A DNA stretch of 64,000 bases from Bacteroidota bacterium (GTDB lineage: Bacteria > Bacteroidota > Bacteroidia > 2-12-FULL-35-15), in contig JAQZBR010000001.1 of assembly GCA_029237775.1 (NCBI GenBank), positions 186,001-250,000 on the forward strand, written 5' to 3'. The notes beneath the pieces are model-generated. The model made no database searches and was not told the DNA's origin. It saw only the letters and a list, made by a program, of their open reading frames with translations. The translations under genes were made by a program, and so were the position numbers. Shown here piece after piece: positions 1 to 64,000 of the stretch; positions within the stretch are counted from its first letter, which is position 1; each line of letters begins with the position of its first letter.

Positions 1-1822
1 ACAACGATTTCCCTTTTTCTCCCAAAGCATCCACACGCTTTTCAATTGCAGGATCTTTAATTAAAGGTGGCGCATGATGCGGCTTGATGCGTGCATCAAT
101 GACCAAGGAACCATTGCATCCCCAATGCTTGTTGGCGATAAAGCTATCAACTCCGTGTATATCATGCGAAGGATTGCTTCTTGTGAATGTTACCCAAAGA
201 AAATTATTTAGTGTTTTTGAAACAAAATCGCTGTCGTCACAAACGATCAATAAAGGAAATGTAGAAAGGTCAATGCCTGAATTCGACAGATGAGAGCTCA
301 GGTAAAAAATGTCTTTATCACCGGAAGGCTTATCAGCATACTTATTTGCTGTGATCGCGATCACACCTGGCATTACAACTTTCGGATTGCTAAAGCCATC
401 AGGCAGACTGAAATTTTTCAATTCTGTTCCGAGTTCCCGTAACTTTTCACCTGCAGCAGCAATCACAACTTTACTTCCACTGTTCAGGTCTTCTCCGCTA
501 TAATCTAATGTATCGATTGTTGTTCGTGTATAAAAATGAAGATCACGTGTGAGATCCACCCTTTCTAAAACATGTTTGAAATAATCAGCAACATCATGTG
601 TTGTCAGCTTTGGATTATCCTCCCCGGCAATGATGAATAAATATTTCGCAAGACTTAATTGTCCGCTTCCTAAAATATGATTTGCAATTGTAAGTATTTC
701 AGCGGGCTTCCTGTTATTGTTATATGGAGTATAACGCTCACTTCCTATCGCCAGCAATAACGGATGAACACCGGAAGCATCCACAGCATGCACATCTTTT
801 AAACCGGGAATCTCTTTTGGAATCGCATTTCCGGTCAGCTCATGAATAAGATTTCCAAAGGCCGTATCTTCCTGTGGCGGGCGACCGACAACCGTAAATG
901 GCCAGATCGCATCATTTCGATGATATACTTTATGAACTCGCATTAAAGGAAAGTCATGCTTTAAGCTGTAATATCCGAGATGATCTCCAAATGGTCCCTC
1001 CGGCTTATTTTCATTCGGATACACTTCACCGGTGATCACGAAATCAGCATCGGAAGCAATACCGTAACCATCTTCATAAGAATACCGGATCCTTCTGTTT
1101 CCCAATGCTCCGGCAAAAGTCAGTTCGCTCATCCCTTCCGGTAATGGCATTACTGCGCCAAGTGTAAGTGACGGAGGGCCTCCCACAAAAATACTCACCT
1201 TTAAAGGTTTTCCTTTTTTGTTTGATTTTGTCTGATGAATTCCAATCCCACGATGCAACTGATAATGCAAGCCGATCTCCTTATCTTTTATGTAATCGTT
1301 TCCGCTGAGCTGAATACGGTACATTCCAAGATTGGAATTCATAACTCCGGGCTTATCAATATCCTCAGTATATACGAGTGGAAGAGTGACAAATGCACCA
1401 CCGTCATCGGGCCAGCATTTGATCTGCGGTAAATGCGAAATGGTCGTCTGATTTTGAAGCACCGGATTAAAACTCGTCTTTCTTGGCAGAGATGAAAATG
1501 CGGTCATGCCGACATTCGCATATTTAAAAGGATGCTTAATTGCTTCCAGTGGATCGTTCTTAAGATCGATCAGTGTTTTGATCTTCTCCAGTGTATCGCG
1601 GAAAATAAATTTACTGCGATTGGTATCACCGTAAAGATTGGATACCGCTTTGAACTTGCATCCTTTTATATTTTCAAATAAGATCGCAGGTCCATTATTT
1701 TCGAATACACGAAGATGGATCGCAGCCATCTCCAGATCAGAGCTCACTTCTTCTTTTATTCTAACGAGATGACCATTTTTTTCAAGATCATTGATGCAAT
1801 CAAGCGTGCTTTTATATCCCAT
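1..1822 (-). CDS. UbiD-family decarboxylase, 3' end beyond window (partial)
   Basis: The frame is open from an ATG at 1822 to the left edge of the window, so about 607 codons are present and the C-terminus is missing. The N-terminus begins MGYKSTLDCINDLEKNGHLV. A central segment contains VSIFVGGPPSLTLGAVMPLP, which is characteristic of UbiD-type prenylated-FMN decarboxylases. Members of about 610-620 residues in Bacteroidota are usually annotated as menaquinone-biosynthesis decarboxylases, so a role in quinone synthesis is likely but inferred from the family. The gene starts 3 bp after the stop of the M1 peptidase and is probably co-transcribed with it. Confidence 0.85.
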   Translation of the reverse strand, partial: MGYKSTLDCINDLEKNGHLVRIKEEVSSDLEMAAIHLRVFENNGPAILFENIKGCKFKAVSNLYGDTNRSKFIFRDTLEKIKTLIDLKNDPLEAIKHPFKYANVGMTAFSSLPRKTSFNPVLQNQTTISHLPQIKCWPDDGGAFVTLPLVYTEDIDKPGVMNSNLGMYRIQLSGNDYIKDKEIGLHYQLHRGIGIHQTKSNKKGKPLKVSIFVGGPPSLTLGAVMPLPEGMSELTFAGALGNRRIRYSYEDGYGIASDADFVITGEVYPNENKPEGPFGDHLGYYSLKHDFPLMRVHKVYHRNDAIWPFTVVGRPPQEDTAFGNLIHELTGNAIPKEIPGLKDVHAVDASGVHPLLLAIGSERYTPYNNNRKPAEILTIANHILGSGQLSLAKYLFIIAGEDNPKLTTHDVADYFKHVLERVDLTRDLHFYTRTTIDTLDYSGEDLNSGSKVVIAAAGEKLRELGTELKNFSLPDGFSNPKVVMPGVIAITANKYADKPSGDKDIFYLSSHLSNSGIDLSTFPLLIVCDDSDFVSKTLNNFLWVTFTRSNPSHDIHGVDSFIANKHWGCNGSLVIDARIKPHHAPPLIKDPAIEKRVDALGEKGKSL

Positions 1823-1825
1823 AAA

Positions 1826-4276
1826 TTAATGCGAAACAATAAATTTACTTCTCGCTATTCTGTTATCTGACGTTCTTATATTCACAAAATAAATTCCGTT
1901 GCTGTAATTCGTAGTGTTGATCAATACTCTTTCCTGTCTGTCATTCAGTGTTTCAACAGCAACCTTTTTACCGGTAACATCAGTGATCACCATCACCGAT
2001 GATTCAAAGATCTCTTCCTTGATCGAAGTAAGGTCAACCGTTACACTGTTTTTAGCTGGATTAGGAAATACATTGATCCCATTGAAAACACGGCCTTCTG
2101 CAGGCTGTATGCCCGTAACAAGATAATCACGAATCGCGAAAACGTATTCACCCTTTTGAAGTGAATCGATCGTCATAAAACCTCTCTTGTCGGTTGTGCT
2201 GGTGCCTGCACTTTTTGTGTAATATGGATAGATCTGCCAATCGTCAGCGGCATTTCTTCTGTACATCAAAAACAGGCTGTCTTCCGTTGTAATATTCAAC
2301 AGATTGTCCAACCACAAGCTGCCTGTGAATGATGATGTTCGTCCATCATAGTTGATTGTCGCTTTTGATTTAAATCCGGGAGAAAAGATTCCATCCACTT
2401 TCCAGTAATGGTTTGGCGACAAGCGATACGGAACAAATAAAGCTTTGAATGAATCAGGTGCAGTATAGTTATGCTCAATGCGGACGAATGATGAATCAAC
2501 CACATTCAAAACATTGAGCGACATTTTTGCATTTGTGAAGTTTGCAGTACCGGTTGTCTTGATCGTTTTGAATTCCGGTGCAACTGCATGACTGATCTTC
2601 TCGCCCAGATTCAATGCAGAATATGCAGGGTCAAAAGGAAGGTTGAAACTGACAGAACCATTTGGCCCGGACATCACATAATTCTTTGTTTGCTTCACCC
2701 AGCCGGCCGACATGAAAGTGATTTCCAATGGAACATTATTGTAATAGTGAGGAGCGCCTGTGAGCTTTTGCTTGAGGTAAACAGTTACATTGTAGTTACC
2801 TCCACCTAATGGAACACTTACGGTTGAATCTATCGAAAAATGTGGGTATCCCGGAGCGTTAACCCAATCATTAAAGAAATCGGTCATATCCTTCCCGCTT
2901 GCAGCAGTCAGCTCATTCATAAAATCCTGACTCGAAACATCCTTGTAATTATTATTCGCGAGATAAGTTTTCACTGAATGAAAGAAAAGACTGTCGCCCA
3001 TATAACCACGCATTGAATGTGCAATATCAGCGCCCTTATTATAAACGTGATCACCATACGTGTATGTCTGCGGAATATTTGAAAGAGTCAGGTATCCTCC
3101 TTCTTTGTTATGCGCAAAATGTAAAACATCCTCGTGATTTACTCTCACTGAATTCAAATAGCTGTTATATCCGTTCAGAGCCTCAAAGAAAAGGAATTCA
3201 CAATAATGCGCCCATCCTTCATTCAACCACATATCTTCAGCTGTGCGGCAGGTTGCAAGATCTCCAAACCAGTGGTGTGATAATTCATGCGCGTATAGAT
3301 CCTGGTAAGTTAAAGTACCGTTCGCTGTTGATCTTGGATATGAAATATTTGTTGCATGCTCCATTGCACCCGAATTAAAAGGAACCATGCAGTATCCAAC
3401 CCGGTTCCATTGGTATGGCCCAAAATGATTTTCAAAAGTTGAAAGAGCAACGGGAAGATTTACAAAAGAATTCTTAACGTTTGTTGTATCCGATGGCAGC
3501 GCGGCAAGAATAATAGGCAAGGTCCCATTCATACTGTTATATGTTTGGTTGACCTGAGTGTAAGCTGCAATAGAAACGGAAGCCAGATAAGTCGGAATTG
3601 TATTATTCATGATCCATCTGCGCGTGCGTAGCCCACCTGCATCTGTCGTGTCACCTGCAAGAAAACCATTGCAATAAGCGATCTTGCCACCATTGGTTGT
3701 GATGTTGAATTCATAAGTGCTTCTTTCTACAAAATTATCGAAGCAGGGAAACCACACTCGTCCGTAGGTGTGAGGCATAGCACCAAACCCAACGCCTAAA
3801 TTATAAGCATATCCGCTTTGAAAATAGAAACCGCCCCAACCGCTTGGATCTCCCTGCGGAACTCCGTGATAAGACACCTTGAGCAGAACTGTGTCATTAA
3901 TGTTATATCCCTGCGGAAGATTAACAGCTAACAGTGTATCGTTATAAGAGTAAGTTAGATTTGAACCGGCAACTTCAACCGAATCAATTGTCAGCATCAA
4001 AAGATCCAGATAAATTTTACTTGTTCCATTGATCTTCGGAGTGAATTTCACGACAGTGTTTCCCTTGATCACCTTTGTGGTAAAATCGGTGATGTTAAGC
4101 GAAATATTATAATTTAGAATGTCGATCGTGTCGCTTCTCATATTTGAAGCCTGTATTTCGGGATCGTTCCCATGTGCACGATTCATTTCATGCATTCTTT
4201 GTTTGGATTCCTGTTCGGTTTGCGAAAAGCCACTGAAGGCTGAAAAAGCCAGCAGCAAGAAAGAATAAACTCTCAT
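1826..4276 (-). CDS. Secreted M1-family aminopeptidase with T9SS sorting domain
   Basis: An 816-residue zinc metallopeptidase. A signal peptide occupies residues 1 to about 19 (ending FSGFSQ). The M1 signature is complete: a GAMEH exopeptidase motif, then the HELSHHWFG zinc motif starting at H330, with the distal glutamate ligand in LNEGWAHY. The catalytic domain is followed by a beta-sandwich-like region. The last ~80 residues (INVFPNPAKNSVTVDL ... KFIVSH) form a type A T9SS C-terminal domain, so the enzyme is expected to be exported through the T9SS and anchored to or released from the cell surface. Its probable role is peptide degradation for nutrition. It lies downstream of chrA with a 26-bp gap. 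Confidence 0.93.
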   Translation of the reverse strand: MRVYSFLLLAFSAFSGFSQTEQESKQRMHEMNRAHGNDPEIQASNMRSDTIDILNYNISLNITDFTTKVIKGNTVVKFTPKINGTSKIYLDLLMLTIDSVEVAGSNLTYSYNDTLLAVNLPQGYNINDTVLLKVSYHGVPQGDPSGWGGFYFQSGYAYNLGVGFGAMPHTYGRVWFPCFDNFVERSTYEFNITTNGGKIAYCNGFLAGDTTDAGGLRTRRWIMNNTIPTYLASVSIAAYTQVNQTYNSMNGTLPIILAALPSDTTNVKNSFVNLPVALSTFENHFGPYQWNRVGYCMVPFNSGAMEHATNISYPRSTANGTLTYQDLYAHELSHHWFGDLATCRTAEDMWLNEGWAHYCEFLFFEALNGYNSYLNSVRVNHEDVLHFAHNKEGGYLTLSNIPQTYTYGDHVYNKGADIAHSMRGYMGDSLFFHSVKTYLANNNYKDVSSQDFMNELTAASGKDMTDFFNDWVNAPGYPHFSIDSTVSVPLGGGNYNVTVYLKQKLTGAPHYYNNVPLEITFMSAGWVKQTKNYVMSGPNGSVSFNLPFDPAYSALNLGEKISHAVAPEFKTIKTTGTANFTNAKMSLNVLNVVDSSFVRIEHNYTAPDSFKALFVPYRLSPNHYWKVDGIFSPGFKSKATINYDGRTSSFTGSLWLDNLLNITTEDSLFLMYRRNAADDWQIYPYYTKSAGTSTTDKRGFMTIDSLQKGEYVFAIRDYLVTGIQPAEGRVFNGINVFPNPAKNSVTVDLTSIKEEIFESSVMVITDVTGKKVAVETLNDRQERVLINTTNYSNGIYFVNIRTSDNRIARSKFIVSH

Positions 4277-4302
4277 GTTTAATTTTTAAATGAACATTAA
4301 AT

Positions 4303-5619
4303 TTACGAAAATGCCAGATAATAACCTAATCCGGCAAGGGCGCTGATCACGATCCACAGAATCATATTTATCCTGAAACGCGACAAGGCGATCAGGGAAA
4401 TTATGATCCAGCATGCGTGAAAAAGCTCTTCCATGGCAAGATGCATACCGTTTTTAAAAACCAGAACCTGTGTAAGATAAACAGTAAGATTAAGGATCAC
4501 TCCCACTACAGCTGCGCTGATAACCCCTAAAAGGTCTTTGATCGCAGGTTTGTGCTGGGTGCGCTCGATTACCGGAGCACCGATAAGAACAAAGAGAAAG
4601 CTCGGCAGAAATGTGAACCATACGGTGATCAGCAATCCCATCGTCCCTGCGACAATTGAGGACTCATGGAGATTATAACCTCCCATAAAACCAACAAATG
4701 CGAGGACCATGATCAAAGGGCCCGGAGTTGTTTCACCGAGAGCTAAACCATCCATCATCTCGTACTGAGTCAACCAGTGCAGTTTTTCCACACTCACCTG
4801 CGCAACATACGGCAGCACTGCATAAGCGCCACCAAAGGTCACCAATGCCGCTTTTGTGAAGAACCAGCTCATGCTATCCCAGAAGGGAACATCGTCTGCA
4901 AATAACCTGAACAGAACAAATGGAAATGACCAGAGACATGCTGCAACCAGAATTTGTTTTAAGATCCTGATCCTGCTGAAACCGGCATGTGGGATATGTG
5001 TAGAGGAATTAATATAAAAACCTTCTTCCTGATTGATTTTCTCTGCCGCTGAGTGTTTCCCGGTAAAAAAACCGGGCATCGTCTTTTGAATAATGAAACC
5101 AATAACGAAGGCCGTTAAAATGATCAGTGGAAATGGAACATCAAAAAAGAAAATCGAGATAAAACTTAAAAGAGCAATTGCGTAATGCAGTATAGTACTC
5201 ATTGACCGCTTTCCTATCTTAAAAAGCGCAAGGATCACGATCGCCACAACAGCCGGCTTCAAACCATTCATCATAGATTGAATGATCGTGAGCTCGCCAT
5301 AGAGAACATAAAGAATGCTTAAACCAAGTAAAATAAAAACGGAAGGAAGAACAAAAAGAACTCCTGCGATAATTCCGCCACGCAAACCATGCAACAGCCA
5401 ACCAGTGTACGTGGCCATTTGCTGAGCTTCCGGTCCGGGCAACAACATGCAATAATTTAAGGCGTGTAAGAATTTCGATTCGGAGATCCACTTTTTTTTC
5501 TCGACCAGGAATTCGTGCATGATGGAGATCTGTCCTGCCGGGCCGCCAAAGCTGATGAATCCGAGCTTAAGCCAGAAAAAAAAAGCTTCCCGGAATGAAG
5601 GAGGCTTACTGTTGATCAA
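4303..5619 (-). CDS. chrA: Chromate transporter ChrA, two-domain form
   Basis: A 438-residue inner-membrane protein of the CHR family with two homologous halves. The first half carries SFGGPAGQISIMH and LLPGPEAQQMATY; the second carries TFGGAYAVLPYV and TTPGPLIMVLAFVG. The length fits the two-domain chromate efflux permeases. The only suitable start is TTG at 5619, which overlaps the TGA stop of the preceding gene in the sequence TTGA (5616-5619), implying translational coupling. It is the last gene of a three-gene unit SRPBCC - DUF6265-like lipoprotein - chrA. Family members export chromate or related oxyanions; the true substrate here is not shown by the sequence. Confidence 0.9.
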   Translation of the reverse strand: MINSKPPSFREAFFFWLKLGFISFGGPAGQISIMHEFLVEKKKWISESKFLHALNYCMLLPGPEAQQMATYTGWLLHGLRGGIIAGVLFVLPSVFILLGLSILYVLYGELTIIQSMMNGLKPAVVAIVILALFKIGKRSMSTILHYAIALLSFISIFFFDVPFPLIILTAFVIGFIIQKTMPGFFTGKHSAAEKINQEEGFYINSSTHIPHAGFSRIRILKQILVAACLWSFPFVLFRLFADDVPFWDSMSWFFTKAALVTFGGAYAVLPYVAQVSVEKLHWLTQYEMMDGLALGETTPGPLIMVLAFVGFMGGYNLHESSIVAGTMGLLITVWFTFLPSFLFVLIGAPVIERTQHKPAIKDLLGVISAAVVGVILNLTVYLTQVLVFKNGMHLAMEELFHACWIIISLIALSRFRINMILWIVISALAGLGYYLAFS

Positions 5620-6083
5620 TTCTGAGCTTTTTTGTAGTTAAACTCTTCCCTGATATATTTCCCTTTATATTTCCCATCCACACAGGCATAGAATGTGTCT
5701 TCTCCATTCTTAATGTAAAGGATACGCTGCGGAAAATCGTGCTGAGGGTTTTCAAAAACCGCTGTGTCATTTTTAAATCCCGAGAATTTAAACTCAGCTG
5801 CTTTCGGATTTCCATCTACAGATGCCATATAAAACAAGCCCTCAGACCTTTCCTCGATACTAATTCTTTCAACCATAACTGTATCTTTACCTGAAAGAAC
5901 GCCACCGGCACCATGCATGCTTTTCTCACCGGTGATCTTCCATTGTTCAAAGGCAGATGCGCTGTCGTACCGACCTACCCATTTACCTTCCAGCCATGCA
6001 AAAGAAGAGAGCTCTGCTTTTTTTTCACATGATGATGCAATGACAGCAATGGTAAGGATCAGACAAAAGACATTTTTTTTCAT
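5616..6083 (-). CDS. DUF6265-like lipoprotein
   Basis: About 155 residues when started at the ATG at 6083 (MKKNVFCLILTIAVIAS...). An earlier in-frame ATG at 6116 is less likely because it would put a polar stretch before the signal peptide. The N-terminus is a lipoprotein signal with a cysteine after AVIASS. The mature part contains LEGKWVGRY near the start and ENPQHDFPQRILY near the end, the pattern of DUF6265 family proteins, which are small beta-rich domains of unknown function. It sits between an SRPBCC protein and chrA, overlapping chrA by 4 bp. The function is unknown. Confidence 0.75.
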   Translation of the reverse strand: MKKNVFCLILTIAVIASSCEKKAELSSFAWLEGKWVGRYDSASAFEQWKITGEKSMHGAGGVLSGKDTVMVERISIEERSEGLFYMASVDGNPKAAEFKFSGFKNDTAVFENPQHDFPQRILYIKNGEDTFYACVDGKYKGKYIREEFNYKKAQN

Positions 6084-6116
6084 GATATTTTCTCTTTTAA
6101 ATAAAACATCCCACAA

Positions 6117-6518
6117 TTAGCGGGATGTAAGTTTGTTTTTTTCTTCGAACATTTCTTTGATCGCACCCAGATAATATTCATTCCATCCTTCACGGATGGT
6201 AGTTAACGATTTCTCGGGAATATCTTCATGTAAAAGCTCAACGATCGTTTTTTTTCCTTTGGCTTTCAATGTAAATGTAACCTTGGATGGCTTTTCCCAT
6301 TGGTCGTAACGCCATTCCTGCACGAGCTTTTTGTTTCTTACTACTTCTAAATTTGTTCCGAACATTTGTCCGCCCCATAAGGTAAAAGTATCTCCTACAC
6401 AATCTCCCATCTTCGCTTCATCGCGGCTCCATAGCTGTATTATTTCAGAATTCACCAGGGCCTCAAACACCTGTTCGGGTGTTGCATCCATCTCATAACT
6501 CTGTTCAATTACCGACAT
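6117..6518 (-). CDS. SRPBCC / AHSA1-like domain protein
   Basis: A 133-residue single-domain protein of the Bet v 1-like SRPBCC fold, in the Activator of Hsp90 ATPase (AHSA1) group. Recognisable features are the opening IEQSYEMDATPEQVFEAL, the central VQEWRY segment and the C-terminal amphipathic helix containing GWNEYYL. No signal peptide is present, so it is cytoplasmic. Such proteins bind hydrophobic ligands or act as general chaperone-like domains; no specific ligand can be assigned. It is the first gene of the chrA unit and has a good TAnnTTTG promoter element just upstream. Confidence 0.85.
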   Translation of the reverse strand: MSVIEQSYEMDATPEQVFEALVNSEIIQLWSRDEAKMGDCVGDTFTLWGGQMFGTNLEVVRNKKLVQEWRYDQWEKPSKVTFTLKAKGKKTIVELLHEDIPEKSLTTIREGWNEYYLGAIKEMFEEKNKLTSR

Positions 6519-6542
6519 TTTTTCTGTTTGATTTATTTAAGA

Positions 6543-6550
6543 CAAATGTA
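6543..6550 (-). promoter_or_regulatory. Bacteroidota -7 element of the SRPBCC-chrA unit
   Basis: On the minus strand the sequence reads TACATTTG, an exact match to the Bacteroidota TAnnTTTG -7 consensus, about 24 bp upstream of the ATG at 6518. No clear -33 motif was identified. Confidence 0.6.
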
Positions 6551-6575
6551 GCTATTTAAATGAGCTCTTTCAATC

Positions 6576-7979
6576 CTAAAATGGCACTGTTAACAACTCA
6601 GTGCTGTGAATTTTATACATAAGGTCATTATAAATATTTTGCTCGGGCAGATAAAGAATAGAATATCCGTTTTGAATGTATTCTTTCATTTTTTGTTCCG
6701 GAATGTACGGTTCAAAAACTACAGTCGCTTGCTGCTTTTCCTCGATCATTGTTACCATAATTTCATTGTACCACCACCCGGAAATTATAACCGTTTTCGG
6801 ATTAAGCAGAAGTGCTTTTTCAATTACTTCGTCTGTGTATTGCATTTTCTGAACCCGCTTCGAAAGATCAGAGAAAACAGGCCCCGAAACAGGATCAAAA
6901 AACACTTCCTGTCCCGAAACACTAAACTTTAATGCAAGATCGGAGTAGGCTGCTCCCCTCAGTTTATCAGTCAGGTTGATGCTGCAGAAAAAAGAGGATG
7001 CGATCAACAGACAACAAAAAATCTTGAAGGCACGCGCATTTAAATAATATCCGAAAAGAATAATTACAAACGGAATCACCGGAATAAGGTATCCTGATTT
7101 CTGCGGAAGCCTGAAGTACGAGATCAGATAAAGGATGATGATCAAGACGCTCGCATAAATTACTCTTTTGTTCAAGCCGGAAAATAATTCCGAATCAATA
7201 GTTGTTCGTTTCCTGATCAAAATATAAATCAGGAAAATGCAGATCGTGATTATTCCTATCAACCCGAAAACTCCAATAGTCATTTTGTATAAAACTTTTG
7301 TCATTGGTGGATATGGAAACTGATCATAATACATAAAGAAGGAGGAGCCGAATTGAATGATGACAGGTAAGAATGCAACTAGCGCAGTAAGTGCCATCGG
7401 AATGCTTATTTTAAGCAAGGACTTAAAATTCATTTTAAGGTCATTGATTTGCCAGATGATCATCATGAAGGGAATGATCATCACTCCGCATGTGATCCTG
7501 CATCCTACGGCCAAACCTAAAAGCACCCCGGAAAGCACTAACCTGTTCCTGAGTAAAAAATAAAAGCTCATCAGCACGAATGCTTCCGACCACATAAAAT
7601 CAATTGTGTAAGAGCTGCTGATATATACAACAGGCGTGAATGCGAATGCCAGTGCTGCAAGAAAATAACATCTGAAATTAAAGTGCTTTAAGATGAAAGC
7701 AAAAAATAAAGCTGCAATGCTACTAAAGAATGCTGTCAGAATATTATACACGACAGGTCCGCTTCCCCACAGAGCTGAATACACCAGCTCCTGCACAGGA
7801 TGCCCCGGAAAACGTGAAGGCTCGTAAATACCTGACATCTTTGTGTGAAAAGCAGCGAGAGCTATTCCCCAGGAATCCTCTTCCACTCCATAACCTGCCG
7901 AAATAAAAGGAAGCCGCGAAAGAAAGACAATGAGAAAAAGCAAAAAAAGAGGGAGATGGTTATTTGATTTCAAAAACAT
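6576..7979 (-). CDS. Multi-pass membrane glycosyltransferase-like protein (GT-C type)
   Basis: A 467-residue protein with about ten predicted membrane helices. The first helix (residues ~9-27) is followed by an extracytoplasmic loop with an acidic cluster E33-E34-D35, the position where GT-C enzymes (PMT/ArnT-like) carry their catalytic acidic residue. A second soluble segment forms the C-terminal ~100 residues. GT-C enzymes move sugars from lipid carriers onto acceptors; the substrate here is unknown. It stands alone, in the same direction as its neighbours. An uncharacterised membrane protein without transferase activity is the alternative. Confidence 0.6.
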   Translation of the reverse strand: MFLKSNNHLPLFLLFLIVFLSRLPFISAGYGVEEDSWGIALAAFHTKMSGIYEPSRFPGHPVQELVYSALWGSGPVVYNILTAFFSSIAALFFAFILKHFNFRCYFLAALAFAFTPVVYISSSYTIDFMWSEAFVLMSFYFLLRNRLVLSGVLLGLAVGCRITCGVMIIPFMMIIWQINDLKMNFKSLLKISIPMALTALVAFLPVIIQFGSSFFMYYDQFPYPPMTKVLYKMTIGVFGLIGIITICIFLIYILIRKRTTIDSELFSGLNKRVIYASVLIIILYLISYFRLPQKSGYLIPVIPFVIILFGYYLNARAFKIFCCLLIASSFFCSINLTDKLRGAAYSDLALKFSVSGQEVFFDPVSGPVFSDLSKRVQKMQYTDEVIEKALLLNPKTVIISGWWYNEIMVTMIEEKQQATVVFEPYIPEQKMKEYIQNGYSILYLPEQNIYNDLMYKIHSTELLTVPF

Positions 7980-8180
7980 ATATACTGAATCGAAACAAAT
8001 TGGGCTGTGTTTATTGGAACGCAGATCTTTATGATCTTTATGTTTAAAGTTAAGATAGCTTCGCTAATTTATGATAAAATTATGATCCGATATTTCTTAG
8101 GCTTTGCCGGAGGTTTACGGTTCACTCTGTGTTCTACGCTTTTCTGATTTTTAAAAGTTACAAACGAAGCATCTTTCCTT

Positions 8181-8285
8181 CTTAGTGCCCTCAGTGTCTT
8201 AGTGGTAAAAAACTCTGTGAAGCTCCGTACCCTCCGCTCCTCTGTGTTAAAAAAATTCTTAGTGCCCTCAGTGCCTTAGTGGTAA
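8181..8285. repeat. Pair of 28-bp 'cttagtgccctcagtg' intergenic repeats
   Basis: Two copies of a 28-bp sequence starting cttagtgccctcagtg and ending agtggtaa lie at 8181-8208 and 8258-8285, differing at one base. Between them is a related sequence with 'ctccgctcctctgtgttaa'. The rest of the 7980-8289 gap is AT-rich with nothing else recognised. Related sequences occur at 22487-22526, 37503-37532, 51977-52003 and 63265-63291. Confidence 0.7.
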
Positions 8286-8289
8286 GAAT

Positions 8290-9057
8290 CTACTCCGTCA
8301 ACCGCTGCCTCACCACCTCATACAACATAACACCCGTTGCAACCGAAACATTCAATGAACCGATCTCACCCATCAAAGGAATTTTTGCATGTGCATCAGC
8401 GAGCTTCATGTATTCCGAGGAGATTCCGTTTTCTTCAGATCCCATGATGATCGCGACAGGCAAAGTAAAATCGATCTGATAATAATTGTCCGTTGTTTTT
8501 TCTGTGCAGGCAATCACCTGTAGTCCGCTTTCGCGAAGATATTCTATGGTTTGCTTTAAATTTTCTTCGCGACAAACAGGAATTTTGTGCAAAGCACCCG
8601 TAGATGTTTTGATTGCATCTGCGTTGATCTGAGCAGCACCGCGTGAAGGAATGATGATCGCATCAACTCCGGAACATTCAGCAGTCCGCGCAATAGCACC
8701 GAAGTTGCGCACATCAGTGATCCGGTCAAGGATCAACAGCAATGGCATTTTTCCTTTTTCAAAAACCTGTGGTAATACATCCTGGATCTTGTGATATTCA
8801 ATTGAAGAGATATATCCTACAACACCCTGATGATTTTTCATCGTCAGGCGGTTCAGCTTTTCCAGGGGCACATACTGATATGGCACGTTATGCTTTTTCA
8901 GCATGCCCATCATTTCCCCGAACAGCTCATTCTTCAAACCTGTCTGAACAAATAGCCTGTCAATTTCTTTCCCCGCCTTCAATGCTTCGATCACAGGCCT
9001 TAAGCCGAAGATCATATTATCATTTTCTTTTTCTCTTTTTTGTTCTTTCGTTTCCAT
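8290..9057 (-). CDS. rlmB: 23S rRNA (guanosine-2'-O)-methyltransferase RlmB
   Basis: A 255-residue SPOUT-class TrmH/RlmB methyltransferase. After a short charged N-terminal extension comes the substrate-binding domain (MIFGLRPVIEAL at residues ~15-26, NHQGVVGYIS). The SPOUT domain holds the three knot motifs: LDRITDVRNFGAIARTAE, IIMGSEENGIS, and IPLMGEIGSLNVSVATGVML. The family methylates G2251 of 23S rRNA in the peptidyl-transferase P loop. Its start lies 8 bp after the stop of the GWxTD gene, in an apparent rmuC-GWxTD-rlmB unit. Confidence 0.92.
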   Translation of the reverse strand: METKEQKREKENDNMIFGLRPVIEALKAGKEIDRLFVQTGLKNELFGEMMGMLKKHNVPYQYVPLEKLNRLTMKNHQGVVGYISSIEYHKIQDVLPQVFEKGKMPLLLILDRITDVRNFGAIARTAECSGVDAIIIPSRGAAQINADAIKTSTGALHKIPVCREENLKQTIEYLRESGLQVIACTEKTTDNYYQIDFTLPVAIIMGSEENGISSEYMKLADAHAKIPLMGEIGSLNVSVATGVMLYEVVRQRLTE

Positions 9058-9065
9058 TTTGTCTC

Positions 9066-10331
9066 TTAGTCTTGTAAGTATGCTCTACCTTGTCTCCAGA
9101 TATCTACTGCTGAATACCACGACTGCTTGTAAGAAACAGAGCGATCGAGGGAATAATCATTATCGGTGAAAGGATTATTTACCTTTGAAAATGTATAAGT
9201 TAATGAGCTGAGATTTGCTTCTTCACCATAGGTCCAGGTTTCAGAATTTGCTGTTTTGTAGATTACATTCGGTGCACCGTAAATGAGATAGATCATTCCT
9301 CTGTCTGTTTTCCAACCCTCCACATACGAAGTGAAATAGGTGTTTCCATCCTGAACGCGATTATAAAATTTGCGAATAAGCTCCTTTGCCCTGTCCTGAT
9401 TGCCGGTACACTCCATCCAGAATTTCTCTACGCTAGCTTTCTTGTTGGTACTGTTCACCAGCTCATCATACTCTTGTCGCGAAGTGATATAACGTAAGGG
9501 AAGGATCATATCATCTGCTTTTCTGATATCCGGAAAAGCATCTGAAAAATTAAATAATGTCACACCATCACGTTTACTTGTATCAAGCTGTATATGGTAG
9601 AATCCTTTTTTACCTGCGATGAATTTTACATCACCATTTTTCATCTCGAGCTGAAATGTGCTGTCAGGACGATACTGAAAAGGCTTCGGTTCAGTCATAG
9701 AGAAAGGCGGTACAGCAAGAGGAAAGGCCCTGTTGTAATATCTTACAAACACTGAAACACTGAGCTTTGATTTGTAGTGAATATTTAATTCCTCCTGCGG
9801 TTTTATATAGCTTCGGAAGATGGGCGCATCGGCAGCAGCAGACTTGACCAAAAAATTCTGACGATTGATATCGTTATCTTTTTCTATTGTGACAACTGCA
9901 GCAACATCCGAATTTCGGTTCAGGTCAGCTACTTTTAACCGTGCAACGTAGCTTCGTGGCGACTGAGCCTTCACGGTCATTTTTCCCATGATGTATTTAT
10001 CTGCACCTGTATTATTCTCATCCACTAACCTTACAGAACCGCTGTCGAGAATCTCTTTGGAATCAAAAGTGCTGAAAATGCGATAGGAGATCAGCACATT
10101 TGAAGAGAAATTAATTCCATCCGGCCGTGTGTACAATAACTCTTTGCTCGAAAGCTTGAAATGAATCTCCGCAGTTGAATCGCTGTTGTTGAACACAACA
10201 AATTGAGGACGGATGGTGTTAAGCTCTTTTTTATAGCTGGGATTTTGTGTGACAGATGTTCCTGTATTTTTTGAGGTGCCGCAAGCCAGCATCCCAAGAA
10301 CTACAGCAGTGTATAGAATATATCTTTTCAT
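9066..10331 (-). CDS. GWxTD domain lipoprotein
   Basis: A 421-residue exported protein. The N-terminus is a lipoprotein signal peptide with the cysteine in GMLACG (residue ~17). The C-terminal third contains GWKTDRGMIYLIYGAPN, the signature of the GWxTD domain found in many Bacteroidota and Acidobacteria proteins. The middle is beta-rich. The molecular function of GWxTD proteins is not established; they are presumed periplasmic or envelope-associated. The ATG at 10331 directly abuts the rmuC stop codon (10332-10334), so the two are almost certainly co-transcribed. Confidence 0.88.
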   Translation of the reverse strand: MKRYILYTAVVLGMLACGTSKNTGTSVTQNPSYKKELNTIRPQFVVFNNSDSTAEIHFKLSSKELLYTRPDGINFSSNVLISYRIFSTFDSKEILDSGSVRLVDENNTGADKYIMGKMTVKAQSPRSYVARLKVADLNRNSDVAAVVTIEKDNDINRQNFLVKSAAADAPIFRSYIKPQEELNIHYKSKLSVSVFVRYYNRAFPLAVPPFSMTEPKPFQYRPDSTFQLEMKNGDVKFIAGKKGFYHIQLDTSKRDGVTLFNFSDAFPDIRKADDMILPLRYITSRQEYDELVNSTNKKASVEKFWMECTGNQDRAKELIRKFYNRVQDGNTYFTSYVEGWKTDRGMIYLIYGAPNVIYKTANSETWTYGEEANLSSLTYTFSKVNNPFTDNDYSLDRSVSYKQSWYSAVDIWRQGRAYLQD

Positions 10332-11759
10332 CTATGCGTTTGTGTCTTCAGTTAATTGCGGAGGTTCGTCCGTACTTAAGAATTTAACCGGGATCTGTTT
10401 ATCCTTGTTTGTTTTTGCCCCAAGGCTTTGCAGGTTCTGAATCCTCTTCACGATATTTCCACTGCCCGAGCTCAACTTATTAAAAGCGTTCTGATATGCT
10501 TTTTGAGAATCTTCTATTCCTTTTTCGATCTTCTGCATGTCAACAAGGAACCCGACAAATTTATCATACAGCTCTCCTCCCTGTCTTGCGATCTCCATTA
10601 CATTTTTTGTCTGGCGCTCCTGTTTCCACAACGAAGCGATTGTGCGCAAGGTAGCAAGCAAAGTTGAAGGACTAACAATCACGATCTTTCTGTCCCAGGC
10701 ATAGCTGAACAATTCATGGTCGGCTTGTACGGCAACACTGAACGATGATTCAATCGGAATGAATAAAAGAACAAAATCGGGAGTGTTAAAATCGGTAGAG
10801 CTGTGATAATCTTTATCACTAAGCAATTTAACATGATTACGTACAGATGCGAGATGCTCCTTAATGAAACGCTCTTTGTCTTCCTCAGTATGTGCATTTA
10901 CAAATGCCTCGTATGCGATGAGTGAAACTTTTGAATCGACAATGATATGCTTATCATCCGGAAGCATGATCACCGCATCCGGCATAATACGTTTGCCTTC
11001 GCTGTTATTCGTGCTGAACTGCGTTTTGTATTCCTGCTCTTTCACAAGGCCGGAACGCTCCAGTACCTTCTCAAGAATGATCTCGCCCCAGTTACCCTGC
11101 TTTTTATTATCACCTTTTAAAGCTTTCGCCAGGTTATTTGCTTCATCGCTGATCTTTTGATTCAGCTCGATGAGGTTTTTGATCTCGGTCTTTAAAACAA
11201 TGCGTTCGTCAGATTCAGCTTTGTAAGCTTTCTCAACCTTCTCTTCAAAAGCTTTTATATTTTCCTTGAGAGGATTTAAAATAATATCGAGGTTTGAACG
11301 GTTCTGCTCGGTGAATTTCGTTGATTTTTCTTCGAGGATCTTATTCGCGATCACTTCAAACTCGGTGCTGTATTTTTTGTGAACATTTTCGAGCTCGCCC
11401 TTCAAAGTATTGTGCTTATCCTCCTGCGATTTAAAAACTTCTTCAGCTCTTGCAATACGCGCTTCGGCTTTGCTCAACTTTTCTTTTTCAGAATTGATCT
11501 CAGAGAGGTAACGATCGCGTTCACGATTCAGTTCAGCAAGATATTTTTCCTGTAATTCTTTCAGTTCAGCAAGCAAACGCTGATTTTCCTTTTCAGCATT
11601 TTTAAAATTAGCATCCAGCACCAATTTATCTTTCTCAAGCAACACAATTTGTGAATCAAGCTCAGAAGTGTCCATGATAGTATTATTCTTGTTTTTCAAA
11701 AACAAAAATGCGATCACAAAACCCAGCGCCAAGCCTATAATTAAAAACAAAATCTCCAT
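10332..11759 (-). CDS. rmuC: DNA recombination protein RmuC
   Basis: A 475-residue protein with one N-terminal membrane anchor (residues ~3-20), a long coiled coil of Lys/Glu-rich heptads to about residue 215, and the conserved RmuC nuclease-like domain at about 220-420. Diagnostic segments are GNWGEIILEKVLERSGLV, HIIVDSKVSLIAYEAF and FIPIESSF. RmuC limits DNA inversions and recombination between short inverted repeats in E. coli. It is the first gene of the rmuC-GWxTD-rlmB unit. It lies next to a large inverted-repeat array, though no functional link is implied by position alone. Confidence 0.92.
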   Translation of the reverse strand: MEILFLIIGLALGFVIAFLFLKNKNNTIMDTSELDSQIVLLEKDKLVLDANFKNAEKENQRLLAELKELQEKYLAELNRERDRYLSEINSEKEKLSKAEARIARAEEVFKSQEDKHNTLKGELENVHKKYSTEFEVIANKILEEKSTKFTEQNRSNLDIILNPLKENIKAFEEKVEKAYKAESDERIVLKTEIKNLIELNQKISDEANNLAKALKGDNKKQGNWGEIILEKVLERSGLVKEQEYKTQFSTNNSEGKRIMPDAVIMLPDDKHIIVDSKVSLIAYEAFVNAHTEEDKERFIKEHLASVRNHVKLLSDKDYHSSTDFNTPDFVLLFIPIESSFSVAVQADHELFSYAWDRKIVIVSPSTLLATLRTIASLWKQERQTKNVMEIARQGGELYDKFVGFLVDMQKIEKGIEDSQKAYQNAFNKLSSGSGNIVKRIQNLQSLGAKTNKDKQIPVKFLSTDEPPQLTEDTNA

Positions 11760-12029
11760 TCTTCTCCTTCAAAATTTGAATGGCTAATTTACGGATAAAT
11801 TCGGTAGGATTTGAAGGGAAAATGAGAGCATTGTAGTGGTTGAAAACGACCTGTGTCTTTGACCAATTTTTCCATTGGAAAGTCATCCCATGCCCCGACA
11901 CTCGGTCTTGATGAGTATTCCAGATGATGACCCTTCTGCTTGTTTCCGACTCCAGGATCATCATCCGCGATACTGACCATTACATTGATTTCCGAAGATG
12001 TGTCTTTTAGTAAATTATCACTATGAATA

Positions 12030-12153
12030 GTCATCCCGTGCTGCGCCACGGGATCTTCACGAATGTTAGCACAATCAAAAGAATATTAGTTTCGAATTAA
12101 CAAAACCCCGTGTCGTGGCAGGGGATTACGGTAAGATTCAAGTATTCGCTCCG
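12030..12153. repeat. BIME-like unit upstream of the GIY-YIG gene (partly degenerate)
   Basis: A left hairpin (gtcatcccgtgctgcgccac, continuing gggatc; 12030-12055) is followed by a spacer containing gaatgttagcacaat and a decayed right hairpin (ccccgtgtcgtggcagggga, around 12115-12134). The unit ends with a ttcaagtattcgct motif that recurs at 13430-13443. A further decayed copy (gtcatcccatgccccgacac) is near 11885. The 11760-12199 gap holds these repeats and no supportable gene. Confidence 0.75.
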
Positions 12154-12199
12154 AAAGGGTACTTCAAAAGTACCAGCGCGAAGTAATACTTGACACATC

Positions 12200-12502
12200 C
12201 TATTTAACTTTCGTCCAATCATCAGCCAGGTCAAGAAGTTCAGGATTGCTCGCCTTTATTAACTCCCATTTCCAGCTCCTTTTCCATTCTTTCAGTTGCT
12301 TTTCCCGCTTGATAGCTTCGACAAACTGATAATGGGTTTCATAATAAACCAAGTAATGAACTGAATACTTTTTTGTAAAAACAGAGCCAATCCCAATTCG
12401 GTGCTGATGAACTCTTTCTTCAAGGTCGTTCGTGACTCCGATATATAAAACCGAGCGTTTCTTATTTGATAAAATATATACGTAAGCTTTGTTTAAATTC
12501 AT
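12200..12502 (-). CDS. GIY-YIG nuclease family protein
   Basis: A 100-residue single-domain protein. It carries the GIY-YIG core: YVYIL at residues 7-11, LYIGVTNDLEERV at 19-31 with the conserved arginine R30, and the C-terminal REKQLKEWKR helix with the conserved glutamate. The length fits the stand-alone UvrC-N-like proteins common in Bacteroidota, whose cellular role is not established. The gene lies inside an array of REP/BIME-like hairpins, between the degenerate unit at 12030-12153 and four further units at 12705-13448. This recalls the RAYT/REP pairing, but a role in moving the repeats is only a hypothesis. Confidence 0.9.
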   Translation of the reverse strand: MNLNKAYVYILSNKKRSVLYIGVTNDLEERVHQHRIGIGSVFTKKYSVHYLVYYETHYQFVEAIKREKQLKEWKRSWKWELIKASNPELLDLADDWTKVK

Positions 12503-12704
12503 GTTTTGAAGTTTGACCCGACCGTATTTGTTGCCAGATGAATCAAAACCAAAATTATTAGAACCTCAAAAATAAAGGGACAGAAAGTCTCACTTTTTAA
12601 GGAGTCGAAAGGTCATGTTTGGCTCCGTGACTATGTTCCCACTTCAGACTGTTGACGGCAAGGATTAAGCGTTCACTCCCCGCACTACCTTCTCTCTTCA
12701 GAAG

Positions 12705-13448
12705 GTCATCCCGTGCTGCGCCACGGGATCTTCATGAATGTTAGCACAATTAAAAGAATATTAGTTCGAATTAGCAAGATCCCGTGTCGTAGCACGGGAT
12801 GACGGTAAGACTTTAGTCGCTTCTCCGAAAAGTGATTCCCAGAAAAGTTCGAACACTTAAGAATAATTGTGTCTTAAATAAATGTCGGAATAAATTTAAT
12901 GTGGTTCTTATAAAGGGTTCTCTGCAGAGAACGTCATCCCGTGCTGCGCCAAGGGATCTTCATGAATGTTAGCACAATTAAATAGAAATTCAGCCTAATT
13001 AACAAGATCCATCAGGATGCATTCGATAAGTTCTAATTAACAAGATCCCGTGTCGTAGCACGGGATGACGGTAAGGTTTAGCATTCACTCCTCGTACTAC
13101 TTTCTCTCTCCAGAAGGTCATCCCGTGCTGCGCCACGGGATCTTCATGAATGTTAGCACAATTAAAAGAATAGCAATTTCGAATAACAAGATCCAGTGTC
13201 CCCGTATCGCTTACGGGGCAGGCGAGCGCGGGATGACGGTAAGGTTTAGCATTCACTCCTCGTACTACTTTCTCTCTCCAGAAGGTCATCCCGTGCTGCG
13301 ACACGGGATCTTCATGAATGCAAGCACAATCAAATAGAAATTCAGCCTAATTAACAAAATCTCTCAGGATGCATTCGATAAGTTCTAATTAACAAGATCC
13401 CGTGTCGTAGCACGGGATGACGGTAAGGTTCAAGTATTCGCTTCGAAA
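12705..13448. repeat. Array of four BIME-like inverted hairpin units
   Basis: Each unit has a left hairpin (gtcatcccgtgctgcg(c/a)cac then gggatc), a spacer beginning ttcatgaatg, and a right hairpin in the opposite orientation (gatcccgtgtcgtagcacgg then gatgac). Left hairpins begin near 12705, 12932, 13117 and 13284; right hairpins lie near 12779-12806, 13043-13071, 13189-13237 and 13395-13423. Units 1 and 3 have a short spacer (~45 bp); units 2 and 4 have a longer one (~85 bp) containing caggatgcattcgataagtt. Units are joined by a shared stretch, cattcactcctcgtactac. The third right hairpin is altered by a nested palindrome. The whole 12503-13467 gap is this array plus flanking AT-rich DNA. 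Confidence 0.88.
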
Positions 13449-13467
13449 AATGACTCCATTGGTAAAC

Positions 13468-15198
13468 CTAAAAATAATTCACTATCCCAAAATGTATCTT
13501 CCCACTCCTCAACTCAATCGGATTATTGAACTGCTTACCTAATGCATAATTGATCGAGAAGATCCCCGCTTTTGTTTCAAAGCTGATCCCTGCTCCAAAA
13601 CCGAATGGATGATCATTCACATACTGGTTCACGCTTCTGTTCTCATAGAAAGCCTGATCGCCAAAAACATACAGATAACTATTCTGCTCGAGGATAAATC
13701 TGTATTCAAGCGACAAAACCGTGAAGCTTGACGCAAAGATCGATTCCTCGTCAAATCCGCGAAGTGTCTTTAATCCGCCTATCCGGAAAAGCTCATTCTG
13801 AAAGGTAGTTTCGCCATAAATAAAAGCTGACTGGTCACTTATTTTAATTGTGTTTCTCTGCCCGACAGGAATAAAAAAACTGAGCTCGATATTTGACCTG
13901 TACTGCGTTGAATTCAGGTTTAACTTTTCATACACTACCGGATTGATCCGCGCATTCTTTTTGATAACCTTAGAACCGGCACCGGCATTCATCAATATAA
14001 AAAATCCTTTCCGTGGATTCAAACGGTAATCAAGCTTTTCATATTTCAGGCCGATCCCATACATATTTGTCTTAACGTCAGCATACGGAGGAAGCACGGT
14101 TACAAACTCCAGACCCGCGGTGGAAAGTAAGGTCGAAGTGATATTATTATAAAACAGCTTCAGATAATTTCCGCCACTGAGCATGTATTGAATTCCAATA
14201 TTCTGATTGAGATCTATGAAAGTTGTATCTTTTTTATACAGCTTGAAATTATAATCGATCCCGAATGGCGTGCGCAAAATAAAAGGATAAACGATGCGTG
14301 CATTGAGGTCCTGCGTTTGTGTCTGCAACCTTCTCCAATTGAGATCGATTAGCTCCCCTCTTCCGAGGCCGTTTTGCAATTTCAAACGGACATCACCTGT
14401 AAATAATATTTTTCCCGTAACATTATCGGGAAGGATCCCGACAATCCCGTCAAACTGGCTTGCACGTTTCTTTTCCAGATTCAGGATCAGCTTGTTTTGT
14501 TTGTTCGTAAAAGTGACTGAAGCAGTTTTTTTCAGCGTGACAAAAGGCAATTCCCTTAAACGTGTGTTTACTTTTTCAAGCTTACTTTCATCATAACGGC
14601 TCCCCGGTTTTATACCCAGGTAATTGTAAATGTAAACCGGAGCGATCTTAGCATTACCGCGAATGACAACACTGTCGATCTTCACCTCATTATTTTTTTC
14701 CATGAACAACATTGCAGAGATCCTGTCGCCATTGATGATCACGCTATCGAGATGAACCTCAGCAAAAGGAAAACCATTGTTCTCATAATAACGAACAATT
14801 CTTTCCCTGATCCGTTTTACTTCTTTGTACTTCAGTGGCCTGTTATTGTAAAGCTTCTCCCTGAATCCGATCTCGCTCAAAACTCCTTCATCAACATTTC
14901 CGTTCTTTAATGTGGCCCATTTATACTGCGCCCCAAAATTCAAGTACGCTATGGCTTTCAGTGAATCAACTACAATGCTGTCATAAGAGGCGGTGAGGTA
15001 AGCATTGTCATAACAAGTTGATAAGATCGAGCGCAACTCTTTATCGCGTGCAAGTTTTGAGGGAAATGTCTCCTGGTATTTTATTTTTTTGAGAAGGGCT
15101 TCATCACCAACTGACCGCACACTAAGCTCATAATTCTGAGCCTTAACTAAAAAGCAAAGAGAGGAGAATAATAAGACCAGACCTAGCCGCAGTTGCAT
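13468..15198 (-). CDS. BamA/TamA-family outer-membrane barrel protein
   Basis: A 576-residue protein with a signal peptide (residues 1-21, ending LVKAQ). POTRA-like domains span about 70-240 (PLKYKEVKRIRERIVRYYENN, KIDSVVIRGNAKI, KPGSRYDESKLEKVNTRLR). The C-terminal ~300 residues form a 16-strand-type Omp85 barrel ending in the aromatic IHFGIVNYF. The fragment LRGFDEESIF matches the conserved L6-loop motif region (RGF) of Omp85 proteins. Such proteins insert or translocate other proteins at the outer membrane. It is shorter than typical BamA (five POTRA), so it is more likely a TamA-like or accessory Omp85 protein. Its 3' end abuts the repeat array. Confidence 0.85.
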   Translation of the reverse strand: MQLRLGLVLLFSSLCFLVKAQNYELSVRSVGDEALLKKIKYQETFPSKLARDKELRSILSTCYDNAYLTASYDSIVVDSLKAIAYLNFGAQYKWATLKNGNVDEGVLSEIGFREKLYNNRPLKYKEVKRIRERIVRYYENNGFPFAEVHLDSVIINGDRISAMLFMEKNNEVKIDSVVIRGNAKIAPVYIYNYLGIKPGSRYDESKLEKVNTRLRELPFVTLKKTASVTFTNKQNKLILNLEKKRASQFDGIVGILPDNVTGKILFTGDVRLKLQNGLGRGELIDLNWRRLQTQTQDLNARIVYPFILRTPFGIDYNFKLYKKDTTFIDLNQNIGIQYMLSGGNYLKLFYNNITSTLLSTAGLEFVTVLPPYADVKTNMYGIGLKYEKLDYRLNPRKGFFILMNAGAGSKVIKKNARINPVVYEKLNLNSTQYRSNIELSFFIPVGQRNTIKISDQSAFIYGETTFQNELFRIGGLKTLRGFDEESIFASSFTVLSLEYRFILEQNSYLYVFGDQAFYENRSVNQYVNDHPFGFGAGISFETKAGIFSINYALGKQFNNPIELRSGKIHFGIVNYF

Positions 15199-15330
15199 TG
15201 TATAAAGTTAAGCATTTAGGTTTAACGGGGAATGCGGTGGTTTATTGGCAGGTCCGTTAATTCCAAACTAAAGTATTCAAAGGGAATGTCAAACGTCACT
15301 AAAAATTGTAATTGGAAGCCGCGCGTGAGG

Positions 15331-15494
15331 AAGGCTGGACGCGATGCCGTGTCGGGGTGAACAGTATTTTACTAAAAAATCTTGGAAGGAGCTTTAGTCC
15401 TCCTTCTTTAGATTTTTAGTAAAATACTGAGAGGCGGGGAGCAATCGTCCGGCCTTGATCTTTTGTTTCTTTTCTATCAAGAGAAAAGAAAAGG
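15331..15494. repeat. Large structured intergenic repeat element
   Basis: An ~165-bp segment with nested complementarity. The outer arms aaggctggacgcgat (15331-15345) and atcgtccggcctt (15444-15456) pair. Inside is a long hairpin, cagtattttactaaaaa (15362-15378) against tttttagtaaaatactg (15413-15429), continued by ggaaggag against ctccttc. On the right is a third hairpin, tttcttttct (15466-15475) with agaaaagaaa (15482-15491). Similar 'cggcct..ttttgtttcttttc' sequences recur between genes in many Bacteroidota genomes (general knowledge, not searched). It may be a mobile repeat or a structured RNA. Only one copy is in this window. Confidence 0.6.
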
Positions 15495-15527
15495 AAAAAA
15501 TGTTAAGGAGCTAAATGCTTTCGCGCA

Positions 15528-15552
15528 GATCCTGAAACAAGTTCAGGATGAC
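15528..15552. repeat. Short palindromic repeat gatcctgaaac...
   Basis: A hairpin tcctgaa-acaag-ttcagga followed by tgac. A second copy in the opposite orientation is at 32903-32924. Its gatcc...gatgac ends resemble those of the longer BIME-like hairpins in this window. Confidence 0.65.
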
Positions 15553-15583
15553 CCAACCCCGCAACGTCCATTTTAGCCCACAC

Positions 15584-15618
15584 CAAATTCGTAATTCCCT
15601 TAATTCGTATTCGTACTA
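15584..15618 (-). repeat. ACGAAT iterations directly after the pheT stop
   Basis: In pheT orientation the TAG stop (15616-15618) runs directly into tacgaatacgaattaaggg and then aattacgaatttgg. This is one of several ACGAAT-rich tracts in the window that start at stop codons. Confidence 0.6.
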
Positions 15619-18054
15619 CCGTATCTCCGCCCCTACCTTCTCCACATAAACCTTCATCAGCTTCTCCATCACTTTCTCTATTTGCTTATCGGTTAAAGTT
15701 GCATTATCATCGCGAAGTGTGAAGCTTAAGGCATACGACTTTTTACCGGAAGGCAATTTATCTCCTTCGTACACGTCAAACAGATTGACGCTTTTTAATA
15801 TTCCTTTTTCCGACTGATATGCTAATTGCTCAAGCTGATCGAACTTTATAGTTTTGTCAATAAGCAATGCAAGATCCCTTCTTACTTCAGGGAACTTTGG
15901 AACTTCCGCATACATCAGGTTAGCTTTTTTCTTCACCGCTTCTACAACCAGATCCCAGTTAATATCCGCGTAAAAAACTTCCTGCTTGATGTCCATTCCT
16001 TTCAACACACTTTTTGAAACAGCACCGAATTCAACAATGGATTTCTTATTCCATGTATAGCTCATTGCCTGGGAATAAATATCAGAACTGCTATCGTTCA
16101 TCTTCACTTCAATTCCCAAACGGTCGAAAATTGCTTTTACAATTCCTTTTAAAGTGTAGAATGTTACGGAATCATTTTTTGCATTCCAGCTCTCCTCCTG
16201 CTTACGACCGGTCACGAATACAGAGAGATGCTTGGTCTCGATATATTTCGTGTTCTCACCTTTGATCGCCATGTACGTTTTTCCAAACTCGTACAATTTT
16301 AAATCAGCATTTTTCCTGTTCTGGTTGTATGCGATGGTTTCGAGTCCGCTGAAAAGTAAGGTCTGACGAAGCACATTCAGGTCGCTGCTCAAAGGGTTCA
16401 GCATCTTCACATTCTTGTCAGGATCGATGCTTTTCAGCCTTGATGAATAATCCTCTTTTGTAAGTGAAAGACACATCATCTCTGAAAAGCCATTGTTGCT
16501 TAACAGATCAGCAACTGTGTTCTGGATCTTTTCTTTATCAGGTTTTTCCGCGAAGGAAATTGACGAGTTAAGCTCCAATGGGATCTCGATGTTGTTGTAT
16601 CCGTAAATGCGCAGCACTTCTTCGATCACATCCTGCTCACGCTGAACATCCACTTTGAAAGGCGGCACCGACAATAACAATGCATCATGCCCTTCATGCT
16701 CAATTTCAATTCCGAGTGAAAGGATGATCTTTTTGATGATCTCCAGGTCGATGTGTTTCCCGATCATGTCATCACATTTTTCAAAGGAGAAAGGAACCTT
16801 AAAATTCTCGATCTTCTTGGGATAAATATCAATGATGTCAGATGAAATTTCACCTCCGGCAATTTCTTTAATTAATAAAGCTGCACGCTTCAAAGCGAAA
16901 ACAGTGATGTTCGGATCAGTTCCTCTTTCGAAACGGAAAGAAGCATCTGTCTTCAGGCCAAGACGCTTCGCAGTTCTCCGCACCGAAGTGGAATTAAAGT
17001 ATGCGCTTTCCAGGAAGATCTCGGTTGTGTTCTCCGTCACCCCCGACTCTATTCCGCCAAACACTCCCGCAATACAAAGTCCTCCGGCTGTGTCACAGAT
17101 CATAAGGTCTTCAGAAGAGAGCTCACGCTCCGTTTCATCAAGCGTTTTGAATTTAGTTTTATCTGCAAGCTTTTTTACAATGATCTTATTGCCTTTTATT
17201 TTTGCAGCATCAAAAGCATGCATCGGCTGGCCCAGTTCATGCAGCACGAAATTGGTGATGTCCACAATGTTATTGATCGGGCGAACACCGATTGTCTTTA
17301 GCCTGTTCTTCAGCCAGTCAGGTGAATCCGAAACTTTGATATTTGAAATGCTGATCCCTGAGTAACGCGGACAAGCTTCCGTATCTTCAACAGAAACTTC
17401 AATTTTGGAATTTGTATTTACCACCTGGAAGTTACTCACGTTCGGCAGCATCAGTGATTGCTCCTCCGTTCCCATTGCATTTAAAACAGCAACCAGGTCG
17501 CGTGCAACACCCACATGCGAAGCAGCATCCGCGCGGTTAGGCGTTAAGCCGATCTCGAACATGTGATCCTCTTCGATCTTAAAATATTCTTTTGCAGGGG
17601 TACCCACTTTAGCGTCCGCATCCAGCACCATGATCCCCGCATGAGAAGCTCCGAGGCCGATCTCATCTTCAGCACAGATCATCCCTTCGGAAGCAGCACC
17701 GCGGATCTTTGATTTTTTTATTTCAAAGGGTTCTCCAGTTGTAGGATATAATTTCGCTCCGATGGTTGCAACAACCACTTTTTGCCCGGCTTCAACATTT
17801 GCAGCTCCGCAGACAATGTTCAATAAGGTACCTGTCCCGACATCCACAGTGGTTAAGTTCAGACGATCAGCATCCGGATGTTTTTCCTTGCTCATCACCT
17901 GGCCGACAACTATTCCTTCCAGTCCGCCTTTAACAGTCTCCACCTTTTCCACACTCTCCACTTCCAGCCCGCAGCCGGTAAGCAGTTTTCCCGCTTCTTC
18001 AGGAGAAAGCTCAGTTTTTACGTAATCTTTTAACCAGTTATATGAGATTTTCAT
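15616..18054 (-). CDS. pheT: Phenylalanine--tRNA ligase beta subunit
   Basis: An 812-residue protein with full-length PheT architecture. It has an N-terminal EMAP/OB tRNA-binding domain (residues ~40-150, GLEGIVVGQVMSKEKHPDADR), a B3/B4 editing domain (~210-375, with FVLHELGQPMHAFD), a B5 domain (~400-475) and a catalytic-like core. The C-terminal FDX-ACB anticodon-binding domain spans ~720-812 (VPKFPEVRRDLALLID). With PheS it forms the alpha2-beta2 enzyme that charges tRNA-Phe; pheS is not in the window. The start ATG at 18054 is supported by the typical MKISYNWLKDYV opening. Confidence 0.96.
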   Translation of the reverse strand: MKISYNWLKDYVKTELSPEEAGKLLTGCGLEVESVEKVETVKGGLEGIVVGQVMSKEKHPDADRLNLTTVDVGTGTLLNIVCGAANVEAGQKVVVATIGAKLYPTTGEPFEIKKSKIRGAASEGMICAEDEIGLGASHAGIMVLDADAKVGTPAKEYFKIEEDHMFEIGLTPNRADAASHVGVARDLVAVLNAMGTEEQSLMLPNVSNFQVVNTNSKIEVSVEDTEACPRYSGISISNIKVSDSPDWLKNRLKTIGVRPINNIVDITNFVLHELGQPMHAFDAAKIKGNKIIVKKLADKTKFKTLDETERELSSEDLMICDTAGGLCIAGVFGGIESGVTENTTEIFLESAYFNSTSVRRTAKRLGLKTDASFRFERGTDPNITVFALKRAALLIKEIAGGEISSDIIDIYPKKIENFKVPFSFEKCDDMIGKHIDLEIIKKIILSLGIEIEHEGHDALLLSVPPFKVDVQREQDVIEEVLRIYGYNNIEIPLELNSSISFAEKPDKEKIQNTVADLLSNNGFSEMMCLSLTKEDYSSRLKSIDPDKNVKMLNPLSSDLNVLRQTLLFSGLETIAYNQNRKNADLKLYEFGKTYMAIKGENTKYIETKHLSVFVTGRKQEESWNAKNDSVTFYTLKGIVKAIFDRLGIEVKMNDSSSDIYSQAMSYTWNKKSIVEFGAVSKSVLKGMDIKQEVFYADINWDLVVEAVKKKANLMYAEVPKFPEVRRDLALLIDKTIKFDQLEQLAYQSEKGILKSVNLFDVYEGDKLPSGKKSYALSFTLRDDNATLTDKQIEKVMEKLMKVYVEKVGAEIR

Positions 18055-18259
18055 GATTGCATTTTAGAGGTGTAAAAATAGGGAAATAATTTGGGTTTAA
18101 CCTCGGAGTATACGGAGAACCCCTAAGCTGCACATAACCCTTTATAACAATAGTCCGAAGGTCATAAGCGTATTTGAGCTCACGCAATTACCTCAATTGA
18201 TTGTTGAAAAGTATTGAAAACACCTATATTCTAATTTATTATAAATCCGCAAATCGGAA

Positions 18260-18267
18260 TAAATTTG
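18260..18267 (+). promoter_or_regulatory. -7 element of the candidate ncRNA upstream of the RT
   Basis: TAAATTTG followed by C matches the Bacteroidota TAnnTTTG consensus exactly. Transcription would start near 18273-18275, just before the first stem-loop of the structured segment. No convincing -33 motif was found at the expected spacing. Confidence 0.55.
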
Positions 18268-18590
18268 CGATGCTTTCAATGAAACATGAAAACTCATGTT
18301 TGTGTTGGGAGGGTTGAAGTTTAACGTATGGTCTCCCCATAAGGTTACCATTAAATCTATCCACGTTGATAGATTTAACGCTAACCTTTCCACCTCACGT
18401 GGTAGGTCAGCCTGTACAATGAATCTCAGTAGCATCAGTATCATTTCTGCTGTATTTATATAGTTTTAAGGCGTTAGATTGCGATTTAGTCACGTAAGTC
18501 GAAAGTTGTGGGTGACTCCCGATTGTTTGCGCCAAAAATCCTTCCCTGAAATGGGCGATACGCGCTAATCGTTGGATTTTTGGCTTTGCA
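18268..18590 (+). ncRNA. Candidate DRT-associated structured ncRNA upstream of the RT gene
   Basis: The 560-bp gap between pheT and the RT gene contains about 320 bp of dense secondary structure on the RT strand. Stem 1 is aaacatga/tcatgttt (18282-18289/18294-18301, loop aaac). Stem 2 is a long two-part hairpin: aaggtta (18341-18347) with taacctt (18382-18388), enclosing ttaaatctatc (18351-18361) with gatagatttaa (18368-18378). Stem 3 is agtcac (18488-18493) with gtgact (18512-18517). Stem 4 is gccaaaaatcc (18531-18541) with ggatttttggc (18574-18584). All arms are exact complements. DRT2 systems encode a template ncRNA directly upstream of the RT, so this is the expected place for one. The ends are estimates: a TAnnTTTG box precedes the 5' end, and stem 4 marks the 3' side. 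Confidence 0.6.
18290..18463 (+). other. Stop-free frame inside the candidate ncRNA (possible neo-type ORF segment)
   Basis: One plus-strand frame has no stop from 18290 to 18460 (57 codons), ending at TAG 18461-18463. ATG codons are at 18296 and 18419; the product would begin MFVLGGLKFNVWSPHKVTI. On the minus strand another frame is open from 18465 to 18196 (90 codons) across the same bases. The segment has no recognisable protein family and spans the long hairpin, so it does not look like an ordinary gene. In DRT2 systems the ncRNA template, once copied into a head-to-tail concatemer, gives a long ORF called neo. A stop-free template is what that mechanism needs. This is a hypothesis; repeat boundaries are unknown. 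Confidence 0.4.
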
Positions 18591-18613
18591 GAATATTCTT
18601 ATCTAAATTATAT

Positions 18614-20038
18614 ATGTTGGATGCGGCTCTTTTTACTAAGTGGATTGAAAAAGAAGAAAGAGCCGCACTCAGCAAAAAAAGGCGGTATGCACATTTTGAC
18701 CCTAAAATTGACTTCCTAAAAAATGTTCATCCTTTAAAAAATTTCCTTGCTGATCCCAAAAAGGTTGCCGCACACGCTTTCTATCCATTCATCAAGTCCG
18801 ATATTATAGTTCCTAGATATAAAAAAACAGGGCAACTAAATGAAACGGGCAAACCGATCCGTAAGCTTGACAAGAAAATACGTCCAATCGCTTATGCGGC
18901 ACATTATGACGCTTTTATTTATTCCTGGTACTCAACTTTGCTTTCAGAAAACTATGAGAAGAAAACCAAGGAACTCGGAATCTATGAGTGTGTTTTAGCT
19001 TATCTTGAAAAAGATAAAAGTAACATTGAATTTGCGCATGAAGTATTTGAATATATAAAAACAAAAGGGGAATGCGTTGCTTTAGCTTTTGATATCACAA
19101 GTTTTTTCGATGGGCTGGACCACCTGCAACTTAAAAAAATGTGGGCTTTAATATTAAATGCGCCACGTCTTCCTGAAGATCATTTCAATGTGTATCGTGC
19201 TATTACATCATACACCACTGTAGAAAAACAAACAGTTGAAGCCGAGTTCGGCATCGCTATTAAGAGAGAAAAAGGACGTAAAATAGTCCGATTATGTTCA
19301 CCTCAGGATTTTCGAGAAAAAGTACGAGGTGGAGGAATGATTGAGAAAAACCCCTTCATAAACAAAGTTAAAGGAAGTACAAGATATGGCAATGTTTGTG
19401 GAATTCCTCAGGGGTCACCAATTAGCGCGTGCCTTTCCAACATCTATATGCTCGAATTTGATGTTTATATCAATGAATTGATTATCCGGCTAGGTGGTAT
19501 GTACCGTAGATATTGTGATGATATAGTTGTAGTGGTTAAGATCGAAGACGCAGACCAAGTTAAGGACACGATACTCAAAACAATTGTCGATTATCATTTA
19601 GAAATTAATGATACCAAAACCGAAGTCACGTATTTTAAAAAATATGGCGAACGACTAAAAGGACTTGATAGTAACTCCTCTACTGGTAGAGAAAGAAACA
19701 TGCAGTATCTCGGCTTTGAGTTTAATGGAGAAAATGCATACATCCGGGCTTCAAGTCTTTCAAGATACCATAGAAGAATGACGGCCAGAATTCGTGAAAA
19801 CTTAAAAGCCGCTTACGGACAAAATTCAATTGGGTCAAAGATATTCAGAAAGAAACTGTATAATAGGTATACAGAAAAAGGTGAGCGGAATTTTATTTCA
19901 TATGCAGAAAGGGCTCATGAACACATGGAGTCAAAGACGATATATGACCAAGTTAAAAACAGCTTGAAAAAGGTAAATAAAAAGTTAGCTCAGAAAAACA
20001 CCACCTTCGCTACGAAACGGCCAAAGAATATGCAATAA
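18614..20038 (+). CDS. Defense-associated reverse transcriptase, DRT2 (UG2)-like
   Basis: A 474-residue reverse transcriptase, taking the ATG at 18614. An upstream in-frame TTG at 18572 falls just before the 3' arm of stem 4 and is unlikely. Catalytic residues are visible: D160 in FDITSFFD (palm motif A) and Y300-C301-D302-D303 (motif C, YCDD). GIPQGSPIS (263-271) is the motif B region. An N-terminal IRPIAYAAHYDAFIYSWY block and SNIEFAHEVFEYI are consistent with 'unknown group' antiviral RTs, and YCDD plus single-gene organisation point to DRT2. There is no maturase, endonuclease or integrase domain and no msr/msd-type retron layout. It sits alone between pheT and tex, preceded by a structured segment. 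The class call is from motif recognition, not a search. Confidence 0.8.
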   Translation: MLDAALFTKWIEKEERAALSKKRRYAHFDPKIDFLKNVHPLKNFLADPKKVAAHAFYPFIKSDIIVPRYKKTGQLNETGKPIRKLDKKIRPIAYAAHYDAFIYSWYSTLLSENYEKKTKELGIYECVLAYLEKDKSNIEFAHEVFEYIKTKGECVALAFDITSFFDGLDHLQLKKMWALILNAPRLPEDHFNVYRAITSYTTVEKQTVEAEFGIAIKREKGRKIVRLCSPQDFREKVRGGGMIEKNPFINKVKGSTRYGNVCGIPQGSPISACLSNIYMLEFDVYINELIIRLGGMYRRYCDDIVVVVKIEDADQVKDTILKTIVDYHLEINDTKTEVTYFKKYGERLKGLDSNSSTGRERNMQYLGFEFNGENAYIRASSLSRYHRRMTARIRENLKAAYGQNSIGSKIFRKKLYNRYTEKGERNFISYAERAHEHMESKTIYDQVKNSLKKVNKKLAQKNTTFATKRPKNMQ

Positions 20039-20127
20039 CATTACTTTGCAAGAATAAAGTACTCCTTACACTACAAACGACTTACAACACAAATATTACA
20101 GGTATCGATTATGCGATTTAGTTGACT

Positions 20128-22389
20128 CTACTTAAACTTATCCTTCAATGCAGCCAACTGACTTGCAAAATCATTAGCAGGCGCTTCTACCTTTCCCTTT
20201 TTGTTATTGTTGTTATTCGAGGTATTCGGTTTTGAAACAGGTGCTGCTGTTGGTACACTATCCTTCATCGACAATGCAATACGCTTGCGCTGAGCATCAA
20301 CTTCTGTAACAGTTACTGTTACTTTTTGCGCGACTTTAACAACTGTATTCGGGTCGGAAACATATGTGTTGGATAATTGTGAGATGTGAACCAATCCGTC
20401 TTGGTGAACGCCAATATCCACGAACGCCCCGAAATTGGTAACATTGGTCACAATTCCCGGAAGCTTCATTCCTACTCTCAGATCTTTTATTTCATGCACA
20501 CTGTCATCAAAGGCGAACACCTCAAATGATTTACGCGGATCGCGGCCCGGCTTGTCAAGCTCATTCATGATGTCATTCAGGGTTGGCAGACCAACTGTTT
20601 CGGTTACATATTTTTGTAATGAGATCTGCTTACGCAATTCTTTATCGCTCATCAATTGTTCGATGGTGCAGTTCAGATCAGCTGCCATTTTTTCAACAAT
20701 GTGATAACTCTCCGGATGCACCGCGCTTTTATCCAGCGGATGTTTTCCATTGGAGATCCGCATGAATCCTGCTGCCTGCTCAAATGCTTTTTCTCCCATG
20801 CGTGGAACCTTCAATAATTCCTTCCGTGATTTGAACGGCCCGTTCTCATTTCTGTATTCAACAATGTTTCTTGCCAGTTGCGGACCTAAGCCGGAAACGT
20901 ATGTTAACAGCTGTTTACTCGCTGTGTTCACTTCCACGCCCACTTTATTCACCGAGCTCTCCACTACTTCATCCAGCTTTTTCTTTAAGAGGTACTGATC
21001 AACATCGTGCTGGTATTGTCCTACACCAATGGATTTAGCATCTATCTTCACCAGCTCTGCCAGTGGATCTGCAAGTCTTCTTCCAATAGAAACAGCACCA
21101 CGCACTGTAATATCTTTATCAGGAAATTCTTCACGCGCCACATCCGAAGCGGAATAAATGGAAGCACCGCTTTCATTCACCATGATCACGTTGATCGTCT
21201 TTGGTAATTCTTCTATGCTTCGTACAAATGTTTCTGTTTCTCTTCCTGCAGTCCCGTTGCCGATTGCAATCGCTTCCAGGTCATGCTTAGCACACAGTGC
21301 AAGGACGGTCTGTTTTGAATGGAATAATTTATTCTGCTCATGCGGGTAGATCACTGTATCCTCCAGTAATTTCCCTTGTTTGTCGAGCGCAACTACTTTG
21401 CAGCCTGTCCGGAATCCCGGGTCAATTGCCAGGATCGCTTTTTGTCCGAGTGGCGAAGCAAGCAACAGTTCACGCAAATTATCCGCAAACACCTGGATCG
21501 CTTTTTCATCTGCCAGCTCTTTTGTCATCATCCGCATTTCACTTTCGATCGAGCTTTGCATCATGCGTTCATACGAATCGATCACGGCAAGTTTGACTTG
21601 TTCAGAGGCAGAATTATTTCCTGTAACAAATTGTTTTGTTAAAATATCGATCGCGCTTTCTTCTGGCGGAGCAATAAAAATGCTCAGCACTTCTTCGCTC
21701 TCTCCCCTGCGGATCGCGAGCAAGCGGTGTGAAGGACAATTCATCAATGGTTCTTCCCAATCGAAATAATCCTTGAACTTCTCTCCTATCTCCTCTTTTC
21801 CTTTCAGCACTTTACTTTTTATAGTTGCTTCACGCTTGAACAGGTTACGGATTTTATCACGCGCTTCTGCATTCTCATTCACCCATTCTGCAATGATATC
21901 ACGTGCACCGGCAAGCGCATCTTCTTTTGTTTTAACATCCTTATCGTCAGCAATGAATTTTTCTGCTTCAGCCTTCACATCCATTTTCCCTTGTTCAAAA
22001 AGCATTTGCGCCAATGGCTCCAGGCCTTTTTCTCTTGCGATGGTTGCACGGGTTCTGCGTTTCGGCTTATATGGAAGGTAGATATCTTCTAATGTTGAAA
22101 GAGTTTCGGCAGAACGTAAAGCGTTGATCAGTTCAGGATTTAATTTTCCTTGCGATTCAATCGATTCAATGATCGCTTCACGTCTTTTCTCCAGTGCTCG
22201 CAATCGTTCTATTTCATCACGCACGTTAGCAACCTGCACCTCATCCAGCGAGCCGGTCATTTCTTTACGGTAACGGGAAATGAATGGAATGGTTGCTCCT
22301 TCATCTAACAGGTCTACTGTGGCGCTAACCTGTTGTTCCCTGATCCCTAATTGTAATGCTATCTTTTTGTAAAAACGTGAATCTGACAT
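20128..22389 (-). CDS. tex: Tex-family RNA-binding transcription accessory protein
   Basis: A 753-residue protein with the full Tex layout. It has N-terminal helical domains, a YqgF/RNase H-like domain (~320-450, beginning AILAIDPGFRTGCKVVAL), helix-hairpin-helix repeats (~490-560, LLTYVSGLGPQLARNIVEYR, LLKVPRMGEKAF), and a C-terminal S1 RNA-binding domain (~635-710, GMKLPGIVTNVTNFGAFVDI). The last ~45 residues are a low-complexity Asn/Lys-rich tail. Tex proteins bind nucleic acids and influence transcription and stress tolerance. The gene has its own promoter element. Confidence 0.95.
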   Translation of the reverse strand: MSDSRFYKKIALQLGIREQQVSATVDLLDEGATIPFISRYRKEMTGSLDEVQVANVRDEIERLRALEKRREAIIESIESQGKLNPELINALRSAETLSTLEDIYLPYKPKRRTRATIAREKGLEPLAQMLFEQGKMDVKAEAEKFIADDKDVKTKEDALAGARDIIAEWVNENAEARDKIRNLFKREATIKSKVLKGKEEIGEKFKDYFDWEEPLMNCPSHRLLAIRRGESEEVLSIFIAPPEESAIDILTKQFVTGNNSASEQVKLAVIDSYERMMQSSIESEMRMMTKELADEKAIQVFADNLRELLLASPLGQKAILAIDPGFRTGCKVVALDKQGKLLEDTVIYPHEQNKLFHSKQTVLALCAKHDLEAIAIGNGTAGRETETFVRSIEELPKTINVIMVNESGASIYSASDVAREEFPDKDITVRGAVSIGRRLADPLAELVKIDAKSIGVGQYQHDVDQYLLKKKLDEVVESSVNKVGVEVNTASKQLLTYVSGLGPQLARNIVEYRNENGPFKSRKELLKVPRMGEKAFEQAAGFMRISNGKHPLDKSAVHPESYHIVEKMAADLNCTIEQLMSDKELRKQISLQKYVTETVGLPTLNDIMNELDKPGRDPRKSFEVFAFDDSVHEIKDLRVGMKLPGIVTNVTNFGAFVDIGVHQDGLVHISQLSNTYVSDPNTVVKVAQKVTVTVTEVDAQRKRIALSMKDSVPTAAPVSKPNTSNNNNNKKGKVEAPANDFASQLAALKDKFK

Positions 22390-22405
22390 GTGTTGAGTAT
22401 TTACA

Positions 22406-22413
22406 CAAATATA
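22406..22413 (-). promoter_or_regulatory. -7 element of tex
   Basis: On the minus strand the bases read TATATTTG, matching TAnnTTTG, 16 bp before the tex ATG at 22389. The leader would be only about ten bases. Confidence 0.6.
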
Positions 22414-22486
22414 AGAATTGGGGAGGGGCTGTTTTGATAATGTTTTAAACAGTTTTGGAGGATTTGTTGAAAAAAAGAGAAAATTT

Positions 22487-22526
22487 TACCGCAGAGGAAA
22501 AGGAGAAAAGCAGAGAGCCGCAGAGG
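22487..22526. repeat. 'taccgcagagg' intergenic repeat
   Basis: Two direct copies of ccgcagagg (near 22489 and 22518) separated by aaaaggagaaaagcagagag. It belongs to the same loose family as 37503-37532 and 8181-8285. Confidence 0.5.
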
Positions 22527-22556
22527 TTTCTACGAAGAGCAGTTTTAAACTATACT

Positions 22557-23003
22557 GTCATCCCGTGCTTGACACGGGATCTTGTTCATTAGAACAACAT
22601 TTTTGGATTCTGCTCACCTGATGAAGATCCCGTGTCGGAGCACGGGATGACGTTTTGATTGATGATTTGGTTAACCGAAACATTTATTGGATTCCGCTAA
22701 CCGGATGAAGATCCCGTGTCACAGCACGGGATGACGTTCTTAAATTAAATAACAATAACAGAAACATTTTGACCAGGCGTGATGCACGATTCTCAGTTCG
22801 GAGAAAAGTTTAAACCTGACTGTCATCCCGTGCCGCGACACGGGATCTTGTTTCTTAGGATGACATTCATGGCATTTTGCTAACCGGACGAAGATCCCGT
22901 GTCGGAGCACGGGATGACGTTTTGAGTGATGATTTGATTAACCGAAACATTTATTGGATTCCGCTAACCGGATGAAGATCCCGTGTCGGAGCACGGGATG
23001 ACG
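22557..23003. repeat. BIME-like hairpin array, second spacer type, with internal duplication
   Basis: Six hairpins of the catcccgtgc...gcacgggatg type lie at about 22557-22582 and 22822-22850 (forward) and 22626-22652, 22709-22735, 22893-22919 and 22976-23003 (reverse). The spacer differs from that of the 12-13 kb array; it runs cttgttt(c/a)tta...tttgctaaccgga(t/c)gaag. The segment around 22557-22740 is repeated at 22820-23030, including a shared stretch ttggattccgctaaccggat. The 22390-23131 gap contains this array plus three other short repeats and no gene. Confidence 0.88.
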
Positions 23004-23034
23004 TTTTGATTGATGATTTGGTTAACCGAAACAA

Positions 23035-23074
23035 TGTGAGATTGCTTCGGGCAAAAAGCCCTCGCAATGACGTA
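23035..23074. repeat. 'attgcttcggg...cgcaatgacg' palindromic repeat
   Basis: A hairpin with arms cgggcaaaaagcccg-like and flanks tgtgagattgct / gcaatgacgta. A copy in the opposite orientation lies at 34540-34579 with few mismatches. Sequences of the 'cgtcattgcgagg' type are widespread intergenic repeats in bacteria (general knowledge). Confidence 0.65.
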
Positions 23075-23095
23075 CAACCGGAGATCTGGGTGCAG

Positions 23096-23130
23096 CCCCC
23101 TCTCATGTGGAGAGGGGATTAAGGGGTGAG
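23096..23130. repeat. 'cccctctc...gagagggg' repeat
   Basis: A hairpin ccccctctcatgtggagagggg followed by attaaggggtgagg. A related copy is at 50970-51018. The repeat ends within a few bases of the recG stop codon. Confidence 0.6.
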
Positions 23131-23131
23131 G

Positions 23132-25240
23132 TCACGATATGCGACTCCAATTCGTATTCTGCCTCCCCATCATAGAAAAATGATAAGCAATATTGGCATT
23201 CTCCTGCTTAGCTAATTCGGGATCTTCGGAAAGAAGCTCGATCACCATGTTTCGTGCAGCGTGTAGTATCTGTGCATCTTTTGCGAGATCTGCTATATTA
23301 AGATCAAGCACTCCGCTTTGCTGTGTTCCCGCCATATCTCCGGGGCCACGTAGTTTCATGTCTACATCCGCGATCTCAAACCCGTCATTGGTGCGGCACA
23401 TGGTTTCCATGCGGAGTTTTCCGTCAGCACCTAACTTATGTGATGTCATTAAGATGCAATACGATTGTTCCGCCCCTCGTCCAACACGACCGCGCAGCTG
23501 ATGCAATTGCGATAAACCAAAACGTTCTGCACTTTCAATCACCATCACACTTGCGTTGGGAACATTCACTCCGACTTCAATAACTGTGGTCGCGACCATG
23601 ATCTGTGTTTCACCTTTCACAAAACGCTGCATCTCAAATTCTTTTGCGTCCGCTTTCATTTGTCCGTGCACAATGCTGATCTGATAAGGCGGAGGAAAAG
23701 CTCTTGCAATACTTTCATATCCATCCATAAGATCTTTAAAGTCCATCTTTTCAGATTCTTTGATCAATGGATACACAACGTAGATCTGTCTGCCGACTTC
23801 GATCTGCTCTTTCATAAAACCGAACACGCGCATTCTGTTCTCATCAAAACGATGAACGGTCTGGATTGGTTTACGTCCCGGAGGCATTTCATCGATCACA
23901 CTCACATCAAGATCGCCATACAGTGTCATAGCAAGCGTACGCGGAATCGGTGTCGCGCTCATGATCAATACGTGAGGTGAAATGGAATTCTTTGTCCACA
24001 TCTTCGCTCTTTGTGCAACACCAAACCTGTGCTGCTCATCGATCACCACTAATCCGATATTTTTAAACTGTACTGCGTCTTCAAGTAAAGCATGTGTTCC
24101 GATCAGAATATGCATTTCGCCATTCTGCAATTTTCCATGAAGCTCTCTTCGCGCTTTTGCTCTTGTTGAACCGGTAAGCAGACCGACATTTACATTGAGC
24201 GGTTTTAGTAATTCCGAGATCGTTTCGTAATGCTGGTTAGCAAGGATCTCTGTCGGAGCCATCAGACAAGCCTGAAATCCGTTATCCATTGCAATGAGCA
24301 TATTCATCAATGCGACCAATGTTTTACCGCTCCCAACATCCCCCTGCACCAAACGGTTCATTTGCTTACCGCTTCCCATGTCGAGGCGAATCTCCTTGAT
24401 CACTCTCTTCTGGGCGCCCGTTAATTCAAAGGGCAAATGTTCATTATAGAATTTATTAAAGTACTCTCCCACTTTTGAAAAAACATTTCCCCTGAACGTC
24501 TTTTCACGCAAGCCTTTTTGCTTGAGCAATTTCAGCTGGATAAAAAACAGTTCATCGAATTTCAATCGCAACGTAGCACGCTTGAGCATATCCGGATCTT
24601 TCGGAAGATGGATATTTTTAAATGCCTCTTCACGTGAGATCAGCTGGAATTTATCCATAATATTTTTAGAAAGGATCTCCGGGATATTATTTTTGATCTG
24701 CGAGACCAGCGCTTTCTGAATTCTTGCAATTCCTTTTGTATCAAGGCTTCTGACCTTCAATTTTTCCGTGCTGTTATACACAGCCTGAAGTGCGGAAGCG
24801 AGAACTGTATTCTCATCACTTACCGGGTCGATCTCCGGATGTGCGATGTTAAATTTTCCATTAAAATGCGTGGGCTTACCAAACACGACATATTCCTGGC
24901 TTGCATGTGGCTTTATCTTGTCACCTATCCATTTTGCGCCCTGAAACCAAACCAACTCAAGCACTCCTGTACCATCACTGAACTTTGCGACAAAGCGCTG
25001 TGTACGTTTCACACCGATCATTTCCGTATGCACTATTTTCCCGCGGAGCTGTACGTAAGGAAGATCATCGTTGATGTCTTTTATCTTATAGAACTTGGTT
25101 CGGTCAACATATCTGAAGGGATAAAATGTGAGCAGATCACCGTAATTGAAAATGCGCAATTCCTTTTTCAGGAGATCGGCTTTTTGAGGCCCGACTCCCT
25201 TTAGGTATTCAATAGGGGTTTGAAGAAACGTACTCGACAT
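23132..25240 (-). CDS. recG: ATP-dependent DNA helicase RecG
   Basis: About 702 residues from the ATG at 25240 (MSSTFLQTPIEYLKGVGPQK). An upstream in-frame start at 25357 would add 39 residues not typical of RecG. The domains in order are a wedge/OB fold (~60-170), helicase motor 1 with Walker A GDVGSGKT and the DEQH box in VVIDEQHRFG, and motor 2 with QLRGRVGRG. The C-terminal TRG-like region follows. RecG remodels stalled replication forks and Holliday junctions. The last residues (TNWSRIS) run into repeat DNA, so the extreme C-terminus may be locally altered. Confidence 0.94.
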   Translation of the reverse strand: MSSTFLQTPIEYLKGVGPQKADLLKKELRIFNYGDLLTFYPFRYVDRTKFYKIKDINDDLPYVQLRGKIVHTEMIGVKRTQRFVAKFSDGTGVLELVWFQGAKWIGDKIKPHASQEYVVFGKPTHFNGKFNIAHPEIDPVSDENTVLASALQAVYNSTEKLKVRSLDTKGIARIQKALVSQIKNNIPEILSKNIMDKFQLISREEAFKNIHLPKDPDMLKRATLRLKFDELFFIQLKLLKQKGLREKTFRGNVFSKVGEYFNKFYNEHLPFELTGAQKRVIKEIRLDMGSGKQMNRLVQGDVGSGKTLVALMNMLIAMDNGFQACLMAPTEILANQHYETISELLKPLNVNVGLLTGSTRAKARRELHGKLQNGEMHILIGTHALLEDAVQFKNIGLVVIDEQHRFGVAQRAKMWTKNSISPHVLIMSATPIPRTLAMTLYGDLDVSVIDEMPPGRKPIQTVHRFDENRMRVFGFMKEQIEVGRQIYVVYPLIKESEKMDFKDLMDGYESIARAFPPPYQISIVHGQMKADAKEFEMQRFVKGETQIMVATTVIEVGVNVPNASVMVIESAERFGLSQLHQLRGRVGRGAEQSYCILMTSHKLGADGKLRMETMCRTNDGFEIADVDMKLRGPGDMAGTQQSGVLDLNIADLAKDAQILHAARNMVIELLSEDPELAKQENANIAYHFSMMGRQNTNWSRIS

Positions 25241-25417
25241 TGCGGAAACGAAATTACAAAAGATGCATTGATTTAAGTAAGGGATATTTCGATAAATCAC
25301 ACCAATCCGCTGTTTTACCCATGAATAGAAGCAATTAATCGGTAAATGCAGGAGCAAGACTTTAATTTATTACCTTTATTACCCTAAAAATCCACTGTAA
25401 TTAAGCATTTCCCTCAG

Positions 25418-27523
25418 ATGAAGAATTTGCTCTTTTGTTTATGTCTTTGCATCCTGTTCCAAAAAAACACTTTGGCGCAGGAAAAGATCTCATGTGAGCG
25501 ATCCTCAATGCTGATCGCAATGCTTAATAAATACCACTACGAAGGCTTAACCCTGAATGATAAAGTTTCTGAACAAATCTTTAATGATTTCATTGATGCC
25601 CTTGATCCTTACAGCACCATTTTCACGGAAGTGGAATTAAAGAAGCTCGAGCCTTTCAAATTCGCGATCGATGATGCAGATAATACCACAATTTGCAACT
25701 TTTTAAAATTATCAACCGAACTATATCACGAACGTCTTACGAAAATTGACACGCTCGTTGGCTCCATCCTCAATAAACCTTTTGACCTTTCAGCAAAAGA
25801 TACGATCACCTTTTATCCTATTTCTGAAAAGATCACATCCGCAAACGATATCCAGCTGGAAAAAAGATGGAGACGTAGATTAAAATTTAAAACTCTGGAG
25901 ATCATCTTTTCCGCGACAGAAGAGAATCAGGATCCTGTTACTTCCGACAATAAGACTCTTTTGCTTAAGGAACCGGAAGCTAGAAAGCAGATCCGCACAA
26001 AAGAAAAACGTTTCATAAAACGGATCCTCGAATATCCTATGGGCTTTGAAAATTATGTCACTGTAAAGTTTAACAATGTCATTGCAAATCGCTTCGACCC
26101 GCACACGCTGTACTTTTCATCACTCGAAAAAGAAAACTTCGATGCCGGGCTTTCCAAAGAGGCAAAGTCTTTCGGGCTCTCATTCGCTGAAGGAAAAAAT
26201 GGTGAGATCGTAATTGGCTCATTAACTCCCGGTGGACCTGCATGGAAATCAAGCGAGCTGCATAAAGATGATGTTGTATTAAAGATCAAATGGCCGGAGC
26301 AGGAACCGATCGATCTTGCATATTCAAGTCCTTCCGAAGTGGAATCGTTGATCCATTCTTCAACGTCAGACAAGATAGAACTGACGATCCGCCAGGGTAA
26401 TGGTATGATTAATCCTGTCAGTCTTTACAGGGAAGTAATTGCAGTGGAAGAAAACAACATTTCAGGTTTCGTTCTTAATGGTAATAAAAAAGTCGGATAC
26501 ATTTCCCTTCCGGGATTTTATACTGAAATGAATACATCCCGTGCTTTAGGTTGCGCGAATGATGTTGCGAAAGAGATAATCAAATTAAAACAGGAAAATA
26601 TTGAAGGCCTGATCCTGGACCTTCGTTTTAATGGTGGCGGCTCATTGTACGAGGCTGTTAATCTTGCCGGGATCTTTATTGATGAAGGGCCTTTTTGCCT
26701 GATGAAAGATAAAAATTCAAAACCTCAGTTGATGAAAGACATCAATCGCGGAACAATTTATAACGGCCCGATGGTGATCATGGTTAATGGTTTCAGCGCC
26801 TCCGCATCCGAGATCTTTACTGCAGGAATGAAAGACTATAACCGCGCGCTGGTCGTGGGCAGCACTACGTACGGGAAATCGATCGGACAAATAACCATAC
26901 CACTCGACACCTCACTCAATCTGAACAACTACATCGATGAGGCTTCGGCTAACGTTACTGATTATGTAAATGTCACCAGAAGCAAGTTTTATGGCATTGA
27001 CGGAATCAGCCATCAATATGCGGGGGTTCGCCCCGATATAGAACTACCGGATTTTTATAATAATAAATTGTACGGAGAGGCATCGAGCCCTTACGCTTTA
27101 AAAGCGGATTCTATTGTGAAAAAAGTAATTTTCAATCCTCTCCCGGTGATCCCGAAAACGGCTTTGTCAACCAAAAGTGAAAGCAGAATTGCCTTAAATA
27201 ATTCCTTTAAAAGGATCCGCACAATTTCGGATTCATTACAGAAAGAAAAGAATGAAAGAAAAAAGCTCGTGTTGACATTGGATGGCTTTAAAAAATATCA
27301 GGCAGCCCTGAATCAAACGGAAAAAGATATTTCCCGCCTCTCAGAAAACCCTTCGGAGAAATTCAAGGTCAGCAGCACACAATACGATGAAGAGCTTCTA
27401 AAGGTTGACACCTACAAGAAAGAGGTGAACGATGTTCTTATTAAAAACATTCAGAATGATCTTTATATAGAAGAAAACTATCTGATCATGCAGGATTATA
27501 TCAATTCAATTAATAATAAATAA
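25418..27523 (+). CDS. C-terminal processing protease, Prc/Tsp-like (S41)
   Basis: A 701-residue exported protease. The signal peptide is residues 1-20 (ending TLAQ). An N-terminal helical region is followed by a PDZ domain (~245-325, IVIGSLTPGGPAWKSSELHK) and the S41 catalytic domain (~345-560). Matching to E. coli Prc places the nucleophile at S462 within NGFSASASEI and the general base at K487 in TTYGKS, 25 residues apart as in Prc. A helical C-terminal region completes the Tsp architecture. The likely role is trimming or degrading periplasmic proteins. A TACCTTTA box at 25371-25378 may be its promoter. Confidence 0.93.
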   Translation: MKNLLFCLCLCILFQKNTLAQEKISCERSSMLIAMLNKYHYEGLTLNDKVSEQIFNDFIDALDPYSTIFTEVELKKLEPFKFAIDDADNTTICNFLKLSTELYHERLTKIDTLVGSILNKPFDLSAKDTITFYPISEKITSANDIQLEKRWRRRLKFKTLEIIFSATEENQDPVTSDNKTLLLKEPEARKQIRTKEKRFIKRILEYPMGFENYVTVKFNNVIANRFDPHTLYFSSLEKENFDAGLSKEAKSFGLSFAEGKNGEIVIGSLTPGGPAWKSSELHKDDVVLKIKWPEQEPIDLAYSSPSEVESLIHSSTSDKIELTIRQGNGMINPVSLYREVIAVEENNISGFVLNGNKKVGYISLPGFYTEMNTSRALGCANDVAKEIIKLKQENIEGLILDLRFNGGGSLYEAVNLAGIFIDEGPFCLMKDKNSKPQLMKDINRGTIYNGPMVIMVNGFSASASEIFTAGMKDYNRALVVGSTTYGKSIGQITIPLDTSLNLNNYIDEASANVTDYVNVTRSKFYGIDGISHQYAGVRPDIELPDFYNNKLYGEASSPYALKADSIVKKVIFNPLPVIPKTALSTKSESRIALNNSFKRIRTISDSLQKEKNERKKLVLTLDGFKKYQAALNQTEKDISRLSENPSEKFKVSSTQYDEELLKVDTYKKEVNDVLIKNIQNDLYIEENYLIMQDYINSINNK

Positions 27524-27542
27524 CCCAACAAAAACAATCAAA

Positions 27543-28586
27543 ATGAGAAAGAGCAAACTCAAGGTATTATCAATTTTATGTTTCAGTCTTTTTATAGTAA
27601 CGCAGTCAAGCGCCCAAAAATCCGCAGTTGATTACATGGAAAGTATCAATAAGGAGTTGGGCGCGATCATGGCCGACACCTGGGATTACACCAGCGCGGT
27701 AGCTCATGGCAAGACAGCGCGTAAGATCGATAACAAACGTAAAGAGCTTATAAAGACATCGGTACAGGCAAAAAATAAAATAGGCAGAATGCCCGCTTTC
27801 GAAGGTGATGCCTCCCTGAGGGATTCTGTAGTTGCTTTCCTTGACATTAATAACAAAGTGTTGACTCAGGATTACGAGAAGATCGTGAACATGGAAGAGA
27901 TCGCTGAGCAATCTTACGACCAGATGGAAGCGTATTTGCTTGCACAGGAAAAAGCGAACGAAAGGTTGAATGCAGCGGGTGACAGAATGGAAGGAGAACA
28001 AAGGAAATTTGCAGCGAAGAACAACATCAACCTTCTTGAGAACAAAGACAAAATTGCAAAGAAACTTGAAAGTGCCGGAGATGTGATCAAATATTACAAT
28101 GAACTGTATCTTATCTTTTTTAAGAGCTACAAGCAGGAAGCATATCTGATAGATGCACAGAACCGTTCGGACCTTAACGCGATGGAACAGAACAAGAATG
28201 CGTTACTGACAAATGCGACTGAAGGATTAGCAAAGCTTGAGAATATAAAACCATTCAAAGGGGATGCTAACTTAAAAGCAGCTTGCAAAAACATGCTTGA
28301 ATTTTATAAAGACGAGGCGTCTACAAAAATGCCGGTTATCGTAAACTTCTACATGAAGAAAGAGAAGCTTGAAAAAGTAAAAGCTGCTTTTGATGCAAAA
28401 CCACAAAACAAACGCACACAGCAGGATGTAGAGCAGTACAATGCTGCAGTAAATGATATGAACGCTGATCTGAACAAATACAACAGCAACAATGAAACCT
28501 TGAACAAGAACAGAAATGCTTCTGTTGAGAAATGGAACAATGCAGCTGCAAAGTTCATGGACTCTCATGTTCCGAAATATAAATAG
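27543..28586 (+). CDS. Exported helical protein, possibly LIC11966-type surface protein
   Basis: A 347-residue protein with a cleavable signal peptide (residues 1-24, ending SSAQ). The mature part is almost entirely alpha-helical, rich in Lys, Glu, Asn and Ala, with two similar halves: FEGDASLRDSV near residue 90 and FKGDANLKAAC near residue 240. This suggests an internal duplication. The pattern resembles the LIC11966 family of surface proteins, whose function is unknown. It follows the S41 protease by 19 bp and probably shares its transcript. Confidence 0.6.
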   Translation: MRKSKLKVLSILCFSLFIVTQSSAQKSAVDYMESINKELGAIMADTWDYTSAVAHGKTARKIDNKRKELIKTSVQAKNKIGRMPAFEGDASLRDSVVAFLDINNKVLTQDYEKIVNMEEIAEQSYDQMEAYLLAQEKANERLNAAGDRMEGEQRKFAAKNNINLLENKDKIAKKLESAGDVIKYYNELYLIFFKSYKQEAYLIDAQNRSDLNAMEQNKNALLTNATEGLAKLENIKPFKGDANLKAACKNMLEFYKDEASTKMPVIVNFYMKKEKLEKVKAAFDAKPQNKRTQQDVEQYNAAVNDMNADLNKYNSNNETLNKNRNASVEKWNNAAAKFMDSHVPKYK

Positions 28587-28601
28587 CTGACAACATAATA
28601 C

Positions 28602-28639
28602 AAAAAGCCCTGTTGAACAATTGTTTAACAGGGCTTTTT
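28602..28639. terminator. Bidirectional intrinsic terminator
   Basis: A 38-bp near-perfect palindrome: aaaaagccctgtt (28602-28614) pairs with aacagggcttttt (28627-28639). A-rich and T-rich flanks serve both strands. It separates the convergent genes ending at 28586 and 28641. Confidence 0.9.
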
Positions 28640-28640
28640 C

Positions 28641-29057
28641 TTATTTCTCCGCTGGAGGTGGCGGTGGAGCCATCCTGTCGTTATGACGCGGTGCAGGATT
28701 CGCTTTTCTTTCCAACCTCTTTTTCTTCATTTCCTCCTGGTTCTTTTTAAATTTATCGAACTGTTCAGGGGTCAGGATCTTCTGCAGATCTGCTTCAATT
28801 GAAGCTTGCATTTTTTCCTGACTGCCTTTTGCTTTCTCTCTTAATTCCTCTTTTTCTTTTTCACGCTGAAGGATCATAGTTTTGACCTTTTGTTGCTGCT
28901 CTGCATTTAAAGCTAATGCTTTAGTCATACGGGCCGTCATGTTGTCCGCTCGCTCTTCAGGAGTTTTGCGTGGCGGTGGTGTTTTTGCCACTTCCTGTGC
29001 GATAGTATTTACCGAAGCAACCGCTACAGTAAACAGTGTCATCAATAGTTTTTTCAT
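28641..29057 (-). CDS. Exported Spy/CpxP-like or DUF4890-like helical protein
   Basis: A 138-residue protein with a signal peptide (1-20, ending TIAQ). The mature part starts with a Pro-rich linker, then a charged helical core: TARMTKALALNAEQQQKVK and LTPEQFDKFKKNQEEM, the LTxxQ-type repeats seen in Spy/CpxP-related proteins. It ends in Pro-rich APPPPP. Such proteins are periplasmic and often act in stress sensing or as chaperones; the role here is not shown. Confidence 0.65.
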   Translation of the reverse strand: MKKLLMTLFTVAVASVNTIAQEVAKTPPPRKTPEERADNMTARMTKALALNAEQQQKVKTMILQREKEKEELREKAKGSQEKMQASIEADLQKILTPEQFDKFKKNQEEMKKKRLERKANPAPRHNDRMAPPPPPAEK

Positions 29058-29186
29058 AGAGTTACGATTTAAAATTCGGAGGTAAGACGAAGGGATTTTG
29101 GAAAGGTTTAATGAAGAAACATTTTTTGTGATTTGTGCGAACGGTCATTCTGAAGAAAGTTCTTTAGCTTGAATCTTTCTTCATAC

Positions 29187-29283
29187 GGTCATCCCGTGCT
29201 TGACACGGGATCTTCTTCGGGTCAGCAAAATGAAAACATATTGTCCTAAGAAACAAGATCCCGTGTCGGGGCACGGGATGACG
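29187..29283. repeat. Single BIME-like element in reverse orientation to the 22.5-23 kb copies
   Basis: The forward hairpin catcccgtgcttgacacggg is at about 29188-29207 and the reverse hairpin cccgtgtcggggcacggg near 29260-29277. The spacer (cttcgggtcagcaaaatg ... ttgtcctaagaaacaag) is the reverse complement of the spacer in the 22822-22919 unit, so the whole ~97-bp unit sits in the opposite orientation. The preceding bases hold a separate small hairpin, gaagaaag/ctttcttc (29151-29182). Confidence 0.8.
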
Positions 29284-29353
29284 TAATATTGAAAATCACT
29301 CTCCGAACACACAACTGAGCGTTTTTACGAAGGAGCATTTATGATTATAATTT

Positions 29354-30376
29354 CTATATCGTCCAGGTATTCTTCCCCCTGATCAAGGCATCTAAATCAC
29401 CAACCCCTTTATTTGCAATTGCTTCCTGCACCTGAAGATTAAATGCTTTCTCATAGCAGAATCTGTCTTCCTGATAAAAAACACCGAATGGTCGTGGCAA
29501 CGCGTTTTCTGTGCTCGCGTTATTAAAGAAGCGAACCAGAATATTTGCCTTCACCTGATCTTTTTCATCATGGATCCAGAGATCATTAGCAGAAGCATCA
29601 GCAAGATCAACAACGATCGGCTTAAAACCATCAAGCTTGATTCCTTTATTTCCGTTTTCACCGAACAATAAAGGCTTTCCTTGCTCAACAAAAAGTGTAT
29701 TTAATTTCTTAGTCCCTTTTTCAGTATAGATCTCAAAAGCTCCATCATTGAATACATTACAATTCTGATAGATCTCCACCATCGAAGTTCCTTTGTGTGC
29801 GTTTGCTCTTTTTAAAACTTCACGTAAATGGATCGGATCGCGATCCATGCTCCGAGCGACAAATGTAGAATCAGCACCAAGACATAATGCCAATGGGTTG
29901 AAAGGATGATCCACAGAGCCCATCGGGGTGGATTTCGCAACTTTTCCTAATGGAGATGTCGGAGAATATTGACCTTTCGTTAAACCGTAAATTTCATTAT
30001 TGAACATCAATACATTCACATCGAAATTTCTTCTTAATAGATGTATTAAATGATTTCCTCCTATCGACAATGCATCTCCGTCACCGGTCACTACCCACAC
30101 GCTTAACTCCGGACGTGTTGCCTTTAATCCGCTTGCGATAGCTGTCGCACGCCCGTGAATACTATGCATTCCATACGTTTCCATGTAATAAGGAAAACGT
30201 GACGAACACCCGATCCCGGATATAAAAACGATCTCTTCACGCTTTAATCCAAGCTCAGGCATTACCGTTTGAACCTGCTTTAATATTGAGTAATCACCAC
30301 AACCCGGACACCAGCGTACTTCCTGGTCGGTCACGAAATCTTTGGGTGATAATTTTTCTACTAACTGACTTTCCAT
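29354..30376 (-). CDS. korB: 2-oxoacid:ferredoxin oxidoreductase beta subunit
   Basis: A 340-residue subunit with the thiamine-diphosphate domain. It shows [11 protein letters not shown] near the N-terminus and the TPP/Mg motif [10 protein letters not shown] ... FNN at about residues 100-130. With the alpha subunit it catalyses ferredoxin-dependent oxidative decarboxylation of a 2-oxoacid, most likely 2-oxoglutarate in the TCA cycle. It lacks the 4-cysteine ferredoxin insert. The gene is normally directly downstream of korA, but here a GxxExxY gene lies between them. Confidence 0.92.
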
Positions 30377-30396
30377 CTAATGATATTTATTTTTAC

Positions 30397-30430
30397 AGAT
30401 CACGAATCTCTTACGAATATTACGAATCTG
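30397..30430. repeat. Left inverted repeat flanking the GxxExxY gene
   Basis: The sequence agatcacgaatctcttacga, then atattacgaatctg. It matches the reverse complement of 30930-30961 with one gap and two or three mismatches over 33-34 bp, and a further acagatcac is shared at its outer edge. It belongs to the ACGAAT repeat family. Confidence 0.75.
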
Positions 30431-30463
30431 TGTTTGCGAAAATAGACCTACAATTTTGTCTAA

Positions 30464-30904
30464 TTATTCTTTGTTATAACCTAATTCAGGGTTTAAATGT
30501 CCCGTAGCATTTTCTAGTGCTTTAAAATTCACAACTCGCTTACACCTTACTTCTTCTTTTCCAAAAGAAATCAATAGCGCCAATTTAATACCGGAAATGT
30601 TCAAATAATTTAATACCTGCTCATAATTCTGCTTGGTAAAGCGGTTGGCAGACTTTAATTCCACTACGATCTTATCGTCAACGAAAAAATCAAAAAAATT
30701 TTTAGCCACCACTACTTCTTTAAACTTAACCGGATAATAGTGTTGTTCGGTAAACCCTAGTCCTTTTTCCTTCAAAGAAACGGCCATTGCGCGCTGATAT
30801 ACAACTTCCTTATGATCACCGCCTAGCCCATTGAAAACTTCATAAGCGCACCCGATAATCTTATAACTTAAATCAGGATACACTAAATCTTTTTTCTCTA
30901 ACAT
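30464..30904 (-). CDS. GxxExxY family protein (PD-(D/E)xK nuclease-like)
   Basis: A 146-residue protein of the GxxExxY family, recognised by YKIIGCAYEVFNGLGGDHKE near the N-terminus. The name-giving glycine is replaced by D30, while E33 and Y36 are kept. The VVELKSANRF segment (E-x-K) and the following helix fit a PD-(D/E)xK-type nuclease fold. The function of the family is not known. It lies within the korA-korB operon in the same direction, bounded by inverted repeats at 30397-30430 and 30930-30961. This layout suggests a cassette insertion. Confidence 0.88.
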   Translation of the reverse strand: MLEKKDLVYPDLSYKIIGCAYEVFNGLGGDHKEVVYQRAMAVSLKEKGLGFTEQHYYPVKFKEVVVAKNFFDFFVDDKIVVELKSANRFTKQNYEQVLNYLNISGIKLALLISFGKEEVRCKRVVNFKALENATGHLNPELGYNKE

Positions 30905-30929
30905 AAAAATATGGTTCTTCTATCCACCC

Positions 30930-30961
30930 AGATTCGTAATATTCGTATAGATTAGTGATCT
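30930..30961. repeat. Right inverted repeat flanking the GxxExxY gene, overlapping the korA stop
   Basis: cagattcgtaatattcgtat, then agattagtgatct. It is the inverted partner of 30397-30430. Its outer 10 bp are the last codons and TAA stop of korA (30952-30954). Confidence 0.75.
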
Positions 30962-32802
30962 GTACTTAACATTTCCTTTATCTTCTCCACTATCTCCCCT
31001 GAAGTAAACGGCATTCCTTTAATTTTATTTAATCCCTTTGCATCCACCAGATATTTATCACGGATGATCTTTATTAATTGTCCGTTGTTGATCTCCGGAA
31101 TTAGTACTTTATCAAAACCTTTGATCATCTCGCCTAAATTTTTTGGCAATGGATTCATGTATTTGATGTGGGCATGAGATACATCATGTCCTGCTGCTCT
31201 TGCTTCTCTTACTGCAGTTTTAATTGAACCGTAGGTAGAGCCCCATCCGAGAATTAAAAGTTTTCCTTTTTCATTTCCGTTATCAATAGTTTGCAAAGGA
31301 ATATGATCAGCAATGTTATCCACTTTGGCCTGACGGATCTTCACCATCAGCTCATGGTTATCAGGGTCATAAGAAATGTTCCCTGTTTCATTCTCTTTTT
31401 CAATTCCGCCTACACGATGCTCCAGGCCTTTAGTTCCGGGGATAGCCCATTCACGCGCAAGCTTTTCATTCCGTTTATACGGAAGGAATTTTTCTCCTTC
31501 TTTTAAATTATTTTTTGCGAAGGAAACTTTCAACTCCGGCAGATCTGCAGCTGCAGGGAATTTCCAGGGCTCCGAACCATTCGCGATATAACCATCACTC
31601 AGGAAAAATACCGGAGTCATGAATTCAATTGCCAAGCGACAAGCTTCAAATGCCATTTCAAAACAATCGCTTGGAGTGCTTGCAGAAACTACGGGAACAG
31701 GAGCTTCACCATTTCTTCCGTAGATCGCCTGCATTAGATCGGCTTGTTCAGTTTTTGTCGGTAAGCCTGTACTGGGACCGCCACGCTGGATATTCACGAT
31801 CACCAATGGAAGCTCAAGCATCAACGCCAATCCGATCGCTTCGCCTTTGAGCGCTATACCCGGACCGGATGATGCTGTGATCCCTAACGCTCCCCCGAAA
31901 GATGCACCGATCGCGGATGTTATGGCAGCGATCTCATCCTCTGCCTGAAATGTTTTCACACCGAAATTCTTATGCTTCGACAATTCATGTAAAATATCAG
32001 AAGCCGGTGTGATAGGATATGTTCCGTAAAATAATGTCAGATTTGCTTTTTGTGTTGCAGCGATCAATCCCATTGCGACAGCCTGGTTTCCCATGATGCT
32101 ACGGTATGTGCCCTTTGCTACCGGAGCAGGCTTCACTTCAAAACGGTTCATCGGTGTTTCAACCGTATCACCGTAATTGAAACCCGCTTTTAAAACTTTG
32201 ATATTAGCATCCAGTAATTCAGGACGCTTTTTAAATTGCTCTTTTAAGAATTCAATTGAATTTTCGAGCGAACGATTGTACATCCAGTAGATATAACCAA
32301 GAACGAACATATTCTTGGAACGATCCATCTCCTTAGTACCTAGTCCAGAACCTTCCAGTGCGGTGCGTGTGATCTTCGTCACATCGATCTCAAACACTTT
32401 ATATTTTTCAAGTGAATTATCTTTTAAAGGATTTACCCCATCAGGATATTTCGCAAGCTTTAAATTCTTTGCATCGAAACCATCGGTATTTGCAATGATG
32501 ATCCCGCCCGGTTTTAATTGTTTTAAATTCGCCTTTAGTGCTGCAGCATTCATCACCACCAACACATCGCATGCATCGCCTGCAGTAAAGATCTCTACAC
32601 TTCCGAAATGAAGTTGAAATCCGGAAACACCTGCGATAGTTCCTTGCGGAGCGCGGATCTCTGCAGGAAAGTTTGGAAATGTGCTTATATCATTACCATA
32701 CAATGCAGCGGTATTCGTGAACTGCGAGCCGGTAAGCTGAATCCCATCCCCGGAATCACCAGCGAATAATATTACTACATCTGTTTTTATTTCTGTTGCC
32801 AT
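30952..32802 (-). CDS. korA: 2-oxoacid:ferredoxin oxidoreductase alpha subunit (gamma-alpha fusion)
   Basis: A 616-residue subunit in which the gamma domain is fused to the N-terminus. Residues ~1-190 (VVILFAGDSGDGIQLTGSQF) are the gamma domain. From ~235 on is the alpha pyrimidine-binding domain, with LFYGTYPITPASDILHEL. The C-terminal transketolase-like domain follows (~480-616). This fused form paired with a ~340-residue beta subunit is the usual Bacteroidota 2-oxoglutarate:ferredoxin oxidoreductase. Its 3' end overlaps an ACGAAT-type inverted repeat. A strong TACCTTTG box lies about 300 bp upstream. Confidence 0.93.
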   Translation of the reverse strand: MATEIKTDVVILFAGDSGDGIQLTGSQFTNTAALYGNDISTFPNFPAEIRAPQGTIAGVSGFQLHFGSVEIFTAGDACDVLVVMNAAALKANLKQLKPGGIIIANTDGFDAKNLKLAKYPDGVNPLKDNSLEKYKVFEIDVTKITRTALEGSGLGTKEMDRSKNMFVLGYIYWMYNRSLENSIEFLKEQFKKRPELLDANIKVLKAGFNYGDTVETPMNRFEVKPAPVAKGTYRSIMGNQAVAMGLIAATQKANLTLFYGTYPITPASDILHELSKHKNFGVKTFQAEDEIAAITSAIGASFGGALGITASSGPGIALKGEAIGLALMLELPLVIVNIQRGGPSTGLPTKTEQADLMQAIYGRNGEAPVPVVSASTPSDCFEMAFEACRLAIEFMTPVFFLSDGYIANGSEPWKFPAAADLPELKVSFAKNNLKEGEKFLPYKRNEKLAREWAIPGTKGLEHRVGGIEKENETGNISYDPDNHELMVKIRQAKVDNIADHIPLQTIDNGNEKGKLLILGWGSTYGSIKTAVREARAAGHDVSHAHIKYMNPLPKNLGEMIKGFDKVLIPEINNGQLIKIIRDKYLVDAKGLNKIKGMPFTSGEIVEKIKEMLSTDH

Positions 32803-32810
32803 CTAATACT

Positions 32811-32855
32811 CTACGAATTACGAATCAAAACGAATTACGAATCTGTGTTTGTTAA
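32811..32855. repeat. ACGAAT iterations in the korA leader
   Basis: Four ACGAAT units: tacgaattacgaatc, aaaacgaattacgaatc, then tgtgtttgttaa. It is the same composition as 34499-34535. Confidence 0.65.
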
Positions 32856-32902
32856 ACTGTATATTTTGTACGAAATCTACAGGTTTTGATGTGCGGAGGT
32901 CT

Positions 32903-32924
32903 TCCTGAACTTGTTTCAGGATCT
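32903..32924. repeat. Short palindromic repeat, second copy
   Basis: The hairpin tcctgaacttgtttcagga followed by tct is the reverse complement of the repeat at 15528-15552. The remainder of the 32803-33260 gap is the korA leader and promoter region plus the fadL upstream region; no gene was found there. Confidence 0.65.
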
Positions 32925-33101
32925 GAGCGCCAGCATGTTGTTTATTTTGTTGCGAATCAATCAAAAAAGGCTCTTCCAATTCCCGGAAAAACCTTTTAAA
33001 ATCCAAATAATTAAAAGCTATTCCTAAAGCGATAAACTGAAACCTGAACTGTCTTTCAGATAAACAACCGTAAAGCCAATTTGTTCCTGTGATTTGCGGT
33101 G

Positions 33102-33109
33102 CAAAGGTA
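33102..33109 (-). promoter_or_regulatory. -7 element of the kor operon
   Basis: On the minus strand TACCTTTG followed by CA is a textbook Bacteroidota -7 element. A TTTG at 33133-33136 may be the -33 motif, though the spacing is a few bases long. The resulting korA leader would be about 290 nt and contains two repeat elements. Confidence 0.65.
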
Positions 33110-33260
33110 CGGATTTATTGGCAGTCGAAATCCAAATATTGTTAATTATTTCGGGACTTTCCACAAGCTCATTTCCGCTGTTATCAGGACTCCCGCGCAA
33201 CCCATTGCCTAAGTATTTAAAAACTTGATTTCCGAATTAAATTTTCCGTATTTTGCCTCT

Positions 33261-34496
33261 ATGAAGAGAACATACCTTTCATTTATCGCCATTTGTTTTG
33301 TCATCACAAACGCCATTGCCGGTGGCTTCCAGGTTAACCTGCAGGGGCAGAAACAAACCGGAATGGGGCATACAGGAACCGGGCTGCTGTTAGATAATTC
33401 CGCTATATTTTTTAATCCGGGAGCGGTATCATTCCTCGACTCTCTTCGCGGGATCTCATTCGGAGCAAGCTTTATCATCCCAAGAACAATGTACCTCGAG
33501 CCATACCCGGGAAATTATACTTCAAGCATTGTCAATCATACCGGTACTCCTTTCACAGTGTATGCAGTTTATAAATTCAAAAAAACCGCAAAATGGAATG
33601 TAGGGTTGGGAGTTTACACACCATTCGGAAGCAAGGTGCAGTGGCCTGATGACTGGAAGGGTCAATTCTTAATTCGCGAGATCGATCTGAAAACAATCTT
33701 TATTCAGCCAACTGCATCTTTTAAGATCAATGACAAAATAGGAATTGGTGCAGGCTTCATCTATGCAACGGGAGGATTCAGTCTGCGTAAAGGCGTTCCT
33801 ATCCAGGATTCTCTTGGCAAATATGGAGAAGGCAAGCTCGTTGGAAAAGCAAGCGGATACGGCTATAACGCAGGAATTTATTTTAAGCCGAATGATAAAT
33901 TATCCATCGGGATCGATTACCGTTCTGAAGTTAATGTAAAGGTTGATGGAGGAACAGCTGAATTTGACGTGCCTTCATCAGTCGACAAATACTTCCCTTC
34001 CACTACATTCTCAACACATATTCGTCTGCCACAAACCATCACTTTAGGATTTGGATATGTTGCGACTTCTAAACTAAAACTTGCCCTTGATGTTAATTAT
34101 ATCGGCTGGAAATCATACGACTCACTAGTGATCGATTTTGAAGAGAACACGGATAAGCTTGCCGACATTCACTCTCCACGGATGTATCAAAACTCATTCA
34201 TTTACAGGATTGGTGCGCAATATGACTTGCGTGAAAAATGGTCTGTTCGCTTAGGCGGATATTTTGATTCAAGCCCCGTAAAATCCGGATACCTTACACC
34301 TGAAACGCCCGATGCAAATAAGATCGGGATCACCTGCGGAGCTACCTACAACCTTACAAAAACGATCCATGTTGATGCTTCCCTTTTATACATTGAAGGA
34401 ATGAAGCGCACGGATACAAACATGGAAACACAATTCGGAGGCACATACAAATCAAGAGCTGTAGTGCCTGGGGTTAGTGTGGAGTGGAACTTCTAA
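33261..34496 (+). CDS. OmpP1/FadL-family outer-membrane transporter
   Basis: About 411 residues from the ATG at 33261 (MKRTYLSFIAICFVITNAIA, a signal peptide). An earlier in-frame start at 33225 would precede the signal and is rejected. The mature N-terminus, GGFQVNLQGQKQTGMGHTGT then NSAIFFNPGAV, is the FadL hatch-domain signature. The rest is an antiparallel beta-barrel ending in the aromatic residue F (VEWNF). The family imports hydrophobic compounds such as long-chain fatty acids. The stop is followed directly by ACGAAT repeats. Confidence 0.92.
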   Translation: MKRTYLSFIAICFVITNAIAGGFQVNLQGQKQTGMGHTGTGLLLDNSAIFFNPGAVSFLDSLRGISFGASFIIPRTMYLEPYPGNYTSSIVNHTGTPFTVYAVYKFKKTAKWNVGLGVYTPFGSKVQWPDDWKGQFLIREIDLKTIFIQPTASFKINDKIGIGAGFIYATGGFSLRKGVPIQDSLGKYGEGKLVGKASGYGYNAGIYFKPNDKLSIGIDYRSEVNVKVDGGTAEFDVPSSVDKYFPSTTFSTHIRLPQTITLGFGYVATSKLKLALDVNYIGWKSYDSLVIDFEENTDKLADIHSPRMYQNSFIYRIGAQYDLREKWSVRLGGYFDSSPVKSGYLTPETPDANKIGITCGATYNLTKTIHVDASLLYIEGMKRTDTNMETQFGGTYKSRAVVPGVSVEWNF

Positions 34497-34498
34497 CA

Positions 34499-34535
34499 AC
34501 GAATTACGAATTATTACGAATTTACGAATCTGTGT
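34499..34535 (+). repeat. ACGAAT iterations directly after the fadL-type gene
   Basis: Starting 2 bp after the stop: acgaattacgaattattacg, then aatttacgaatctgtgt. It contains four ACGAAT units in sense orientation. Confidence 0.65.
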
Positions 34536-34539
34536 TTAG

Positions 34540-34579
34540 TACGTCATTGCGAGGGCTTTTCGCCCGCAGCAACCTCACA
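34540..34579. repeat. 'cgtcattgcgagg' palindromic repeat
   Basis: The reverse-orientation copy of 23035-23074, with the hairpin gcgagggcttttcgcccgc. The rest of the 34497-34783 gap shows only AT-rich sequence and short 'actacaaac' runs. Confidence 0.65.
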
Positions 34580-34783
34580 GTACCAATATAATCTAAGCCG
34601 AGTAGAATTGAAGAACCACACACCCTTAACTTGGCTTGATTTTTCAAGATCAGTATCATCAGGTGAACCCTCTACGAACTACAAACCACTAACTACAAAC
34701 TCTACAACTGAGTTTACAACTATTTGCAGAAGTTTTTATTCTTGCATAAATATTCTATCTTTAACCTAAACAATCAAAAAATC

Positions 34784-36103
34784 ATGAAGAAAATTTACTC
34801 AGCCCTCCTTTCGGGAGCTTTATTGCTTGGTTCCGGCAGTATCAATGCACAATGTTTCGGTGGACGATATCATAATTATGTTTTCCCCGGATCAACTGTA
34901 ACCTCAAACGTTCAGTACGGAAGTAATCTGAAAGCTAACAATACAAATCAGAATCTGATGATGGACATTTACCAGCCTACCGGAGATGTTGCCACTAACA
35001 GAGCATTGGTAATTGTTGCACATGGCGGAAGTTTTGTCGGTGGAAGCAAAACCGGATCGGATGTTGTTCCATTGTGCCAGAGCCTTGCGAAGCTGGGTTA
35101 TGTTGCAGTCTCGATAGAATACCGCGTGGGTATGACGCATTTTCCCCTGAACGGGCCTCCTGATTCAACAGATGCCGGAGCGGCCGTAATGCGTGCTGTT
35201 CATGACGGGCGTGCAGCAGTGCGTTATTTCAGAAAGAATGTAGCTGTTGGTGGAAACACATACAAGATCGATCCTAATAAAATATTTTTCGCAGGTGTAT
35301 CAGCAGGAGGCTTCATGGCTCTTCACATTGCATACATGGATCAGCTATCGGAATTTCCATCTTACGTAGACACAACGGGAGCAGGAACAAATCCACAATA
35401 CGGCTTACATGGCGGAATCGAAGGCTTAAGCGGAAATCCAGGTTACTCATCTAACGTAAATGCCATTATAAATATTTGCGGCGCCCTTGGTGATGTTGCC
35501 TGGATGCAACCCGGAGATGAGCCTGTATTAAGCCTTCATGGTAACAACGATAATACAGTTCCTTATGGGTCAGCAGTTATCTATTTACTTGGACAATACC
35601 CACTGCTTGTGGTAGACGGAAGTTCCACTGTAGCAGCAAGAGCTAACGCTATTGGCGTTGAGAATTGTTTTAAAACGTATTACAACCAGGACCACGTTCC
35701 TGAAGTTGGAACAACAGCAAACAACATCGCGCAGTACGATACAACCATCGTTTACATGCGTAACTTTTTAGAGCGTTATACTTGCGGAACCCCAATGATC
35801 TGTTCTTACAACGGGCCGATTCAAGCCTTGGCATTAGGTTTTGAAGACCTAAGCGCTGATGCAGAAAACATCACTGTTTATCCGAATCCCGCGAACGTTT
35901 CATTCACTATCGATCTTTCAGCATTTAAAGGTTCAGATGTTAAAGTTGAAATGTTTGATGTGCTTGGAAAGAACGTTAGATCAATTTCAAACATCAACAC
36001 AGAACAAATCATTATCTCTCGCGATGAATTGAAAAACGGGATGTATCTGATAAAGGTAAGCTCTGATGGAAAACAGTTTTCCAGAAAGATCAGTTTACAA
36101 TAA
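34784..36103 (+). CDS. Secreted alpha/beta-hydrolase with T9SS sorting domain
   Basis: About 439 residues from the ATG at 34784 (MKKIYSALLSGALLLGSGS, a signal peptide ending INAQ). An earlier start at 34724 would precede the signal. The N-terminal ~330 residues are an esterase/carboxylesterase-type fold. The oxyanion motif is AHGGSFVGG, the nucleophile elbow is AGVSAGG with S173, the acid lies in HGNNDNTVP, and a histidine is in DHVPEVG. The last ~75 residues (ITVYPNPANVSFTIDL ... FSRKISLQ) are a type A T9SS signal. The substrate is unknown; lipase or polysaccharide esterase are possibilities. Confidence 0.9.
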   Translation: MKKIYSALLSGALLLGSGSINAQCFGGRYHNYVFPGSTVTSNVQYGSNLKANNTNQNLMMDIYQPTGDVATNRALVIVAHGGSFVGGSKTGSDVVPLCQSLAKLGYVAVSIEYRVGMTHFPLNGPPDSTDAGAAVMRAVHDGRAAVRYFRKNVAVGGNTYKIDPNKIFFAGVSAGGFMALHIAYMDQLSEFPSYVDTTGAGTNPQYGLHGGIEGLSGNPGYSSNVNAIINICGALGDVAWMQPGDEPVLSLHGNNDNTVPYGSAVIYLLGQYPLLVVDGSSTVAARANAIGVENCFKTYYNQDHVPEVGTTANNIAQYDTTIVYMRNFLERYTCGTPMICSYNGPIQALALGFEDLSADAENITVYPNPANVSFTIDLSAFKGSDVKVEMFDVLGKNVRSISNINTEQIIISRDELKNGMYLIKVSSDGKQFSRKISLQ

Positions 36104-36120
36104 TCATAAATACTTTATTG

Positions 36121-36149
36121 AAAAGCCTCCGCACTGCGGGGGCTTTTTT
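36121..36149 (+). terminator. Intrinsic terminator of the hydrolase gene
   Basis: The stem aaaagcctccgc (36121-36132) pairs with gcgggggctttt (36136-36147) with loop act, followed by a T run. It lies 18 bp after the stop. The T run overlaps a TATCTTTA box just before the next gene, so terminator and promoter are nearly superimposed. Confidence 0.88.
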
Positions 36150-36164
36150 TATCTTTACTCCTTC

Positions 36165-37424
36165 ATGGAAAACTCTGAAAAGAAGAATAAAAAGGTATTC
36201 ACCGGATACCAGAAATTTGTGATCGCAATACTTGCTATCCTTCAATTTACACTCGTTCTGGATTTCATGGTACTCTCTCCGCTTGGAGCGCAACTCTTAC
36301 AAGAGCTGAACATTACGACAGGGCAGTTCGGCTGGGTTGTTTCTTCTTACGCTTTCAGCGCAGGAGCGGCCGGACTTCTTGCGGCAGGATTTGCAGATAA
36401 ATTTGACAGAAAAAAACTTCTTCTTTTCTTTTATACAGGTTTCCTGATTGGTACATTCCTTTGCGCAATAGCTCCTGACTATCACTTCTTATTAATTGCA
36501 CGAATTGTAACAGGTTTATTCGGAGGAGTAATAGGTTCCGTTACTTTCGCGATCATCACCGATCTGTTTAAAATGGAGGTTCGCGGGCGCGTTATGGGCT
36601 TTGTTCAGATGGCCTTCGCGGCAAGCCAGGTGTTAGGAATTCCGATCGGCCTTCTACTTGCAAATAGATTCGGATGGCATTCACCTTTCTGGATGATCGC
36701 TGGCTTTGGATTAATCGTAGGTATAATAATGCTTATTTATTTGAAACCGATCAATGAGCATTTACTTTTAAAAACAGATCGTAGTCCGTTTCAGCATCTC
36801 ATTAAAACGCTTACAACCAAACATCATGTTCGTGGTTTTGCAGGAACTATTTTGTTAGCGACAGGCGGATTTATGCTCATGCCTTTTGGAAGCGCATTCA
36901 GCATTCATAACCTTCACCTTACGATGGAACAGCTCCCATTGCTATATGGTGTAACAGGAATTTTTTCTATGATCTTTGGTCCGCTGATCGGAAAGCTTAG
37001 CGACAGGATCGGAAAGTTCAGAACATTCTTTATCGGAACAATTATAAGCATGCTGATGGTTGCTATCTATACAAATTTAGGTGCTACCCCACTTTATCTC
37101 GTGATATTATTAAATGTGATCCTCTTCGTTGGAATCTCCGCGAGAATGATCTCTGCATCTGCGCTGATGACTGCTGTGCCTGCCCCGCAGGACAGAGGCG
37201 CCTTCATGGCGATCAATTCCGCTATTCAGCAAATATCCGGAGGTGTTGCAGCAGCCGTTGCAGGAATGATAGTTATACAAACTCCATCAGGAGACCTGGA
37301 ACGTTATCCTATGTTAGGTTTGGTTGTTATAGGCTCGATGATCTTTGCTGCGATTATGATGTGGCGGGTTAATCAGTACGTTCAGAAAAATCCTCCAGCA
37401 ACTTTTCCTCCTAAGGCGAATTAA
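36165..37424 (+). CDS. MFS transporter
   Basis: About 419 residues from the ATG at 36165 (MENSEKKNKKVFTGYQKF). A start at 36066 would lie inside the previous gene and across the terminator. There are twelve predicted membrane helices, with the motif A-type loop GFADKFDRKKLLLF between helices 2 and 3 and a related GKLSDRIGKFRTFF in the second half. The first helix contains LDFMVLSPLGAQLL, as in AraJ-like and drug-efflux MFS proteins. Export of small molecules is likely; the substrate is not identifiable. Confidence 0.9.
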   Translation: MENSEKKNKKVFTGYQKFVIAILAILQFTLVLDFMVLSPLGAQLLQELNITTGQFGWVVSSYAFSAGAAGLLAAGFADKFDRKKLLLFFYTGFLIGTFLCAIAPDYHFLLIARIVTGLFGGVIGSVTFAIITDLFKMEVRGRVMGFVQMAFAASQVLGIPIGLLLANRFGWHSPFWMIAGFGLIVGIIMLIYLKPINEHLLLKTDRSPFQHLIKTLTTKHHVRGFAGTILLATGGFMLMPFGSAFSIHNLHLTMEQLPLLYGVTGIFSMIFGPLIGKLSDRIGKFRTFFIGTIISMLMVAIYTNLGATPLYLVILLNVILFVGISARMISASALMTAVPAPQDRGAFMAINSAIQQISGGVAAAVAGMIVIQTPSGDLERYPMLGLVVIGSMIFAAIMMWRVNQYVQKNPPATFPPKAN

Positions 37425-37502
37425 AAGAACGTTCGTCCGTGCGTTACCGGGACTAATACAGAAGGAGGACAAAACAAAATCGGTATAAATATTCAATATC
37501 TT

Positions 37503-37532
37503 TACCGCAAAGCTTTGCGCTCTCTGCGTGTC
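37503..37532. repeat. 'taccgcaaagc...tctctgcgtg' repeat abutting recX
   Basis: taccgcaaagctttgcgctc, then tctgcgtg. It contains the perfect palindrome gcaaagctttgc and belongs to the 'ctctgcgg' family seen at 22487-22526. The recX ATG follows after 2 bp. Confidence 0.5.
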
Positions 37533-38015
37533 ATGTTCGAAGAAACAAAACCAAAAAAGAAACTTACACCCTCTCAGGCAATCATCAAAGCCCAGATGAG
37601 CTGTGCGTATCAGGAACGCTGTCAGCAGGAAATGCGCGACAAGCTATATGAGTGGGGCCTGTATAGTAACGATGTGGAAAATATTATCGCCAATCTCATC
37701 ACAGATAATTTTTTGAATGAGGAACGATTTGCAAAAGCATTTGCAGGGGGTAAATTCAGGATCAAAAAATGGGGACGGGTTAAAATAAAGATCGAGCTGA
37801 AAAGAAGGAAGATCTCCGATTACTGCATCAAAAAAGGCTTACAAGAAATCGATGAAGATGAATATCTGAAAGTACTTGAAGATGTGATTCTAAAAAAATT
37901 AAAAGAGACCAAAGGAAAAGAACAGGTCAGGAATTACAAAGCTGCACAATATGCTATGTCGAGAGGATTTGAAGGGGATCTGGTGTGGGAGATGATTAAA
38001 AAATTACAAATTTGA
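37533..38015 (+). CDS. recX: Regulatory protein RecX
   Basis: About 160 residues from the ATG at 37533 (MFEETKPKKKLTPSQAII); a TTG at 37515 is within repeat DNA and is less likely. It has the RecX three-helix repeat pattern: ERCQQEMRDKLYEWGL, then LITDNFLNEERFAKAFAGGK and the conserved WGRVKIKIELKRR. RecX binds RecA filaments and limits their activity. It is not next to recA here, which is common in Bacteroidota. Its reading frame begins directly downstream of a repeat element. Confidence 0.9.
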   Translation: MFEETKPKKKLTPSQAIIKAQMSCAYQERCQQEMRDKLYEWGLYSNDVENIIANLITDNFLNEERFAKAFAGGKFRIKKWGRVKIKIELKRRKISDYCIKKGLQEIDEDEYLKVLEDVILKKLKETKGKEQVRNYKAAQYAMSRGFEGDLVWEMIKKLQI

Positions 38016-38065
38016 AATCAGAAATTTCAGATTACTATACAGAATTTTAAACTTGAAATTTCGAA

Positions 38066-38542
38066 TTATTTCAATAATCCTGTTTCTTTCAATACCGGCA
38101 AAGCTTCCTGCTTATATAAAACAGAAATTGTCCTTCTCAGTACCTTTCCTTCAGGCCCCTTGAAATAAATAACCAATCTCGGATATGAGAAACGTGGCGT
38201 TTTAAAAAGCACGTTTGTTATCTTGCTTCTTGAAATATAAGGTGTAGTACTGCTGTGAAATCCATCCTGAATTCTTTTAAAAGAAAGAAATAATAGAAAA
38301 AGAGCACAGTAGTTCAAAGGCTCTTTGATATAATCTACCCCGTAATACGTTGCGGATACCGCGTTATATACAAACAAAAAAAAGAAAATAATATAATTCA
38401 GAGTGCTTTTTATCCCCCAACCTTCACCCAAAGTATGCTCCAAAGGTACACGGGGAGGAATCTTAGAGTTAACCAGAAAAACAGCATCATCGGTTATATG
38501 ACAATATTCCTTTTTATTTGCGCGAAAATATTTTGTTTGCAT
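38066..38542 (-). CDS. Small membrane protein of unknown function
   Basis: A 158-residue protein with two central hydrophobic segments (~48-66 and ~75-90) between soluble ends. The C-terminal part (SKITNVLFKTPRFSYPRL, then VLRRTISVL) is beta-rich with alternating charges and could be a PH-like domain, but no family is recognised with confidence. It is divergent from prfB and convergent with recX. Confidence 0.6.
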   Translation of the reverse strand: MQTKYFRANKKEYCHITDDAVFLVNSKIPPRVPLEHTLGEGWGIKSTLNYIIFFFLFVYNAVSATYYGVDYIKEPLNYCALFLLFLSFKRIQDGFHSSTTPYISRSKITNVLFKTPRFSYPRLVIYFKGPEGKVLRRTISVLYKQEALPVLKETGLLK

Positions 38543-38600
38543 GATCCTGTTGTAGGCGACAAAAATACGTTAATTTCTCAACCACATACTGCATATTTAT

Positions 38601-38608
38601 TAACTTTG
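38601..38608 (+). promoter_or_regulatory. -7 element of prfB, only 4 bp from its ATG
   Basis: TAACTTTG matches TAnnTTTG exactly. The prfB ATG (38613) follows after gcac, so transcription would start at or inside the start codon, giving a leaderless message. An in-frame TAA at 38601-38603 rules out an upstream start. Confidence 0.5.
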
Positions 38609-38612
38609 GCAC

Positions 38613-39702
38613 ATGATCACAACCGACCAACTAAAAGACCTTCGGGAGCGCACGGATGCGTTAAGGGGGCATCTTTGACATCGAACGTAAGCTTCGCGAA
38701 ATAGCTGAGGAAGAAGAAAAAGCTCTCGCACCGAACTTCTGGGACGACCCAAAAAAAGCAGAAGAACTGCTTAAACAAACCAAAATAAAAAAGAACTGGA
38801 CCAAATCGTATGCAGCTTTAACAAGCAGCATGGATGATCTTGAATTGCTTTATGATTTCTTTAAAGGAGCTGAAGCTTCCGAAGAGGATGTAATGCAGCA
38901 ATACGATATTACCAAAGCAATGCTGGAGGATGTGGAATTCAAGAACATGCTCAGCGGCAAAGAAGATATCCTTAGCTGCGTTGTGCAGATAAATGCTGGC
39001 GCAGGCGGAACAGAAAGTTGCGACTGGGCCGAAATGCTTATGCGAATGTATATGATGTGGGGCGACAAGAACGGTTACAAGGTAAAAGAAACGGATCGTT
39101 CTGATGGCGATGTTGCAGGAATAAAATCCGTTACACTTGAATTTGAAGGCGACTATGCTTTCGGTTACTTAAAAGGTGAAAACGGAGTGCACCGTCTTGT
39201 TAGGATTTCACCTTTCGATTCCAATGCAAAACGCCACACCTCTTTTGCCTCAGTGTATGCATATCCTCTCATCGATGACACGATAGAGATTGACGTAAAT
39301 CCGGGCGATATAGAATTTGAAACATTCCGGGCCGGTGGTGCTGGCGGACAAAATGTAAACAAGGTAGAGACCGCGGTTCGTTTATATCACAAGCCTTCAG
39401 GGATCATTATTAAAAATCAGGAATCACGTTCGCAGCTTCAGAATAAAGAAAACGCTATCAAACTATTGAAATCACAATTGTTTGAGATCGAATTAAGAAA
39501 GCAGCGAGAAGCCATCGATAAAATCGAAGGAAACAAAAAGAAAATTGAATGGGGATCGCAGATAAGGAATTATGTTTTTCATCCTTATAAATTAATTAAA
39601 GATGTGCGTACAGGACATGAAACATCTAATGTTCAGGCTGTGATGGATGGTGACCTCAAAGATTTCATTAAAGCATATTTGATGGAATATGGGAATAGTT
39701 AG
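38613..39702 (+). CDS. prfB: Peptide chain release factor 2, expressed by programmed +1 frameshift
   Basis: The full product is about 362 residues made from two frames. Codons 1-21 run from the ATG at 38613 to CTT at 38673-38675, followed by an in-frame TGA. A +1 shift skips T38676 and continues with GAC to the stop at 39700-39702. The RF2 body contains the specificity motif SPF ([12 protein letters not shown]) and the catalytic GGQ in [19 protein letters not shown]2 reads UGA and UAA stops and releases the peptide. A conventional gene call would miss the first ~70 residues and start near 38830. Confidence 0.95.
38664..38679 (+). promoter_or_regulatory. prfB programmed frameshift site
   Basis: AGGGGG (internal Shine-Dalgarno-like, 38664-38669), three bases, then CTTTGAC (38673-38679). 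This has the same spacing and slippery CTT-TGA-C sequence as in E. coli prfB. Low RF2 lets the ribosome slip to +1, giving autoregulation. Confidence 0.93.
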
Positions 39703-39840
39703 TATGGTCATTGTGAGATTAGGAATTGTGGATTAGGGAATGGGAGATCAGGAGTTCAGTAATTGGCGAGATCTTTTATTTTACGATAATCTACTTCTTC
39801 CTCTAAGGAGGGCCGGGGTGGTAACAATAACATTTTTATT

Positions 39841-40209
39841 ATGAAAAATTCAAAACCTTCTATCACGATCTATCACAATACACGCTGCTCAAAAAGCCGT
39901 GGCGTTTGCGAGCTGCTGGAAGAAAAAAAAGTGAATACAAATATCATTGAATATCTTAAAACGCCACCAACTCAAAAGGAACTGAAGTCACTTCTTAAAA
40001 TGCTTGGAATAAAAGCGTCAGAGCTCGTAAGGAAGAACGAACCTTTATTTAAAGAAAAGTTTGAAGGGAAAAAGATGACACAAGCTCAATGGCTGAAAGC
40101 GCTTGTTGAAAATCCTGTTTTAATTGAAAGGCCTATCCTGGTGATGGGTGATAAAGCGATAATAGCGAGGCCGCCAGAGCTGACTCTCGAATTTTTAAAG
40201 AAGGTTTAA
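39841..40209 (+). CDS. arsC: Arsenate reductase-like protein ArsC (glutaredoxin type)
   Basis: A 122-residue thioredoxin-fold protein of the ArsC/Spx family. The active-site cysteine is C16 in NTRCSKSR, and IERPILVMGDKAIIARPPE is the conserved C-terminal region with the cis-proline loop. The length and motifs fit glutaredoxin-coupled arsenate reductases (YfgD/ArsC). No arsB or arsR gene is nearby, so a specific role in arsenic resistance is uncertain. Confidence 0.88.
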   Translation: MKNSKPSITIYHNTRCSKSRGVCELLEEKKVNTNIIEYLKTPPTQKELKSLLKMLGIKASELVRKNEPLFKEKFEGKKMTQAQWLKALVENPVLIERPILVMGDKAIIARPPELTLEFLKKV

Positions 40210-40212
40210 GTC

Positions 40213-41424
40213 TTATTGAACAATTATTTTTTTCACTTCCTTGGTAGCTCCGCTCTCGTATTGAACAAAATAAATTCCTTTTGGCTTTTTACTCAGATCA
40301 ATTTCCTGACTGTTTTGTTTAACAGGAGTTATATTCATAACACGATTGCCTAATGCATCAAAAACAGAATAAAAACTTTCTTCTTCTACACCGCTTACCG
40401 TCAGCTTTACGATACCGGTGGTAGGGTTAGGAAATAAATTCATTCCTGTTTTCTTTTTGATCTCATCGGTTTTCAATGCTACGGCAGGTGAGTACTCCCA
40501 GAAATCCTTTTTATAAAAAGCGCGGTTATCATAATACCCTCCCGTGCCGACATATCCTTTATTTCCTACAGAAAAACCGACTGCGCATTCCCTCTGATCT
40601 CCTTCAAAAGCTGCAATAGCAATCCAGGTATCCGTTGCCTGGTCATATTCCCAGAAATCTTTTAAATAATCAACCGTTGCAATTCCTGTTCCGGCATAAC
40701 CTTTATTTCCTATTGAGAACGCAGCCATTTCTGCACGGATACCGCCCCCGAAATTCGATTTTCTTGTCCAGGTATCATTCGCCTGATTCCATTCCCAGCA
40801 ATCAGCAAGTGCATTTCCAAACGAATTCAGTCCACCGATCACATATCCTTTGTTAGCGATTGAAAATCCCGCTGCAAATATTCTTAATTCTCCCGGGAAA
40901 TTAGTTTTTCTTGTCCACACATTTGTAGACTGATCCCATTCCCACAGGTCCTGCTTATGATTACCATCACCTCCTGTAACAATATAACCTTTATTACCGA
41001 TCGCAAAACCAACGCCTTCTCCTCTGGGGCCACCACCGAGATCTGCTTTCTGTACCCAGCTGTTTGAAGCGGGATCATATTCCCAAAAATCCTGCAACCA
41101 GTTAGAAGAGCCTCTTCCACCACCGCCTATATAACCTTTGTTACCGATCGAAAACCCTATTGCATCATAGCGTACGCCTCCTGCCAGACTTGCTTTCTGC
41201 GTCCACACATTAGCGGCAGGATCCCATTGCCAGAAGTCACTTGTTCCACCTGCCTCCGTATTCGTCATCCCCGTGCCAACGTAAGCGTAATTTCCTATAG
41301 AAAATCCGACAGCCCTGAACCGTTCGGCCCCCCCGCAATTTGCTTTCTGCACCCAGGCAGTTTCAGCACTATAGGACAACATTGCAAAAAGGATTAGTAA
41401 TAATATGATGATGGGACGTTTCAT
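40213..41424 (-). CDS. Kelch-repeat T9SS-exported protein
   Basis: A 403-residue secreted protein with a signal peptide (1 to ~20). Six kelch-type repeats of about 50 residues follow, each with FSIGNKGY(I/V/A) and a (D/E)xWE(Y/W)(D/N)xxxxxW segment. These predict a six-bladed beta-propeller (residues ~25-320). The C-terminal ~75 residues (MNLFPNPTTGIVKLTV ... KEVKKIIVQ) are a type A T9SS signal. The role is probably surface binding; no catalytic residues are visible. It converges on arsC with 3 bp between the stops. Confidence 0.9.
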   Translation of the reverse strand: MKRPIIILLLILFAMLSYSAETAWVQKANCGGAERFRAVGFSIGNYAYVGTGMTNTEAGGTSDFWQWDPAANVWTQKASLAGGVRYDAIGFSIGNKGYIGGGGRGSSNWLQDFWEYDPASNSWVQKADLGGGPRGEGVGFAIGNKGYIVTGGDGNHKQDLWEWDQSTNVWTRKTNFPGELRIFAAGFSIANKGYVIGGLNSFGNALADCWEWNQANDTWTRKSNFGGGIRAEMAAFSIGNKGYAGTGIATVDYLKDFWEYDQATDTWIAIAAFEGDQRECAVGFSVGNKGYVGTGGYYDNRAFYKKDFWEYSPAVALKTDEIKKKTGMNLFPNPTTGIVKLTVSGVEEESFYSVFDALGNRVMNITPVKQNSQEIDLSKKPKGIYFVQYESGATKEVKKIIVQ

Positions 41425-41452
41425 TTTATAAGGCTATACTTTATTGAATACA

Positions 41453-43369
41453 TCATTTTTGTGCCATCTGCTCGATCCTGATGATCTGAAACTCAGTCCT
41501 GCGGTTCTTTTGATGCTCCTGCTCCGGACATTGATGAGCATTACCGCAATCATTCAGCAGTACTGTTTCGCCATAACCCTTCCACTGCAGGCGTTTGGAG
41601 TCAACACCTTTTTTGATCAGATATTCAACTGCAGCTTTTGCACGCTTTTCGGAAAGAATTTTATTATAATCATCAGCCGCCCGGGAATCGGTATGTGCAT
41701 TCAAAACAATGCTGATCTGTGGATTTTCCTGCAATATCGCTGCAAATTTGTCCAGCTCAGCCGCTGCATCCTTTCTGATCATCCATTGATCCAGATCGTA
41801 ATAAATGTTCTCAAGAACAATTGGCTTTTCTGTCTGGATCTTTTCTAACTGAAAATCTGCACGGAATACTTCTGACTTCTTCTTGTCGCTTGTTTTTATG
41901 CTCAGAACCCCAGGCTTCAGATAACCCTCCATTTTTGCCTGAATCTCATAATCAACCCCTGCCTTCATCTTCATCCAGTAATTGCCGTTGTCATCCACCG
42001 AAAGGGTTTGAATGTAATTATCTTTATTGTTGGTTATTTCAACAACTGCATCTGAAAGTGGCTCGCCTGTTCCCCTAACGGTTACTTTTCCTTTTACAAT
42101 AAAAATAAGGTCATTTAATTTCAGTTCGTAAATCTCATCATTCCCATTTCTATCAGAAGAAATATATCCCGACTTACCATCTTCATTCAAAATGAATCCA
42201 AAGTCATCCTTGGAAGAGTTGATCGGATATTTTAAATTTTCCGGTGCTGACCATTTCTTTCCATCATAACCGGCTGAGTAGATATCAAGCCCTCCCATTG
42301 TGTTATGGCCATCAGAAGAAAAGTAAAACAGTCCGCTTTTATGTACATAAGGAAACATTTCATTTCCACTTGTATTTATCTCTTCACCTAGATTTTCAGG
42401 GGCAGACCATTCTTCCACTCCATTATCAGTAATCTTTAGAGTGGATTTATAAAGATCCGTCCCTCCTTTTGAACCCGGCATGTCAGATATGAAATACATT
42501 GTTTTTCCATCAGGCGACAAGGCAGGGTGCCCACATGAATACATATCGCTGTTGAACGGTAGCTCCTTTAAATTTGTCCAGACTCCATCTTTTATTTCAG
42601 CGCTGAATATTTTAAGATTGCTTTCATCTTTATTATCTTTTCTAAGCTTTTTGCTTCCTTTATAATTGCTTCTTGTGAAGTATAGGACGGAAGCATCGTT
42701 ATTGAACACAGCGGGCCCTTCATGATACCGGCCGTTCACATCGCCACTTAATGGTTGTGGCGCAGACCAGCTCCCATCCTGAAGCTTTACAGAACCGTAA
42801 AGATCGAGATAAGAGCGGCCCGTCCATCCGCTTTCTTTTTGTTCTGAATTGCTTTCTTTCTTATCTGCAGCGAAAACAATTCCGTCTTTATAATACACAG
42901 GAGAGAATGCTGATGAAACACCCGACATCTCAAGAACGTTGATCGAATATTTTTTTGCATTTGAAAAAAAGCTCTCAGCAGAATCACAGGAGGCGATGAG
43001 TTTTGAAACTTTATCAGAAGATGCAACGGCCTGATATTTTTTAAACCATTTTTTTGCATCTATATACTTTCCATTGCTCATTAATGCCTTTGCATAATAA
43101 AACATATTGATTGCAGGCTGCTCCGATATGGATAGGGCTTCAGCATACCATTTCTCTGCATTGGCATAATCATTATTAAGCCTGTATGAATTGGCAAGCT
43201 TTGTTATCGTGCTGTCGGATGTGGTCCCTGCAATACCTTTCGTATAATTAGAGATTGCTTTACTATACTGCATCGTCTTATAGTATGCATCACCTTTTTT
43301 AATGTAGTATTTAGAGCATGAAGTGAAAGTAACACATGCAAGCAGTATAAAAGTTAATTTTGTTTTCAT
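41453..43369 (-). CDS. OmpA-family lipoprotein with TPR and PD40 propeller (PorE-like)
   Basis: A 638-residue protein. A lipoprotein signal has the cysteine at C18 (VTFTSC). TPR-like helices span ~20-140, PD40/WD40-like propeller repeats ~150-405 (HPALSPDGKTMYFISDM), a carboxypeptidase-regulatory-like beta domain ~415-500, and an OmpA peptidoglycan-binding domain ~525-638 (LNAHTDSRAADDYNKILSE, KNRRTEFQI). The order TPR - propeller - CRD - OmpA is that of PorE, the T9SS component linking the outer-membrane machinery to peptidoglycan. It lies next to a PorP/SprF gene. Confidence 0.88.
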   Translation of the reverse strand: MKTKLTFILLACVTFTSCSKYYIKKGDAYYKTMQYSKAISNYTKGIAGTTSDSTITKLANSYRLNNDYANAEKWYAEALSISEQPAINMFYYAKALMSNGKYIDAKKWFKKYQAVASSDKVSKLIASCDSAESFFSNAKKYSINVLEMSGVSSAFSPVYYKDGIVFAADKKESNSEQKESGWTGRSYLDLYGSVKLQDGSWSAPQPLSGDVNGRYHEGPAVFNNDASVLYFTRSNYKGSKKLRKDNKDESNLKIFSAEIKDGVWTNLKELPFNSDMYSCGHPALSPDGKTMYFISDMPGSKGGTDLYKSTLKITDNGVEEWSAPENLGEEINTSGNEMFPYVHKSGLFYFSSDGHNTMGGLDIYSAGYDGKKWSAPENLKYPINSSKDDFGFILNEDGKSGYISSDRNGNDEIYELKLNDLIFIVKGKVTVRGTGEPLSDAVVEITNNKDNYIQTLSVDDNGNYWMKMKAGVDYEIQAKMEGYLKPGVLSIKTSDKKKSEVFRADFQLEKIQTEKPIVLENIYYDLDQWMIRKDAAAELDKFAAILQENPQISIVLNAHTDSRAADDYNKILSEKRAKAAVEYLIKKGVDSKRLQWKGYGETVLLNDCGNAHQCPEQEHQKNRRTEFQIIRIEQMAQK

Positions 43370-43379
43370 GGCGCTGTTG

Positions 43380-44306
43380 TTAAAAATATCTTGGTGTTTT
43401 AACTTTAATTATTTCTTTTCCGAAATCATATCCGATCATAATCTCATGAGTTCCGGAAGAGTATTGTTTGATCTTGGATGTGGTGAAATCATAAGCATAT
43501 CCGATCCTGAAGCGCCCGTTCGTCTGATACTCAATCATTGTCGAAATAGCATCATTGGTGCGGTATGACACACCGAGCCACAATTGTTCACGATAAAGAA
43601 TATGCATGTTAAGATCCGCTTCCACCGGTGCAGCGGCTACATATTTAAGAAGTATAGATGGCTTTAATTTGAAATTCGGATTAAGGTCGAATACATAACC
43701 TGAAACCGCGTAATAATGCCTCCTGGCAAATTTTGAATTATTCACATCAGTTCCGAAATTGTTGTGCGGATCATATGCAATCAGTGTTGGAACCGACAAT
43801 CCAGCATACCATTTGTTTGTATAATAATATAGTCCGCTACCGAACTTTGGAAGCCAGCTGCTGCTTCTGTTTCCAAGAAACACTTGATCATTATTATCCC
43901 AATAGACAAGCTCGTCAAACTGATACGTGTATTTTGAAACACCTGCTTTTATCCCAAAGGAAAGCTTACCATCACCCAATGGCAATTGATATGAATAGTT
44001 TCCATAAATATCTGTCTGATCAGAAACACCTATATGGTCGTTGGAAATAATTAACCCTACACCCATTCTTTCATTGTGAATGGGCCCATCAACAGAAAAC
44101 ACGGATGTCTTAGGAGCGCCTTCAAGCCCTACCCATTGATTACGGTGCAGTAACGTAGAACTGAAATATTTATGTGTTCCTGAATATGCCGGATTTAATA
44201 ACAATCCATTGAACATGTATTGGCTGATCATAATATCCTGCTGCGCGAAAGAGGATATCTGAAGGAACAAAAAGATCGTTGTCGGAATAAGTAATAACTT
44301 TTTCAT
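43380..44306 (-). CDS. PorP/SprF-family T9SS outer-membrane protein
   Basis: About 308 residues from the ATG at 44306 (MKKLLLIPTTIFLFLQ; an ATG 9 bp earlier is also possible). After the signal peptide comes QDIMISQYMFNGLLLNPAYSG, the diagnostic opening of PorP/SprF proteins. A 14-strand-type barrel follows. PorP/SprF proteins help secrete or attach T9SS cargo with type B (gliding CTD) signals. The gene lies between the OmpA gene (10 bp) and the gliding-CTD gene (18 bp). Confidence 0.93.
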   Translation of the reverse strand: MKKLLLIPTTIFLFLQISSFAQQDIMISQYMFNGLLLNPAYSGTHKYFSSTLLHRNQWVGLEGAPKTSVFSVDGPIHNERMGVGLIISNDHIGVSDQTDIYGNYSYQLPLGDGKLSFGIKAGVSKYTYQFDELVYWDNNDQVFLGNRSSSWLPKFGSGLYYYTNKWYAGLSVPTLIAYDPHNNFGTDVNNSKFARRHYYAVSGYVFDLNPNFKLKPSILLKYVAAAPVEADLNMHILYREQLWLGVSYRTNDAISTMIEYQTNGRFRIGYAYDFTTSKIKQYSSGTHEIMIGYDFGKEIIKVKTPRYF

Positions 44307-44324
44307 GTGTTGCATTTTATATGT

Positions 44325-45143
44325 TTAGTGTCTTTTCATTTCAACATAACCTTTCAGTATCATCTCCTTAGATTTGATCTCCATAACTGCGAAATATGTT
44401 CCGTCCGGAAGCTCTTCACCCTTGTTATTATGGCCGCTCCACTGGTCAGTATAGTTTTTTTGCTGATAAACAACATTGCCCCATCTGTTAAAAATGGTTA
44501 GCAGATTCTCGGACGACTCATCTGCTCCGTGCACTATAAAATTGTCGTTGTGTCCATCGCTGTTTGGAGAAAATGCTGTCGGCATTGCCACATTAGTTGG
44601 CTGCGCCAACCCGATTGTACCACTTGCTACGCATCCATTTGCGTCCTTAACAAGCACTGTATATGCATTAGCGCTGAGATTGGAAATATCTTCCGTTGAA
44701 GCACCATTTGACCAGGAATACCAATATGGAGCAACTCCTCCATTCACCGTCAGATCAATGGACCCATCGCTCCCCATATAATAGCTGATATTATAGCCTG
44801 TGATCAATTCCGGGCTCGACAGATCCAACACCAAGGGATCGGGCTGTAACACCTTGATCGTATCCCTTTTAATACATCCGAGATAATCTGCGATTGTAAG
44901 AAAATAGGTTCCTGCAGGTACATTCGGCAGATGAGCGCTTTGAAGACCTGTTGACCAGTAATAATTATAAGGAGCTGTTCCACCGCTGACACTTGACATT
45001 ACGTTCCCATCGGTGCCTCCATTACAAGATACATTGTGAGGTATAAGATCAAGATTTAAAGTAGCGCATGGACCTTGAGCACGAGTTAATACAGGAAAAA
45101 GGAAAAGCAACAGGCTTAATAGCACTTTGGAAATTTGTTGCAT
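44325..45143 (-). CDS. Gliding motility-associated C-terminal domain protein with SprB-like repeats
   Basis: About 272 residues from the ATG at 45143 (MQQISKVLLSLLLFLFPVL, a signal peptide ending TRAQ). An in-frame ATG at 45206 would add 21 polar residues before it. The mature part has two SprB-type repeats (VSCNGGTDGNVMSSVSGGTA at ~35-55, and GSDGSIDLTVNGGVAPYWYS). The type B T9SS C-terminal domain is at ~190-272 (MPTAFSPNSDGHNDNFIV ... YVEMKRH). It is unusually short for a SprB-like adhesin. It is the likely cargo of the adjacent PorP/SprF protein. Confidence 0.88.
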   Translation of the reverse strand: MQQISKVLLSLLLFLFPVLTRAQGPCATLNLDLIPHNVSCNGGTDGNVMSSVSGGTAPYNYYWSTGLQSAHLPNVPAGTYFLTIADYLGCIKRDTIKVLQPDPLVLDLSSPELITGYNISYYMGSDGSIDLTVNGGVAPYWYSWSNGASTEDISNLSANAYTVLVKDANGCVASGTIGLAQPTNVAMPTAFSPNSDGHNDNFIVHGADESSENLLTIFNRWGNVVYQQKNYTDQWSGHNNKGEELPDGTYFAVMEIKSKEMILKGYVEMKRH

Positions 45144-45435
45144 GAAGGAAGTCAATGCTTTTAAATAATGACTTTCTTTTGTATTGAGTAGTAATGTTGT
45201 TTTCATGGCAATTACATTTTATAGTAAAATTATGGTGGTATAATAGCCTTCATATTTTGATTTCGGTAGTAAGGATATTTGTATCGTTGAAACTTGTAAA
45301 AAATGATTCGGATGGAGGAATTCATCGATGAAACAGATTGATTTTCACCCGAAACGGAAAAAATTATTCAGCCGGACAGCCTAAAAAAATCGTAAATTTA
45401 CCTGCAGAAATTCTTAACTAAATAATCACAGAATT

Positions 45436-46833
45436 ATGGAATATCGTATTGAGAAAGACACGATGGGCGAGGTAAAGGTACCGGCCGACAAATACTGGGG
45501 AGCACAAACTGAGCGTTCCCGCAATAATTTTAAGATAGGGCCTGAAGCCAGCATGCCTAAAGAAATCATTTATGCATTTGGCTATCTTAAAAAGGCTGCT
45601 GCAATGGCCAACAATGAACTGGGTGTATTAACGGCAGATAAAAAAGATCTGATTGCAAAAGCATGTGATGAGATCATTGCAGGAAAACTTGATGATCAGT
45701 TTCCTTTGGTGATCTGGCAAACAGGATCAGGAACTCAGTCAAACATGAATGCGAATGAAGTCATCGCCTACCGTGCACATGTTTTGAGCGGAGGAAAACT
45801 TTCTGATGATAAAAAAGTATTGCATCCTAACGATGATGTAAATAAATCACAATCTTCAAATGACACATATCCTACTGCAATGCATATTGCAGCATACAAG
45901 CAGGTAGTTGATATTACGATCCCGGGATTGGAAAAGCTAAGAAATACACTTCAGAAAAAATCAGAAGAGTATAAGAGCATCGTGAAAACAGGGCGTACAC
46001 ATTTTATGGATGCAACGCCTTTAACATTGGGACAGGAATTCTCCGGTTATGCACAGCAGCTGACAAACAGCATCCGCGCTGTAAAAAATTCGCTTGAAGT
46101 TGTCCGTGAACTTGCCTTAGGTGGAACGGCTGTCGGTACAGGCTTAAACACACCAAATGGTTACGATGTGCTTGTCGCGAAAAAAATAGCAGACTTAACC
46201 GGACTGCCTTTCATTACAGCACCAAATAAATTTGAAGCGCTTGCCGCACACGATGCGATGGTTGAATTATCGGGAGCGCTAAAACGTTCTGCGGTTTCTT
46301 TAATGAAGATCGCAAATGATATTCGTATGCTGTCTTCCGGGCCACGAAGCGGGATCGGTGAGATCATCATTCCTGATAATGAACCGGGATCTTCGATCAT
46401 GCCGGGTAAAGTTAATCCAACGCAACCGGAAGCAATGACTATGGTTTGTGCCCAGGTTATGGGAAATGATGTTGCAGTTTCAATAGGTGGATCTAACGGC
46501 CATTTCGAATTAAATGTATTTAAGCCATTGATCGCTGCGAATGTTCTTCAGTCGGCAAGATTGATCGGTGATGCATGTGTTTCATTCAATGATAAATGTG
46601 CGGAAGGAATTATGCCTAACCATGAGATCATTAAAAAACACATGGAGAACTCTTTGATGCTTGTAACTGCTTTGAACACTCATATCGGTTATGAAAATGC
46701 TGCTAAAATAGCAAAGACTGCTCATAAAGGAAACAAAACACTTCGTGAAGCAGCTATTGAGTTAGGGCTTGTTACAAACGAGCAATTCGATCAGTGGGTG
46801 AAGCCTGAAGACATGTGCGGCTCAATGAAATAA
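45436..46833 (+). CDS. fumC: Fumarate hydratase, class II
   Basis: A 465-residue fumarase of the aspartase/fumarase superfamily. Signature regions are [13 protein letters not shown] (residues ~97-109), [20 protein letters not shown], and the catalytic loop [16 protein letters not shown] at ~315-330. It interconverts fumarate and malate in the TCA cycle. A TAAATTTA box at 45393-45400 is a plausible promoter, and a hairpin follows the stop. Confidence 0.96.
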
Positions 46834-46841
46834 ATCAAACC

Positions 46842-46870
46842 AGAGAATCTTCCTCACCGGAAGATTCTCT
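46842..46870 (+). terminator. Hairpin downstream of fumC
   Basis: agagaatcttcc (46842-46853) pairs perfectly with ggaagattctct (46859-46870), loop tcacc, 8 bp after the fumC stop. The T run is delayed by about 20 bp (ttattttttt around 46891), so termination efficiency is uncertain. Confidence 0.7.
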
Positions 46871-46913
46871 CATTCTATTCCTGCATCCCCTTATTTTTTT
46901 TAGATTTCTTCAA

Positions 46914-47579
46914 TTGAAAAAATTTCATTTCATATTATTTATTCTGATTTGTGGTTTTACAAAACTATCTGCACAAACAGATACTGTCATAAACGGAAAA
47001 CATTATCAGATAGTTGATGATAAGAAACCTGCAGAAACAATAAAGGGAAAAAAAACTTTACCTCCGGCCGACAGCACTTTTGTGATCAACAACAAAAAAA
47101 TGAAATACTATAACAACTGGCTAACGCTGGGAGGTGGTATTCAACAAAATCTTACGTATAACAGGAAATATGGTTTTGCAGGTGGTGTGGACTTCCAGTT
47201 TCATATTAAACAACAATACTTTCAGTTGGGAACGGTTATCACAGGAGAAAAATTCGGCTCATACGACAACTACAACTTTCATCTTGGCTACGGAAAACGT
47301 TATGAAGACAAGGATTTTCACGTTGCAGTTTTTATAGGAATATCGTATTCAACAGGCTATGCCTTCGTGGATTCAACGCATAGGTATGAGAGAGAGTTTA
47401 AAGAGCCTGGAGCGTACATTGAAGGTCAGATCATAAAGAAGATCTCTTATGATGTAGGTGCAGGAGTCAGCATTTTCGGAGATTACAATCAGGAGCAGGC
47501 TATCATTGGCGGGCGTTTTATTATCTACTTCTCAAGCGCCTACAAAGGAATCTATAACAGTCAGTATAGAGGCAAGTAA
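46914..47579 (+). CDS. Exported beta-rich protein of unknown function
   Basis: About 221 residues when started at the TTG at 46914, which gives a clean signal peptide (MKKFHFILFILICGFTKLSAQ-type; residues 1-21). An ATG at 46815 overlaps fumC and crosses its hairpin, so it is rejected. After a polar linker, the region from ~75 onward (LTLGGGIQQNLTYNRKYGF, FHLGYGKRYEDKDFHVAVFI) has alternating hydrophobic strands with Tyr and Gly, like a small outer-membrane barrel. No family was recognised. It converges on the pyrophosphorylase gene. Confidence 0.65.
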   Translation: MKKFHFILFILICGFTKLSAQTDTVINGKHYQIVDDKKPAETIKGKKTLPPADSTFVINNKKMKYYNNWLTLGGGIQQNLTYNRKYGFAGGVDFQFHIKQQYFQLGTVITGEKFGSYDNYNFHLGYGKRYEDKDFHVAVFIGISYSTGYAFVDSTHRYEREFKEPGAYIEGQIIKKISYDVGAGVSIFGDYNQEQAIIGGRFIIYFSSAYKGIYNSQYRGK

Positions 47580-47582
47580 TTC

Positions 47583-48671
47583 CTAAACAAACTTCTCGCC
47601 CTTTAAAACTTTTGTATCATTTACAAAAGTACGGATCTGCTGTTCATCCTCTTTTTTACAGATCAGTAGAATTCCGTCAGATTCAACAACGATATAGTCT
47701 TCAAGCCCCTGCATCACCACCAGCTTATCTTTCGGAACATTGACAATACAATTTTTAGAATCGTACAGCATTACATTTTTTCCAACGATAGCATTTTCAT
47801 TATCATCATGCTTAATGTGATCATAAAGGGAGCCCCAGGTTCCCAGATCGCTCCAGCCGATTATAGAAGAACGTACATACACATTGTCCGCTTTTTCCAT
47901 GATCGCATAATCAATAGAAATATTCTTGCAGTTAATATATGCTTTTGCGATAAACTCCTCTTCTTTTGGAGTGTTGTATAAATCGTTTCCTTCACTGAAG
48001 AGAACATGCATTTCATTAGCATGCTTCTCAAAAGCATTGATCACACTCTTAACGCTCCAGATAAAAATCCCGGAATTCCAGAGAAAATCACCACTCTGCA
48101 AGAAGAATTTTGCCATCTCCAGATCAGGCTTTTCCGTAAAGGTTTTCACCTTCTTTATTCTCTTATCTTTTTCTTTAACAGATGACTCATTGAACTGGAT
48201 GTAACCATACCCCGTATCAGGACGGCTTGGACGAATCCCTAAAGTTACAAGGCAATCTTCTGACGCTGCTTTAATATAGCATGCTTTAACAGCTTTAATA
48301 AAAGTATCTTCCTTTGTGATCAGATGATCTGAAGGAGCAACAACAATAAGCGCATTAGGATTTATCTGATTGATCTTGTATGAGGCATAAGCAACGCAAG
48401 GAGCAGTATTTTTTCGTGCAGGTTCGCTTAAAATATTTTTGGTATCAATTCCTTTGATCTGCTCACGCACAAGATCAACGTAAGAGTCGTTGGTAACAAT
48501 AAAAATATTTTCTTTTGGACAAAGACGGGCAAAGCGACTATAAGTTTGCTGTAATAGCGTTTGCCCTGTTCCTAAAATATCCAGAAATTGCTTCGGATGT
48601 GCTGTTCTGCTCATTGGCCAAAAGCGGCTGCCAACACCGCCTGCCATAATCACACAATAGTTATTCTTCAA
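47583..48671 (-). CDS. Mannose-1-phosphate guanylyltransferase
   Basis: A 362-residue nucleotidyltransferase. The N-terminal signature is MAGGVGSRFWPMSRTAHPKQ, followed by LIVVAPSDHLI and FTEKPDLEMAKFFL, all typical of GDP-mannose pyrophosphorylases. The enzyme converts mannose-1-phosphate and GTP to GDP-mannose, a precursor for surface polysaccharides and glycoproteins. The fused isomerase domain of the longer ManC/AlgA enzymes is absent, giving the short form common in Bacteroidota. Confidence 0.94.
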   Translation of the reverse strand: MKNNYCVIMAGGVGSRFWPMSRTAHPKQFLDILGTGQTLLQQTYSRFARLCPKENIFIVTNDSYVDLVREQIKGIDTKNILSEPARKNTAPCVAYASYKINQINPNALIVVAPSDHLITKEDTFIKAVKACYIKAASEDCLVTLGIRPSRPDTGYGYIQFNESSVKEKDKRIKKVKTFTEKPDLEMAKFFLQSGDFLWNSGIFIWSVKSVINAFEKHANEMHVLFSEGNDLYNTPKEEEFIAKAYINCKNISIDYAIMEKADNVYVRSSIIGWSDLGTWGSLYDHIKHDDNENAIVGKNVMLYDSKNCIVNVPKDKLVVMQGLEDYIVVESDGILLICKKEDEQQIRTFVNDTKVLKGEKFV

Positions 48672-48700
48672 AATTCTCTATTTACTATGTTTATATTTTC

Positions 48701-48768
48701 TACGAACACCGAATTAAATCGAATATCGAATCTGAATTCGTGATTCGCGAGATTCGTGATTCGTTGAA
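48701..48768 (-). repeat. ACGAAT iterations after the aminotransferase stop
   Basis: In aminotransferase orientation: aattcaacgaatcacgaatc, tcgcgaatcacgaattcaga, then ttcgatattcgatttaattc. Three ACGAAT units follow the stop directly. No further feature is seen up to the pyrophosphorylase start. Confidence 0.6.
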
Positions 48769-50061
48769 TTATTTAAGTTTCTTCAGTGCCTCACGTAAAT
48801 TATTCACTACACCATCTACATCCTCCAGCTTACATGTACCTACAGACAAACGATACCAGCTTGAATCGGAAGATGCACCGAATGCATAAAAAGGAACCAA
48901 TGCAACTTTTGCCTCGTCCAGAATATATTTTGTAACGTCCTGTGTTGTGTTCAACACATTACCTTCAGCAGTTTTTTGTCCATGCAACGAAAACTGTACA
49001 GTCAGATAAATTGCTGCTTCAGGAGCGATAGCATCCACCTTGAATCCTTCAGATTTCAGGCTTTGAAAACCTTTGTAAAAGCCAACAAGACGATCATTTA
49101 TTTTTGATTTGATATCGTCAAGAAAAGTATCATAGCTAGTCAGATCATTCAGATAGGTTGCAGTCGCGAGCTGTTCAGCTTTAGGAGCCCATGCACCAAC
49201 ATGCGTAAGGATAGATTTCATTTTCTCAATGATCTTCTTTGGCCCCATGCTCCAGCCTACACGTACACCGGTTGCTGCTAAAGACTTGGAAATCCCATCG
49301 ACAAAAACTGTGTAATTCTTCATTTCCGGGCGAAGGGAAACCGGGTCAAAATGCTGAGTGTTTCCATGTGTTAATGCCCAGTAGATCTGATCATACATAA
49401 GATAAACAGGCTTTTTGTTTTCAGCATTACGCTTAACATTTTCTGCCAGAATCATATCACAGATCTCCTCAAGGTCTTTCTTGCGGAAAGTTGTTCCTGT
49501 TGGGTTCAGCGGAGAACATAATGCGATTACATTTGCAACACCGATGTGCGGCTTGATGTCTGCAGCAGTCGGCATAAATTTATTTTCAGGAGTCGTTTCG
49601 ATCAACACCTGCTTTGCATTATTCAAATACGTGTAATGATTATTATTCCATGACGGTACAGGAAAAACAACGGTATCACCCGCATCAACAAGTGCCCTGA
49701 AAATTGCATAGATAACCGGACGTGCACCACCTGCAATTACTATCTCATCGGTTTTATAATCCAGGCCACCGCGTTCTTTCAGTAATTTAGAAACAGCAGT
49801 ACGAAGTTCGACCATACCGTCTGCAGCCGGATAATTGGTTTGGTCATTCTCATATTCCTGAATGATAGCCTTTTTCAGATCCGAAGGGATCGGGAACACT
49901 TTCGGATTGAAATCACCAATAGTTAAATTGTAAACTTTCTCCCCTTTCTTGATTTTTTCATTCACCTCAGCGGCTAATTTTATAATCTCCGAACCAATTA
50001 TATTCTCTGCAAGCTTTGAAACTTTCAGATCTGTATTCTTATCAACTGCGGTTGAACTCAT
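48769..50061 (-). CDS. PLP-dependent aminotransferase, class I/II
   Basis: A 430-residue fold-type I aminotransferase. The PLP-binding lysine is in DGISKSLAATGVRVGW, and SPLNPTGTTF and MYDQIYWALTHG are the other conserved cofactor-contact segments. The family includes aspartate and aromatic aminotransferases; substrate specificity cannot be assigned. It has its own TAnnTTTG element with a leader of about 70 nt and ends directly in an ACGAAT repeat. Confidence 0.92.
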   Translation of the reverse strand: MSSTAVDKNTDLKVSKLAENIIGSEIIKLAAEVNEKIKKGEKVYNLTIGDFNPKVFPIPSDLKKAIIQEYENDQTNYPAADGMVELRTAVSKLLKERGGLDYKTDEIVIAGGARPVIYAIFRALVDAGDTVVFPVPSWNNNHYTYLNNAKQVLIETTPENKFMPTAADIKPHIGVANVIALCSPLNPTGTTFRKKDLEEICDMILAENVKRNAENKKPVYLMYDQIYWALTHGNTQHFDPVSLRPEMKNYTVFVDGISKSLAATGVRVGWSMGPKKIIEKMKSILTHVGAWAPKAEQLATATYLNDLTSYDTFLDDIKSKINDRLVGFYKGFQSLKSEGFKVDAIAPEAAIYLTVQFSLHGQKTAEGNVLNTTQDVTKYILDEAKVALVPFYAFGASSDSSWYRLSVGTCKLEDVDGVVNNLREALKKLK

Positions 50062-50135
50062 ATTTGTTTTTTTGAAATGTAAATATTAGCTGTAATAATT
50101 CTCCCGATTAGCAAACACGCCAATTCTCAGGAGAA

Positions 50136-50143
50136 CAAATTTA
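50136..50143 (-). promoter_or_regulatory. -7 element of the aminotransferase gene
   Basis: TAAATTTG on the minus strand, matching TAnnTTTG, about 75 bp before the ATG at 50061. Confidence 0.5.
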
Positions 50144-50188
50144 AAAAAAACGGCTTAGGAATAAGGATTTTTGTTAAATATTTGGCCA

Positions 50189-50833
50189 TTATTCGGATTT
50201 TCCGGCAAATATGGGACTGGAGATCAAAGCCACTTCTGTGAGAGGGTTAAACAGGTATTCTCTTTTAGTTTTAAGCTCCTTACATTTGAAACGCTTTCTC
50301 ACCTGTTCACCTTTTACAAAGTATCTGCTGCCATTGTATGAGAAAGTGCTTCCCTCTTTCAGATCTTCAAGAAGAACTGTATCCTGACGAACATCATATC
50401 GCTTTAAAACTCTCAGCAGATTAAGGTCAGAACAGCTGGAAGCAGCGGGGTTACTCATATATCTCTTTAGCGCTTCTATTACATCAATCGGAAAGATCTC
50501 ATAGTCCATGAAGTTCGTCATCAGACGTTTGTATTCATCTTTCCATTCTTCTCCATGAGGCTTAACTCTGTTCTGACGCTTATTCCAGTTAGTAAGATGT
50601 GCAATCTCATGAACAAGTGTTATCAAAAAAGCGTATTTGTTCATGTCGTAATTTATGGTGATCTGGTGATTTTCACCATTTACCGGTGGACGGTAATCGC
50701 CATACTTGGAGCTTCTGCTTTTTTTAATGCGCAGTTTAAAATCATGTTCATAGATCCATTCCGCGATCACAGGGACCGCCTTTTCAGGAATGTATTTATA
50801 AAGAATGGATTGATTGCGCTCGAGCTGATTCAT
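50189..50833 (-). CDS. SprT-like zinc-metalloprotease domain protein
   Basis: A 214-residue cytoplasmic protein. The zinc motif HEIAH is at residues 75-79 (LVHEIAHLTNW), within a SprT-like domain (~20-110). The C-terminal half, about 100 residues, is a small beta-rich region (LKEGSTFSYNGSRYFVKGEQ). The canonical SprT zinc-ribbon cysteines are not seen. SprT-related proteases include Spartan, which cleaves DNA-protein crosslinks, but the role of this bacterial form is unknown. A TAAATTTG element ends 7 bp before the start codon. Confidence 0.88.
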   Translation of the reverse strand: MNQLERNQSILYKYIPEKAVPVIAEWIYEHDFKLRIKKSRSSKYGDYRPPVNGENHQITINYDMNKYAFLITLVHEIAHLTNWNKRQNRVKPHGEEWKDEYKRLMTNFMDYEIFPIDVIEALKRYMSNPAASSCSDLNLLRVLKRYDVRQDTVLLEDLKEGSTFSYNGSRYFVKGEQVRKRFKCKELKTKREYLFNPLTEVALISSPIFAGKSE

Positions 50834-50840
50834 TGAGCTG

Positions 50841-50848
50841 CAAATTTA
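50841..50848 (-). promoter_or_regulatory. -7 element of the SprT-like gene, 7 bp before its ATG
   Basis: TAAATTTG on the minus strand followed by cagctca and the ATG at 50833. Transcription is expected to start at or within a base or two of the ATG. Confidence 0.55.
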
Positions 50849-50903
50849 CGAACGAAGTGCTGATGAAAATCGGGTTTTATTTCAACAAATTATAAACTGT
50901 CAT

Positions 50904-50938
50904 AAATTACAAATCAATACGAATTTACGAATGCATGG
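50904..50938. repeat. ACGAAT-family remnant
   Basis: aaattacaaatcaatacgaa, then tttacgaatgcatgg. Two ACGAAT units. Confidence 0.45.
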
Positions 50939-50969
50939 GTTAAGAAAAAATTTTAGGTGATGATAATCC

Positions 50970-51018
50970 AATCCCCTCTCGTCCATAGGACTCCCATGGA
51001 GAGAGGGGTTAGGGGTGT
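50970..51018. repeat. 'cccctctc...gagagggg' repeat, second copy
   Basis: Arms cccctctc (50973-50980) and gagagggg (51001-51008), loop gtccataggactcccatgga, then ttaggggtg. Related to 23096-23130. Confidence 0.6.
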
Positions 51019-51067
51019 GTTTTGTTGTTAAATTACCAAGTTAACTATAAAGCTACGTCTCTGAACA

Positions 51068-51913
51068 CTACAGATTAGGCGCATTAAAAGTATCGCCTTG
51101 TTTAATATCTCCGGTCTCCCAGCCCTTTTTGAACCAGTACATGCGCTGTGCCGATGTTCCGTGAGTGAAAGCATCAGGAACTACCCTTCCCTGAGATTCG
51201 CGCTGTAAGCGGTCATCACCAATTGCATTAGCAGCATTAAGTGCTTCTTCTATATCACCGGCCTCCAGGAGCGTATCCATTGCCTGAGCGTGATGAGCCC
51301 ATACACCGGCAAAAAAATCAGCCTGAAGCTCCTGCATCACAGAATAGCGGTTATACTCGGTCTCACTCATGCGGGATCTCATTTCCTGCATCTTGGATGA
51401 AATGCCCATCAGGTTTTGAACATGGTGTCCAACCTCATGCGCCACTACATATGCCATGGTAAAATCTCCGGGGGCGCGGAAACGTCCCTGTAGCTCTTCA
51501 TAAAAAGAAAGGTCGATATAAACCGATTGGTCGGCCGGACAATAGAACGGGCCTGAGGCAGAACTTCCTGCACCGCAAGCCGATTCAACCCCATCGCGAA
51601 AAAGAACAAGAGTTGGTTTTTTATAGGTAGCGCCCTGCTGTTCGAATATTTTATCCCAGACATCTTCAGTTTCAGCAAGCACCACTTTCACCATAGCAGC
51701 ACGTTCATCATCCACCGCTTTCTCTTCAGTGCTCATAGGTGCGCTTTGGGAAAGTCCGGGCTGTTGCAATTGAGAAGGATCTCCCCCACCCAATAACATA
51801 TTCACAATATAAACCACAAGGCCGATTAGCCCGCCCCCGATTGCAATTCCTTTACCGCCCATTCCTCTGCGGTCGTCCACATTACTGCTTTGTCTTCTGC
51901 CCTGCCATAACAT
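51068..51913 (-). CDS. Neutral zinc metallopeptidase, YpfJ-type
   Basis: A 281-residue protein of the putative neutral zinc metallopeptidase family (Pfam Zn_peptidase type). A cytoplasmic start (MLWQGRRQSSNVDDRRGMG) and a single membrane helix (~25-42) precede a periplasmic protease domain. This carries HEVGHHVQNLMGI (zinc-binding HExxH) and ELQADFFAGVWAHHA, which supplies the third ligand. CGAGSSASGPFYCPADQSVY is another family signature. Substrates are unknown. Confidence 0.92.
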   Translation of the reverse strand: MLWQGRRQSSNVDDRRGMGGKGIAIGGGLIGLVVYIVNMLLGGGDPSQLQQPGLSQSAPMSTEEKAVDDERAAMVKVVLAETEDVWDKIFEQQGATYKKPTLVLFRDGVESACGAGSSASGPFYCPADQSVYIDLSFYEELQGRFRAPGDFTMAYVVAHEVGHHVQNLMGISSKMQEMRSRMSETEYNRYSVMQELQADFFAGVWAHHAQAMDTLLEAGDIEEALNAANAIGDDRLQRESQGRVVPDAFTHGTSAQRMYWFKKGWETGDIKQGDTFNAPNL

Positions 51914-52097
51914 ATCAAATAGTTTTTATTTAGAATGAGTGGATAAAATTTTGTGCCGATGTTTTTTTTATTTGCCATTAAGGCACGGAGGCACTAAGAA
52001 AAAGGGGAAAAGTTATTGGTTAACGGTTAAATGGAAAGAGGGAAATATCGGCAAAGCCGGAAAAACAATCATGCACAAACAAATGTCCATAATTGAT

Positions 52098-54242
52098 CTA
52101 TTTAAGTAGATTATAAACCATCAAACTCGCCAGATAAGCAAGTGCGCTCATATAAAAAAATTGAATGAGTGGCCATTTGATCTTCTTTGTTTCGCGGTAT
52201 ACAATAGCCAACGTACTCATGCACTGCATTGCAAATGCATAAAAGATCAATAACGAAAAGCCGACTGCCATGGAAAATTTCGGAAGCCCTGTTGCCGGAT
52301 TTATTTCCGAGCGCATTTTATCCTGAATAGATTGTGTATTGTCTGCATCACCAACACTGTAAATGGTCGCCATTGTTCCTACAAACACCTCGCGCGCTGC
52401 AAACGAAGTCACAAGTGCAATGCCTATCTTCCAGTCAAAGCCAAGAGGCCTGATTGCGGGCTCTATCGCCTTACCTAATATTCCGGCATAAGAAGCTTCC
52501 AGCTTTTTCGAAGCTATAGCCGAATTCAATTGATCAGGAGATAAGCCCTGAGAGCTTATTTTTTGCGGATAATCTTTTTCTATTTCTTCAAATCTGTTAC
52601 CCGGAGCATGTGAGGAAAGAAACCAGAGTATGATCGAGATCGCGACTATGATCTTTCCTGCATCCCACAAAAACATTTTCACTTTGTCTAAAATGGTGAG
52701 GCCAACCGTTCTCCATTGCGGAGTGCGGTAAACCGGCAGCTCCATGATGAAATAACTCTTTTCTTTCGCACTAAGGATCCACTTCATTACAAGGGCTGCT
52801 CCTATTGCTGCAATAAAACCTATAAGGTAAAGCGACATTAAGATCAATCCCTGGTAGTTGAAAAAACCAAGACGTTGATCCGGAGGAATCACTAAAGAAA
52901 TAAGTAAGGTATAAACAGGTAACCTTGCAGAACAACTCATCAATGGTGTTACCATGATCGTAATGATCCTCTCCTTCCAGTTGCTGATCGTTCGCGCACT
53001 CATAATTGCAGGAACAGCGCACGCCACTCCGCTGATCAAGGGGATCACTGATCTCCCGTTAAGGCCAAACTTGCGTAATAATTTATCCATGATAAAACTA
53101 ACACGCGCCATGTAACCCGTGTCTTCAAGGATAGCTATAAACGCAAAGAGCAATGCGATTTGCGGAACAAATACAACCACCCCGCTCAATCCGGCAAGAA
53201 TCCCACTGACCAGTAAACTGCTAAGCTCACCCGGAGGAAGAGTTTTAGTCGCCCAGTCGGATAATGTAACGAACATCGTTTCTATCCATTCCATCGGAAA
53301 GGCTGCAAGAAAAAATATCGTCTGAAAAATAAAAAACAGAATGGTTAAAAATATAAGATAGCCCCAGATCCTATGTGTTAGAATTCCATCCAGCTTGTGA
53401 CTGAAAGATCTCGATTGAACTGCCGATTTTCGTGTAATACAATCTTCAACGATCCTGTTTATCACTTTGTATCTTTCAACACTTTCCATCGCCTGCAATT
53501 TATTCCTGTCGATCAGAAGTGTGTTAAGCGAATCATGGATCTTATCTGATCGTTTGCTTCGAAATTCCGAGTTAAGGTCTTCAAGATTGTTCGCCATCTG
53601 AAAAGCCATGAAATCGCTTTTCACTTTAACAACGGTTTTCATTCTTTCGATGATCTCCGGTGCAATTTTTTTTATGTCAATGAAATCATAAGAGGGAACA
53701 GGCAAAGGCTGAAGTATTGCTTTTTTCAGATCGTCCAGGCCTTGTTTGCTCCGGGCGCTGATAGCAACAACTTTTACACCCAATCGTTCAGACAAACGAA
53801 CAAGATCTATTATATCTCCTTCCCGCTCCACCATGTCCATCATGTTCAGGGCAAGTATCACAGGGATTTTCAGATCGATAACCTGTGAAACTAAAAAAAG
53901 ATTTCTTTTCAGATTACTTGCATCAGCAACAATAATGGTAAGATCAGGGTGTTCTTCATTCTCTTCGTTGCAGAGCACATCAAATGCAACTCTTTCATCC
54001 AGCGATTTGGGGTAAAGGCTATAAGTACCGGGAAGATCAATAAAGCTCGCGACTACAGAATCATTAAGGCGGGCTGTACCCACCTTTTTGTCAACAGTGA
54101 CACCAGGAAAATTGCCTGTCCGTTGGTTTAATCCGGTGAGCGCATTAAAAAGGGTGGATTTACCGCTGTTGGGATTTCCAACAAGGGCAATTTTAACAGT
54201 ACTTTTTTCCGAAAAATTAACGAGGGATAATATCGGTTCCAC
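52098..54242 (-). CDS. feoB: Ferrous iron transport protein B
   Basis: A 714-residue membrane GTPase. The N-terminal G domain has G1 at residues 22-30 (GNPNSGKST), G3 DLPGTYSL near 70, and G4 NMMD near 127. A helical spacer domain follows to ~270. The membrane part contains the two Gate domains (FVPQIALLFAFIAILEDTGY, and the later AMQCMSTLAIVYRET) and a core CFeoB region with SCSARLPVY. FeoB imports Fe2+ across the inner membrane. feoA lies 10 bp upstream in the same operon; no feoC is visible. Confidence 0.96.
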   Translation of the reverse strand: MEPILSLVNFSEKSTVKIALVGNPNSGKSTLFNALTGLNQRTGNFPGVTVDKKVGTARLNDSVVASFIDLPGTYSLYPKSLDERVAFDVLCNEENEEHPDLTIIVADASNLKRNLFLVSQVIDLKIPVILALNMMDMVEREGDIIDLVRLSERLGVKVVAISARSKQGLDDLKKAILQPLPVPSYDFIDIKKIAPEIIERMKTVVKVKSDFMAFQMANNLEDLNSEFRSKRSDKIHDSLNTLLIDRNKLQAMESVERYKVINRIVEDCITRKSAVQSRSFSHKLDGILTHRIWGYLIFLTILFFIFQTIFFLAAFPMEWIETMFVTLSDWATKTLPPGELSSLLVSGILAGLSGVVVFVPQIALLFAFIAILEDTGYMARVSFIMDKLLRKFGLNGRSVIPLISGVACAVPAIMSARTISNWKERIITIMVTPLMSCSARLPVYTLLISLVIPPDQRLGFFNYQGLILMSLYLIGFIAAIGAALVMKWILSAKEKSYFIMELPVYRTPQWRTVGLTILDKVKMFLWDAGKIIVAISIILWFLSSHAPGNRFEEIEKDYPQKISSQGLSPDQLNSAIASKKLEASYAGILGKAIEPAIRPLGFDWKIGIALVTSFAAREVFVGTMATIYSVGDADNTQSIQDKMRSEINPATGLPKFSMAVGFSLLIFYAFAMQCMSTLAIVYRETKKIKWPLIQFFYMSALAYLASLMVYNLLK

Positions 54243-54252
54243 AATCAGAAAT

Positions 54253-54501
54253 CTAGATCTTCTGCTTTACCGTAGAAACCAGAATTGTTGATGCTTCATC
54301 TTTACGAAGGCTTAGCATATATCCGGAAACAGAAATCGCAATCGGATCACCCAAAGGGGCAACACGATCCAGTTTCACTATTTCACCGGGAGTACAACCC
54401 ATTTCCAAAAGCTTCAATGCCATTAGCTTGTCCGTGAATGAATCAATCACTGCACTTTGTCCAACTTCTAATTGAGATAGATTTTTCAACTTGACCTTCA
54501 T
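54253..54501 (-). CDS. feoA: Ferrous iron transport protein A
   Basis: 82 residues from the ATG at 54501 (MKVKLKNLSQLEVGQSAVI). An ATG at 54519 overlaps the -7 element at 54517-54524 and would be upstream of the expected transcription start. It is a single SH3-like domain with LLEMGCTPGEIVKLDRVAPLG, typical of FeoA. It partners FeoB in iron uptake. Confidence 0.92.
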   Translation of the reverse strand: MKVKLKNLSQLEVGQSAVIDSFTDKLMALKLLEMGCTPGEIVKLDRVAPLGDPIAISVSGYMLSLRKDEASTILVSTVKQKI

Positions 54502-54516
54502 ATTTAAGATTGTATG

Positions 54517-54524
54517 CAAATTTA
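54517..54524 (-). promoter_or_regulatory. -7 element of feoAB
   Basis: TAAATTTG on the minus strand, 15 bp before the feoA ATG at 54501. Its position helps choose that start. Confidence 0.6.
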
Positions 54525-54747
54525 CGCATTTTTAAGGCCTTTCAGAAATAAAAGGGATACCTAAAACAGGGTATTTTAGCTTGGTGGACTGGGAAATTGG
54601 TTGATTAGAAGATTAGGGGGTGATCGGTCATTAGGAGATTGGTTAGGAAGTGAAGAGGCGAATCAGGGGTCTGGAATTTCGCAATCGTTCTCAACACAGC
54701 TTCATACCGCAGCCCAATAACCAATTAACCAATGACTAATCAACTAA

Positions 54748-54870
54748 TCACTTCCAATGAGGACAGTCACCACAACGATTCTTTTTCTTGAACATGTAAC
54801 AACCGGAAAAAGTAACGCTTGCACCCAGAAGTGCCAAAATGAGAGTATATCTTTTGAAGCGAAAATTCAT
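54748..54870 (-). CDS. Small lipoprotein with C-terminal CGDCPHW motif
   Basis: A 40-residue open frame from the ATG at 54870 to TGA at 54748-54750. It starts MNFRFKRYTLILALLGASV, a lipoprotein signal with the lipidated cysteine in FSGC at residue ~24. It continues with a Lys-rich stretch and ends CGDCPHWK, a paired-cysteine motif. Small lipoproteins with a CxxCPxW-type end are known in Bacteroidota but have no established function. The C-x-x-C pair could bind metal, which would fit its position upstream of feoAB in the same direction; this is inference. The 54525-54747 gap before it holds only degenerate 'gattag' type sequence. Confidence 0.7.
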   Translation of the reverse strand: MNFRFKRYTLILALLGASVTFSGCYMFKKKNRCGDCPHWK

Positions 54871-54977
54871 GTCAGAAGGCTTTGTATTACAAATATACGA
54901 ATTAGTTCTCCATTAATCTCGGGGCTTGATTCCCATTAATTATTTATTCTTATTTTTATGAAAATTTTAAACCACTG

Positions 54978-55718
54978 ATGAAGATCTTCTACCATTTCGG
55001 CAGGTATTTTATGCTGATTAAAAGGGCTTTCGGTAAACCGGAAAAGATCTCGATCTACATCAGCCGGATCTTTGAAGAGATGAACTTACTGGGAATCGGT
55101 TCTCTCGGCATTGTTGCCATCATCTCCGTTTTTATGGGTGCCGTTATCACCATCCAATCGGCCTTTAATTTCGAAAGTCCGCTGATTCCTCTGTACGCTG
55201 TCGGTGTTGCCGTGCGTGATTCAATGATCCTTGAATTTTCACCTGCCATCGTGAGCTTGATCCTTGCCGGGAAAGTAGGGTCCAGCATCGCATCTGAGAT
55301 TGGTACAATGCGTGTTTCCGAACAGATTGATGCCCTTGAGATCATGGGGATAAACTCAGCCGGCTACCTTGTATTCCCTAAGATTGTTGCATCTGTACTT
55401 TTTAACCCGATTCTTGTTGTGTTTTCCATGTTTCTAGGAATTCTTGGCGGTTATATATTCGGAATGATGGCTGGCGTTGTCACAGATTACGAGTACATCT
55501 ACGGGATCACTTATCAGTTCCGTCCATACAATGTGATGTATGCACTTATTAAATCCATTGTATTTGCTTTTATAATCGCTTCAGTTCCGGCATACCACGG
55601 ATATTATACCAGCGGTGGCGCTCTTGAAGTGGGAAGATCCAGCACAAAAGGTGTTGTGTACAGCAGTGTATTGATCCTTGCATTCGATTTAATCCTGACT
55701 CAATTGTTACTGGCATGA
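54978..55718 (+). CDS. mlaE: Lipid-transport ABC permease MlaE
   Basis: A 246-residue MlaE/YrbE (DUF140) permease with about five membrane helices. VRDSMILEFSPAIVSLILAG, EIGTMRVSEQIDALEIMGIN and AYHGYYTSGGALEVGRSST are family hallmarks. With MlaF it drives phospholipid transport that maintains outer-membrane lipid asymmetry. It overlaps mlaF by 4 bp (ATGA). Confidence 0.95.
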   Translation: MKIFYHFGRYFMLIKRAFGKPEKISIYISRIFEEMNLLGIGSLGIVAIISVFMGAVITIQSAFNFESPLIPLYAVGVAVRDSMILEFSPAIVSLILAGKVGSSIASEIGTMRVSEQIDALEIMGINSAGYLVFPKIVASVLFNPILVVFSMFLGILGGYIFGMMAGVVTDYEYIYGITYQFRPYNVMYALIKSIVFAFIIASVPAYHGYYTSGGALEVGRSSTKGVVYSSVLILAFDLILTQLLLA

Positions 55719-56467
55719 TCGAGATCAAAAATATTTCAAAATCATTTTCGGGACGAAATGTCCTGAATGATATTTCCTTTACTTTCCAGACAGGAAAAAC
55801 CAATATGATCATTGGTGAAAGCGGATCAGGAAAAACCACTTTACTGAAATGTATGGTTGGTCTGAACGAGATCAACGAAGGCCAAATACTTTATGACGGG
55901 CGCAGTTTTACAGAGCTCGATTTTAAACACAAAAAAGAAATCCGCAAAGAGATTGGAATGCTTTTTCAGGGTGGTGCTTTATTCGATTCTAAAACAGTTG
56001 AGGAGAATGTAGTGTTTCCTCTCTCCATGTTCACCGATATGAGCGAAAGTGAAAAACGCGATCGTGCTAATTTTTGCCTTCAGCGTGTAAATCTCTTAAA
56101 TGCCAATAATCTCTTTCCTTCGGAAATAAGCGGTGGTATGAAAAAGCGTGTTGCCATTGCAAGAGCAATTGCAGTACAACCAAAATATCTGTTCTGTGAT
56201 GAGCCTAATTCAGGCCTTGATCCGAAAACATCCATTGTGATCGATAATCTCATCAAAGAGATCACTGAAGAATATAATATCACGACTATTGTGATCACTC
56301 ATGACATGAACTCCGTAATAGAGATTGGCGACCGCATCATGTTTATCTATAAAGGCAACAAACACTGGGAAGGCACAAAAGAAGAGATCCTCAAGACATC
56401 AAATCAAGAGGTATGTGATTTTGTGTATGCAACAAAATTTATGAAGGACCTGAAAACGAAATTCTGA
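55715..56467 (+). CDS. mlaF: Lipid-transport ABC ATP-binding protein MlaF
   Basis: A 250-residue ABC ATPase. Walker A GESGSGKT is at residues 34-41, the Q-loop is in MLFQGGALF, the signature is SGGMKKRVAIARA, and Walker B is LFCDEPNSGLD, followed by a His switch (VITHDM). Its start overlaps the mlaE stop. No mlaD gene follows; transcription ends in a terminator 27 bp downstream, so the substrate-binding subunit is encoded elsewhere. Confidence 0.95.
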   Translation: MIEIKNISKSFSGRNVLNDISFTFQTGKTNMIIGESGSGKTTLLKCMVGLNEINEGQILYDGRSFTELDFKHKKEIRKEIGMLFQGGALFDSKTVEENVVFPLSMFTDMSESEKRDRANFCLQRVNLLNANNLFPSEISGGMKKRVAIARAIAVQPKYLFCDEPNSGLDPKTSIVIDNLIKEITEEYNITTIVITHDMNSVIEIGDRIMFIYKGNKHWEGTKEEILKTSNQEVCDFVYATKFMKDLKTKF

Positions 56468-56493
56468 TCAAGCTTTGTTTCCCTTATAAAACA

Positions 56494-56527
56494 AAAAAGT
56501 CCCGCCTCATTTGAAGCGGGACTTTTT
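56494..56527. terminator. Bidirectional terminator between mlaF and a T9SS gene
   Basis: aaaaagtcccgc (56494-56505) pairs with gcgggacttttt (56516-56527), loop ctcatttgaa. The A and T flanks make it usable in both directions, serving two convergent genes. Confidence 0.9.
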
Positions 56528-56545
56528 ATTTATGTTAAAAACTGA

Positions 56546-57901
56546 CTATTTAGCAACAGTCATCTTCTTAGTTACTTTATTTCCATCAACAGTTAATGAA
56601 TAGAAATACATTCCAGATGTAAAGTTCTCGGTAACATCAACTGAATAATTTCCAGCGCCTAAGTTAGATTGTGTTTTTTCAAACACTTTCACACCAGCAA
56701 CGTTGTAGATCGCTAAAGAAACATTGTTAGCAGATGATTTCAACTGGTAGTTGATCTTTGTGCTGTTTGTCATTGGGTTTGGAACGTTCTGGCCCAAAGT
56801 AAATTTGCTTGCAACCTCGTTTACTCCAACAGAAGTGTTTGAGTAGATAGAATAATAGATCAACGGTGCAGTAGTTAAATTACCCCATAATGAGTTATTG
56901 TAAGTTGAAGGGTATAATGCATGACGTTGCTCCATGTAATAAGAAGCACCCATGTTCCAACCATCAGGATCAATTTGCTGTGGCTCGTAATCAGACACTG
57001 CAGCAACCTGAGGTGATGTCTGAGACCAGATCATACCTGCAAAACCGTTAACCTGCTGTGCATCCGGAGATCCGTCAAAGCTGTAAGAAACATCCCCTGT
57101 GTTGTGAGTTCCACCCGGTACGAACGTATAAAAACAAGAAACGATCTTACCTGCCGGAATGTTTGCAATCTGTGGCAAAGCAATAGAGATCACTTTTGAA
57201 TAACCTGCACCCTGAGATGCGTCATCATCAGTTAACACATATTTAATCAGCTTCATATTCGCTGCAGGAGCTGCAGCTTTTACTTTATTTCCGATAGCAG
57301 CGGTGTAACCAGAAACTTTTGGCCCAATGATAGAAGTTCTCCAGGTGCTGATAGGTGAAACCCAGATAGAACCTGTTGATCTTTTAGAGAAAACAGTCGT
57401 CTGGCTGGAATCACCCCAAACAAGCCATGTATAAAGTGTATCTACGTCAGTGGTTACTTTCACATAAGACCCGATGATCTGAATAGAATCGATGCTGTAT
57501 GCTTCAGAAGCTGTTAAGATGGGTGTGAAAGAAGGATCAAGGTTAGGAGATTTTGGATCTAAAACAGAACCCAACATGATGTTTCCAACGGTTTCTGTAC
57601 TGGTTCCGCTGGAAACCCTTGTAGTGGAGTCCATATAAATTACGCTTAAGAAATTTCCCTGACTCTGTCCCGCAGAAGCGCCTGTAAGGTCAATTCCAAA
57701 GTTGTTCATAATATCACCAACCGGTTCAACCCAATACTTAGGCCCTAATACCCTGTCAGGAGAATTATAAGTGGTAAGTGGCGCTTTAGCATTCGCTGGC
57801 TTTTGAGCTCTGTTTAAAGAACCTTCCGGCATGAACGAACCCTGAGCCATGATCGATCCACAAAAGATGAATCCGACCGCTAATGAGTAAATTTTTTTCA
57901 T
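56546..57901 (-). CDS. T9SS-exported protein of unknown function (paralog 1)
   Basis: A 451-residue secreted protein with a signal peptide (1-19, ending SIMAQ). The mature part is beta-rich with no recognised catalytic domain. The C-terminal ~90 residues start SVGVNEVASKFTLGQNVPNP and end VTKKMTVAK, a type A T9SS domain. It is similar in length, layout and C-terminus to its neighbour at 58046-59332, suggesting a tandem duplication. Confidence 0.85.
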   Translation of the reverse strand: MKKIYSLAVGFIFCGSIMAQGSFMPEGSLNRAQKPANAKAPLTTYNSPDRVLGPKYWVEPVGDIMNNFGIDLTGASAGQSQGNFLSVIYMDSTTRVSSGTSTETVGNIMLGSVLDPKSPNLDPSFTPILTASEAYSIDSIQIIGSYVKVTTDVDTLYTWLVWGDSSQTTVFSKRSTGSIWVSPISTWRTSIIGPKVSGYTAAIGNKVKAAAPAANMKLIKYVLTDDDASQGAGYSKVISIALPQIANIPAGKIVSCFYTFVPGGTHNTGDVSYSFDGSPDAQQVNGFAGMIWSQTSPQVAAVSDYEPQQIDPDGWNMGASYYMEQRHALYPSTYNNSLWGNLTTAPLIYYSIYSNTSVGVNEVASKFTLGQNVPNPMTNSTKINYQLKSSANNVSLAIYNVAGVKVFEKTQSNLGAGNYSVDVTENFTSGMYFYSLTVDGNKVTKKMTVAK

Positions 57902-57994
57902 TTTGTATGGTTTAAGTTAATGATGAATATTTATTGAAACACTAAATTAATATAAATCTCCGGTAAAACAAATACCGGTAAATGTTAAAAAAAC

Positions 57995-58028
57995 AAAGAT
58001 CCCCAAAAAATTAATTTTGGGGATCTTT
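57995..58028 (-). terminator. Terminator downstream of T9SS paralog 2
   Basis: aaagatccccaaaa (57995-58008) pairs perfectly with ttttggggatcttt (58015-58028), loop aattaa. The whole 34 bp is palindromic. It lies 17 bp after the stop at 58046. Confidence 0.9.
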
Positions 58029-58045
58029 AAAAATAAGAGGTTAGA

Positions 58046-59332
58046 TTACTTAACCACTACCATTTTCATAGTAGATGTTGTGTTTTCACCAACTGTTAAA
58101 GTGTAATAGTAAACACCTGCAGCTAAGTCAGCAGCGTTCACAGTTAATGTGTGAGCTCCGGCAGACTGAGTTCCTTCAGACTGTGCAGCAATTTTCTTAC
58201 CTGTTACATCATAAACTGATAAAGATACAGCTGCTGATTTTTCAAGCTGATAAGAAATTGTAGCAAGTGTGCTGAAAGGGTTTGGCATGTTCTGAGCAAC
58301 TTTAACACCGTCTACGAATTCGTTAACACCAATACTTGTGGTGTTATCAAGACGGAAATATACGCTGTGGTTCTCAAATGAATAACCAGTGTTGTATGCT
58401 AAAGATGGTAAGAAATAACCGTTCCAACCTTGTGCATTAACATCATAACGAACATCTTGCTCAAGAATGTAAGACATATTCATGTCACCAGCATTTGTGC
58501 TTCCATTACCATAGTAAGACTGGTCAGTGTTATCACCATTTTGTTCCAAAGAAACAAGATAGAAAGCATTTTTGTCTTCGCTAACGATATCAGTCTGAGT
58601 CCAGGTATAACCCGGGATAAAGCTGATAACTGCACCGATCTTTTTACCACCTGTCTGAACTGGGATTCCAGGAGTTGCTGCAAGCATTAAAGCATTGAAG
58701 CTGCTAGTATCTAAATCAGTCAAAGGAATTTTGATCTCTTTTAATACTGTAACTCCACTTGCTCCACCAATCATTAATTCATTTGCAGGCTGATTGTAAG
58801 TGATATCCTGGTAATAAACCTGTGGAGGACCGGTCAACTGATAGTTAAGACCTAAGTTTTCTTTGATGATCTGGATTTTAACAGTATCAACTACTGTAGG
58901 ATCTGTGTTTCTGATATAAGCATATTCGAAACCGATTGAATCCATTAAATAGTTGTCAGTCATACCAAAAGGGTTAACCGGATCAAAACGAGGATCAAGA
59001 TAAACTGCTGCTTTGTGAGTCCATGTAGCAACAGGATTGTTGTTTGCATCAAGACCTAAAGTGATTGTAGAATCAGGGAATAGGTTCATGAAATTGATTA
59101 CAGCCATATCCGGTGTTAAACCGTTGTTAGAATCATCAAGGTCACGACCGTAGTTGAACCAGAACGGCCCGCCTGCTCTTGACGTTGAGTGTAATTTAGC
59201 TGAAGGATCATTCGTCCCTTTTAATTTAGGATTAACAGTAGTTTTGCCAGGAGCAACAGTATTAACTGTTCTCTGTGCGTTTACTGAAAAAACAATTGCT
59301 GTAGCTGCAATTAAGGTGTAAAATTTTTTCAT
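58046..59332 (-). CDS. T9SS-exported protein of unknown function (paralog 2)
   Basis: A 428-residue secreted protein with a signal peptide (1-19, ending FSVNAQ). A beta-rich body of unknown function is followed by a type A T9SS domain at the C-terminus (SIGVNEFVDGVKVAQNMPNP ... TSTMKMVVVK). Like paralog 1, the T9SS domain is introduced by a (T)S(I/V)GVNE linker. It has a well-formed promoter and its own terminator, so it is a single transcript. Confidence 0.85.
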   Translation of the reverse strand: MKKFYTLIAATAIVFSVNAQRTVNTVAPGKTTVNPKLKGTNDPSAKLHSTSRAGGPFWFNYGRDLDDSNNGLTPDMAVINFMNLFPDSTITLGLDANNNPVATWTHKAAVYLDPRFDPVNPFGMTDNYLMDSIGFEYAYIRNTDPTVVDTVKIQIIKENLGLNYQLTGPPQVYYQDITYNQPANELMIGGASGVTVLKEIKIPLTDLDTSSFNALMLAATPGIPVQTGGKKIGAVISFIPGYTWTQTDIVSEDKNAFYLVSLEQNGDNTDQSYYGNGSTNAGDMNMSYILEQDVRYDVNAQGWNGYFLPSLAYNTGYSFENHSVYFRLDNTTSIGVNEFVDGVKVAQNMPNPFSTLATISYQLEKSAAVSLSVYDVTGKKIAAQSEGTQSAGAHTLTVNAADLAAGVYYYTLTVGENTTSTMKMVVVK

Positions 59333-59369
59333 TTGTTATTTTTTTAATTTTAAGATTAATTAAGGAGCC

Positions 59370-59398
59370 CAAATATATGGTTTTTATTTAACACAAAA
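59370..59398 (-). promoter_or_regulatory. Promoter of T9SS paralog 2
   Basis: On the minus strand TTTTG (59394-59398) is followed 16 bp later by TATATTTG (59370-59377), matching the Bacteroidota -33/-7 pair. The ATG is at 59332, giving a ~30-nt leader. The rest of the 59333-59600 gap is AT-rich without other signals apart from the gcvP terminator. Confidence 0.65.
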
Positions 59399-59554
59399 AA
59401 GGGCGGTAAAAGATTTTACTAAGCAAGGCTTAGGTGTTCAAATTAATTTGTTCGCGCGGATTCCTTTTTTTAGAAGTGAGGGGATGATGAATTCAAAGTT
59501 AACACATGAATTTACTTTTTCCAAATTATTTTTACAATTTTTTATAAGTAAATA

Positions 59555-59582
59555 AAAAAGGCCGTGCATTCACGGCCTTTTT
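59555..59582 (-). terminator. Terminator of gcvP
   Basis: aaaaaggccgtg (59555-59566) pairs with cacggccttttt (59571-59582), loop catt, 18 bp after the gcvP stop. Confidence 0.9.
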
Positions 59583-59600
59583 CAAACAAATAAATTATGA

Positions 59601-62495
59601 CTAAGCGTTCTCAAGCTCAGCCGCTTCAATATAGCTTTCGATAGGAGGACAAGCACAGATCAGATTTCTGTCGCCAAAAGCATTATCAACCCTTGCAACG
59701 CTTGGCCAGAACTTGGTGTCTCTTACCCAGGTTAAAGGATATACTGCTTTTTCACGTGAATAAGAATGCTTCCAGTCGCTGGTGATCACCGCCTTAGCTG
59801 TATGAGGGGCATTCTTTATTACGTTATCTTCTTTGTCGGCTTTGCCTGAAATGATCTCATCTATCTCTTTTTTAATGGAGATCATCGCTGAACAAAAGCG
59901 GTCAAGCTCTTCTTTTGATTCACTTTCTGTTGGCTCAACCATTAATGTATCATGAACAGGGAATGCAACAGTTGGAGCGTGGAAGCCATAATCCATTAAT
60001 CTTTTAGCGATATCACCAACTTCAATTCCCGCTTCACGCTTAAACGAAACACAATCAAGGATCATCTCATGAGCACAACGACCGTTCTTTCCGCTATACA
60101 AAGTCTGAAAGTGTCCTTTCAATGAATCCTTGATATAATTTGCATTAAGGATCGCCATCTTGGTTGCTTCTGTAACCCCTTCGCCACCGAGCATTTTAAT
60201 ATACCCGTAAGAGATAAGTAGGATCAGTGAACTTCCGAAAGGAGCTGCAGAAACCGCAGAAATTCCTTTTTCACCACCGGTTTTCACCAGGACGTGTGAT
60301 GGAAGGAAAGGAACTAGCTGCTTTGCAACACCGATGGGGCCCATTCCCGGACCTCCTCCACCGTGAGGAATAGCAAACGTTTTATGTAAATTCAAATGAC
60401 AAACATCCGCACCGATATTTCCCGGACTTGTCAGTCCAACCTGTGCATTCATGTTGGCTCCGTCCATGTAAACCTGTCCGCCATTTTCATGAATGATATT
60501 CGTGATCTCAATGATGCTTTCTTCGTAAACACCGTGTGTGCTTGGATATGTTACCATCAAGCAGGAGAGATTATCCTTGTGAAGAACTGCTTTTTCACGC
60601 ATGTCGTTCACATCAATGTTCCCTTTTTCATCACATTTAACAAGTACGATCTTCATTCCGCACATCGCAGCGCTTGCAGGATTCGTTCCATGAGCGGATG
60701 TTGGAATTAAAGCAATATTACGATGATGGTCACCTCTTGACTGATGATACGCCTGAATAACCAATAAACCTGCATACTCTCCCTGTGCACCACTGTTCGG
60801 CTGGAAGCTCATTTTAGCGAAACCTGTGATCTCACTAAGATTGCGATCAAGCTCTTCGATCATCTCGATGTAACCTGCCGCCTGCTCAATTGGCACAAAA
60901 GGGTGGATATTAGCAAATTCAGGCCATGTGATTGGCATTAATTCTGAAGCAGCATTTAATTTCATTGTACACGATCCAAGAGAGATCATTGAATGAGTCA
61001 GGGAAAGATCTTTATTCTCAAGGCGTTTGATATAACGCATCATTTCAGATTCCGAGTGGTAGGTATTGAAAACAGGATGCTGAAGTATTTCCGATTTACG
61101 AACCTCAATTGCTGCTTTCTGTGCAAAAACGATTTCCTGAGTTACTTTAGTTGCCGGTTTTCCTGCTGCTTTCGCGAAAATGTCAATAATTGCATTCAGG
61201 TCATTTGCATCTGTTGTTTGATCAAGCGCTATGCAAACGCAGCAATTATCAACGTAACGAAAATTGATATGTGAACCGATAGCCAGGTTGTGAATCATTC
61301 CTTCAGAAACACCTTTTGGCAGAATTACTTTGATCGTATCAAAAAACTGATCGTTCTCGATCACATAACCCAGTTTTTTTAATTCAGCAGAAAGTGCCAC
61401 AGCAGAAAGATGCACCTGTTCTGCAATTCCTTTGATTCCTTTAGGACCATGATACACCGCGTACATGCTTGCCATGATCGCAAGCAGTGCCTGTGCGGTA
61501 CAAATATTTGAGGTCGCCTTATCCCTGCGGATATGCTGCTCACGTGTTTGTAAAGCCATACGCAACGCAGGGTTACCATTTGCATCAACGGATACACCGA
61601 TAATACGTCCCGGAATGATGCGCTTATATTCTTCGCGGCAGGCAAAATAAGCTGCATGAGGCCCACCATAACCCATTGGTACTCCAAAACGCTGGGTATT
61701 ACCAACAACAACGTCAGCGCCCCATTCACCCGGTGGAGTTAATAGAACAAGACTTAATATATCGGCAGCTACTGCAATTGCAATATTTGTCTCTTTGGCT
61801 TTCTTCGCGAAAGCGGCATAATCATTCACTTTTCCATCAACAGACGGATACTGTAACATCACTCCATAAACAGAAGCATCAAGGCTCACCGATTTCCAGT
61901 CTCCAATGATCAGCTCAATTCCCATTGGTGTTGAGCGTGTCTTTAAAAGATCGATCGTCTGCGGATAACATTCATCTGAAACAAAGAACTTATTTGCTCC
62001 TGCTTTAATCTGATCGCGTGTACGGTTATTGAACAACATGGCCATCGCTTCAGCGGCAGCAGTTGCTTCATCAAGCAAAGAAGCGTTTGCGATCTCCATA
62101 CCTGTAAGATCCATTACCATTGTTTGGTAGTTCAACAAAGCTTCAAGTCTACCCTGAGCAATTTCCGCCTGATACGGAGTGTAAGCTGTATACCAGCCCG
62201 GATTCTCAAGAATGTTGCGTTGAATTACCGGTGGCACAATTGTACCGCTGTATCCAAGGCCAATATATGTTTTGAAGACTTTATTTTTTGCTGCAATTCC
62301 GCGCAGATGCTTGTGATATTCGAATTCAGTCATCCCTTTCGCCAGATTCAAAGGCTTTTTCAGGCGAATAGCTGATGGGATTGTCTGGTCGATAAGCGCA
62401 TCAACCGAGTCAGCATTTATTTTCGAAAGCATTGCTGTAACATCGTTGCTACGCGGACCATTATGGCGGTTCACAAATTTGTCAGTAGTGATCAT
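59601..62495 (-). CDS. gcvP: Glycine dehydrogenase (decarboxylating), P protein
   Basis: About 964 residues from the ATG at 62495 ([18 protein letters not shown]). An ATG at 62519 overlaps the -7 element and is rejected. It is the full fused two-domain P protein. The N-terminal half includes [20 protein letters not shown]; the C-terminal half has the PLP lysine in [18 protein letters not shown]. It decarboxylates glycine and passes the aminomethyl group to the H protein of the glycine cleavage system. gcvT and gcvH are not in the window, as is common in Bacteroidota. Confidence 0.96.
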
Positions 62496-62516
62496 GATAG
62501 TTTTTTTTAAGGAGTA

Positions 62517-62524
62517 CAAATATA
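62517..62524 (-). promoter_or_regulatory. -7 element of gcvP
   Basis: TATATTTG on the minus strand, 21 bp before the gcvP ATG at 62495. It fixes the start choice. Confidence 0.6.
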
Positions 62525-62598
62525 ATCAGAAAAAAGCTTGGTTTTGCCCAAATTATCAACAAGCGCGGAAGAAAAATGTTCCGATAATTCAGAATGGT

Positions 62599-62606
62599 TA
62601 TCTTTG
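62599..62606 (+). promoter_or_regulatory. -7 element of the gene at 62621
   Basis: TATCTTTG, 14 bp before the ATG at 62621. It favours that start over an in-frame ATG at 62594. It is divergent from the gcvP promoter 75 bp away. Confidence 0.6.
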
Positions 62607-62620
62607 AGAAAATTTACGTC

Positions 62621-63256
62621 ATGACAGGATTCCGCGCTTTTTTCATTGCTTCAATATTTTCACTATTTGCATTCAAATGCTTTTCACAGGAAGGCAAGGA
62701 TACCGTATTGCTTTTAAATGGCGAAGTGATCATATGTTCTGTTATTGATACAACGAACGGGCTTACCAGCGTTAAAAACCCAAGGAACCCCAATAAGAAC
62801 ATTGTGATTGAGAACGACCGCATTTTTGCTATCAGAAATGGAAGTGGCGAAAACGTGATGTATGTCTATGATACTGTCATAGGAAATGAATTCACAGTGG
62901 ATGAAATGCGCTATTTCATCAAAGGTGAGCAGGATGCCGACAAAAGCTTTAAAGCAAACGGTTGCCTTGCGATCGGGGCTGCAGTTGGTGTATTATCCGG
63001 TTTAACAGGAAGCTTCCTTTGCCCCATTCCCCCTTTCGCGTTTACTGCATTATCAGGGCTTCCAAAGGTACGCATCAAACATGAAACGGTTTCTAATATG
63101 GATAATCTGAATCATCCTCCATACATCATGGGGTATGAACGTGTTGCACGTAAAAAAAGAAAGTTAAAATCTTTGATCGGAGGCGGCATAGGCCTTGTAG
63201 CGGGGTTGGGCACTTTTGCAATTCTGAAATCTACCGGGAACGAGATCATCAAATAG
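62621..63256 (+). CDS. Exported membrane-associated protein of unknown function
   Basis: About 211 residues from the ATG at 62621 (MTGFRAFFIASIFSLFAFK, signal peptide ending CFSQ). The N-terminal ~100 residues are a small beta domain (DTVLLLNGEVIICSVIDTTN) of a type common in Bacteroidota proteins that start with a 'DTIxxxNGxxxxxxV' pattern. A FIKGEQDADKSF motif follows, then two hydrophobic glycine-rich segments (~120-145 and ~190-205) separated by PPYIMGYERVARKKRKLK. The function is unknown. Confidence 0.7.
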   Translation: MTGFRAFFIASIFSLFAFKCFSQEGKDTVLLLNGEVIICSVIDTTNGLTSVKNPRNPNKNIVIENDRIFAIRNGSGENVMYVYDTVIGNEFTVDEMRYFIKGEQDADKSFKANGCLAIGAAVGVLSGLTGSFLCPIPPFAFTALSGLPKVRIKHETVSNMDNLNHPPYIMGYERVARKKRKLKSLIGGGIGLVAGLGTFAILKSTGNEIIK

Positions 63257-63386
63257 ACCTTTTCACCACTCAGGCACTAAGCGCACAAAGGTCAATACTG
63301 TTAATCACCATCAGACATTAATTTCAGTGATCATTGAGTTATGTGCGACTTTCTGAATTGATGCTCTCTTCAATCAATACCTATTA

Positions 63387-64000
63387 TCAGGAGATCCTAA
63401 CACCAACTACAAGGATATCATCGATCTGGTCGATGCCTTTTTTCCACTTTCTCATAGTTTTTGAAACCACATCCTTTTGTTCATTCATAGGTAAATGGGC
63501 GATTGAAAGTAAAAGCTCTTTCAGCTGTTTCAGCTTAAATTTCTTTCCGTCTGCTCCACCAAACTGATCCGCGTATCCGTCAGTGTATGTATACACAATA
63601 TCATTCTGCTGTAATTTAACTGAATGAAGATGAAAAGGCTCCTCTTCCCGATCATGTCTACCAACAGGATATTTATCAGGCTTGTATGTTATCAGATCTT
63701 TATTCCTGTAAATCAAAAGAGAATTGTTAGCAGCTGCAAACAATAGTTCCCTCGTATTGAAATTGTATGCACACAACACGCAATCCATTCCATCCTTTCC
63801 TCCTTCTTCACTTCCATCGGAACGCAGTGCCTCGATTATTCTGCTTCTTACCATTCCAAGTATCTCAGCAGGAGAAACGAATGACGTTTCATTAATAGCT
63901 TCATTCAAAAACGAGATATTCAGCAAACTCATAAAAGCTCCCGGAACGCCATGACCCGTGCAATCTGCCGTGATCATATAAAACCAGTCGCCCTTTGCAT
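63387..64000 (-). CDS. PP2C/SpoIIE-type serine phosphatase domain protein, 5' end beyond window (partial)
   Basis: The frame is open from the stop at 63387 to the right edge (about 204 codons), so the N-terminal part is missing. The visible part includes KGDWFYMITADCTGHGVPGA (the metal-binding D and G residues of SpoIIE-type PP2C), LLFAAANNSLLIYRNKDLI, and DIVYTYTDGYADQFGG (second metal site). It ends IDDILVVGVRIS. These domains dephosphorylate anti-sigma-factor antagonists or act as outputs of two-component and TPR sensors. The sensor part lies outside the window. Confidence 0.9.
   Translation of the reverse strand, partial: AKGDWFYMITADCTGHGVPGAFMSLLNISFLNEAINETSFVSPAEILGMVRSRIIEALRSDGSEEGGKDGMDCVLCAYNFNTRELLFAAANNSLLIYRNKDLITYKPDKYPVGRHDREEEPFHLHSVKLQQNDIVYTYTDGYADQFGGADGKKFKLKQLKELLLSIAHLPMNEQKDVVSKTMRKWKKGIDQIDDILVVGVRIS

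What the first reader, a model, noticed from the sequence alone, without database searches (positions are those of the whole stretch)
18268..18590. Highly structured ~320-bp segment upstream of the RT: candidate template ncRNA
Seen: four exact stems on the RT strand (8 bp; 7+11 bp nested; 6 bp; 11 bp), a TAAATTTG box just before the first stem, and no conventional gene. Known: DRT2 ncRNAs are about 280 nt and lie directly upstream of the RT, with stem-loops bounding the reverse-transcribed region. Inference: this is the ncRNA of the system, in a Bacteroidota form that may differ from the Klebsiella model.
Basis: partly seen in the sequence, partly recalled or inferred. Interest (0 to 1): 0.85.

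Follow-up and report, generated by a model that had tools for sequence, protein, structure and literature searches.

The report
DRT2 template RNA in a Bacteroidota
The structured stretch just upstream of an anti-phage reverse transcriptase is very probably that enzyme's template RNA, and its copied strand hides a repeating protein that would exist only after the RNA has been copied head to tail, as in the known DRT2 defence of enterobacteria but with its own signals.

Summary
The RT (18614-20038) is a DRT2 equivalog. The segment before it folds far better than shuffles, is 91% identical to its closest relative while the RT gene is 79% identical, and its 5' hairpin and terminal "tower" covary across Bacteroidota and proteobacterial DRT2 loci (9/9 tower and 8/8 handle pairs change on both sides). 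The tower is followed by TTTGC, as in most DRT2 loci tested.

A direct repeat (AGTTT, 18318 and 18462) brackets 144 nt = 48 codons; copied and joined, this gives one stop-free frame, a Neo-like repeat, in two species. Four further Bacteroidota DRT2 loci show the same design with other repeats and lengths; three of them form a promoter only across the junction (TTG-N19/20-TAACTTTG in two, TTGACT-N17-TATATT in one).

Against full identity with the Klebsiella model: no ACA jump motif, a unit longer than the published 111-129 nt, and no recognisable promoter at the window's own junction. It is best read as a variant of DRT2. Nothing was tested experimentally; the jump sites are inferred.

The parts
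18260..18267 (+). TAAATTTG, candidate Bacteroidota -7 promoter box of the ncRNA (transcript start then near 18273)
   Evidence: Present and kept in L001 at the same distance; not enriched in the window as a whole, so weak alone
18275..18309 (+). 5' handle hairpin; 8-bp core 18282-18289/18294-18301
   Evidence: 3 compensatory and further G.U-compatible changes against L001; same 8-bp hairpin in L002, L003, L045, L087, L088
18318..18322 (+). AGTTT, inferred template-jump motif 1
   Evidence: Longest repeat pair with spacing divisible by 3 and an open concatemer frame; same in L001
18318..18461 (+). Inferred template, 144 nt
   Evidence: Length 144 in window and L001, concatemer with one stop-free frame in both
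18318..18461 (-). neo repeat unit (antisense): INTAEMILMLLRFIVQADLPREVERLALNLSTWIDLMVTLWGDHTLNY, start codon ATG at 18444-18442
   Evidence: helical, hydrophobic composition like E. coli Neo; linear part predicted helical
18462..18466 (+). AGTTT, inferred template-jump motif 2
18472..18479 (+). 3' side of a candidate basal stem closing the template (5' side 18319-18326)
   Evidence: Direct reading and joint fold; invariant in L001, so not tested by covariation
18481..18486 (+). GCGATT, candidate pseudoknot strand pairing with AATCGT 18567-18572 in the tower loop
   Evidence: G.U in the window becomes A-U in L001; not significant alone (P 0.38), eight loci together P 0.009
18510..18520 (+).
   Evidence: Direct reading; similar GGGG-N6-TCCC at the same place in L003, not tested further
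18531..18584 (+). Tower hairpin, 11 bp, loop 32 nt
   Evidence: 0 of 200 shuffles as good, same position in the other loci; 9/9 outer pairs with two-sided changes
18585..18590 (+). TTTGCA, conserved 3' end motif of the ncRNA
   Evidence: TTTGC after the tower in window, L001, L003, L036, L082, L002, L049 (TTTTGC in L045, TTTCAC in E. coli)
18614..20038 (+). Drt2 reverse transcriptase, 474 aa, YCDD active site
   Evidence: NCBIfam NF041746 467.7 bits over cut-off 390; PADLOC Drt2; PDB 9c0i E 4e-78

Best explanation
About 18273-18590 (+) encodes the ncRNA of a single-gene DRT2 anti-phage system. The RT binds the 5' handle and the 3' scaffold (tower, probably a pseudoknot) and copies the ~144-nt template between two AGTTT motifs. 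At the 5' motif the nascent cDNA end (AAACT) re-anneals to the 3' motif, so the template is copied again and again into a tandem array. Because 144 = 3 x 48 and one antisense frame has no stop, the array is a near-endless gene for a helical repeat protein of the Neo type, which would arrest the infected cell. Shown here: RT family, conserved and covarying handle and tower, the repeat, divisibility by three and the open frame in two species, and the same design in four further Bacteroidota loci. Inferred: transcription of the ncRNA, its ends, the jump sites, the promoter, Neo production and defence.
For: RT is Drt2 and groups with canonical Drt2. ncRNA more conserved (91%) than the RT gene (79%) or upstream DNA (57%) against L001. 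Covariation of handle and tower. Repeat + multiple of 3 + stop-free + early ATG: P 0.004 by shuffles of the window; anchored on the handle P 0.010, 0.010, 0.014, 0.011, 0.029 in window, L002, L003, L036, L082. Same helical, hydrophobic composition as E. coli Neo. Junction promoters in L002, L003, L082 and, as positive controls, L045 and L088. Published mechanism: PMC12039810, PMC11100668.
Against: No recognisable promoter at the window's own junction. No ACA motifs. In E. coli L087 a longer k-mer at another spacing outranks the ACA pair corresponding to the published motif, so k-mer choice can misplace the jump by several codons. Window-L001 substitutions are conservative in the Neo frame but not significantly so (P 0.20). 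Pseudoknot not significant in the window alone.
Confidence: 0.8

Rival explanations
1. The segment is the DRT2 ncRNA and is copied repetitively, but the product acts as DNA (as poly-dA does in DRT9) and the open antisense frame is chance or a relic.
For: No promoter found at the window junction; shuffled templates are open in some frame in 4-6% of cases; coding test against L001 not significant.
Against: Five independent Bacteroidota loci carry a repeat with an open frame and early ATG, three form a promoter at the junction, and the open frames share a composition not seen in the other frames of the window.
Confidence: 0.12
2. The segment is a structured 5' leader that controls expression of the RT (attenuator or riboswitch-like) and is not a template.
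For: It lies directly upstream of the RT and ends 24 nt before its start codon.
Against: No Rfam leader matches; handle, tower and TTTGC end match proteobacterial DRT2 loci, including E. coli loci whose RT is close to the solved KpnDRT2; no T-run after the tower.
Confidence: 0.04
3. The stems belong to a mobile-element end or recombination site rather than to an RNA.
For: The locus is an insertion: a congener has pheT and tex 52 nt apart without it.
Against: The stems lie inside the insertion, next to the RT in each relative whatever the site (L001 lies elsewhere), and their changes keep RNA pairs with G.U on the + strand.
Confidence: 0.02

Closest known systems
KpnDRT2 (Klebsiella pneumoniae DRT2/UG2; PMC12039810, PMC11100668, PMC12596737; PDB 9c0i)
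   Same: Orthologous RT family, ncRNA directly upstream with 5' handle, template, 3' tower; template a multiple of three; stop-free helical Neo frame on the copied strand; ATG shortly after the junction.
   Different: Jump motif AGTTT instead of ACA; unit 144 nt (published 111, 117, 120, 129); TTTGC instead of TTTCAC after the tower; no TTGACA/TATAAT at the junction; Bacteroidota host.
Drt2 loci of Photobacterium (L045) and Escherichia (L087, L088)
   Same: 8-bp 5' handle, tower at the same distance from the RT, open antisense frame.
   Different: They form TTGACA-N17-TATAAT or TGGACA-N17-TATAAT across the junction; L045 does so with an AGAT jump, 111 nt.
DRT9 (UG28; PMC12483538)
   Same: Class 2 UG RT with an upstream structured template RNA giving repetitive cDNA.
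   Different: DRT9 templates poly-dA from a U tract; the window RT scores far lower against Drt9 (1e-13) than Drt2 (9e-149).

Membership tests
DRT2 (RT) | RT scores above the curated cut-off of the Drt2 equivalog model | tested here: met
   467.7 bits vs 390
DRT2 (RT) | Catalytic YxDD motif intact | tested here: met
   YCDD in the translation, residues aligned
DRT2 (ncRNA) | Structured ncRNA of about 280 nt directly upstream of the RT | tested here: met
   Fold z -4.48, conserved above the RT gene; about 318 nt if it starts near 18273; expression not testable
DRT2 (ncRNA) | 5' handle hairpin and 3' tower hairpin | tested here: met
DRT2 (ncRNA) | Pseudoknot between the stretch after the template and the tower loop | tested here: inconclusive
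   GCGATT/AATCGT, P 0.38 in the window; G.U to A-U in L001; clade P 0.009
DRT2 (ncRNA) | ACA motifs flanking the template | tested here: not met
   No ACA pair with suitable spacing and open frame; AGTTT pair instead
DRT2 (neo) | Template divisible by three with one stop-free antisense frame across the junction | tested here: met
   144 nt, window and L001
DRT2 (neo) | Promoter reconstituted across the repeat junction | tested here: not met
   Window best 8.5, P 0.38; present in L002, L003, L082, L045, L048, L087, L088
DRT2 (function) | Concatemeric cDNA and Neo production on phage infection, abortive infection | not testable with these tools
   Needs RNA and cDNA sequencing and a phage assay

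The most novel reading that the evidence does not exclude
Bacteroidota DRT2 systems form a branch in which template jumping uses lineage-specific 4-8-nt repeats instead of ACA and the neo gene is expressed from promoters fitted to the host's own sigma factor (TTG ... TAnnTTTG assembled only across the junction), with the window's genus having switched to yet another, unrecognised promoter and a 48-residue Neo repeat. Each lineage would have re-tuned the hidden gene's signals independently of the RT and the scaffold.
Probability: 0.45. Interest if true: 0.75.

Novelty: new variant of a known kind. Interest (0 to 1): 0.6.

Why it matters
The DRT2 preprint (PMC11100668) could predict ncRNAs in divergent DRT2 clades but found Neo hard to annotate there and suggested alternative mechanisms. 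Here a divergent Bacteroidota clade shows a readable Neo design once the ACA rule is dropped, with host-type promoters at the junction in two relatives. That makes it testable whether gene synthesis by reverse transcription works outside the sigma-70 setting, and gives a simple rule (short repeat, unit divisible by three, antisense open frame, anchored between handle and tower) for finding such hidden genes in other DRT loci.

Tried and rejected
Rfam at gathering and relaxed thresholds: nothing relevant, only a weak chance U4 hit. Relatives in viral contigs and phage records: one distant locus (L080) and three weak hits. All 36 genomes of the genus gave one relative, G696/L001, so a covariance model of the whole ncRNA was not built; positional and pair-count tests were used instead. 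MAFFT misaligns the tower arms of divergent ncRNAs, so stems were located per locus and then compared. Conservation of the Neo frame between window and L001: right direction, not significant. Other jump pairs near the template ends (GTT 150 or 159, TTTA 135, GTAT 126, TAT 132) keep the same Neo core. No sigma-70 or Bacteroidota promoter at the window junction. Pfam on Neo: one weak hit below its cut-off. L049 (Desulfovibrio-type) gives a perfect promoter but with a 145-nt ACTG jump, left unresolved.

Full report
WHAT WAS CHECKED. As RNA the segment folds at -101.7 kcal/mol, z = -4.48, none of 100 shuffles as low. The other strand folds as well, so the strand must come from other evidence.

THE RT. 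The gene at 18614-20038 is a DRT2 reverse transcriptase: NCBIfam NF041746 at 467.7 bits (cut-off 390), PADLOC Drt2 at 9e-149, solved DRT2 chains at 4e-78. A tree of 48 DRT2-like proteins puts it in a Bacteroidota clade (L001, L002, L003, L036, L007/L053/L054) that groups with proteobacterial Drt2 loci and apart from a large, mainly Flavobacteriaceae clade. The locus is an insertion of about 2 kb between pheT and tex (gene names from my reading of the translations): a congener has the two genes 52 nt apart, and in L001 the system lies among other genes.

CONSERVATION AND COVARIATION. Against L001 (RT 83% identical protein) the ncRNA segment is 91% identical, its 3' scaffold 95% and its template 92%, whereas the RT ORF is 79% and the 150 nt upstream 57% identical. 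In the joint fold of the two, 98 pairs are unchanged, 5 change on one side, 4 on both, none is broken (the fold was fitted to both, so 'none broken' is biased). Three of the four compensatory pairs are in the 5' hairpin, one is in the last stem. All five one-sided changes keep a G.U or A-U pair on the + strand and would be A.C mismatches on the other, which marks the + strand as the RNA. In more distant DRT2 loci a per-locus search for the best stem near the RT start found a stem of 11-16 bp ending 12-29 nt before the RT start; it is followed by TTTGC in window, L001, L003, L036, L082, L002 and L049, TTTTGC in L045 and TTTCAC in E. coli. None of 200 shuffles was as good in the window, L001, L003, L036, L082, L002, L045, L087 and L088, and 1 of 200 in L049; L047 and L048 did not show it significantly. 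An 8-bp 5' hairpin with a 4-5-nt loop precedes the template in window, L001, L002, L003, L045, L087 and L088; L082 lacks a clear one. Over these loci all 9 outer tower pairs and all 8 handle pairs change on both sides; own arms pair 100%, arms swapped between loci on average 70% and 46%. Since each stem was chosen as the best in its locus, the 100% is biased; the shared position and the shuffle test are less so. The candidate pseudoknot is not significant in the window (P 0.38), but the same search recovers in E. coli L087/L088 a pairing that fits the published one, and eight loci together give P 0.009.

THE HIDDEN GENE. In DRT2 the RT copies a template between two short repeats again and again, and the array encodes Neo (PMC12039810, PMC11100668). 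The analogous repeat here is AGTTT at 18318 and 18462: 144 nt apart, a multiple of three, and the antisense concatemer has one stop-free frame, INTAEMILMLLRFIVQADLPREVERLALNLSTWIDLMVTLWGDHTLNY. L001 has the same repeat, the same length and an open frame with nine changed codons, two of them silent and most others conservative, although the test for frame conservation is not significant by itself (P 0.20). Shuffled sequence gives such a repeat with an open frame and an early ATG in 0.4% of cases. With the 5' handle as an anchor, P is 0.010 for the window, 0.010 for L002 (AGTTAT, 138 nt), 0.014 for L003 (AGTT, 129 nt, or GTTTA, 114 nt), 0.011 for L036 (ATATTGTT, 114 nt) and 0.029 for L082 (TTAAG, 126 nt); combined by Fisher's method, by hand, about 5e-6. 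The open frames of these loci have a helical, moderately hydrophobic composition like that of the E. coli Neo, unlike the other two frames of the window. The 43-aa window ORF is predicted helical with pLDDT 89, which is weak evidence for so short a peptide.

PROMOTERS. KpnDRT2 builds its promoter across the junction (PMC12039810). The method was checked on L088 and L045, which give TTGACA-N17-TATAAT exactly; in L045 (Photobacterium) this needs an AGAT jump, not ACA. L003 gives TTGACT-N17-TATATT (P 0.012). L002 and L082 give TTG-N20/N19-TAACTTTG, which fits the Bacteroidota consensus TAnnTTTG at -7 with TTTG near -33 (PMC7366714), at P 0.008 and 0.004, and is absent from the linear DNA. The window and L001 have TATAAA at the unit start but no partner; nothing recognisable (P about 0.4). 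Either the promoter is of another class or the jump point is misplaced.

LIMITS. The exact jump sites are inferred: in E. coli L087 a longer k-mer at a different spacing outranks the ACA pair that corresponds to the published motif, so the 144-nt bounds could be off by some codons; the alternatives considered share the core from the ATG at 18444 to about 18330. Only one close relative was found in the collections searched. No RNA, cDNA or defence data were available.

VERDICT. The segment is, with high confidence, the ncRNA of a DRT2 system; it probably works by tandem-copying a ~144-nt template into a Neo-type gene. It is filed as a variant of DRT2 because two features of the KpnDRT2-type ncRNA (ACA motifs, junction promoter) were tested and not met in the window.

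Noticed in passing
L055-L079, L006, L008-L014 (mainly Flavobacteriaceae): A separate clade of ~500-aa Drt2-like RTs below the NCBIfam cut-off. In the subset L059, L065, L067-L070 the upstream region has conserved 5' and 3' blocks around a variable middle with an antisense open frame (PLEMIVT... in L065 and L067), but no tower hairpin: probably another ncRNA architecture.
   Followed up: partly
L045:2200-2448 (Photobacterium plasmid): Drt2 locus whose junction forms a perfect TTGACA-N17-TATAAT only if the jump motif is AGAT (111 nt), so ACA is not universal even in Gammaproteobacteria.
   Followed up: partly
window 18055-20127; L093:2083-2133: The whole system is an insertion between pheT and tex; a congener without it has the two genes 52 nt apart.
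   Followed up: partly
window 18195-18227: A block upstream of the promoter box (TTGTTGAAAAGTATTGAAAAC..CTATA) is shared with L001 although its surroundings are not; a sigma-70-like TTGAAA-N17-TATTAT starts at 18214. It could be a regulatory site or an earlier promoter.
   Followed up: no
L007, L053, L054, L083 upstream regions: Subclade whose tower is more alike in sequence (ACATTAG...CTAATGTCCCA in L007, L053, L083) and whose candidate 5' jump motif is GTTAAAGTTA or similar (TAACTTTAAC on the copied strand), close to a -7 box.
   Followed up: no
L049 (Nitratidesulfovibrio plasmid): Perfect TTGACA-N17-TATAAT at the junction implies a 145-nt ACTG jump, which is not divisible by three; a TTGA jump of 144 nt would give N16 (by hand). 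Unresolved.
   Followed up: no
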